From an uncultured bacterium (lineage in GTDB: Bacteria > Oederibacteriota > PGYV01 > Palsa-1178): a stretch of 34,347 nt of DNA. The position numbers and the translations under genes were made by a program. Location of the stretch: positions 1 to 34,347 of the forward strand of contig CALAOR010000073.1 of NCBI GenBank assembly GCA_937889595.1. Direction: 5' to 3'. Numbering within the stretch: position 1 is the first letter of the stretch; the number at the start of each line of letters is the position of its first letter. Under the pieces are notes generated by a model. The model was not told the origin of the DNA. It was given only the letters and a program-made list of their open reading frames with translations, and did no database searches. This document shows, piece after piece, positions 1 to 34,347 of this stretch.

Positions 1-123
1 TGTTCTCTGTTCTCTGTTCTCTGTTCTCTGTTCTCTGTTCTCTGTTCTCTGTTCTTTGTTCTTTGTTCTTTATTCTTTGTTCTTTGTTCCGGGTCAAGAA
101 CATAGAACATAGAACATAGAACA
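1..123. repeat. Heptamer tandem repeat in two opposed arrays
   Basis: Positions 1-84 are twelve 7-bp units: seven TGTTCTC, then TGTTCTT variants including one TATTCTT, with a partial unit after them. After the short spacer CGGGTCAA, positions 98-123 carry three GAACATA units plus GAACA, the same heptamer in the opposite orientation. The two arrays can pair as an imperfect long hairpin. The window edge cuts the first array, so its full length is unknown. A 7-bp period is not a codon multiple, which argues against coding use. Confidence 0.9.
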
Positions 124-131
124 ATCATCCC

Positions 132-452
132 CTACAACTCGCTTCCCCTCTTCTTCATCGACCTCTGCCCTATGCCGCCCTTTTGTTTTGCCGCGAATTT
201 CGCGAAGTTCATTATTTTCTCATCCGCCATTATTTTTTCCGGGGTATTAAAATCATTCGCGAGTTCCTTTGCCGGGTGGAACTTATGGATCGCGCTGTGG
301 CAGTCTATGCATACCCAGAAAACAACGTTCATCTGTTCCGGCGTCAGGTGTTTTTTAAACCAGTTCTCTTCATGAAGGGTTTTTGGTACCAGATGATGCG
401 GCACAAGCTGTATTTCCCGTTTGCATAAAGGACAATCATTGTAAGGCTGCAT
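132..452 (-). CDS. Small HNH endonuclease family protein
   Basis: A 106-residue protein with the layout of short HNH nucleases. An N-terminal CPLC zinc knuckle is followed by the HHLVPK motif and then CIDCHSAIH, which supplies the second CxxC and the final HNH histidine. These elements form the beta-beta-alpha-metal fold that binds zinc and one catalytic metal. The start chosen is the ATG at 450-452, preceded by GGAG about 11 bases upstream. An ATG nine bases earlier is out of frame. The gene stands alone next to a repeat array. Stand-alone HNH proteins can be DNA nickases, restriction enzymes or homing-type nucleases; nothing here decides which. Confidence 0.8.
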   Translation of the reverse strand: MQPYNDCPLCKREIQLVPHHLVPKTLHEENWFKKHLTPEQMNVVFWVCIDCHSAIHKFHPAKELANDFNTPEKIMADEKIMNFAKFAAKQKGGIGQRSMKKRGSEL

Positions 453-685
453 AAAGTCATAAGCTCCTTTTCCATTTTAATATTGATCATATTACTTCGT
501 AATTCAAAAATTAACAACAATATTTTTACTTTTATGCGTAAATAATAGGGTAATATGTTAATGGAAAAACATAAAGGCATAAAACAGCAATAAATAAAGG
601 AATAATACGGCAAGTTTCATATAACAAAATTAAATTTTACAGTATGGAAACTATGTAAAAATCATCATATTTCCTTAATATAAAC

Positions 686-714
686 TTGACTTTCATTTAT
701 CTAACAGGTATAAT
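686..714 (+). promoter_or_regulatory. Strong sigma-70 promoter upstream of rpsU
   Basis: The -35 box TTGACT (686-691) and -10 box TATAAT (709-714) are separated by exactly 17 bases. Transcription is expected to start near 721, about 160 bases upstream of rpsU and directly in front of a terminator-like hairpin. Confidence 0.75.
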
Positions 715-720
715 CCCTGA

Positions 721-793
721 AGTTAAATAGTCTGTTAAGGGCGTTCCAAAAGCTTGAAGCTTTTGTCAAACCCTCTTGACAGGCTGTTTTTTT
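721..793 (+). ncRNA. Short terminated leader or small RNA (attenuator candidate)
   Basis: The predicted transcript from the 686-714 promoter folds at once. Bases 729-741 pair with 771-785 (13 pairs including two G-U, with a 2-base bulge). Inside, AAAAGCTT (748-755) pairs with AAGCTTTT (757-764). The outer stem is followed by G and seven T (787-793), the form of an intrinsic terminator. The product would be about 70 nt. It could be a stand-alone small RNA, or an attenuated leader controlling read-through into rpsU and the operon behind it. I recognise no known family. The rest of 453-882 holds no convincing gene. Confidence 0.55.
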
Positions 794-882
794 ATTTCTT
801 TACTTTTGCGTTTAAATACTTGCTTCAGTAATGGGGCGTAAATTAATTAAAATCATAAACAGAAAGACGGGTGATTTACCAA

Positions 883-1074
883 ATGACCGAGATTATTATC
901 AAGGAAAATGAGTCCCTGGACGACGCTATGAAGCGTTTTAAGAAAAAAGTCCAGGACGCGGGAGTTCTGCAGGAAATGAAAAAAAGGGAATTTTACGAAC
1001 CTCCTTCCGTGAGAAAAAAACAGAAGATGTGGGCCGCGAGCAAAAAAAGAAAAAAAGTGAAAAGAAGGATATAA
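883..1074 (+). CDS. rpsU: 30S ribosomal protein S21
   Basis: A 63-residue basic protein with the S21 pattern: an N-terminal [19 protein letters not shown] segment, the [13 protein letters not shown] core, and a Lys/Arg-rich tail. S21 binds the 30S platform near the 3' end of 16S rRNA and aids initiation. The ATG at 883 is preferred to the in-frame GTG at 871. S21 proteins normally begin just before this beta-strand, and the sequence GGGTGAT (869-875) then serves as ribosome binding site. Its stop is one base from the yqeY start. As in many bacteria, it opens a macromolecular-synthesis operon. Confidence 0.95.
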
Positions 1075-1075
1075 A

Positions 1076-1519
1076 ATGACATTTCTTGAAAAACTCAACA
1101 GCGATCTAAAAGAGGCAATGAAGGCAAGGGACGAAGTCAGGATGAACTGCATAAGGCAGGTCAAGGCCTCCGTCATGAACAAGGAAGTCGCGAAGAAAAA
1201 AACGTTAAGCGACGATGAAGTCATGGAAGTCATCGCGTCGCTTGCCAAAGCCCATGTTGAGTCCATAGACAGCTTTAAAAAAGGCAACAGACCGGACCTG
1301 GTCGGCAAAGAGGAAGCGGAACTTGCCATACTCAAAGCCTATCTGCCCGAACAGCTCTCCGATGAAGAGTTAAGGATCATAGTCGAGGCGGCCGTCAAGG
1401 AAAGCGGCGCCTCGGCTATTAAAGAAACTGGAAAAGTTATGGGGCTCATAATGCCGAAAGTAAAGGGCAAGGCGGACGGCGGCAGGATAAACGCCATTGT
1501 CCGTGAATTTTTGAAATAA
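1076..1519 (+). CDS. yqeY: YqeY (GatB/YqeY domain) protein
   Basis: A 147-residue helical protein matching the YqeY family at full length. It has an N-terminal FLEKLNSDLKEAMKARDEVR helix, a central region containing FKKGNRPDLV and EEAELAILKAYLPEQLSDEE, and a C-terminal GKVMGLIMPKVKGKADGG segment related to the tail of the GatB amidotransferase subunit. Members may bind tRNA, but no defined reaction is known. An AAGGAT ribosome site lies inside the end of rpsU. The rpsU-yqeY pairing is widespread, which supports both calls. Confidence 0.95.
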   Translation: MTFLEKLNSDLKEAMKARDEVRMNCIRQVKASVMNKEVAKKKTLSDDEVMEVIASLAKAHVESIDSFKKGNRPDLVGKEEAELAILKAYLPEQLSDEELRIIVEAAVKESGASAIKETGKVMGLIMPKVKGKADGGRINAIVREFLK

Positions 1520-1533
1520 AGGCGGCTTTCAAA

Positions 1534-2124
1534 CTGTTCAAACCGGGTAAATTAGGCAAAAATTTTTATCATACCAAAACTGTTGAAACGGCAAAAAACC
1601 TGCTCGGTAAATACCTGGTCAGAAAATATAAAGGGAAAATCATCTCCGGCATGATTGTTGAAACCGAAGCTTATACCGGAAAAGCCGACCCCGGAAGCCA
1701 TGCCTACAGGCGAAGAACCTTAAGGAACGAGCCCATGTTTGGGCCGCCCGGCCGCGCTTACGTTTACTTTTGTTATGGAAATCATTTCCTTTTTAATATT
1801 GTCACGGAAAAGCAGGGTACGGCAGGCGCAGTTTTAATAAGGGCCCTTGAACCCGGGGCAGGCATGGAAATAATGAAAAAACTAAGAAAAACAAACGACA
1901 TAATAAAATTGAGCAACGGGCCCGGCAAATTAACCCAGGCCCTTGCGATTGACAGAAAGCATAATTGCGCGGATTTATCAGGAGATGAGTTATTTGTGGC
2001 AAATGGCCCTGCAAAAAAACATAAAATATCTTCGGGCAGCAGGATAGGAATAAAGCATGGGCTTGATAAAAAGTGGAGATTCTGGATAAAGGGAAATGCA
2101 TACGTCAGCGTGAGGAATAAATAA
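1534..2124 (+). CDS. mpg: DNA-3-methyladenine glycosylase (AAG/MPG family), probable CTG start
   Basis: It excises alkylated purines such as 3-methyladenine, starting base excision repair. Recognisable family segments include LLGKYLV, the MIVETEAYTG region with its catalytic Glu, the HAYRRRT segment, the YVYFCYGNHF core and the SNGPGKL loop. The first ATG in frame (1651) would remove about 39 conserved residues: the reading frame upstream encodes LGKNFYHTKTVETAKNLLG. No ATG, GTG or TTG is available there. CTG at 1534 lies 8 bases after an AAAGGCGG site and gives 196-197 residues, the usual length for bacterial AAG. Other weak starts (ATT 1507, ATA 1516) cannot be excluded. Confidence 0.85.
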   Translation: MFKPGKLGKNFYHTKTVETAKNLLGKYLVRKYKGKIISGMIVETEAYTGKADPGSHAYRRRTLRNEPMFGPPGRAYVYFCYGNHFLFNIVTEKQGTAGAVLIRALEPGAGMEIMKKLRKTNDIIKLSNGPGKLTQALAIDRKHNCADLSGDELFVANGPAKKHKISSGSRIGIKHGLDKKWRFWIKGNAYVSVRNK

Positions 2125-2147
2125 TAAAACTTAACGAAGGAGCCTTT

Positions 2148-3116
2148 ATGAAAATAACCGACCTTTACAAGGCAGCCTGCACAATCGGCATGCAAATGGA
2201 CCCGCGCGGCGAAGAGGAAGTAAAAGCGTACTTAAAGAACACGCGTAAAAAATACGACGCTATGACGGAAAAAGAAAAGAAATTTTTTGACGAAGAAAAC
2301 TTTGTCAATCCATATTCTGATACGCGTATAAACCATGATTCGGGAAAAGACATCAAGGCAGTCATGGTTGGCATAGACATGGAAGTCGGCGAGCTTGTTT
2401 TGATTGACAGGCTCAATGAAAAAGGCATAAAGATAGACGCTGTTATCGCGCATCACCCGTCAGGATTGGGATCAGCGGGTTTTAACGACGTGATGAACAT
2501 GCAGGCGGATATATTCAATAAGTTCGGTGTAAATATTTCGGTTGCCGAGGATTTGATGGGTAAAAGGATAACGGAAGTTTCGGAAAGATTCATGCCCGCA
2601 AACCATTACCGCGCCACAGACGCGGCAAAATTGCTCAACATATCAATGATGAACATGCATACCCCGTGCGATAACTGCGTGGTAACGTATTTGCAGGACA
2701 GGTTTGACAAAGAAAAGCCGAAAACCGTATCTGACGTCATGGATATGCTTTATGAGGAGCCGGAATATTCAGGGTTCGCTAAAAAAAGTTCGCCGCCGGT
2801 CATACTTACCGGAAATAAAAGCAGGCGCGTGCACAGGGTGTTTGTGGATATGACGGGCGGAACCGAAGGGCCAAAGGAAATCTATAAACAGCTCTCTGAC
2901 AAAGGAGTGGATACCATAGTAGGTATGCATTTTTCTGCGGACCATAAAAAGGCAATACAGGAAGCGCAGTTAAACTGCGTGATAGCTGGCCACATATCCT
3001 CGGATTCGCTTGGTATTAACGTGATGCTTGACAGGATGATGAGGAAACTCGGGAATTTTAAGGTTTATGAAGCGTCCGGATTCATGCGCTGCGAAAGAAA
3101 CAAAAAAAAGAAGTGA
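2148..3116 (+). CDS. NIF3-like metal-binding protein (DUF34/GTP cyclohydrolase I type 2 group)
   Basis: A 322-residue protein that I place in the NIF3 family from its metal-ligand motifs: DAVIAHHPSG in the first half, with the paired His typical of NIF3, and GMHFSADHKKA and IAGHISSDSLGIN near the end. NIF3 proteins form toroidal hexamers with a two-metal site; their reaction is unsettled. The central segment is longer and more diverged than in short bacterial NIF3, so this may be a separate subfamily. AAGGAG sits 7 bases before the ATG. In Bacillus subtilis the NIF3 gene yqfO lies close to sigA, which fits this location. Confidence 0.75.
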   Translation: MKITDLYKAACTIGMQMDPRGEEEVKAYLKNTRKKYDAMTEKEKKFFDEENFVNPYSDTRINHDSGKDIKAVMVGIDMEVGELVLIDRLNEKGIKIDAVIAHHPSGLGSAGFNDVMNMQADIFNKFGVNISVAEDLMGKRITEVSERFMPANHYRATDAAKLLNISMMNMHTPCDNCVVTYLQDRFDKEKPKTVSDVMDMLYEEPEYSGFAKKSSPPVILTGNKSRRVHRVFVDMTGGTEGPKEIYKQLSDKGVDTIVGMHFSADHKKAIQEAQLNCVIAGHISSDSLGINVMLDRMMRKLGNFKVYEASGFMRCERNKKKK

Positions 3117-3123
3117 GGTTTTT

Positions 3124-3588
3124 TTGAAAATAATCGTCGATGCCGATGCCCAGCCCGCAAAAGAAGCCATATTGAGGGCCGCGGAAAAATACGGCATAAA
3201 AACGGTCTTTGTAATGTCCACTTCGCATTTTTCGGAAAAGAACTCCGGCGCGGATGAAGTGATAATGGTGGATAACAGGAAACAGGAAACTGATATAAAG
3301 ATAATGAACATATCAAAACGCGGGGACATAGCAGTGACTCAGGACTCGGGGCTGGGGCTGTTTTTATCGTCAAAAGGCGTGACAGTGATAAGCCAGCGCG
3401 GAAGGCTCTTAAGTGAAAATGACCTGCAGGTTAAAAATAATATAGCGGCCATAGAGAAAAAAGCAATGAGAAAAAAATGCGGAAAAATAAAGGTACACGG
3501 CCCGTCGGCTTTTACAGAGCAAGACTCAAAGCGGCTGGAACAGACCATTGAAAGAGTAATTACGCAGAGCAAAGGAGCCGGGAATTGA
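3124..3588 (+). CDS. yaiI: YaiI/YqxD family protein (UPF0178, DUF188)
   Basis: A 154-residue protein of unknown biochemical function, full length for UPF0178. It begins with the family signature IIVDADAQPAKE and has MVDNRKQETDIKI, the GDIAVTQDSGLG motif and a C-terminal HGPSAFTEQD motif. The fold is PIN-like with conserved acidic residues. The open frame runs upstream to an ATG at 3067, but the family starts at the TTG at 3124. GTGAGG lies 5 bases before that codon and overlaps the stop of the preceding gene. B. subtilis yqxD also sits immediately before dnaG and sigA, so this neighbourhood is conserved. Confidence 0.9.
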   Translation: MKIIVDADAQPAKEAILRAAEKYGIKTVFVMSTSHFSEKNSGADEVIMVDNRKQETDIKIMNISKRGDIAVTQDSGLGLFLSSKGVTVISQRGRLLSENDLQVKNNIAAIEKKAMRKKCGKIKVHGPSAFTEQDSKRLEQTIERVITQSKGAGN

Positions 3589-5402
3589 TATCCCCTGATA
3601 AAATCGACGCGGTAAAAAACGCGAACGACATAGCGGAAGTTATAGGAGGTTACCTGACGTTAAAGAGAACAGGCGCTAACTTCAAGGCTCCGTGCCCTTT
3701 TCACCAGGAAAAGACCCCTTCATTCGTGGTAAGCCCTGAAAAACAGATTTACAGGTGCTTCGGGTGCGGCGAAGGGGGCAATGTATTTACCTTCGTGCAG
3801 AGGATGGAAAATTTTTCCTTTGTGGAAGCTGTCAAGCATCTCGCAAAACGCGCGGGTATAGAGATAGAAGAGTCCCGGCCCGACCCGAATTTTTCCGAAA
3901 AAGAAAGCCTGCTTGGGGCCAACCGGGAAACCATGAATTATTTTCATGAGAAGTTCAAGGCAAGTGAAAAGGCAAAAATATACGCGAAAGAGCGCGGTAT
4001 TGACGATGCTACTGTGGAGGATTTTAAGATAGGTTACGCGCCCGGTGACGTAAGCGTGAGCGTTTATTTAAAATCAAAAGGAATAAGCGAAGACATCATG
4101 GCAAAGGCGGGAATAGCCGGGCACGGCAACAGCGGGGCTTATGACATGTTCCGCGAGCGTTTCATGTTCCCCATATTTAACCTGTACAATGACATCATAG
4201 GGTTCGGAGGCAGGGTTTTTGACGACTCACTGCCGAAATACATAAATTCAAAAGAAACGCCTGTTTACATAAAAGGCAGGAATTTATATAACTTAAACAA
4301 CGCGAGGAAAAACGCGTCAGACGGCACGATTATCATAGTGGAAGGTTACATGGACTGCGTCACGGTGTATGCCGCAGGCATCAAAAACACGGCGGCCACT
4401 TTAGGCACTGCCTTAACGCCGGACCAGGCAAAACTTTTGAAAAGATACGCCGAGCGCGTGGCCATCATGTATGACATGGATGACGCCGGCAGGGCCGGCG
4501 CCATACGCGCCGGGGATAACCTTTTTAGCGAGGGCCTTGAAGCCGCCGTCGTTAGTTTTGAAGAAGTAAAGGACCCCGATGATTACATAAAAAAATTCGG
4601 GGTTGACGCTCTGCGCGGGAAAATAAAGTCGGCCCAGCCTTTTATAGAATATAAACTGGACTATCTGGCAAAGCAGGGTGACATAAACAACGCCTATTAC
4701 AAGGAAAAAGTAATAAAGGAAATGGCCGAGCTTATAGAAAAAACAGAAAGCCCTGTAGTGCGTGACAACGCGGTAAAGATAATATCAAAAAAGCTTTTTG
4801 TGGGTTACGACGTAGTTGCCCGGTACTTTAAAGTGAAAAACGGTTTATTGGCAAAGCCGGAACCGGGGCATGATTTTGACGACACCCTGGCTATGAAAAA
4901 CAGAAGTATAGACGAAGCGGAGAGAAGAATCGTTTCCATGGCTTTAAACGCGCTCGGTACGGAAAATGAAGTGGTTATTTTAAAGCACATACAGGAACGC
5001 AGAGAACTGCAGGAAATGAAATATGACGATTTTAAGAATACTATATACGCGGAACTGATGGTAAAGATAAAGACTTATTTTAAGGCAGGCGAGAAAAACA
5101 TATTAAAGCATATTGAAATGGACTACATAGATAATGATGAAATAAACAGAATAATATCCGAACTGCTTGTGCAAAAGCCGGTTGAAGGCGCTGCAAAAAA
5201 GAAAGTGCATACAGCCGATTTGATGCAGGAAATAACCGATTATGTTACGACAATAGTGCAGAAATCAAAGACAGTGCCGGAAATGGCGGAAATAAGCCAA
5301 AAAATTTTACAGGCTGAATCAGAAAAAAACGCCGGACTTTTAAGGGAACTGCAGGAACAGAAAAAAAAGCTGCAAAAAAGAATGCATAACATAGAAGAAT
5401 AA
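3585..5402 (+). CDS. dnaG: DNA primase DnaG
   Basis: It synthesises RNA primers for replication at the fork. The 605-residue protein has the N-terminal CHC2 zinc-binding domain (C37, H40, C58, C61), then the primase core, then the TOPRIM domain with VEGYMD near residue 252 and the acidic metal-binding MYDMDDAG near residue 295. A helical C-terminal region follows for helicase contact. Translation starts at a TTG (3585) that overlaps the stop of yaiI by four bases. AAAGGAG lies about 7 bases upstream, so the two genes are probably translationally coupled. Length and key residues look intact. Confidence 0.98.
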   Translation: MISPDKIDAVKNANDIAEVIGGYLTLKRTGANFKAPCPFHQEKTPSFVVSPEKQIYRCFGCGEGGNVFTFVQRMENFSFVEAVKHLAKRAGIEIEESRPDPNFSEKESLLGANRETMNYFHEKFKASEKAKIYAKERGIDDATVEDFKIGYAPGDVSVSVYLKSKGISEDIMAKAGIAGHGNSGAYDMFRERFMFPIFNLYNDIIGFGGRVFDDSLPKYINSKETPVYIKGRNLYNLNNARKNASDGTIIIVEGYMDCVTVYAAGIKNTAATLGTALTPDQAKLLKRYAERVAIMYDMDDAGRAGAIRAGDNLFSEGLEAAVVSFEEVKDPDDYIKKFGVDALRGKIKSAQPFIEYKLDYLAKQGDINNAYYKEKVIKEMAELIEKTESPVVRDNAVKIISKKLFVGYDVVARYFKVKNGLLAKPEPGHDFDDTLAMKNRSIDEAERRIVSMALNALGTENEVVILKHIQERRELQEMKYDDFKNTIYAELMVKIKTYFKAGEKNILKHIEMDYIDNDEINRIISELLVQKPVEGAAKKKVHTADLMQEITDYVTTIVQKSKTVPEMAEISQKILQAESEKNAGLLRELQEQKKKLQKRMHNIEE

Positions 5403-5476
5403 CGCGGTTTTATCGGAAGAGTCATTATACTGAAGTAAATGCCGCAAAAATAACTTAAGCAAAGAGGTGGATTATT

Positions 5477-7210
5477 TTGAGCAAGAATCTTAAGAACCTT
5501 CCTGAAGTGCAGGAGCTGATAAAAAAGGGCAAAGAAAAGGGTTTTTTGACCTATGAGGAGCTGAACGATTCCCTTCCCGTGGATTTCACATCCGTCGAAG
5601 ACATCGATGACATGCTTAACATCATGGACGAGATGGACATAGAAATCAGGGAAGAAGGCAAGATAGACAAGATTTTGTCCGGCAAGAACGCGGAAAAGGC
5701 CGCGGAGGAAGTTGATTTTCTGGACGCGGAAGGATTTTCTTCCGATCCCGTGCAGATGTACCTGCATGAAATGGGAAAAGTGCCCCTGCTGGAAAAGCGC
5801 GAGGACGAAGTAAGGATAGCAAAGAAGATAGAGACGGCCGAAATAAACATGAAGGATTCCATCTTTGACACCAAGCTCGGTTTTGACGAACTGGAAAAGA
5901 TAAATGACGATCTTAAAAGCGGCAGCGTCAAAATAACCGATATCATAAAGACAAAACTTGAGGGTGATATACCGCCGTCGGTCGAGGAGCGGCTCAAGGA
6001 AAGGTTTGACAGGTACATACGTTCCGCTGAAAAGGCGCAAAAAGAAGTCGACAGGATCATGGAAAAAATGTCTAAAAAGTCCTTAAATCCGAAGCAAATG
6101 GAAAAATACAAAAAGATCTTTGAAAAGCACAGAAAGAAAAAACGCGACCAGCTTCACATGCTAAAACTCAACAACGAGCAGATAAATCTCCTCGCGAAAA
6201 AAATAATAAACGTGGTCGCAAAAATAACCAAGGACGAAAAAGAACTCCAGGCCATAGAAAAACTTTTCGGCATGAAAGCGGCCGACATAAAGACCCTGCT
6301 GAAAAATAAAAAAGAGCTCGCATCTGTCATAAAGAAAAAGAAAATAAAGGTGTCGGACCTGAAAGACGTTCCGTTGAAGATCAATGAAATAACCAGCCTG
6401 ATACGCAAGGAAGAAATTGAGATAGGCATGAAATACGAGGAACTAAAGGGCCTGGCTCACATGATAAGAAAGAACATGTTTGAGGCCAGAAAAACAAGAA
6501 AAGAGCTTGTTGTCGCAAATTTAAGGCTTGTTGTAAGTATAGCAAAAAAATACATAAATAAAGGCCTTTCATTTTTGGATCTGATACAGGAAGGCAATAT
6601 AGGCTTAATGCGCGCCGTGGAAAGGTTTGAGTATAAAAGAGGTTATAAATTTTCCACATACGCCACATGGTGGATAAGGCAGGCCATAACCCGCGCGATC
6701 GCCGACCAGGCAAGGACCATCAGGATACCCGTGCACATGATAGAGACCATAAATAAACTGAACAAGGTGGCCAGGATATTCGTTCAGCAGTTCGGGCGCG
6801 AGCCAAAGCCCGAGGAAATCGCGAAAAAGATGGGGACATCGTCGGACAAGGTGCGTTCGGTCCTGAAAATATCCCAGCATCCCATATCGCTTGAAACTCC
6901 CATAGGCGAGGAAAAAGATTCGCATCTGGGTGACTTTATAGAAGATAAAGACGCCATATCGCCGGCATCAGCGGCGGTCAATGTGCTTTTAAAGGAACAG
7001 ATAGAAAAAGTCCTGCATACATTAAAAGAAAGGGAAGCAGAAGTCCTGCGTTTGAGGTTCGGTGTTGGGGACGGAGTGCCGCACACCCTGGAAGAAGTGG
7101 GAAAGATATTCAAGGTGACAAGGGAGCGCGTAAGGCAGATAGAGGCAAAGGCGCTGCGGAAACTCAGGCATCCGGCCAGGGCGAAGAACTTAAAGGGGTT
7201 TCTCGACTAA
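5477..7210 (+). CDS. rpoD: Primary RNA polymerase sigma factor (sigma-70, RpoD)
   Basis: The housekeeping sigma factor, 577 residues. Region 1.1 is recognisable ([17 protein letters not shown]), followed by region 1.2 ([16 protein letters not shown]) and a long Lys/Glu-rich non-conserved region. Regions 2.1-2.4 start near residue 345 and include [19 protein letters not shown] and [11 protein letters not shown]. Regions 3 and 4 follow, ending with the helix-turn-helix [17 protein letters not shown]. The start is TTG at 5477, six bases after AGAGGTGG. The 74-base gap behind dnaG contains a TATACT box but no good -35, so I cannot say whether rpoD has its own promoter. Region 2.4 and 4.2 residues agree with the consensus promoters seen in this window. 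Confidence 0.98.
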
Positions 7211-7246
7211 TAAACAGCCGCCAATAAGCGGTTAAGGATAAAATTG

Positions 7247-8314
7247 ATGGAAAACAAAATCAGGATCGCTGTTATTAAAGCTGACGGCATAGGGGACGCG
7301 GTACTCGCGTCTCCTTTTTTTTTAGGACTCAGGAAACATTATAAGGACGCGCTTATAACGGCTTACTTAAGCCCGGCCGGCGCGAGGGTTCTCGACGGAT
7401 TGAAGTGTTTTGACGAAGTCAGGGTTTTTGACGCGCAGTGGCTGAAATACGAGCCAAAACCTTTTTATACCAGGTGGTTTTCCGCGTTATCGCTGCTTAT
7501 GAAATTAAACAGGGAAAAATACGACATGGTAATAGGCATGCGCTGGCAGGACAGGCTTACGTCCCTTATTACTTCCCTTTCAAACGCAAAACAAAGATAC
7601 GGCTATGATATTGGCGGCATGGGTTTTTCGATCAACAATGTCGTGCAGTATCCTCCCATGGCAATACACGTCACGGAAAAAAACATGCTCATGCTGAAAG
7701 CCATAACAGGCGAAAAATACCCGGCAAAGCCGGTCTTAAAGACCGATGATAAGGCCGAAGAAAACATAGGGGCCCTCCTTAAAAAAGGCAACATAAGCAG
7801 GTACATGGTTTTCCACCCGGTTTCGGGGCACACGTCCAAAGACTGGGGCATAGATAAATACAACGCGCTTGCGGAGTATTTATCAAGGGGCATAAAGATA
7901 ATAGTGATAGGCGCCAAAGAGGATAAGGGAATAAACGGCCTTAAAGCCAGGCACGTGGTGAATCTGGCCGGTATGCTGACCATACAGGAGATAAAAGCCC
8001 TGATAAAACACGCCCAGCTGGTCATAGGAAATGACTCGGCAGGAGTGCATATAGCATCGGCGTTCGGCGTAAAATCCCTGACACTGTTCTCCGGTTCAGC
8101 CCGCTACCAGGAATGGGGCGCGTACGGTGATAAATCATATATAATTGACAGACATGTAAGGTGTTCCCCCTGTGGCCTGACAAAGTGCAATATGAAAATG
8201 GAATGCCTGGATATCCCGGTTGATTTTGTGGCCTACACGGCCCTGCAGATAATGAAGGGCAAACAGGAACAAAGGCTGATTAAGTACAAGGCAAAGGTCC
8301 AGGAGCCCGTATAA
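7247..8314 (+). CDS. Family 9 glycosyltransferase (ADP-heptose:LPS heptosyltransferase type)
   Basis: A 355-residue GT-B enzyme. The N-terminal IAVIKADGIGDAVLASPF strand-loop and the C-terminal VIGNDSAGVHIASAFG sugar-nucleotide site are typical of GT9 heptosyltransferases, as is the Cys-rich tail (RCSPCGLTKCNMKMEC). It probably adds heptose or a related sugar to a lipopolysaccharide core at the inner face of the membrane. The ATG at 7247 is chosen over an adjacent TTG because AAGGA is then 8 bases away. It follows rpoD by 36 bases and may be cotranscribed. The true acceptor is unknown. Confidence 0.88.
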   Translation: MENKIRIAVIKADGIGDAVLASPFFLGLRKHYKDALITAYLSPAGARVLDGLKCFDEVRVFDAQWLKYEPKPFYTRWFSALSLLMKLNREKYDMVIGMRWQDRLTSLITSLSNAKQRYGYDIGGMGFSINNVVQYPPMAIHVTEKNMLMLKAITGEKYPAKPVLKTDDKAEENIGALLKKGNISRYMVFHPVSGHTSKDWGIDKYNALAEYLSRGIKIIVIGAKEDKGINGLKARHVVNLAGMLTIQEIKALIKHAQLVIGNDSAGVHIASAFGVKSLTLFSGSARYQEWGAYGDKSYIIDRHVRCSPCGLTKCNMKMECLDIPVDFVAYTALQIMKGKQEQRLIKYKAKVQEPV

Positions 8315-8320
8315 GAAATT

Positions 8321-8441
8321 GTAGAGCGGCTGCTTGCTGCCGCTCACCGCAGGCTGTTAGGAATTTGTAGTCGCACCCCTTAGTTCCACCGACCCACGTT
8401 ACAAAAGCCATCGTCAGAGAGGCAGCAAGCAGCCTCTCTAC
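8321..8441. repeat. Pair of inverted REP-like palindromes
   Basis: Two copies of a palindromic repeat lie in opposite orientation. In the plus copy GAGCGGC (8324-8330) pairs with GCCGCTC (8339-8345). In the minus copy AGAGAGGC (8416-8423) pairs with GCCTCTCT (8432-8439). Read in the same direction both begin GTAGAG and keep a GCTTGCTGC centre. Two related copies occur near 28150-28243. The arrangement resembles bacterial REP/BIME units. They sit between two convergent genes, where hairpins may also help end transcription. Confidence 0.75.
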
Positions 8442-8459
8442 GCGTTAAAGGATAAAACG

Positions 8460-9044
8460 TCATTCCCGCATCAAACCCCAGGTAAGTTCGAGCAGAGCCT
8501 CATAATCCCCTCTATCCGCAAGCTTCATTGATTCCGCATATTTTTTCATAAAATCAGTGTTTTTTATGGTATTGCTGTCCGGCCATGAGGGGCGTTTATG
8601 GCCGGCTGTATAGAGCAGCAGGTCGCCGGCCATCCTTGCGTGACGGAGGTTTCCGCCTTCAAAGGCCCGGATACTGGCCAGGACGTGGTGCAGCCTTACG
8701 CTTTGTTCTATGATATTCATGTGTTTGTTCTGCCAGTGGGCCAGGTCTATGCACAGTTCATATATGCTTTTTGATATCAAATGGCGGTTTAATCCTTCAA
8801 AAAGGTCGCGGCTCCTGTATATACCGGCCCAGGCCCATGTCCTGTCAAACATTTTTTTATGGAGTTTTTGAATGAGTTCAGAAGTAAAAACCCTTTTTTT
8901 AGGCGTGCTGAAAAACAGCCGCTGGGCCTCCAGGATATTACTGGATTCCCATTCATTAAGATCAGAAAGCGTTTTAAGGTGTCCGGGTATAAGGGCGTTG
9001 ATGTTTTTTATCAGCGGCGAGTCAACGATAAGAATATCTTCCAT
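8460..9044 (-). CDS. Mobile mystery protein B: Fic-like protein lacking the catalytic His
   Basis: A 194-residue Fic/Doc-fold protein resembling mobile mystery protein B (TIGR02613). The LHKKMFDRTWAWAGIYR segment precedes the Fic core helix. Fic enzymes transfer AMP or other phosphate groups using HPFxxGNGRxxR. Here residues 126-137 read RAFEGGNLRHAR, so the catalytic His is Arg and the second Gly of GNG is Leu, while the Asn and both downstream Arg remain. The frame is intact, so this may be a binding or pseudo-enzyme form rather than a decayed gene. It lies one base after its Xre partner and is almost certainly cotranscribed with it. Confidence 0.85.
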   Translation of the reverse strand: MEDILIVDSPLIKNINALIPGHLKTLSDLNEWESSNILEAQRLFFSTPKKRVFTSELIQKLHKKMFDRTWAWAGIYRSRDLFEGLNRHLISKSIYELCIDLAHWQNKHMNIIEQSVRLHHVLASIRAFEGGNLRHARMAGDLLLYTAGHKRPSWPDSNTIKNTDFMKKYAESMKLADRGDYEALLELTWGLMRE

Positions 9045-9045
9045 A

Positions 9046-9495
9046 TCAATCTTCCCACAGGCCTGAATTTGGGTTTTCCGCCAGTTCCCGGGCTATTCTG
9101 TCTGTTTCTTTTAATAAGAAGCCTGCCGCGTCCCTGGTGCCCATGGCCATGTTTGAATTGACTGAATACACATAATGCCCGGCCTTAATTTTTGCCCTGC
9201 TTAATACAATATCTTCAAGGCTGTTATCCGAATAAACGCATAAGCCTATCTTTACACCCAAAGCCAGGGCTATTTTTTTAAGCGAGGACAGCCTTGAAGA
9301 GCCGGAATTGCGCTCTATCCTGTCAACAGCCTGTTGGGAAACTCCGAGCAGCCTGGCCAGTTGTTTCTGGGTCATACCCATGCTGGAACGCGTTTCTTTC
9401 AGGCGCTGGCCGATTTCTTCGGCAGTTACTAATTGTTTTTGCGCTATTTTGGCGGAAATCTGTTTTAATTTAAGGAGTTTAAAGCTTTTTGCCAT
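9046..9495 (-). CDS. Mobile mystery protein A: Xre-family regulator
   Basis: A 149-residue DNA-binding protein matching mobile mystery protein A (TIGR02612), the usual partner of mobile mystery protein B. A central Xre helix-turn-helix includes RLKETRSSMGMTQKQLARLL and VSQQAVDRIERNSG. The C-terminal region contains the SVNSNMAMGTRDAAG segment. Its ATG follows GGAGGT by 8 bases. It has its own near-perfect promoter with two operator-like palindromes downstream, so self-repression is likely. The pair behaves like a two-gene toxin-antitoxin-type cassette, but its function is not established. Confidence 0.88.
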   Translation of the reverse strand: MAKSFKLLKLKQISAKIAQKQLVTAEEIGQRLKETRSSMGMTQKQLARLLGVSQQAVDRIERNSGSSRLSSLKKIALALGVKIGLCVYSDNSLEDIVLSRAKIKAGHYVYSVNSNMAMGTRDAAGFLLKETDRIARELAENPNSGLWED

Positions 9496-9515
9496 GATTT
9501 AAGACCTCCAACATT

Positions 9516-9596
9516 ACAAGTTTTATATTGTGTATAATATATTAGTTAACAACTTTAAACTTGTTTAATTATATGCCATTATGTTGTTTTTGTCAA
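9516..9596 (-). promoter_or_regulatory. Promoter with two operator-like palindromes for the mystery A/B pair
   Basis: On the minus strand TTGACA (9591-9596) and TATAAT (9568-9573) are 17 bases apart, a perfect consensus. ACAACTTTAAACTTGT (9549-9564) is palindromic except for one pair and covers the predicted start site. ACAAGTTTTATATTGT (9516-9531) is a second, weaker version in the leader, 33 bases away or about three helical turns. Binding by the Xre protein would block initiation. Confidence 0.7.
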
Positions 9597-9644
9597 TGAT
9601 TACGGCGGTTACACAGATATGCATAGGTGCTGGCGAAAAGCATG

Positions 9645-9805
9645 CCATGTACCTGAACTACTGCGAATGGTACATGGTCCTTAATGACAGGTCGTGTCCG
9701 GCACGGACACGATAAAGAATTTCATGGCTTTATGGGGTATCCCGACAGTTCCCAGTTGATGGGGCGGAAAAGCCTGCAAGGGACGGGCAGCATGATATGC
9801 TGCCC
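9645..9805. repeat. Three successive hairpin-forming palindromes
   Basis: Within the 403-base gap between divergent genes there are three perfect inverted repeats. CCATGTACC (9645-9653) pairs with GGTACATGG (9669-9677). TCGTGTCCG (9692-9700) pairs with CGGACACGA (9704-9712) around a 3-base loop. GGGCAGCAT (9785-9793) pairs with ATGCTGCCC (9797-9805). None is followed by a T tract on the plus strand. They look like remnants of small palindromic repeat elements. No coding sequence is visible between 9600 and 9860. Confidence 0.75.
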
Positions 9806-9864
9806 CTACAAATACAGGCAAATAAATGTCCGTTTCATGTGATTATTTGGTATTAACAAAATAC

Positions 9865-9892
9865 TTGACAAAAACTTTATATATGATAATAT
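9865..9892 (+). promoter_or_regulatory. Promoter of the lipoprotein operon, predicting a leaderless mRNA
   Basis: TTGACA (9865-9870) is followed after 16 bases by TAATAT (9887-9892). The expected start site falls near 9899, exactly at the ATG of the first gene. No Shine-Dalgarno sequence lies between the -10 box and the ATG. Confidence 0.6.
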
Positions 9893-9898
9893 TAATGT

Positions 9899-11230
9899 AT
9901 GACTAAAAACACGACTAACAAAAAGCGCATCACATTAATTATAATTTCTATATTCCTGCTGGCATTCGTTTCCGGCTGCGCCGAATTTGAAGTGGCAGAG
10001 GAAGGCTCGCAGCAGCAAAAGCCCACCACCATTGACGGCTGCCTGAAAGCCGCGCTTTACCCGGATGCCGACGCCATTGTAGAAGCCAACGCCCAGGGAC
10101 AATCCCCGAACGATAAGATCCTGTACCTGTTCGACAAGGGCTCTGTCCAGCAGATAATGGGCAATTATAAGGAAAGCACAAAATACCTTCACCAGGCTGA
10201 AGATCTTATTGATACGCTGTACACCAAATCGGTAACCGCTGAGGTCAGTTCTTTCCTCACCAATGACCTGGCCCTGCCTTATGAGGGCGAGGACTTTGAG
10301 CAGGTAATGGTAAATGTGGTAAAGGCTCTTAATTACATGTACCAGGGCGATTTTAACGGAGCCAGGGTGGAAGTGAAGAAAACAAACAACCGGCTGCTTC
10401 AGATATCGGATAAAATGGAAGGCAAGAATGAATATAAGGAAGACGCGTTCGCCAGGTACATATCGGCTTTCTGCTATGAGGCAAACGGCGAATTAAACGA
10501 CGCATATATTGATTATAAAAAGTCCCTTGAAGCATACGAACAGTACAATGCAAATTACGGCATTCCCGTATCTGATGTGATAAAGAAGGACCTTTTACGC
10601 CTTTCCGAATCCCTGCATTTCTCCGAGCAGTATGACGCTTACAAGGAAAAATTCGGTTTCATGCCCTATACAAAGCAGGCTGACATGAATGGAAAAGGGG
10701 AAGTATTACTTGTCATATACGACGGCCAGGCGCCGGACAAGCTGGACAATGAGGAAGCGACACCGTATTTCAAGGACAAGGGTTCTTATGTGACCTCGGT
10801 CGAGGTGACCACCGAGGAGGACAACAGGTACACAAGCTATGTGTCCGAAGACATTACGCAGATAGCCATAAAAAATCTCGCGCAGAAAATGGACCTGATA
10901 CAGGCGAAAAATCTCGCGAGGGGTGTGGTGAAGGAAGTCGTGGGTGAAGTGGCAAAACAGGGGTTAAAGGAAGTCCTGAAAAACGTTCCGTTCGGGGAAT
11001 TTTTCGGCAATGCCGTGGTTGATGCCGTGAAGAAGGACTCTGAAAAAGCGGATATAAGGAGCTGGAAAACCCTTCCCGGAAGGTTCCAGCTTGTGCGGTT
11101 CCCTGTATCGGGTACGCAGCTGGTAAAGATAAAGATGAACATGAAGGATGGGTCACAGAGGGAAAAGATAATAAAGGTAAAACTGAAGGCCGGGGCGAAA
11201 AAAGCCATACCGGTATATTGTTTCCAATGA
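9899..11230 (+). CDS. TPR-like lipoprotein of the COG3014 type
   Basis: A 443-residue predicted lipoprotein. An N-terminal signal peptide has a Lys/Arg region, a hydrophobic core and the lipobox FVSGC near residues 24-28. The mature part contains helical repeat-like segments such as YLFDKGSVQQIMGNYKESTK and the YISAFCYEANGELNDAYIDY pair. The C-terminal domain has KKDSEKADIRSWKTLPGRF, a pattern I associate with the uncharacterised COG3014 family. It is probably anchored in the outer membrane facing the periplasm. No ribosome binding site precedes the ATG. It overlaps the reading region of the next gene and heads a three-gene envelope operon. Confidence 0.75.
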   Translation: MTKNTTNKKRITLIIISIFLLAFVSGCAEFEVAEEGSQQQKPTTIDGCLKAALYPDADAIVEANAQGQSPNDKILYLFDKGSVQQIMGNYKESTKYLHQAEDLIDTLYTKSVTAEVSSFLTNDLALPYEGEDFEQVMVNVVKALNYMYQGDFNGARVEVKKTNNRLLQISDKMEGKNEYKEDAFARYISAFCYEANGELNDAYIDYKKSLEAYEQYNANYGIPVSDVIKKDLLRLSESLHFSEQYDAYKEKFGFMPYTKQADMNGKGEVLLVIYDGQAPDKLDNEEATPYFKDKGSYVTSVEVTTEEDNRYTSYVSEDITQIAIKNLAQKMDLIQAKNLARGVVKEVVGEVAKQGLKEVLKNVPFGEFFGNAVVDAVKKDSEKADIRSWKTLPGRFQLVRFPVSGTQLVKIKMNMKDGSQREKIIKVKLKAGAKKAIPVYCFQ

Positions 11231-11238
11231 GGAAAATG

Positions 11239-12102
11239 ATGAAAAAAGTTTTTATAATGCCGCTTCTATTTGTGCTTGTTTTTGCGTGCGTGTTGCAGGC
11301 GGCAAAAAAAGATAACGCAGAGCCGGAGCCAACTGCAGCCGTAACAGCGACTGCGCAGCCAACGGCAACAGCCGTGGCTTTTACCGACAGGATCGATTTC
11401 ACCGCTGCTGCGGGCGGGTTCACGCAGGTGTCAGGCCCGGCGCCGGCTGTGTCGCAGGAGCAAGCGCAGTCCGACGACCAGCAGGAAAAGGACAACGGGA
11501 GCGCATTGGGAACATTGTTCAGCGGCGGGGCAAAGAAAAAGAGTGCAAAGGCCGCCGCTGCTGCAATCAGACAGAAAGCCGAACCCACAGTCCCCGAGGC
11601 AATGGGTTTTACATTTGACCTTATGAGCATACCGCGCAGCACGATCGACCCGTTTGACCTGGACCTTTCATTTGCGCTTGTGTTCGGCGATTACGGCAAC
11701 TTCGGGCTGGATGCCATTTATTACCTGCAGTTCCTTTCGACCGATCCATATTTCGGGGGAACAGTCGGGCTCGACCTGGCATTTGACATTTTTCCGTTGG
11801 GGAATTCACCGTGCGGGCCGTACATCGGGCCCGTACTGGGCGGCAGGATGTACATTTTTGACCCCGATATTTCGGGCGCCGTAGTCACGGGCGCGAATGC
11901 AGGTTACAGGCTGAACCTGGGCGGTTTTATAATTGATGCCGGGGTAATATATGACGCGATCTTTACGTTCAATGATAAAGTGAAGAGCCCGATAAACGAC
12001 TTCCAGTTCCAGTTAAGCATAGGCGGTTTTTTAGAGCAGACCACGCCTGAAATGATCAAGGCAAAACAGCAGGGCGAAAAACCGCAGGGGGGTAAAAAAT
12101 GA
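11239..12102 (+). CDS. Secreted envelope protein, probable outer-membrane beta-barrel
   Basis: A 287-residue protein with a signal peptide (KKVFIMPLLFVLVFACVLQA). A low-complexity Ala/Thr/Pro linker follows, then a C-terminal half of alternating hydrophobic and polar strands rich in Gly, Tyr and Phe (for example FGLDAIYYLQF and NAGYRLNLGGFIIDAG). That pattern suggests a small beta-barrel. The ATG at 11239 is chosen over 11227 and 11236 because GAGGA then lies 5 bases upstream. Function is unknown. It is coupled to the preceding lipoprotein gene and overlaps the next gene by four bases. Confidence 0.65.
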   Translation: MKKVFIMPLLFVLVFACVLQAAKKDNAEPEPTAAVTATAQPTATAVAFTDRIDFTAAAGGFTQVSGPAPAVSQEQAQSDDQQEKDNGSALGTLFSGGAKKKSAKAAAAAIRQKAEPTVPEAMGFTFDLMSIPRSTIDPFDLDLSFALVFGDYGNFGLDAIYYLQFLSTDPYFGGTVGLDLAFDIFPLGNSPCGPYIGPVLGGRMYIFDPDISGAVVTGANAGYRLNLGGFIIDAGVIYDAIFTFNDKVKSPINDFQFQLSIGGFLEQTTPEMIKAKQQGEKPQGGKK

Positions 12103-12629
12103 AGATCAAACATATACTGGTTATCCTGGCGGCATTTTTCACGGTGTTTTCGAATGCCGCATGCAGGAGGGTTACTCCGCATGACGTTTTCCTTCCCGAC
12201 CCGAACTGCAAAAAGCTCGGGTATTATTCCAGCAATTACACGAATTACCATTACGGGTATTACATTTATTCTATGGACGCGACACTGGATACTGCGGCAA
12301 CAATTACATCCATAAGCGCCGATATAAAAGGAAGCAATACGGCAATCGCGGCTATATATGACAATTCTTTATATCTGATAGCGCAGTCAGCCCAGACATC
12401 GGTAAGCGATGGATGGAATAAAATTGAAATCCCCGCGACTATGCTGCAGCCGGGCACTTACAGGCTGGCGATAGCGACTATAAATGACTCAAGTTCAGGG
12501 ATCAGGTCAGAATCAGGGAAAGGCATGAGGTACGCTACAAGTTATTCTTTTGGAAGCGCGCCTTTGAGCATAGACAGTAGTTCTCCCGGGAACTACGCAC
12601 TCCTTCTTTACGGCAATTACTGCCCGTAG
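12099..12629 (+). CDS. Small putative lipoprotein
   Basis: A 176-residue protein that I do not recognise. It has an N-terminal signal peptide ending in a possible lipobox (SNAAC, Cys at residue 21). The mature part is Ser/Thr/Tyr-rich and predicted mostly beta, with segments such as DGWNKIEIPATMLQPGTYRLA that resemble a jelly-roll or carbohydrate-binding-type sandwich. Its ATG overlaps the TGA of the previous gene (ATGA), a sign of coupled translation, and a GGGGGG-rich ribosome site precedes it. It closes the lipoprotein operon. Confidence 0.65.
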   Translation: MKIKHILVILAAFFTVFSNAACRRVTPHDVFLPDPNCKKLGYYSSNYTNYHYGYYIYSMDATLDTAATITSISADIKGSNTAIAAIYDNSLYLIAQSAQTSVSDGWNKIEIPATMLQPGTYRLAIATINDSSSGIRSESGKGMRYATSYSFGSAPLSIDSSSPGNYALLLYGNYCP

Positions 12630-12671
12630 TTTAACTTTAAACTCTAAACCCCAGCCCATTTAACAATATTA

Positions 12672-12693
12672 ACCCGGCCCTATCGCGGGTTTT
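12672..12693 (+). terminator. Weak intrinsic terminator candidate
   Basis: ACCCG (12672-12676) can pair with CGGGT (12686-12690), followed by a short T run. A second small hairpin, TATCAC with GTGATA, follows at 12704-12724. The stems are short, so termination strength is uncertain. Confidence 0.35.
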
Positions 12694-12804
12694 GTATCAG
12701 GTCTATCACGTTTTTCGGGTGATATTAATAACTTTAAATCCTCCCGTTTATTTGTTAAAATAACAGGGTAATTGTTTTGCCTTTAAAAACCGCGGGGAGT
12801 GGCA

Positions 12805-13602
12805 ATGGAAAACCAGGAAACAGACTTGAGCAGCGCAAAACACAAAGAGTGGGAAAACACCCAGCTGCAGTGGGATGACACCGATTTTCTGAACATAACC
12901 GCGACCGCGCTTATGAAAATAAAGTGGAAAAGGCTTAACCTGAAGATATCCGAAATAATAGAAAAAGAAGTCTTGAAAAAAAACGAATATATAAGCCTGC
13001 TGGACATCGGCGCCGGCCGCGGGGAATACTACAGGCAGGTGCAGCCAATGCTGAAGAAATACACCGGGATAGAGCCGTCGCACCAGATGCTCAAAGACGA
13101 ACTCGGGGCCGAGAATTTTGAGCTTAAAAGGGGATGCGGCGAGGAGATCCAGTATGCAAATGAATATGAAGTCTGTCTCTTAAAAGAAGTCCTTGACCAC
13201 ACGTATGACCCGGAAAAAGTGATAAAGAACGCGTATGCCGCGCTTAAGGAAAACGGGATCTTGATAGTGTCGCTTACGAACAAGGACGCTTTTTATAAAC
13301 TCATCTTCAAAGGTTACGCGAAAAAACTTGAAATTGAACACAAGGACCATCTGTATAATTTTAACCCGGCGGAAATAAAGGAACTCATGGTAAAGGCCGG
13401 TTTTACAATTGAAAATAATATTTCGATCAATTACCTGAAAATGCCGAAGTTTATCGAGAATATTTTCGGTTCTTTTCCGGAAAAACTTGTATACCTCAAG
13501 CTTGACCTGATCGACGGATTTTTGTCCGCTATTCTGCCGGGAAAAGGCGGAGGGTTTATAATTACCGGAAGGAAAACGCCGTCCGAAAGCGTCAAGCCAT
13601 GA
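12805..13602 (+). CDS. SAM-dependent methyltransferase (class I)
   Basis: A 265-residue class I methyltransferase. Motif I appears as LLDIGAGRGEYY near residue 70, followed by the acidic GIEPS at the end of the next strand. An LKEVLDH segment and an ENGILIVSL strand complete the usual Rossmann-like core. It may methylate a sugar or lipid in the adjacent glycan pathway; the substrate cannot be read from sequence. The ATG at 12805 follows GGGGAG by 5 bases, and an in-frame GTG lies six bases earlier. It overlaps the next glycosyltransferase gene by four bases. Confidence 0.8.
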   Translation: MENQETDLSSAKHKEWENTQLQWDDTDFLNITATALMKIKWKRLNLKISEIIEKEVLKKNEYISLLDIGAGRGEYYRQVQPMLKKYTGIEPSHQMLKDELGAENFELKRGCGEEIQYANEYEVCLLKEVLDHTYDPEKVIKNAYAALKENGILIVSLTNKDAFYKLIFKGYAKKLEIEHKDHLYNFNPAEIKELMVKAGFTIENNISINYLKMPKFIENIFGSFPEKLVYLKLDLIDGFLSAILPGKGGGFIITGRKTPSESVKP

Positions 13603-14756
13603 TAATCGGGATAGACGGCAGGATTATTTTCAAGCGCGGAGTGGGCCGTTATATAGAAAATCTCGTTAAAAATCTCCTGGAAGTCGACAAAACAAACCAA
13701 TATATAGTCTATCTTGACAGGCGTTCTACCCTGAAAGAATACATGGACCAAAAAAATTGCAGGTTTAAAAGGCTTAACACGGACAGCGCGCTTTTTTACG
13801 AGCAGTTATTGCTGCCTGCCCAGGCAGCTGAAGACAAAGTTGACGTGCTGCACGGGACCGATAATAAGCTTCCTTACATATACCCTTTTTACCGTGGAAA
13901 AAAAGTGGTTACCATACACGATACAATGTTCATCAGGCCGCTTGCCAAGGCGATAGCAAAACCCACCTTAAAACAACGCGCTGTCGACGCCTATAATAAG
14001 TTCTCGATCCCCATGTCAGGAAGGGCAGCCGACCATATAATAACCGTTTCCGATTATTCAAAAGCGGACATCATAAAAAACGTGCACGCGAAGCCGGAAA
14101 AAATAACCGTGATAAAAGAAGCTGTTGACAAAAAGTACCGCGTCATAAAGGATGAAAAGAAACTCAATGCTGTCAGGGCAAAATTCTCGGTCACAAAACC
14201 GTTTGTGCTCATGAGCGCGGCATCGGACACCAGGAAAAACACCATACGCTCGCTTGAGGCTTTCAACATGTTCAACCATATGACGGAGTTCAAGTACCAG
14301 CTTGTGATAACTTCCATAGGCAAGGCGGAAATGGCAACCACGAACATCGCGGAAAAAATCCGGGAGTTAAATCTTGAAAAATACGTTATAATAACCGAGT
14401 ACGTAGCCGAGGAGGACATGATACTGCTTTATAACGCGGCTTTTCTGTTTTTGTTCCCTTCCATGTGGGAAGGGTTCGGCCTGCAGGTGCTTGAGGCTTT
14501 TTCCTGCGGCCTGCCGGTCGTGACGTCGAATAACACCTCGCTTGCCGAAGTGGCAGGCGACGGCGCGCAGCTTATAGACCCATACTCGGTGGAGGACATA
14601 GTTCACGGGCTCTCTGAAGTCGAGAAGAGCGCCGCAAAACGCGACGCGCTCGTGGAAAAAGGGTTCAAACAGGTTGAAAAATTTTCGTGGAAAGACACTG
14701 CACAGGAGACGCTGAAAATATATGAAAAAGTTAAGGCTGCCGGAAATAAGAAATAA
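13599..14756 (+). CDS. Family 4 glycosyltransferase
   Basis: A 385-residue GT-B glycosyltransferase. The N-terminal half carries the GRYIENLVKNLL and VTIHDTMF segments. The C-terminal half carries the donor site FPSMWEGFGLQVLEAFSCG with the EX7E motif, followed by VVTSNNTSLAEVAGDGA. GT4 enzymes use nucleotide sugars at the cytoplasmic face to extend polysaccharides or glycolipids. It starts with ATG overlapping the TGA of the methyltransferase gene, and its end overlaps the next membrane protein gene by 35 bases, so the block is tightly coupled. Confidence 0.92.
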   Translation: MIIGIDGRIIFKRGVGRYIENLVKNLLEVDKTNQYIVYLDRRSTLKEYMDQKNCRFKRLNTDSALFYEQLLLPAQAAEDKVDVLHGTDNKLPYIYPFYRGKKVVTIHDTMFIRPLAKAIAKPTLKQRAVDAYNKFSIPMSGRAADHIITVSDYSKADIIKNVHAKPEKITVIKEAVDKKYRVIKDEKKLNAVRAKFSVTKPFVLMSAASDTRKNTIRSLEAFNMFNHMTEFKYQLVITSIGKAEMATTNIAEKIRELNLEKYVIITEYVAEEDMILLYNAAFLFLFPSMWEGFGLQVLEAFSCGLPVVTSNNTSLAEVAGDGAQLIDPYSVEDIVHGLSEVEKSAAKRDALVEKGFKQVEKFSWKDTAQETLKIYEKVKAAGNKK

Positions 14757-16296
14757 GGGAAATGTAATACTTTACGCGTGCATACTCACCGGGATCGTCC
14801 TGAGATTTTTACGGCTCGGCATGCACCCGATCACCGCGGCGGAATACTCGTCTGTTAATTTTTCGCAGGGCCTGAACCTTCTGCAGGTTATATTAAATAA
14901 TGCCGCAAATAACAATGAGGCGCCGCTTTACTACCTGATAACTTACATCTGGACCTTTGTCTTCGGCGTATCCGAAATATCCGTAAGGCTGCTTCCGGCA
15001 ATATCCGGGATAGCGTGCATTTTTATAGTTAACAAGCTCACGCGCAGTTTTTATTCGGAAAAAGTAAGCGTTATTGCAACGTCGCTTTTCGCCCTGAGCC
15101 CGTTCCAAATCTATTATTCCCAGCAGTCGGGGGAAAACACCATGCTGCTCATTGCCATGCTTCTTATGGTCTATTACTTCATGCTGTCGGTAAAATACAA
15201 CAGCTTTGTGATCGGGCCGTTCACCTTCTGGGCCATAGCATCCCTGTACTGCGGCCATATGAGCCTGGTGCTGCTTTTGATCCTGAACATAATACTTTTT
15301 ATAAGGTACAAGGAGGAAATAAGGATAAACCTCTGGATAAGGTCGCAGATATTCATATTAACGGCATGGCTGCCTCTTTTAATTTATTTCATAAAGGGAA
15401 ATATGACGCTTCCGCTTCACCCCGGGGAAAATATATTCCTGGCTCCGCTGATGTCGCTTAAGAACCTGCTTTTGGGTTATACCATAGACTATAACTTTCT
15501 TACCATAATAGTGATCGCCGGCGCTTCGCTCTTCCTTTTGATCGGGGTCATAACATGCAGGACCGTCAAGGAAAAGAGGATGACCGACATCATGAGCCTT
15601 GTCATGTTCTTGATGGTCATTTTAATGTGGCTGGGCGCGCTGCTTAAGCGCAATATATATGCGGATTCAGGCCTTTTAATCGCCGGAGTCATGCTGATAA
15701 TTATATTATCCATTGGCATTTCCCATCTCTCAAGGGATGGCATGGTCCTTTTTGCAATTATCACCCTTACCTTTTTTTCTATTTCCATTTACAGCTACTT
15801 TGCCGGAAAAAAATGGCAGGCCGTGGATTACAGGCCGTTGTATATGGAGGCCATGCGTGGATTTAAGGACAACGGCGTAATTATCCACACGGAACCCGGC
15901 TCTTACGGGCCTTTTGAATTCTATAATAGGCTGGTATATAAAAGGAATTTTTCCGACAGATTTTACGGAAACGCGCCCGGATTTAAAGGCAACGTCGGTG
16001 TGCGTGACAAATGGAGAAAAGCAAAGCAGTTCTTAAGCGAAAAAGCCGGGTTGGACATATATGCCGGTTATGATAAAAATCTGCTAAGCCAGGAGGAATT
16101 AAAGGCAAAGGCAGCTTCATACAGCAGGGTTTTTTTTGTAGTTGAAAACACTGTTGGGGCTGAAAAACTTTACGCGCAGGATAAAATTCCGGACAGGCCA
16201 GATCCTGAAAAAATAAAGTGGATCAGGGACTACTTCAGGGTAGGAAATAAGACGGCTGTTCCGGGGTGCGATATGTATACGCTTGAGCGCAAATAG
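14722..16296 (+). CDS. GT-C fold membrane glycosyltransferase (GT39/PMT-like)
   Basis: A 524-residue multi-pass membrane protein with about ten hydrophobic segments and a soluble C-terminal domain. The first periplasmic loop (GMHPITAAEYSS) sits where GT39/PMT_2 enzymes carry the catalytic Asp-Glu pair; here it reads AAE, with Ala where Asp is expected. A PLYYLITYIW segment follows, also typical. These enzymes transfer sugars from polyprenyl phosphate to lipid or protein outside the cytoplasm. Activity is uncertain given the altered loop. The start lies within the end of the GT4 gene, with a GGAG about 13 bases upstream. Confidence 0.7.
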   Translation: MKKLRLPEIRNKGNVILYACILTGIVLRFLRLGMHPITAAEYSSVNFSQGLNLLQVILNNAANNNEAPLYYLITYIWTFVFGVSEISVRLLPAISGIACIFIVNKLTRSFYSEKVSVIATSLFALSPFQIYYSQQSGENTMLLIAMLLMVYYFMLSVKYNSFVIGPFTFWAIASLYCGHMSLVLLLILNIILFIRYKEEIRINLWIRSQIFILTAWLPLLIYFIKGNMTLPLHPGENIFLAPLMSLKNLLLGYTIDYNFLTIIVIAGASLFLLIGVITCRTVKEKRMTDIMSLVMFLMVILMWLGALLKRNIYADSGLLIAGVMLIIILSIGISHLSRDGMVLFAIITLTFFSISIYSYFAGKKWQAVDYRPLYMEAMRGFKDNGVIIHTEPGSYGPFEFYNRLVYKRNFSDRFYGNAPGFKGNVGVRDKWRKAKQFLSEKAGLDIYAGYDKNLLSQEELKAKAASYSRVFFVVENTVGAEKLYAQDKIPDRPDPEKIKWIRDYFRVGNKTAVPGCDMYTLERK

Positions 16297-16318
16297 AGGC
16301 AATTATTAATTGTGCATA

Positions 16319-16383
16319 TTTACAGGGTTTTCCGACAGTATCAAAATAACATGAAAATTATGGAACGCTCCGGATAATCCGGA
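16319..16383 (+). promoter_or_regulatory. Possible promoter plus perfect 15-bp palindrome
   Basis: TTTACA (16319-16324) and CAAAAT (16342-16347) are 17 bases apart, a moderate promoter. TCCGGATAATCCGGA (16369-16383) is a perfect palindrome with one central base, ten bases before the Shine-Dalgarno sequence. It is too tight for a hairpin loop, so an operator is more likely. Confidence 0.4.
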
Positions 16384-16404
16384 ACATATTACCAAGGAGA
16401 TAAA

Positions 16405-18129
16405 ATGGCGCTGACAGCAATAACCGCGAATGTTTGTTTTATAGCGGCATATGTTTTTTACATAACGCAGGTATTGTCGCTCAATTCGGGGGTGCTTATG
16501 AAGGAGGCGTATTTGGCGCCAGCCGCGGTTTACGCGATTTTAGCCTTGTTTTCATTTCTGGCGCAAAAAGCGTCAAAAGAAAAATATATAACGGTTTTGG
16601 CGGACATATCTCCGGCATTATTTGCGTTTCTGCTGCTTTTTTTGACGCCGTTATTTGTTAAAGTTAACATGCCTTCGCCGCATAATTTTGTATTTAGAAA
16701 GCTCGGCCTCATACTCGGGATATCCTATACGGCCTTTGTATTTTTAACGGCGGCTTTGACGGTATGGCGCGTAAAAAAAACAATACTGGCGGAGGATATG
16801 AAGGCAAAGAAAGTATTTTATTATATATTGGCGTTTTTTTTCGTATTTAATTTTTCGCTTGCCCTGTGGTTTAATTACGCAAACGAGCCTACAGGCGACG
16901 AGCCTGTCTACATATTGACCGCGATCAGCATACTCAACGACCATGACATAGATTTAAGGAATAATTACACAAACGGGGATTATAAAAGTTTTTATTCCAG
17001 GGATTTGAAGCCACAGGACGATGACCTGAATGTAAACGGCAAAATGTACACGAAACACCCTATTATGTTGTCGGTGCTTATTGCCCCTTTTTATCTGTTG
17101 GCGGGAGTACCGGGGATCTCCACTCTTATGTGTTTTTTCAGCGCCTTGCTCGTGGCGCTTATGTTTTATTTGAATTACAGGGTAAATAAAGATATGGAAT
17201 CATCCATTACCGCTGCTTTGCTCGCAGGTTTTACAATGCCGGTCATCATGTTTATAAACCTGACCAGCACTGATATTTTATGCGCGGTTATACTGGCTGC
17301 CTCATACATAATATACAGGTTTAAACCGGAAAGGGTGCTGTTATTTTCGTTTATTATGGCGTCCGCAATATGGATACACATCAGGATAGTGCCAATTTAT
17401 GCGGTCATAGCTTTGTTGTTTCTGGTAAGGCACAGGGATAAACCGTTTGATATATTGAAATTCGGGCTTGTGCAAGCCCTGTCTTTTGCGGCATTTTTCG
17501 GCATTAATTATTTTTTTTACAGGGATTTTATCCCGTATTCTTCCCAACAGGCCGATGGTATGCAGTTTGGGGCATATTTTTTAAAAGGACTTTTTGTGTA
17601 TTTTTTCGACAGGCAGCTGGGGCTGTTTTCCTACGGCCCATTTTATATAATATGCATACCGGGTATGTATTTTCTGTACAAAAGGTCGGCGAAAATATTT
17701 GTTGAATTAACCATGATTTTTATACCTTACTACGTTATGATCGCCGCATATCCATACTGGGGATGGGGGAGTTCCTCGCCGAGGTATCTTCTGCCATTAA
17801 TATTTATTCTGGTTGTTGCCGCGGCCGAGACAATATCAGCAATGAGAAGTGTAATGTCAAAAAATATATTTTATTTGTTAAGCGCGGCAAGCCTTGTCAT
17901 AAGTTTCGCTGTCGCGGCTGTACCGTGGTTCAGGTGGGATAGGACCGGGCATGAAAATTGGCTGGTTTACCTGCTGTCCCAATTTACAAGTATAAATTTT
18001 TCAATAATATTCCCGTCGCTTATAAATATGAACAGCAGCACAGTGTATGCCCTTGCATTCTGGGTCATTTTTGCGGCAGTAGTCACAATTGTGAACATAT
18101 TTGAAAAAAATAAAATAAGGAACAGGTGA
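16405..18129 (+). CDS. Multi-pass membrane protein, GT39-like
   Basis: A 574-residue integral membrane protein with roughly twelve hydrophobic segments. The loop NEPTGDEPVYILTAISIL contains an Asp-Glu pair in the position expected for GT-C glycosyltransferases, followed by HDIDLRNNYTNGDYKSFYS, a pattern common to uncharacterised GT39-like proteins. A later YPYWGWGSSSPRYLLPL segment is also typical of this group. It may transfer a polyprenyl-linked sugar at the outer face of the inner membrane. AAGGAG lies 6 bases before the ATG. The neighbouring methyltransferase gene starts four bases after its stop. Confidence 0.7.
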   Translation: MALTAITANVCFIAAYVFYITQVLSLNSGVLMKEAYLAPAAVYAILALFSFLAQKASKEKYITVLADISPALFAFLLLFLTPLFVKVNMPSPHNFVFRKLGLILGISYTAFVFLTAALTVWRVKKTILAEDMKAKKVFYYILAFFFVFNFSLALWFNYANEPTGDEPVYILTAISILNDHDIDLRNNYTNGDYKSFYSRDLKPQDDDLNVNGKMYTKHPIMLSVLIAPFYLLAGVPGISTLMCFFSALLVALMFYLNYRVNKDMESSITAALLAGFTMPVIMFINLTSTDILCAVILAASYIIYRFKPERVLLFSFIMASAIWIHIRIVPIYAVIALLFLVRHRDKPFDILKFGLVQALSFAAFFGINYFFYRDFIPYSSQQADGMQFGAYFLKGLFVYFFDRQLGLFSYGPFYIICIPGMYFLYKRSAKIFVELTMIFIPYYVMIAAYPYWGWGSSSPRYLLPLIFILVVAAAETISAMRSVMSKNIFYLLSAASLVISFAVAAVPWFRWDRTGHENWLVYLLSQFTSINFSIIFPSLINMNSSTVYALAFWVIFAAVVTIVNIFEKNKIRNR

Positions 18130-18133
18130 TTTA

Positions 18134-18871
18134 ATGGCCGTTGATTATAACAATCTTACCCATAAATGGAACGACATACACAGGTATGCCCCTGCTTCGC
18201 GGCACAGGCGCAGAATAATAATTAACCTGATAAAAGGTCTTAAATGGGCCTCATGCATAGACGCAGGCTGCGCCCAGCCTTACCTTCTGGAGGAATTGTC
18301 AAAATTGAAAAACTGCAGGCATCTTTACGGGTGCGATATAGCTAAACCAGTAATTGAAAAAAACAGAAAATTATTCGGGAAGGCAAAGTTTGAGGTTGTC
18401 GACCTGGAAAAAAAACGTTATCCCGGAGACAAAGTGTTTGATCTTGTAATATCTTCCGAGGTGATTGAACATATAAAAAATTACGGCAAGGCAATTACCA
18501 ATCTTTGCAAAATGAGCGCTAAATATGTCCTGATTACCGTGCCATCAGGCAAGATTTTTAATATTGACAGAAAGGTCGGCCATTACAGGCATTTTGATAT
18601 TGAAACGCTGGAAAAAGAATTCAATAAAAACGGGTTTATACTGCGATTTAAACGCTACTGGGGATTTCCATTTCACACCCTGTATAAGAATGCAATAAAT
18701 GAGGTTGCGCCTGACGTCGTGTACAGGAATTTTGCAGAAGCGGCTTATGGCCCCGTGAAAAAGATGATTTCAAACCTATTGTATCTGCTGTTTTTTCTGG
18801 ATTATCCGTTCAACGCGGGTGGACAACTTATAATGCTGGCTGAGAAGAAAGAAAAACAGATCAATCTGTAA
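18134..18871 (+). CDS. SAM-dependent methyltransferase (class I)
   Basis: A 245-residue methyltransferase with motif I as CIDAGCAQPYLLEEL, an acidic GCDIAKPVIE following strand 2, and the LVISSEVIEHI strand typical of Methyltransf_11/UbiE-like enzymes. A later HYRHFDIETLEKEF segment resembles methyltransferases of glycan clusters. It follows the GT39-like gene by four bases and is read convergently with the GT2 gene, overlapping its end by 11 bases. The substrate is not known; a polyprenyl- or glycan-linked sugar is an inference from context. Confidence 0.8.
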   Translation: MAVDYNNLTHKWNDIHRYAPASRHRRRIIINLIKGLKWASCIDAGCAQPYLLEELSKLKNCRHLYGCDIAKPVIEKNRKLFGKAKFEVVDLEKKRYPGDKVFDLVISSEVIEHIKNYGKAITNLCKMSAKYVLITVPSGKIFNIDRKVGHYRHFDIETLEKEFNKNGFILRFKRYWGFPFHTLYKNAINEVAPDVVYRNFAEAAYGPVKKMISNLLYLLFFLDYPFNAGGQLIMLAEKKEKQINL

Positions 18872-20024
18872 TTTTTGTCCTTATCCTGAAGACACCGAGC
18901 AAAAAACTTGTAAAAAGAATCTGTACTCCCATGGCCAGCGCCAAAACTGCAGGCAGAAGAACGCGCAGCATTGAAGCCGGCATAAGGTCGCCAAAACCTT
19001 TTTCCGCCCAAATCACAACACCCGCAGCGGACATAGCCAATCCCAGAAAGAACAGCGTGGCTCCCAGGATCAGCCCCTTTTCAAGAGATAAAGAGGAGAG
19101 GCGTTCCATCATACTGTCACCAGCCGGGTAGAGTTTTACTATCCTGGCATAGGCATGTGTTATAACAGAAAAACTGATAGTCTGCACCCCAAGTATAACC
19201 ATCAGCACAGAGAAGAGCATTGTATGAATGTCAAGGGAAACGTGGTTTATTTTTATGGAAGTGAAAGACAGTACCACTGTTCCGGCCAATCCGAGGATCA
19301 TCAGAAATATACCCGGGTAAAGAAAAAGCCAGTTTTGGCTGAACATCAACAGGAATTTTAAATGCCTCCAGCCGTCGCTCCAGCTTCTAAGGTGGGGAGG
19401 CCTGGTCCTGCCCGCGGGAAAGAGCTTAACCGGAACTTCTGTTATCTTTAATTTATTCAGTATGGATTTTACCACCATCTCACTCGCGAATTCCATGCCA
19501 AGGGTGTTTAAATTGATCGAAAGCATTGCCTGTTTTGAAAAACCCCTGAGGCCGCAGTGAAAATCATGTATATTCGTCCTGAAAAAAAGCCTTCCTATTC
19601 CCGACAAAATGGGATTTCCGAAATACCTGTGAAGGGGCGGCATGGCGCCTTTTTCAATTCCGCCTTTGAACCTGTTCCCCATTATGAGTTCATATCCTTC
19701 ACGGAGTTTTTCGACTAAAGGCATCAATGATGTAAAATCATAACTGTCATCCGCGTCGCCCATTATGATGTATTTTCCGCGCGATGCGTTTATGCCGCCT
19801 ATCAGGGCGCTGCCGTAGCCCTTTGTCCCGATATCTATGACCCGGGCCCCTTCTTTAGCGGCAATCTTTCCGGAACCGTCCGAGCTGCCGTTATCGGCTA
19901 TTAATATTTCGCCTTTGATCTTATTTTTTTTTAAGAAGATTTTTGCTTTTTTTATGCACAATCCGATAGTTTCCGCCTCGTTTAAACAAGGCATTAAGAT
20001 CGTTAATTCCAGGGTATTTTTCAT
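18861..20024 (-). CDS. Family 2 glycosyltransferase with C-terminal membrane domain (polyprenyl-phosphate type)
   Basis: A 387-residue protein. The N-terminal GT-A domain has LTILMPCLNEAETIG, the ADNGSSDGS loop and the metal-binding MGDADDSYDF motif. HCGLRGFSKQA, typical of DPM1/GtrB-like enzymes, follows. The last 150 residues form about four membrane segments. Such enzymes load a sugar from a nucleotide donor onto polyprenyl phosphate, making substrates for GT-C enzymes such as those encoded beside it. A GGAGT lies 5 bases before the ATG. It is convergent with the methyltransferase gene. Confidence 0.9.
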   Translation of the reverse strand: MKNTLELTILMPCLNEAETIGLCIKKAKIFLKKNKIKGEILIADNGSSDGSGKIAAKEGARVIDIGTKGYGSALIGGINASRGKYIIMGDADDSYDFTSLMPLVEKLREGYELIMGNRFKGGIEKGAMPPLHRYFGNPILSGIGRLFFRTNIHDFHCGLRGFSKQAMLSINLNTLGMEFASEMVVKSILNKLKITEVPVKLFPAGRTRPPHLRSWSDGWRHLKFLLMFSQNWLFLYPGIFLMILGLAGTVVLSFTSIKINHVSLDIHTMLFSVLMVILGVQTISFSVITHAYARIVKLYPAGDSMMERLSSLSLEKGLILGATLFFLGLAMSAAGVVIWAEKGFGDLMPASMLRVLLPAVLALAMGVQILFTSFLLGVFRIRTKITD

Positions 20025-20152
20025 TTTTACTCCGTATTTTTTTTATGTTTCATCCTGAGTTTAAGGTATTCTTAAGCTGACGGCAAATAATATACCATAA
20101 TTCAAAAAAAAAATCACTTACGTTTGTGCTGCGTAAGCCGGGTTTAAATGCC

Positions 20153-20181
20153 TTGATTTTTTGCGGGTTTATTTGTATAAT
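20153..20181 (+). promoter_or_regulatory. Sigma-70 promoter of the TPR/kelch pair
   Basis: TTGATT (20153-20158) and TATAAT (20176-20181) are 17 bases apart, leading to a start near 20188 and a leader of about 24 bases with AAGGAGG. An inverted repeat CTTACG/CGTAAG lies upstream of the -35 (20117-20137). Confidence 0.7.
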
Positions 20182-20211
20182 CAATTCTAAGATATATAAG
20201 GAGGATAAAAA

Positions 20212-20826
20212 TTGAAAAAAATTTATGTCATTATTCCCGCGGTTTTTTTTCTATTCTGCTGTACTGCCTATGCGGATTATAGCCAGAACATGACAAAAGG
20301 CAGGGACGCGTATATCGCCGGAAATTATGCGGAGTCGTTGAAATATTATAAAGAAGCGTACAATGAAAACCCGGGTGAACAGTTGAGCGATTTTATAGTT
20401 AAACTGGAAAAAAAGGCCGGCGCACAGGCAGAACAACAACAGCCGCCGCTGTTACAAATAGAACGGGATAAACAGGGGTCCGGCATATACCCTGCCTCGG
20501 TTGCGTCGGTGATTACGGACATTGTCCTCGTGGGCGCGTCTGCATACGCGTATTTTGACTATAATAATTCCGTCAACAGTTATAATGATTTATACGCTGC
20601 AATCGACAACACCAACACCGTGAATTACAACAGGCTCCTTGGCGAGGCGGATAAATCAAAGAGTAAGGAAGGCTTGATGGTCGTGTTAGGCAGCCTCGCA
20701 GGCGCGGCTGTGCTGTATACACTTGCGGACGTATTTTTCATTCATGCGGCTTTTCCACTGAAAATTTCGGCGGGCTTAAACCCGCAAACCCGCGGAGTTA
20801 AACTCGCGGTTGCAAAGGAGTTTTGA
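20212..20826 (+). CDS. Secreted TPR-containing protein
   Basis: A 204-residue protein with a signal peptide (IYVIIPAVFFLFCCTAYA), then a single TPR-like pair (GRDAYIAGNYAESLKYYKEAY). A Gln/Pro linker and two hydrophobic segments near residues 95-115 and 150-170 follow. I do not recognise its function; the layout suggests an envelope protein with a small membrane-associated tail. The start is TTG at 20212, seven bases after AAGGAGG. It is closely followed by the kelch lipoprotein gene, so the two are probably cotranscribed. Confidence 0.65.
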   Translation: MKKIYVIIPAVFFLFCCTAYADYSQNMTKGRDAYIAGNYAESLKYYKEAYNENPGEQLSDFIVKLEKKAGAQAEQQQPPLLQIERDKQGSGIYPASVASVITDIVLVGASAYAYFDYNNSVNSYNDLYAAIDNTNTVNYNRLLGEADKSKSKEGLMVVLGSLAGAAVLYTLADVFFIHAAFPLKISAGLNPQTRGVKLAVAKEF

Positions 20827-20827
20827 G

Positions 20828-21889
20828 ATGAGAAAAATAATTTGCGTTTTATTTATTATGTTTGCCTGCATAGTTGTAATGAACGCATGTAGAAAAATAA
20901 AAACACCGACAGTGCCGGCGGGGTTCACGGCGACATACGCAATAACGCCTTATTTGAGCACCACTAACACAGCCACAGCCACATGCACGGGTACGGCGGG
21001 CGGTTCTGTATGGATCCATGTAACACCTACCCCGCCTTTTAATATACGGTCACAATCGGTAGTGCTGGAATATCATAATTTGATGTGGCTTATCGCCGGT
21101 TCTACTACAACCATGTTTAATGACGTATGGGAATCATCCGACGGTGTAACGTGGGTTCAGGCAACCGGAAACGCTGCGTTCGGCACAAGGTACGGGCATT
21201 CAGGCGCTGTATTTACAAATACAACAGCAGGGCCGAACCCGGGCGTGGAGAAAATGTGGGTGATGGGGGGATATAACGGCAGTTATTACAGTGATGTATG
21301 GTATTCAACCGACGGAATAACATGGACACAGGCAACCGCAGCAGCTGCTTCCGGTTACAGGGCAGACAACAGGAGCGTGGTTTATAACGGAGCTATCTGG
21401 GTTATCGCCGGAAGTACAACCGGCGGCGTTAAGTTAAATGATGTATGGAGTTCCACTGACGGGGTGACATGGAGTTCCGCGACTTTAAATGCGGCATTCA
21501 GCAAAAGAACGATGCCTTCATGTGTTGTCTATAACGGCCTGATGTGGTTAATAGGCGGGAGCGGCGTAATAAATCCGCTAAATGACGTATGGTACTCAAG
21601 CGATGGGATTACCTGGTCGCTGGCTAACGGGAACGCCGCGTTTTCACCCAGGTATGGACATACCAGCGTGGTATTTGACGGCAGGATGTGGGTATTGGGC
21701 GGAGCAGATGCCGGAGGTTGCAAAAATGACGTATGGAGTTCAACAGACGGCGTGACCTGGACGCAGACAGTGGTTACCCAGCCGTTTTTAGCAAGGGCAT
21801 TCCATGCAAGCATAGTGCATAATAATGAAATGTGGGTCATTGCCGGAATCAATGGGGTTTATATAAATGACATCTGGCATTCGCAATAG
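20828..21889 (+). CDS. Kelch-repeat lipoprotein
   Basis: A 353-residue predicted lipoprotein with a short signal peptide and lipobox (VVMNAC). It carries six kelch-type repeats, each ending in a NDVWxSxDGxTW motif or variant (the last reads INDIWHS). Six repeats fit a six-bladed beta-propeller closed by strands from both ends. The ATG at 20828 is preferred to an upstream ATG at 20810 inside the previous gene, because AAAGGAG lies 7 bases before it and the signal peptide begins there. Ligand unknown. It is probably anchored in the outer membrane or the periplasmic face. Confidence 0.85.
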   Translation: MRKIICVLFIMFACIVVMNACRKIKTPTVPAGFTATYAITPYLSTTNTATATCTGTAGGSVWIHVTPTPPFNIRSQSVVLEYHNLMWLIAGSTTTMFNDVWESSDGVTWVQATGNAAFGTRYGHSGAVFTNTTAGPNPGVEKMWVMGGYNGSYYSDVWYSTDGITWTQATAAAASGYRADNRSVVYNGAIWVIAGSTTGGVKLNDVWSSTDGVTWSSATLNAAFSKRTMPSCVVYNGLMWLIGGSGVINPLNDVWYSSDGITWSLANGNAAFSPRYGHTSVVFDGRMWVLGGADAGGCKNDVWSSTDGVTWTQTVVTQPFLARAFHASIVHNNEMWVIAGINGVYINDIWHSQ

Positions 21890-22062
21890 ATAAGAAAGTA
21901 AAAACAGGTTAAACTATATAGACAGGAAACCCGCCTGCCGCTTAAACCGTATTAATAAGGTTTTTTACGGCCCGTAGACCCAATGAAATATTTTTTTTTA
22001 AATGAGCGTCCCGCAAAGTCAAGATAAAAATAAAAAAAATTAATTTAATCGTCATTACTTCC

Positions 22063-22113
22063 TTGACATTTTTTTTCTTAGTATTAAGATATTTGTTAGG
22101 TGAAGTTAACAAA
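22063..22113 (+). promoter_or_regulatory. Promoter and operator-like inverted repeat for the DtxR-family gene
   Basis: TTGACA (22063-22068) and TAAGAT (22085-22090) are 16 bases apart. TTTGTTA (22092-22098) and TAACAAA (22107-22113) form perfect 7-bp arms around 8 bases, covering the predicted start site. The spacing suits a dimeric metalloregulator, so self-regulation is plausible. Confidence 0.6.
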
Positions 22114-22126
22114 AAGGCGGTGGGAT

Positions 22127-22537
22127 GTGCCGGGCATAATTCTTTCCTCTTCGATGGAAGATTACATAAAAACAATTTACATACTTGAAAACCAGAACAA
22201 GGTTGCGCGGGTATCGGACATAGGAAGGCATTTGTCCGTAAAGAAAGCGAGCGTCGTGGCGGCCGTCGGTTACCTGCAGAAAAACGAGCTCATAAAACAT
22301 GAGCGTTATGGTTTCATCACACTGACGGAAATTGGGAAGGAAATAGCGTCCAATATAGAAAGAAAAAACAAGATGGTTTACGGATTTTTAGCCGATGTCC
22401 TGAAAATAGACCCTGAAAAAGCAAAAAACGAAGCCTGCCTTATAGAGCATTCCTTAAGCGACGAAACAGCCGGGAAGCTCGCCGCATTCATGAAAAACAA
22501 TAAACCCGCGGCTTTAAAAAAAAAGGCAAAAAAATAA
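22127..22537 (+). CDS. DtxR/MntR-family metal-dependent regulator
   Basis: A 136-residue regulator with a winged helix-turn-helix (SSSMEDYIKTIYILE to FITLTEIGKEIA) and a dimerisation helix region, but no C-terminal SH3-like domain, as in MntR. Metal ligands look mixed. The Asp of MEDY matches MntR, while the NEACLIEHSLSDE segment has Cys-x-x-Glu-His as in DtxR. The His expected at the start of the dimerisation helix (KNKMVYG) is Asn. The GTG at 22127, preceded by AAGG at 9 bases, gives the usual N-terminus; the GTG at 22100 lacks a ribosome site and lies inside the operator. A Lys-rich tail ends it. Metal choice is uncertain. Confidence 0.82.
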   Translation: MPGIILSSSMEDYIKTIYILENQNKVARVSDIGRHLSVKKASVVAAVGYLQKNELIKHERYGFITLTEIGKEIASNIERKNKMVYGFLADVLKIDPEKAKNEACLIEHSLSDETAGKLAAFMKNNKPAALKKKAKK

Positions 22538-22582
22538 AAATGCAGGCATGAAAAACCCGGAAGTTTTAATTAACAGGTAAAT

Positions 22583-22611
22583 TTGCTTTTTTGAGTTTCA
22601 TGTGCTATAAT
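22583..22611 (+). promoter_or_regulatory. Promoter of the structured RNA candidate
   Basis: TTGCTT (22583-22588) and TATAAT (22606-22611) are 17 bases apart, predicting a start near 22618. A second TATAAT (22612-22617) follows directly. Confidence 0.55.
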
Positions 22612-22617
22612 TATAAT

Positions 22618-22835
22618 GTAATGCAAGAGAAAGAGAAACAGCGAAGAAGTTGTACTGGAAAGCGGACCAGAAATGGAAAGCGTACCGGGAACAGATATCG
22701 CATGGTAAGTGTAAGGCAGCAGAAAGCGCAATTGCTTTACGGCGGTTTGGACATAATCTGCGGGAACGGGCCTAAAATAAGCCCAAGAGAATCATTCTCC
22801 CCACCGGATTTGTCCAAACCGCTTACCTTTTTGTG
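22618..22835 (+). ncRNA. Structured RNA candidate of unknown family
   Basis: The region downstream of a good promoter encodes no credible protein but folds strongly. Bases 22742-22753 pair perfectly with 22811-22822 (12 bp). The helix continues with 22755-22758 pairing 22807-22810 and 22761-22763 pairing 22804-22806. On its apical loop stand two hairpins, GGGC/GCCC (22768-22784) and GAGAA/TTCTC (22787-22799). A further hairpin (22711-22717 with 22734-22740) abuts the stem on its 5' side. A short T run follows (22828-22832). About 215 nt is in the range of 6S or SRP RNA, but I see no signature of either, nor of tmRNA, RNase P or a common riboswitch. Confidence 0.5.
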
Positions 22836-22869
22836 GGGAAAAAATAATTACCAATTAGGTACTGCCTTA

Positions 22870-22900
22870 ATTAGTCATTAGTAATTAGTCATTAGTAATT
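22870..22900. repeat. Heptamer tandem repeat (ATTAGTM)
   Basis: Four 7-bp units alternate ATTAGTC and ATTAGTA, followed by ATT. The rest of the gap up to the zinc-ribbon gene is AT-rich with no other feature. Confidence 0.8.
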
Positions 22901-22996
22901 TTTTTTTATGATTTTGGTTGATATATAGGGAGAATAAGAGTATATTTACCTGATGCAATCTTATAAAAATCAAATTTAAAATATCCAGGAGGATTT

Positions 22997-23452
22997 ATGA
23001 GCGAAGCAGAAGCGCCTATGTGCCCCAAGTGCGGGGAAAAGATGGTTTTAAGGGAAGGCTATAAGGGGAAATTTTACGGATGTTCAAAATTCCCGGGATG
23101 CAAGGGAACGGTCGACTATGCCGGAGAGCAGGAAAAATGCGCAGCATGCGGATCAAACATGGTTTTAAAGAACGGAAAGAACGGCAGGTTTTATTCCTGT
23201 TCCAAATACCCTGAATGCAAGCAGACAAAAAATTACAAGGAAACATGCCCGAAGTGCGGGTCTGACATGGCAAAGAAAACCGGGCAAAATGGCGATTTCT
23301 GGGGATGCGTAAAATATCCGGAATGCAAGGGCACAAGGAACATAGGGCCGGTAGGCGCGCCCGGGCAGGCAAATACAACAGGTACAGCCAAGACGGTTAA
23401 CACAGAAGATACAACGGATTACTCGGATAAACCGGACGAAAATCCTTTTTAA
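22997..23452 (+). CDS. Stand-alone topoisomerase-type zinc-ribbon protein
   Basis: A 151-residue protein with three tandem C4 zinc fingers of the zf-C4_Topoisom type, as found at the C-terminus of topoisomerase I. Each has the form CxxCG, GKFYGCSKFPGCKG or a close variant. The fingers are followed by a polar Thr/Asn-rich tail without further motifs. Such fingers bind single-stranded DNA or RNA polymerase in TopA. As an independent protein its role is unknown. AGGAGG precedes the ATG by 5 bases. A clear intrinsic terminator follows, so it is probably monocistronic. Confidence 0.88.
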   Translation: MSEAEAPMCPKCGEKMVLREGYKGKFYGCSKFPGCKGTVDYAGEQEKCAACGSNMVLKNGKNGRFYSCSKYPECKQTKNYKETCPKCGSDMAKKTGQNGDFWGCVKYPECKGTRNIGPVGAPGQANTTGTAKTVNTEDTTDYSDKPDENPF

Positions 23453-23498
23453 TAATACGCGGGTCAAATTCCCCGCAGCTTGCTGCGTTAGAACAAAG

Positions 23499-23526
23499 GC
23501 CGCAACCCTATAGGGTTGCGGCTTTT
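23499..23526 (+). terminator. Intrinsic terminator
   Basis: GCCGCAACCC (23499-23508) and GGGTTGCGGC (23513-23522) form a perfect 10-bp stem with a TATA loop, followed by TTTT. Confidence 0.9.
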
Positions 23527-23561
23527 GTATGTAAGGCAGGGATTACTACCCCTGATTCATA

Positions 23562-23591
23562 TTGACTTCACTTAAACCGTGGGAGTATAAT
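23562..23591 (+). promoter_or_regulatory. Promoter of the cupin regulator and acyl-CoA synthetase
   Basis: TTGACT (23562-23567) and TATAAT (23586-23591) are 18 bases apart, predicting a start near 23598, about 28 bases before the ATG. Confidence 0.7.
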
Positions 23592-23625
23592 CAAACAATA
23601 AACACATATCCAGGGGGAGGCATGT

Positions 23626-24180
23626 ATGGACTCAAACATAAAACAGGTCGCGATCAGGATAAAAACTCTAAGGGAAATATCCGGAGAAACGGCAGAGTCT
23701 CTTGCAAAACTGTTTAAACTTTCCTTTGATGAATACCTGCGGTATGAAAGCGGGGAAACAGACATACCCGTGAGTTTCCTTTATGAGATAGCCGGGCACT
23801 TTAATGTGGAACTGACAGCTCTTTTGACGGGAGGGGAGCCCCACAGAAAATCGGTTAGTTTGGTGCGGGCAGGGACGGGTCCTTCGGTGGAAAGGCGCAG
23901 CGAATACAAGTACAGGGACCTGGCATATAATTTTGCCCATAAAAAAATGGAAGTATTTGAAGTCATTGTCGACCCAAAAGAAAAAACAGGATCAGGGCAT
24001 TTTAACACCCATCCCGGGCAGGAGTACAACTATTGCCTGGAAGGCTCCATGAAAATATTCATAGAAAATAACGAGTATGTTTTAAATCCCGGGGACTCGG
24101 TTTATTTTGATTCCGGTCACAGGCATGCCATGGCCGCTTTAAATAATAAACCCGCAAAATTCCTGGCTGTCATATTATAA
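23626..24180 (+). CDS. Xre-cupin transcriptional regulator
   Basis: A 184-residue protein with an N-terminal Xre helix-turn-helix (residues 5-65, including [19 protein letters not shown]). The C-terminal cupin barrel has the metal-binding [16 protein letters not shown] motif and a second motif in [15 protein letters not shown]. Proteins of this design sense a small ligand and control the adjoining operon. The next gene, an acyl-CoA synthetase, starts 10 bases after its stop with AAGGAGC between them, so it likely regulates use of a fatty or organic acid. Confidence 0.9.
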
Positions 24181-24190
24181 GGAGCACATC

Positions 24191-25876
24191 ATGAACACAG
24201 ACAACAATGCCGGCGCAAAATCGCTTATTGATGTTTACGCAGGGGGAAGTTTCTCATCATATGAAGACTTTGTAAAAAATTTCAAAATAAAGGTACCGGA
24301 AAATTTTAATTTCGGGTTTGATGTGGTGGATGAAATGGCAAAAAAGGCCCCGTCACAGCCGGCCCTTGTATGGTGCGACGATAACGGCGGGCAGGCGTCC
24401 TTTAATTTTGCGGATATGAAAGAACAGAGCAATAGGGCGGCAAACGCCCTGGCCGGCCTGGGGATAAAAAAAGGCGACGTGGTCATGCTCATACTCAAGA
24501 GGCGCTATGAATTCTGGTTCTTATCGACCGCGCTCCATAAAATAGGCGCGATATGCATACCGGCCACGCATTTATTGACGGTGAAAGACGTTGTGTACCG
24601 GGCAAATGCGGCGAATATAAAGATGATAATAACGGTCGCTGAAGCGGCCGTTATGGATTGCGTGGATGCCGCGCAGAAAGATTCGCCTTCTTTAAAGATA
24701 AAGGCGGCCATAGGCAACGACAGGGCGGGATGGGAAAATATCTGCACTATCATGGAAAAGTCCGGCAGGGATTTTTCCAGGCCCACGGGCAATAACGCGT
24801 CAAAAAACGGGGATATTTTCCTGATATATTTTACATCCGGGACCACGGGCATGCCCAAGATGGTCTGGCATAATTTCACCTATCCGCTCGGGCACATAAT
24901 AACCGCCAAATACTGGCAGAACGTGCAGGCAGGCGGCATCCATTTTACCGTGGCGGACACTGGCTGGGCAAAAGCTGCCTGGGGAAAAATTTACGGCCAG
25001 TGGATATGCGGCTCTGCCGTCATGGTTTACGATTATGACAAGTTTGTGCCTAAAAAACTCCTTGATGTGATAGTAAAGCACCGGGTCACCACGTTCTGCG
25101 CGCCGCCAACCATATACCGCTACCTCATAAAAGAGGACTTAAGCGGCTATGATTTTTCAGCCCTGAAATATTGCGTGACAGCGGGAGAGCCTTTAAACCC
25201 CGAGGTTTATCACCAGTTCCTGAAGATGACGGGATTGAAATTAATGGAAGGCTTCGGACAGACAGAGACAGTTGTCGTTGTGGCCGCGTACCCGTGGATA
25301 GAACCAAAACCGGGTTCCATGGGCAAGCCGACGCCGGGTTATGAAATAGACCTCGTGGACGACCAGGGAAAGCCCTGCGAAGCAGGCGAGGAAGGCCAGA
25401 TCATAATAAGGACCCAAAAGCATAAACCACTGGGCATGTTTGACGGTTATTATAAGGATGAAAAACTCACAAAAAAAGCCTGGCATGACAACATGTACTA
25501 TACGGGAGATGTGGCTTTCAGGGACGAAGAAGGCTACTACTGGTTTGTGGGCCGCAGCGACGACTGTTTTAAAAGTTCGGGCTACCGGATAGGACCCTTT
25601 GAGATAGAAAGCGCGTTATTGGAACATCCGGCAGTTTTGGAATGCGCGATAACAGCCGAGCCGGACGAGGCACGCGGACTTATAGTCAAAGCCACCGTAG
25701 TGCTGACAAAAAATTACACAGCGACAGATGAGCTTGTGAAGACGCTGCAGGAACATGTAAAAAAAGTAACTGCCCCGTATAAATATCCGCGTATAATAGA
25801 GTTTGTAAAGGAACTTCCGAAAACCGTCAGCGGGAAGATAAGGAGGGTGGAGATACGTAAAATTTTACAAAAGTAA
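24191..25876 (+). CDS. Acyl-CoA synthetase (AMP-forming, ACSM/medium-chain type)
   Basis: A 561-residue ANL-superfamily enzyme that activates a carboxylic acid with ATP and then forms the CoA thioester. The P-loop [11 protein letters not shown] lies near residue 213. EGFGQTE and the YYTGDVA motif with its Asp follow, then the hinge [16 protein letters not shown] and the C-terminal catalytic Lys in KTVSGKIRR. The closest layout is the ACSM/medium-chain or propionate-butyrate type, not acetyl-CoA synthetase with its extra N-terminal extension. The substrate is not certain. It forms an operon with the cupin regulator. Confidence 0.92.
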
Positions 25877-25884
25877 AATTTTAC
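25857..25884. repeat. Tandem palindromes at the end of the synthetase gene
   Basis: GTAAAATTTTAC, a perfect 12-bp palindrome, occurs twice (25857-25868 and 25873-25884) with AAAA between. The second copy contains the stop codon. Together they can form a 12-bp hairpin between two convergent genes, a possible bidirectional termination signal though without a long T tract. Confidence 0.7.
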
Positions 25885-25893
25885 GAGAAAGGT

Positions 25894-25920
25894 GATAGGA
25901 GATAGTAGAAAGTAGATACA
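25894..25920. repeat. Degenerate heptamer repeat
   Basis: GATAGGA, GATAGTA, GAAAGTA and GATACA follow one another, giving a 7-bp period like the arrays at 1-123 and 22870-22900 but with a different sequence. Confidence 0.55.
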
Positions 25921-25955
25921 CCAACGACCCACACTGCACACCCTGCAAAAATACC

Positions 25956-27923
25956 CTATTTATATATCGTACTCCTGATCACAATCTCGACCCTTCTGTT
26001 TTTCAGGCGTCCTTCGGGCGTTTCATTATCCGCTATCGGGTTTAGTTCGCCGTAGCCTTCAGTGTTTATCCTTTTTTCCTCATACCCCAATAAATTCACC
26101 ATGAAGAATTTCACGGCTTCGGCGCGCGCTTTTGAAAGTTCGGTGTTATTGTTGTATTTTATGCCGTGCGGCTGCATGTTATCAGTGTAGCCGGCCACCA
26201 ATATATCTGATTCGGGATATTTATCTATGACATCCTTCATGGTTTTCAGGACCGAGTAAGCCGAGATCTTGACGTCCGCCTTGCCAAGGTCAAAAAGCGC
26301 GTCTGAGGAAAAACTCAGCTTGATCTCCTTAAGCAGCACGACAACAGCCTGTGTTGGCGTCTGGGCCCTGTTCCCCAGGGTGTCAAAGGCGATAAAACTG
26401 TAGTAGTAAACTTCGCCTGTCTGGACATACTGGTTATTGATGCCTCTTCCGTCCCATATGTATGACAGGGGGGGTTCTCCGTTGCCGGAAGTCGTCAAAT
26501 ATATTTTTTTGTTGTAGTCCCAGATGACAAACTGCCACTTGGCGACTTTATTCCTGTCCTGCGCGAAAAATGTGAATGTCGACGGTATTATAAGGGAGTC
26601 TTTTTGGTTCGGCTTGACGAGTTTCGGGTCGCCGTCTACGCGCACTTCAGGAGGCGTGTTATCTATCTCGATTGGCACCTTATTTGAGTCAGTTATGCCG
26701 GTGTCATATTCGGCCGTTATGCTTGCCTGGTAAACGCCGTCAGGGAGTACCTTGCCATTGACCATGCCGCCCCAGAGGATCGATTTTTGCAGCTTGTCCT
26801 GCATGGGAAGTTTGGCAAGCAGTGTGTTGCCGTCAGTGCCGTAAATATTGAGTTTGATGGAACGCACTTTTTCCTGGAGCTTTAATATGGGTGTAAAAGT
26901 TGTGGTGTCCATGAACTTGTCGTTGTTAGGGGAAAAAACAGGCGGGTAAACCTTAAGCTTCGCGGAAGGCGCGCCCCAGCTGTACAAGATCGAGAACCTG
27001 TGTGTCGGCCCCAGCTCGGCATAGTCTACATACGCGTAATCTATTTCCATGCCCCAATAGCGCAATCCAAGGCCAAAAGTGGGATGGTCGAAAGCGCCTG
27101 TCTCGTAGCCGAAACGCAGGGCAAATATCTCATACATCCAGTACTCAAATCCTATGGAATATAAAGGGTCATAATCGGTGTTTATAACGGCCTGGGCAGA
27201 TATCAAAAGCGTGCCTGTCCATATCTTAAGTTCGTCGGACAAGCCGGCATGAAAAATACGCGGCGGTTCAAAAGCAAGGGTGTTCATTTTAAGTTCGGAC
27301 CCCAGGTTTGACATATCCACGCCGAGCCTTAAGAAACTGCCGTTAAAATACTGTCTGTAAAGGAACCCTATGTCAGCCGTGATGTTTGAGCCTGAATACT
27401 TGTCGATATTCTGGGATATGTATTTTACGGTTATTCCGGCAGACAGATAATCCTTTATGTCCATGGCATAACCTATGGTTATTCCCAGGTCATAAGGCGA
27501 AAAATGTTCGGAAAACTGGGTCCAGTCCACTTGCGCGAGGTCGGCCGGATCATAAGAGGGTAATGCAGTGGTGCGGGTCATATCACCGACCTGGAACAGC
27601 GCGATCGCAAAGCCGAGTTTTCCCGAATCAGTGTTCGGGACAGGGGTGACAAGGGATAAATGCTCGTATTGTATGTTCTGGAACCAGTTTATGTGTGTAA
27701 ACTGCGCCTCGTATCCTATGACCGAGGCTATGCCTGCCGGGTTATAATAAAGCCCGTAAGTGCCGTCCGACACCGCAGTGAAAGCCTCGCCCATGCCCGC
27801 CGCGCGCGCGAAAGGCGGTATCTTGACGAAGTTGGTGCTCGTAGTGCCCACAAGCTCGGGCCCGGCAAATGAATATATGGAAAAAACAGCTGTGAAAAAA
27901 TATGCCAGAAAGAGTCTTTTCAA
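25956..27923 (-). CDS. PorV/PorQ-type outer membrane protein with OmpA C-terminal domain
   Basis: A 655-residue protein in three parts. After a signal peptide (RLFLAYFFTAVFSIYSFAG) comes a beta-barrel of the PorV/PorQ type, with FARAAGMGEAFTAVSDG and LYYNPAGIAS. A middle Ig-like region resembling FlgD tails contains KVYPPVFSPNNDKFMDTT. The last ~115 residues form an OmpA domain that binds peptidoglycan, with GYTDN and LSKARAEAV. The open frame extends to an ATG at 28088, but those residues come from a tandem DNA repeat. TTG at 27923, four bases after GGTGG, places the signal peptide at the N-terminus. It may link outer membrane to cell wall; a role in secretion is an inference. Confidence 0.85.
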   Translation of the reverse strand: MKRLFLAYFFTAVFSIYSFAGPELVGTTSTNFVKIPPFARAAGMGEAFTAVSDGTYGLYYNPAGIASVIGYEAQFTHINWFQNIQYEHLSLVTPVPNTDSGKLGFAIALFQVGDMTRTTALPSYDPADLAQVDWTQFSEHFSPYDLGITIGYAMDIKDYLSAGITVKYISQNIDKYSGSNITADIGFLYRQYFNGSFLRLGVDMSNLGSELKMNTLAFEPPRIFHAGLSDELKIWTGTLLISAQAVINTDYDPLYSIGFEYWMYEIFALRFGYETGAFDHPTFGLGLRYWGMEIDYAYVDYAELGPTHRFSILYSWGAPSAKLKVYPPVFSPNNDKFMDTTTFTPILKLQEKVRSIKLNIYGTDGNTLLAKLPMQDKLQKSILWGGMVNGKVLPDGVYQASITAEYDTGITDSNKVPIEIDNTPPEVRVDGDPKLVKPNQKDSLIIPSTFTFFAQDRNKVAKWQFVIWDYNKKIYLTTSGNGEPPLSYIWDGRGINNQYVQTGEVYYYSFIAFDTLGNRAQTPTQAVVVLLKEIKLSFSSDALFDLGKADVKISAYSVLKTMKDVIDKYPESDILVAGYTDNMQPHGIKYNNNTELSKARAEAVKFFMVNLLGYEEKRINTEGYGELNPIADNETPEGRLKNRRVEIVIRSTIYK

Positions 27924-28005
27924 ATACCACCCCGTAAAATTTTTGTTGATAACTAATCTTAAAATAAATGTCTGAAAATAGCAATACTTAAATATTTTAA
28001 ATGCA

Positions 28006-28141
28006 CTGCGCGTCCTGACATCCTTCACACCTGCGTCCTGACAACCTTTACAACTGCGACCTGATTCTTCACAACTGCGGCCTGACATCCTTTACAACTG
28101 CGACCTGATTCTTCACAACTGCGGCCTGATATCCTTCACAA
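28006..28141. repeat. Imperfect tandem repeat, 21-25 bp unit
   Basis: Six units beginning CTGCG start at 28006, 28031, 28054, 28075, 28098 and 28119. The last four form two copies of a 44-bp dimer. Consensus is roughly CTGCGRCCTGA followed by TTCACAA. A further unit starts at 28192. It lies upstream of the OmpA-type gene. No conserved spacers are present, so it is not a CRISPR array. Confidence 0.8.
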
Positions 28142-28265
28142 CACTGTAGAGAGGCGGCTTGCTGCCTCTCTCAGGGGCCTTTTTGATTTTACTGCGGCCT
28201 GACATCCCTCACAACACTGTAGAGAGGGGGCTTGCCCCCTCTCCCAGCGGGCTTTTTGATTTTCA
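28119..28265. repeat. Duplicated 73-bp composite with REP-like hairpins
   Basis: Two 73-bp units (28119-28191 and 28192-28265) each contain a tandem-repeat unit and a hairpin, and end in TTTTTGATTTT. The hairpins pair at 28148-28155 with 28164-28171 and at 28222-28230 with 28235-28243. The stems differ at both partners (C-G becomes G-C; G-U becomes G-C), so pairing is kept. They belong to the same family as the copies at 8321-8441. Each hairpin plus T tract could act as a terminator. Confidence 0.8.
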
Positions 28266-28382
28266 TCGCAGAAATTAATCTGTCCATCCGTTCACAGAAC
28301 CTGCTTTTCAGCAAAATCCGCTGTTTTGCAAGGTGGAACTGATTTGTTCCGTGGGGTGGCATTTTTTTCAGAAAGGAGTATA

Positions 28383-28856
28383 ATGTCTCCATACTATCCA
28401 ACACGCCATACAACGGGGATGAACATGACTGAACAAACACCGCAGATCCGGGGATCCAGGAAAGTCAACAACAAGAACCTTGCCACGTTCCCGGGAGTCA
28501 TAGTCCACGAACAGGCGCATCAACTCTTCTGCCGCTGGGCAAGGGTGGCGGTCTTCGAAGTAAAGTACTTCCAGCTGAAAAACCCGGTAGGCTACGCGAT
28601 CCACGAGCTGACGAACAACCCGAAAAAGAACCTGCTCATTGGTGTGGGCCCGTTCATCATCAACAGCCTCCTGGGCGCGCTAATAGCCATGCCAGCGGTG
28701 ATTGCGATAGTGAAGTTTGAGACAGGTTCGTTCTTTGACTACCTGATAATGTGGATAGGAATATCAATAGCCATGCACGCGTTTCCGTCAACGGTTGATG
28801 CGAAGAATATATGGGCATCGGTTACTGCTAAAGACACGCCTTTTACGATCAAGTAG
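28383..28856 (+). CDS. Metalloprotease-family membrane protein, truncated by frameshift
   Basis: A 157-residue open frame with FPGVIVHEQAHQLFCRW; HEQAH (residues 42-46) is the zinc-binding motif. The family is an uncharacterised membrane metalloprotease group (DUF3267/M50-like). Two hydrophobic segments follow (IGVGPFIINSLLGALIAMP and the segment ending SIAMHAFPS). The ATG at 28383 is preceded by AAAGGAG at 5 bases. The frame ends at a TAG where relatives normally continue with another membrane segment, and that missing part is found in the -1 frame immediately downstream. Confidence 0.75.
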   Translation: MSPYYPTRHTTGMNMTEQTPQIRGSRKVNNKNLATFPGVIVHEQAHQLFCRWARVAVFEVKYFQLKNPVGYAIHELTNNPKKNLLIGVGPFIINSLLGALIAMPAVIAIVKFETGSFFDYLIMWIGISIAMHAFPSTVDAKNIWASVTAKDTPFTIK

Positions 28857-28978
28857 GGGTGCCTATAGTCGGGCTTATTTATTTGGGGGCTGTGGGGTCG
28901 GTTTTGTGGTTGGACCTTATATACGGCGTGGCGATATCGGGGGCTATACCGTTTTTTATGATTAAGATGCTGGCTTAA
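28853..28978 (+). pseudogene. Displaced C-terminal segment of the metalloprotease (-1 frame)
   Basis: Reading from 28853 in the -1 frame gives about 41 residues, starting VGVPIVGLIYLGAVGS and continuing with a WLDLIYGVAI segment to a TAA at 28976-28978. It is hydrophobic and has the expected final membrane span of the family. A one-base deletion near AAGTAGGGG would explain the break; assembly error or programmed frameshift are alternatives. Confidence 0.65.
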
Positions 28979-29000
28979 GGGTTAGGAAAAACGTAATAGA

Positions 29001-29034
29001 TTTATTGAATTTCAATAAAAGAAAAAAATATTAA
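29001..29034 (+). promoter_or_regulatory. Promoter overlapped by a perfect 19-bp palindrome
   Basis: TTTATTGAATTTCAATAAA (29001-29019) is a perfect palindrome around one base. A weak promoter, TTGAAT (29005-29010) with TATTAA (29029-29034) 18 bases apart, lies within and after it. A bound dimer would block the -35 region. Confidence 0.5.
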
Positions 29035-29056
29035 AAGGTCAATAAATGGAGGTAAT

Positions 29057-29800
29057 ATGAAAAAGGTCTTTGACATCCAAAGAAGAATAACTTTTATTAT
29101 TGTATGCTGGGTTATTGGGTGGCTAATTGGATTCAAATTGATTCATATTATAGATTTAAGAAGTATCGACATTAATCATATATACATGATTTTGTATGTA
29201 ACTGTATTATTAATTTTGCCATTCTTTAAAGTTTTGAAATTTGGTGATTTTGAATTACAAAAAGAACTGGAAGACACGCAAGAAGAATTAAAAGAATTCA
29301 AAAAGGAATATAAATTAGAACTCAATAATATATTGCTTAACAAAATAAGTAATAATATTTATATAGAAATGCCTAAATCTGATGAATTAGAAAATGAGAA
29401 CAAAATAATTGAACAAAAAACTGCCGGAATTGATTTTAAAGGCAAAAAAGTCAAAGATATTGAAGAAGAATTAGCATTTGATGATGAGGCGGTGCTTAAC
29501 TTATCAAAAATTAGAATAAAAATAGAACAACAATTACGTGAAATATTGAATTTAAGGAAAGAGAAATATGAAAGAAATATCAAATCTATAAGTTTGAAGA
29601 AAATGGTAAATCTCTTTATTGAAAAATATCCAGGGAATGTTTATCTTTTAAATTCTTTTGAATCTGTTATCGATGTTTGTAATGCGGCAATACATGGACA
29701 ATATATTCAAAAAGATGAAGCTAAAGATGTAATGCAATTAGCAGCAAAATTGATAATGATTTTAGACTTCACTCTTGAAAAAGAAGAACCTAACAAATAA
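29057..29800 (+). CDS. Membrane-anchored coiled-coil protein with DUF4145/HEPN-like end
   Basis: A 247-residue protein not assigned to a named family. Two membrane segments occupy about residues 11-30 and 42-60. A charged coiled coil follows (residues 65-95), then a linker. The C-terminal 110 residues are helical, with IRIKIEQQLREIL and later DVCNAAIHGQYI, resembling the DUF4145/HEPN pattern, although the Arg of the usual RxxxxH motif is not clear. Such proteins often occur in defence loci. Base composition here is visibly AT-rich compared with genes to the left. The ATG follows GGAGG by 5 bases. Confidence 0.6.
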   Translation: MKKVFDIQRRITFIIVCWVIGWLIGFKLIHIIDLRSIDINHIYMILYVTVLLILPFFKVLKFGDFELQKELEDTQEELKEFKKEYKLELNNILLNKISNNIYIEMPKSDELENENKIIEQKTAGIDFKGKKVKDIEEELAFDDEAVLNLSKIRIKIEQQLREILNLRKEKYERNIKSISLKKMVNLFIEKYPGNVYLLNSFESVIDVCNAAIHGQYIQKDEAKDVMQLAAKLIMILDFTLEKEEPNK

Positions 29801-29855
29801 TTATAATGAAAAACTATTGAAGAGTATTTGATTAGTCAAAAATTGGAGGTGTTAA

Positions 29856-31037
29856 ATGACAAGTGGTATAAAAGCCCTTATTACACCTTCTGTGCTGAAA
29901 TGGGCTAGGGAACAAGCCGGGATGAATATTACAATTGCGGCTGAACAAATCGGTAGGTCAGAAAATGAAATAGATGAATGGGAAAAGGGTGTCAGTCTAC
30001 CTTCACTCGCCCAAGCTAGAAAAATTTCTGAAAAGTACAAACGGGCCCTTGCTGTTTTCTATTTGCCAGAGCCACCAAAAACATATCAAACATTAAGAGA
30101 TTATAGGAGTTTTAATAGTAGCGATGATAAAATATTTAGTCCACAACTATCATTTTTAATTCAAAAAGCTGAACACAGACAAGAATGGTTAAACTCAACA
30201 CTCCTTGAAGAAGGAAAAAGTCCATTAAGTTTCATAGGAAGCGCTTCCATTAGCTCATTGACTATTGAAGTGAGCAAAAATATAAAAAGTGTATTTAAAA
30301 TAACAACTAAAAATCAAAAAGAAAGCAAAACCAGGGACGAAGCATTAAATTTGTGGATTAAAGGTGCAGAAAATTTAGGAATCAACATATGTAGGGAAGG
30401 CAAAATTGACTCAAAAGAATTAAGGGGGTTTGTTATATCTGATAAATTGGCGCCGTTTATATATTTAAATTCAAATGACGCAAAGGCAGCACAATTATTT
30501 ACTTTATTACATGAGGTTGCACATCTTTGGATAGATGCCTCCGGTATATCAAACATAATAATATTTAAGAATAAATTGCCTTCAAAAGATGAAAAAGTTG
30601 AGATATTTTGCAATGAAGTTGCATCTTTAGTGTTACTTGAAAACGAAGAATTTGTTAAAACTTGGAACTTATTACCATTAGATGTTAAATTAAATGAAAA
30701 AATCGAAAAATGTTCATCGTTATTTAAAGTAAGCGAAGAAGTTATTGCACGTAGATTAACAGATTTGGGTATCATTAAAAATGAACAATACGAAGAACTT
30801 CGTGAATATTACAATAAACGATGGGTAGATCTTCAAAAGAAAAAGAAAATCAAAAGACAGAATCAAAAGGGTGGTCCGTCTGTTCATTTATTACAAGTAT
30901 TGAGCAATGGAAAAGTTTTTACTCGAGCCATATTGAATTCATATTCAGCTGACAGAATAACAGGTGTTGATGCATCTAATTATCTAAACGCAAAAATAAA
31001 TCATTTTTATAAGCTGAGTAAATATGCCGGACTATAG
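29856..31037 (+). CDS. Xre-ImmA/IrrE family metallopeptidase (antitoxin candidate)
   Basis: A 393-residue protein with an N-terminal Xre helix-turn-helix (residues 10-65) and a DYRSF segment typical of COG2856. The ImmA/IrrE zinc peptidase domain has HEVAH at residues 219-223 and the third ligand in EIFCNEVAS near residue 254. Such proteins act as regulators that cut partner proteins or as antitoxins. The next gene, for a DUF4411 PIN-like protein, overlaps it by 14 bases. This pairing is a known type of toxin-antitoxin module. GGAGG lies 6 bases before the ATG. Confidence 0.88.
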   Translation: MTSGIKALITPSVLKWAREQAGMNITIAAEQIGRSENEIDEWEKGVSLPSLAQARKISEKYKRALAVFYLPEPPKTYQTLRDYRSFNSSDDKIFSPQLSFLIQKAEHRQEWLNSTLLEEGKSPLSFIGSASISSLTIEVSKNIKSVFKITTKNQKESKTRDEALNLWIKGAENLGINICREGKIDSKELRGFVISDKLAPFIYLNSNDAKAAQLFTLLHEVAHLWIDASGISNIIIFKNKLPSKDEKVEIFCNEVASLVLLENEEFVKTWNLLPLDVKLNEKIEKCSSLFKVSEEVIARRLTDLGIIKNEQYEELREYYNKRWVDLQKKKKIKRQNQKGGPSVHLLQVLSNGKVFTRAILNSYSADRITGVDASNYLNAKINHFYKLSKYAGL

Positions 31038-31545
31038 CATGACCAAAATTGGTAATTTAACGCACAGATATTGTCTTGATACAAATGCATTTATCGAACC
31101 GTGGAATAAGTATTATTCAATCGAAAGCTCACCTGAGTATTGGCAAATATTAGATGAATTGGCACAAAAAAATATAGTTTTTTGTACGGATCAAGTAAAA
31201 AGAGAAATAGAAAGAAATGATGATAATCTTAAAGAATGGTTAAGTAAAAGGTCATATTTTGTAAAAGATGAAACAGAAAAAGTTCAAATAAATGTTCGAA
31301 AAATTTTGGCAAAATTTCCACACTTGATAAGTGTTGGAGCTAATAGATCTATGGCGGACCCATGGGTAATTGCTCATGCTATGTCAGAAAGTGCAACAGT
31401 TGTTAGTAAGGAAATAGCGGTAAATCCAAAACAAAAAACAAACAAAATAAAAATACCAGATGTGTGCAAGGAATTTGATGTTCGGTGCATTAATGATTTT
31501 GTATTTAATAATGAAGTTGGAATAAAATTTAAAGCTGGAATTTGA
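31024..31545 (+). CDS. DUF4411 PIN-like protein (toxin candidate)
   Basis: A 173-residue protein of the DUF4411 family, a PIN-like fold. Typical acidic residues include RYCLDTNAFIEPW (Asp at residue 19), the Glu in VKREIE and the MADPWVIAHA segment. PIN proteins cut RNA using metal held by these acids. Here it is probably the toxin of a pair with the upstream Xre-ImmA protein. Translation may begin at 31024 or at an ATG 15 bases downstream. The target is unknown. Confidence 0.85.
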   Translation: MPDYSMTKIGNLTHRYCLDTNAFIEPWNKYYSIESSPEYWQILDELAQKNIVFCTDQVKREIERNDDNLKEWLSKRSYFVKDETEKVQINVRKILAKFPHLISVGANRSMADPWVIAHAMSESATVVSKEIAVNPKQKTNKIKIPDVCKEFDVRCINDFVFNNEVGIKFKAGI

Positions 31546-31760
31546 CCTAACAGATCAATAGAAGGGGTGGGCTACGCTGGCCTCACTTACAGCTTTTATC
31601 ATTAATGAGCTTTTGTGTCTGGCAAAATATTGTATGAAAAATAGAAATATAAAAGTTATTTGTGAGGACTGAAATTGTGTATTAGTTTTTAGTTGAAAGT
31701 TTGAAATGAATAACAACTAATTTTTGGTTTACATTTAACTTTTTTATTAAAGGAGCAATA
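31546..31760. other. Gap with weak hairpins
   Basis: No gene is visible. ATTAGTT (31681-31687) can pair with AACTAAT (31715-31721), followed by a T run: a weak, AT-rich terminator-like structure. A short GC-rich inverted repeat lies near 31567-31586. Confidence 0.4.
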
Positions 31761-33101
31761 ATGTCTGATGCAATCTATTTACCTGAATTTCCAAAAGAAA
31801 AGGAGTTTGAGGAATATATTGCGGCATTCTTGCAGGCAAATAATTTGTATGTTGAAAGAAATATTGTAGAAAGAGAGAAAAAAAAGGAATTTCTGGAACT
31901 TGACGTAATTACTACGGATTATTTTTCAAACGTTCCAACTAATAAACTTTACGAAATGAAATCCGGTGGATGGGGTTTTGCAGATATTTTCAAAATATAC
32001 GGACAAATGAAACATCTTAATATTGATAATGGAGTTTTAATTGTTAAAGAAATAGATGAGGATTTCGAAGTTATTACTAAAAAGGCTGATAAATTAAATA
32101 TTAAAGTAATACATATAAGCAATGACAATGATGCGAGAATTAATCTTGAAAAAGTCATAGATTTGACTAACTTATCCGAAGAAGATATAACAACTTGGAG
32201 ATTTTCAAATTGGGTTGAACGAAAAATGATATCAGACCTAAAGGCAAAGAAAAAGGACAGAAAATTGTTACGATACGATAAAATAAATACTTATTATAAT
32301 ACAATCAAGTCTAGTACTTTTTTTGAAAGATATATTAGGGGAAAAATTAAGTTATTGCATAATGCATATATAGAAAATGCAAATTTATCTGCCTGTTGTG
32401 CAAGTGAAATGTTGGGACAGTCATTTTATTCATCTGAGGCTTTACAAAATATTAATGCTGAACTTTTTTCGAAAACATTTTATGATTGTGAGTATAATGA
32501 CTTGCAAATATCTTCATTTGTTGAGTATTTTGCCAGGATAAGTGTCCTTAAGAATATAACCGAATGCTTAATTTATGAATCAAATAATATTAAAGATAAG
32601 ACAGATCATTTTATCGAAGAAAAAATTAATTTAGGAGGAAGGACATATAAAATTATTAAATCAATAACTGGTGATTTGACATACTCTTTTGAAAAAGCAA
32701 TAAAGAGTCTATCAAAGCATAAATATTTTAGATTGTATCCAATATTTTGGCAGTGGTTTTTATGGGCTTTTGGTGGATTTATACTGAATGATTATAAAGA
32801 ACTCGAATACAAAAATCTGTCAATAAAGACAGGTGTGCCAATAAATGAAATTGATAATGCTTTATCTGTATTTGATTTACTTTTTCCCATCGACGGTGGA
32901 TGGTTTAAAAGTTTACAACCACATTCGAATATTAAGGTTTTAAAGATGTTTTCTGTACCATTTAGAGGTATAGGTGTAAACTATAGGAGATTGATATATG
33001 CTGAGAATAAAAGCTATGAGGATTTAAAACTAACAAGTCCTCACACTAAAAATGATCTAATTAAATTTGTCAATTGCACATTTAATTTGCTAAATAAGTG
33101 A
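31761..33101 (+). CDS. PD-(D/E)XK nuclease-like protein
   Basis: A 446-residue protein. The first 150 residues resemble a restriction-endonuclease-like fold. Glu18 lies in the first helix, LELDVITTD supplies Asp48, and LYEMKSGGWG supplies the Glu65-x-Lys67 pair, followed by a helix with IYGQMKH. This is the PD-(D/E)XK metal site. The remaining 300 residues are helix-rich and I do not recognise them; they could recognise a target or a partner. AAAGGAG lies 7 bases before the ATG. Its AT-rich codon use matches the neighbouring accessory genes. Stand-alone effectors of this kind occur in defence islands. Confidence 0.65.
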   Translation: MSDAIYLPEFPKEKEFEEYIAAFLQANNLYVERNIVEREKKKEFLELDVITTDYFSNVPTNKLYEMKSGGWGFADIFKIYGQMKHLNIDNGVLIVKEIDEDFEVITKKADKLNIKVIHISNDNDARINLEKVIDLTNLSEEDITTWRFSNWVERKMISDLKAKKKDRKLLRYDKINTYYNTIKSSTFFERYIRGKIKLLHNAYIENANLSACCASEMLGQSFYSSEALQNINAELFSKTFYDCEYNDLQISSFVEYFARISVLKNITECLIYESNNIKDKTDHFIEEKINLGGRTYKIIKSITGDLTYSFEKAIKSLSKHKYFRLYPIFWQWFLWAFGGFILNDYKELEYKNLSIKTGVPINEIDNALSVFDLLFPIDGGWFKSLQPHSNIKVLKMFSVPFRGIGVNYRRLIYAENKSYEDLKLTSPHTKNDLIKFVNCTFNLLNK

Positions 33102-33205
33102 TGATGCTGTCAAACAATTGATGGTGTTGAATCTTGTAAATTGACTTTTTGAGAAAATGAGAGTGGTGTCAAAAATAAATAGTGGATGTGGTCGGATCTT
33201 GTTTT

Positions 33206-33240
33206 GAGCATTGATAATGCTCCAGTGTAACAATTAAAAT
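33206..33240 (+). promoter_or_regulatory. Promoter with palindromic operator over the -35
   Basis: GAGCATTGATAATGCTC (33206-33222) is a perfect palindrome with 7-bp arms. TTGATA (33211-33216) inside it and TAAAAT (33235-33240) 18 bases on form a promoter for the RelA/SpoT gene. A repressor on the palindrome would compete with polymerase. Confidence 0.5.
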
Positions 33241-33306
33241 TTATGTGCTCCAAATAAGGTCTGACTGACGTCATATTTAGTCCAATAATAAAGGGAAGGT
33301 GCAATC

Positions 33307-34272
33307 ATGGATAAAATTAGGACAAAGTATAACGAAAAAATAAATGATTATAAGTCGTTGGAAGTGGAGGCAAAGTACATTTTAGAAAAATTGTTAATTA
33401 AGAATAATGTCAAAATTAATGAAATTTCATCAAGAGTAAAAACAATTGAATCAATTGTTGCAAAGTTAAAATTGAAACAATTTAGTCATTCTATAGATGA
33501 ATTAAATGATATTGTTGGTTTAAGGGTTGTATGTTTGTTTAGATCTGATATAGAAGTCATTGGAGCCATTATAAGAAAAAGTTTTTTAGTTATTAAAGAA
33601 GACAATAAATTGGAAAATTTTGACGTGAGTTCTTTTGGTTATATGTCAGTTCACTTTATTGTAAAATTATCACCAGAGTGTAGCGGGCCAAGATACGACA
33701 ATATAAAAGATATTCATCTTGAGATTCAAATTAGGACAATCTCCATGCATGCATGGGCAACAATCTCGCATTATTTAGATTATAAAGCTGACAACGACGT
33801 ACCAAAAGAAATGCGGAAAGATTTTTTTGCGTTAAGTGGATTGTTCTACGTAGCTGATACGCATTTTGAAAGTTTCTATAATGATAGCAAAACTATAAAA
33901 CTCAAAATCTCTGAAATAATAGATAAGCCTTCTGAGTTAAATAAGCAGGAGGTTAATACTAACAGCTTAGTAGCATATTTTAGAAGTAAGTTTCCGGATA
34001 GAGAACTGAATAATCCTCATAGCACCTCGGAATTAATAGAACAATTATATGAATTGAATTTAACTACCATAGGAGTAATAGATGACTATGTAAACAAAAC
34101 GTGGAATGCTTTTTTAGAATATGAAAGATATAAACCTCCAGGCCGAGAAGGTGATACTGACAGAATTTTTTGGCCAGTAGGCATTATAAGATGTATCTTG
34201 GAACTACAAAGAATTATCAATCTTAACGTAGTAATACCTAAATATATTATTGCAATGATTGAAAAATCTTAG
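33307..34272 (+). CDS. Stand-alone RelA/SpoT-type nucleotide synthetase
   Basis: A 321-residue protein whose first 165 residues form a RelA/SpoT synthetase domain. RVKTIESIVAKL carries R43, K45 and K53. DIVGLRVVC carries D68. FGYMSVHFIV carries Y112 and H116. LEIQIRT carries E139, Q141 and R143, followed by HAWATISH. All key residues look intact, so pyrophosphate transfer is plausible. There is no HD hydrolase domain. The last 150 residues are helical and unrecognised. Relatives act as ppGpp or ppApp synthetases, or as tRNA-modifying toxins (toxSAS), including phage defence. It lies in the AT-rich accessory block. Confidence 0.85.
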   Translation: MDKIRTKYNEKINDYKSLEVEAKYILEKLLIKNNVKINEISSRVKTIESIVAKLKLKQFSHSIDELNDIVGLRVVCLFRSDIEVIGAIIRKSFLVIKEDNKLENFDVSSFGYMSVHFIVKLSPECSGPRYDNIKDIHLEIQIRTISMHAWATISHYLDYKADNDVPKEMRKDFFALSGLFYVADTHFESFYNDSKTIKLKISEIIDKPSELNKQEVNTNSLVAYFRSKFPDRELNNPHSTSELIEQLYELNLTTIGVIDDYVNKTWNAFLEYERYKPPGREGDTDRIFWPVGIIRCILELQRIINLNVVIPKYIIAMIEKS

Positions 34273-34282
34273 GTGAGTGTGT

Positions 34283-34347
34283 ATGGGTATAACGGAATTT
34301 TTTTTCGATTTTTTCAGCAAATCGCGAAGGAGTTGTGTACAACTTCC
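34283..34347 (+). CDS. Start of a further gene (partial)
   Basis: An ATG at 34283, 5 bases after AGGTGAG, opens a frame that runs to the window edge. The 21 visible residues begin MGITEFFFDFFSKSRR. It starts 10 bases after the RelA/SpoT stop and may be its operon partner, for example an antitoxin. Too little is visible to identify it. Confidence 0.4.
   Translation, partial: MGITEFFFDFFSKSRRSCVQL

Follow-up and report, generated by a model that had tools for sequence, protein, structure and literature searches.

Whether the 459-base gap between two protein genes of an uncultured bacterium holds the gene of a structured RNA, and what such an RNA would do, are the questions raised by this locus. 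The window (the whole stretch of DNA analysed, 34,347 nt) is contig C73 of a 3.4-Mb genome in 93 contigs. The gap runs from a stop codon at 22537 to a start codon at 22997, between the genes of a DtxR/MntR-like iron-dependent repressor (22100–22537) and a topoisomerase C4 zinc-finger protein (22997–23452). An earlier note, made from the sequence alone, had described in this gap a possible new structured RNA and no credible gene. The gap is indeed without one, as a 96-codon frame at 22591–22881 has no Pfam match and the equivalent frames are broken in homologues. The analysis has confirmed the observation of a structured RNA and supports its interpretation as a new one; the RNA gene is larger than had been described, with a periodic 5' arm between promoter and hairpin that was absent from that description.

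Parts of the predicted RNA gene

Comparison of homologous loci indicates that positions 22579–22832 are an independent small-RNA gene, with a conserved promoter, a 5' arm and a 3' terminator-like hairpin followed by a U-tract. The features are as follows.

22579–22611, plus strand: conserved promoter (alignment of all ten copies)
22618–22832, plus strand: predicted transcript of about 215 nt (placed from promoter and terminator)
22624–22700, plus strand: 5' arm, a degenerate array of 5–6 nt units, N-A-(A/C)-N-N-G (autocorrelation, shuffles)
22711–22740, plus strand: abutting hairpin, 22711–22718 with 22733–22740 (folds of long-leader copies)
22741–22823, plus strand: conserved 3' hairpin (model R1, ten copies in 7 genomes; covariation)
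22741–22753/22811–22823, plus strand: P1 of the 3' hairpin
22755–22760/22805–22810, plus strand: P2 of the 3' hairpin
22762–22764/22800–22802, plus strand: inner GGG/CCC of the 3' hairpin
22768–22771/22781–22784, plus strand: P3 of the 3' hairpin
22787–22799, plus strand: second apical hairpin, window genome only (alignment A5 and individual folds)
22828–22832, plus strand: U-tract 3' of P1, an intrinsic-terminator-like end (U-rich stretch there in 10/10 copies)
22918–22946, plus strand: candidate sigma-70-like promoter of the downstream topoisomerase zinc-finger gene, TTGATA-17-TATATT (promoter scan only, which found 2 sites against 1.7 expected by chance)

The TATAAT promoter noticed earlier has its -10 element at 22606–22611 and, 17 nt away, a conserved -35 element, TTGCTT, at 22583–22588. 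An AAATTTG block also belongs to it, and the 17-nt spacer ends in TGTGC (extended -10 TGTG). The promoter (AAATTTG, TTGNTT-17-TATAAT) was recognisable in all ten copies. The predicted transcript has its start inferred 6–7 nt past the -10 element and its end placed at the U-tract; the homologous predicted transcripts measure 115–248 nt. A second similar promoter in G000 lies inside coding sequence and was rejected as a chance match; the pattern used was mis-specified and missed the window's own promoter.

Several observations were also made elsewhere in the window. A perfect 14-nt direct repeat, TAATTAGTCATTAG, lies at 22868–22895 just 3' of the RNA gene, and the 26-nt stretch 22855–22880 recurs (96%) elsewhere in the genome, on contig C89, which suggests a dispersed AT-rich repeat. 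Positions 29856–31545 encode an XRE/ImmA-type protein (HTH_3 and Peptidase_M78) followed, with about ten bases of overlap, by a DUF4411 protein; the two look like a toxin-antitoxin pair. A small RelA/SpoT-domain protein is encoded near the end of the window (33307–34272); in the stretch that contains it, from 29 kb on, two further genes have no Pfam match.

Conserved pairing and a narrow distribution

The 12-bp perfect stem of the earlier description is present as 12 Watson-Crick pairs (22742–22753 with 22811–22822) with an additional closing G-U pair. The bulged extension (22755–22764 with 22800–22810) and the two apical hairpins reported on it (22768–22784 and 22787–22799) are likewise present in the window, but the hairpin at 22787–22799 is conserved in no homologue; at its position relatives have an unpaired A-rich bulge of roughly 11–15 nt. 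The 3' strand of the hairpin carries a conserved CCCC(A/U)CCG. The hairpin said to abut the stem (22711–22740) is found and keeps its position in the long-leader copies, but its sequence differs among homologues: it is GUAA..UUAC in genus g1 and an unrelated GCCGG..CCGGC in f3 copy b, and G002, G003 and f3 copy a have at most a weak form of it. Folding of 22617–22845 gave a z of -4.2 against dinucleotide shuffles, with 0/200 shuffles equalling it, and the 3' hairpin by itself gave -5.1.

When 20 relatives were searched at the DNA level, the same genus yielded the RNA at 81% identity over most of its length, and fragments turned up in other genera and in another family belonging to the same order. 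Covariance model R1, built on the hairpin, detected ten copies; they come from 7 of the class's 14 genomes, and the remaining 31 genomes of the phylum (45 in total) gave none. All ten belong to f1 and f3, two families within a single order of candidate division FCPU426; the four f1 genomes carry a single copy each, and the three f3 genomes each carry a pair of diverged paralogues (a and b). Because RpoD identity between f1 and f3 is 75–76%, the comparison spans a real evolutionary distance. A retrained model, R2, added nothing beyond chance-level matches, and other families gave matches at chance level only, both with the hairpin model and with a promoter-plus-leader pattern. Families f2 and f5 are as close to the window genome as f3 or closer (RpoD 76–79% to the window's, f3 75–76%), yet the RNA was undetected in them; loss, fast divergence or transfer may account for this.

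A pattern scan of 84,980 species gave nine hits, including PMTB01000255 and PLPI01000044 (both candidate division FCPU426), JAJFUW010000087 and JAKQNO010000156. The other five of the nine, in unrelated genera, were without covariance-model confirmation where searched and were set aside. JAJFUW010000087.1, a public metagenome-assembled genome labelled 'Spirochaetia bacterium', carries the RNA; it corresponds to G002, which was placed in the window genome's family, and is probably mislabelled.

Alignment A5, which contains the ten sequences, has standard pairs in 92% of cells and two-sided changes in 10 of 26 pairs; it was fitted to the structure from the window sequence and favours that structure somewhat. 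The covariation score of 0.337 compares with 0.154 +/- 0.019 for column shuffles, none of 500 reaching it, and with at most 0.095 for slid registers. Because relatedness can inflate counts of two-sided changes, a home-made tree-based null was built and used in place of R-scape, in which the inferred substitutions were redistributed over columns, branch by branch. Its 500 alignments gave 2.7 +/- 1.4 two-sided pairs (observed, 10) and a score of 0.102 +/- 0.028, and none reached either observed value. Homologues with conserved pairing, which the earlier note had named among the checks on its reading, thus exist in two families, with covariation above all three controls. It is P1 and P2 that carry the two-sided changes; variation is almost lacking in the inner GGG/CCC and in the G-C pairs of P3, which speak neither for nor against the core.

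The earlier remark that the architecture matched no recognisable RNA has been borne out with Rfam 15, where neither the window nor the nine homologous loci reached a gathering score; at E<=10 the window had chance matches only, the best at E 0.64, and none was credible. The genome's only 6S RNA match is on another contig (C48:33589–33764, 89 bits), and ARAGORN found no tRNA or tmRNA gene in the window. No paper on non-coding RNA in the lineage was found in the literature library searched. The small-RNA family is undescribed, genuine and narrow in distribution, and its one unusual feature is the phased array described below.

Evidence for a stand-alone gene

Pairwise identity, taken block by block, is about 60–90% in the promoter and 57–97% in the hairpin. 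In the flanks, 5' of the promoter and 3' of the terminator, it is about 45–55%, which is alignment background, both between families and between the congeners G000 and G001. Conservation therefore ends at the edges of promoter and terminator, as expected of an RNA gene. By its sequence the locus has what marks a stand-alone bacterial sRNA, namely its own promoter, an intrinsic terminator, conservation between genomes and a non-coding character.

If the locus made no RNA product, it might be just an elaborate intrinsic terminator, or else a hairpin repeat of the dispersed, REP/MITE-like kind; the hairpin with its U-tract and the palindromic P1 would fit this. Such a reading is very improbable: a conserved promoter lies upstream in all copies, genomes hold just one or two copies each, synteny is partly conserved, and the model scores the copies at 54–99 bits against 14–26 bits on the other strand. 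Phage and plasmid records held nothing similar, and a mobile, phage or plasmid origin was rejected on this ground.

The genes downstream differ among copies and encode a topoisomerase zinc finger, a FecR-domain protein, an RfbA-like protein, an alpha/beta hydrolase, a MerR-like protein or a histidine kinase. G000 and G003, both of f1, share a downstream order of one gene, an HTH-cupin regulator and an AMP-binding enzyme, which suggests vertical descent. In f3, copy a is followed in all three genomes, after a few tens of bases, by an SBP_bac_3-PAS-histidine-kinase gene (about 90 nt past the hairpin core), and a cis role of this copy is possible. The upstream neighbour of copy a (L034/L035/L036) is phoU-like in two of these genomes; in the third it is response-regulator-like.

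These neighbours bear on whether the RNA is a cis-acting leader or attenuator of the downstream gene, possibly a riboswitch, with the conserved motif within the terminator stem. The constant position of f3 copy a before the same PAS/histidine-kinase gene would agree with this, as would the conserved asymmetric internal loop of the terminator-like hairpin. The genes differ between families, however, and belong to no one functional class, which speaks against a riboswitch. In addition, the window has a separate promoter-like site 3' of the terminator, and a consistent antiterminator was not seen. As an account of the family a cis-acting leader is quite improbable. Pairing, promoter, terminator-like end, phased array and lineage restriction all come from comparative sequence, from which transcription is presumed, and a trans-acting RNA gene is the likely reading, held with good confidence.

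A phased array in the 5' arm

Seven copies have long leaders, of 46–153 nt, and f3 copy a has one of 32 nt. Long leaders are purine-rich (77–90% over the first 30 nt), and 41–68% of the 5' arm is unpaired. The arm repeats the unit N-A-M-N-N-G (M being A or C), one per 5–6 nt, with 5–17 consecutive units. Autocorrelation at lag 6 peaks in 6/7 long leaders, with z of 2.7–5.7 against dinucleotide shuffles (3.4 in the window). The longest unbroken run of the window comprises 7 units (22654–22694), and runs of 5, 6, 11 and 17 units are found in G001, G005 copy b, G013 copy b and G010 copy b; none of 1000 dinucleotide shuffles reached the run of any of these five. The run of G002 has 3 units, reached by 2% of shuffles, and the leader of G003 has no clear array. 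All runs of at least five units in 280 kb of related sequence lie within this RNA. The unit was defined on the same sequences, which makes the run counts partly circular; the lag-6 test is not circular.

Substitutions between G000 and G001 also follow the unit. Fourteen were counted, in units chosen by eye, with the distribution 6-2-0-2-4-0 over positions 1–6; positions 1, 4 and 5 account for 12 of them and positions 2, 3 and 6 for two (binomial P 0.006). G010 copy b contains 18-nt repeats, which may have arisen by replication slippage.

A short leaderless protein gene, starting from an ATG near the transcription start (MQEKEK...), could be proposed from an 86-codon open frame in the window and from ATGCAAGAG, which stands close to the start in several copies. 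That frame is broken in G001, G003 and G005 copy b, however, G002 lacks the ATG, no Pfam match was obtained, and lag-3 autocorrelation is negative in 6/7 leaders, the window's included (the exception is G002). Such a gene is scarcely credible, and a coding role of the arm was rejected on the broken frames and the missing 3-nt period. Pairing between arm and U-tail was also rejected, since in most copies a leader's own tail did no better than swapped tails or shuffled leaders.

In f3 the two parts of the RNA have diverged differently. The hairpin is 71–76% identical to that of G000 in copy a and 57–60% in copy b; conversely, identity of the leader start to G000 and G001 is 57–79% in copy b and 48–59% in copy a, whose short leader is different from that of f1. 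The pair resembles the outcome of a duplication after which each copy retained one module better, which suggests that the functions of arm and hairpin are separable. If so, these paralogues, in which hairpin and array have been kept by different copies, would be a natural separation of two functional modules.

Proposed function and comparison with known systems

We tentatively propose, at close to even confidence, a stand-alone, lineage-restricted small regulatory RNA whose array sites bind multiple copies of a protein. Transcription would start at the RNA's own conserved promoter and stop at its own hairpin and U-tract. The 5' arm would offer many regularly spaced, degenerate sites of 5–6 nt, to which one RNA-binding protein might bind in several subunits or copies, so that the protein is sequestered or scaffolded. 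Besides terminating transcription, the 3' hairpin (conserved GGG/CCC core, A-rich bulge) would shield the 3' end; it may also serve as a second binding module. Multivalent protein binding as the working mode is a guess, to which we give somewhat less than an even chance.

The main rival reading is base-pairing with mRNA: a trans-acting antisense sRNA whose purine-rich arm pairs with CU-rich mRNA leaders, the repeats being many equivalent pairing sites. The sRNA anatomy with a terminator hairpin would suit it, as would the composition and partly unpaired state of the arm, and f1 and f3 copy b are alike in their first bases past the start (GCAAGAGAAAG). Pairing, however, would need no strict 5–6 nt phasing, and the copies have no single conserved seed. 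Profile searches of the 14 genomes of the class, which could miss a strongly diverged homologue, also found no Hfq (PF17209), CsrA/RsmA (PF02599) or ProQ (PF04352), while the controls gave their signals (for ProQ, that of E. coli); that Hfq and ProQ were not found counts against an antisense RNA. We regard it as plausible but rather unlikely. A multi-site protein binder is favoured over a base-pairing seed because the number of units varies between species and their spacing is constant. Against protein binding it counts that none of these three binders was found in the class, and that repeat arrays can also come from replication slippage. Moreover, the array is not indispensable in every copy, because f3 copy a has lost it and kept the hairpin, and G003 has no clear one.

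A bolder version of the protein-binder proposal, which we consider unlikely, would make this the first known member of a class of phased-array RNAs, in which the array wraps or aligns an oligomeric RNA-binding protein as the lineage's substitute for a Csr-type system (Hfq, CsrA and ProQ not having been found), one copy keeping the hairpin and the other the array after duplication. The locus offers a testable gene for a small RNA from an uncultured phylum where searches of the class found none of these usual sRNA-binding proteins, and its strictly phased repeat arm predicts a specific new RNA-binding protein that may be retrievable with the RNA as bait.

Several known RNAs share part of this anatomy. 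6S RNA (RF00013) is similar in its length of about 200 nt, rod-like hairpin and own promoter, but its model was unmatched here and the ends of the present RNA form no 6S closing stem. Hfq-dependent class II sRNAs of the ChiX type, which combine a purine-rich, A-R-N-like arm with a terminator and U-tail, present a further resemblance; they differ in their dependence on Hfq, which was found in 0/14 genomes here. Candidate RNAs from comparative genomics (e.g., Weinberg 2010, PMC2864571) were discovered and supported in the same way, by covariation and intergenic location, but none of those in Rfam 15 matches this RNA.

The closest parallels concern the array. The TRAP site consists of 11 GAG/UAG repeats 2–3 nt apart (PMC3913778), and the TRAP-binding trp leader of Bacillus likewise places an array of short sites, at a spacing of 5–6 nt, upstream of a terminator hairpin. 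In contrast, the RNA described here stands alone and is not upstream of trp genes, and its longest [GU]AG chains, of 1–3, are not above those of shuffles. CsrB is a sequestering sRNA with many sites for CsrA (PMC7652899). CsrB, CsrC, RsmY and RsmZ resemble the present RNA as stand-alone sRNAs with an intrinsic terminator and many short, degenerate, site-like motifs in variable number. They differ in that CsrA was not found in the class searched here and Rfam gave no match, and in that CsrB-type sites are GGA in hairpin loops, whereas the present unit is N-A-M-N-N-G at a fixed spacing of 5–6 nt; GGAA occurs 1–6 times per leader, counted irrespective of loop placement, and the periodic unit is not GGA-centred. 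Overall, the RNA appears to be a member of neither group on the features tested, and to be like both CsrB and the TRAP site in its logic.
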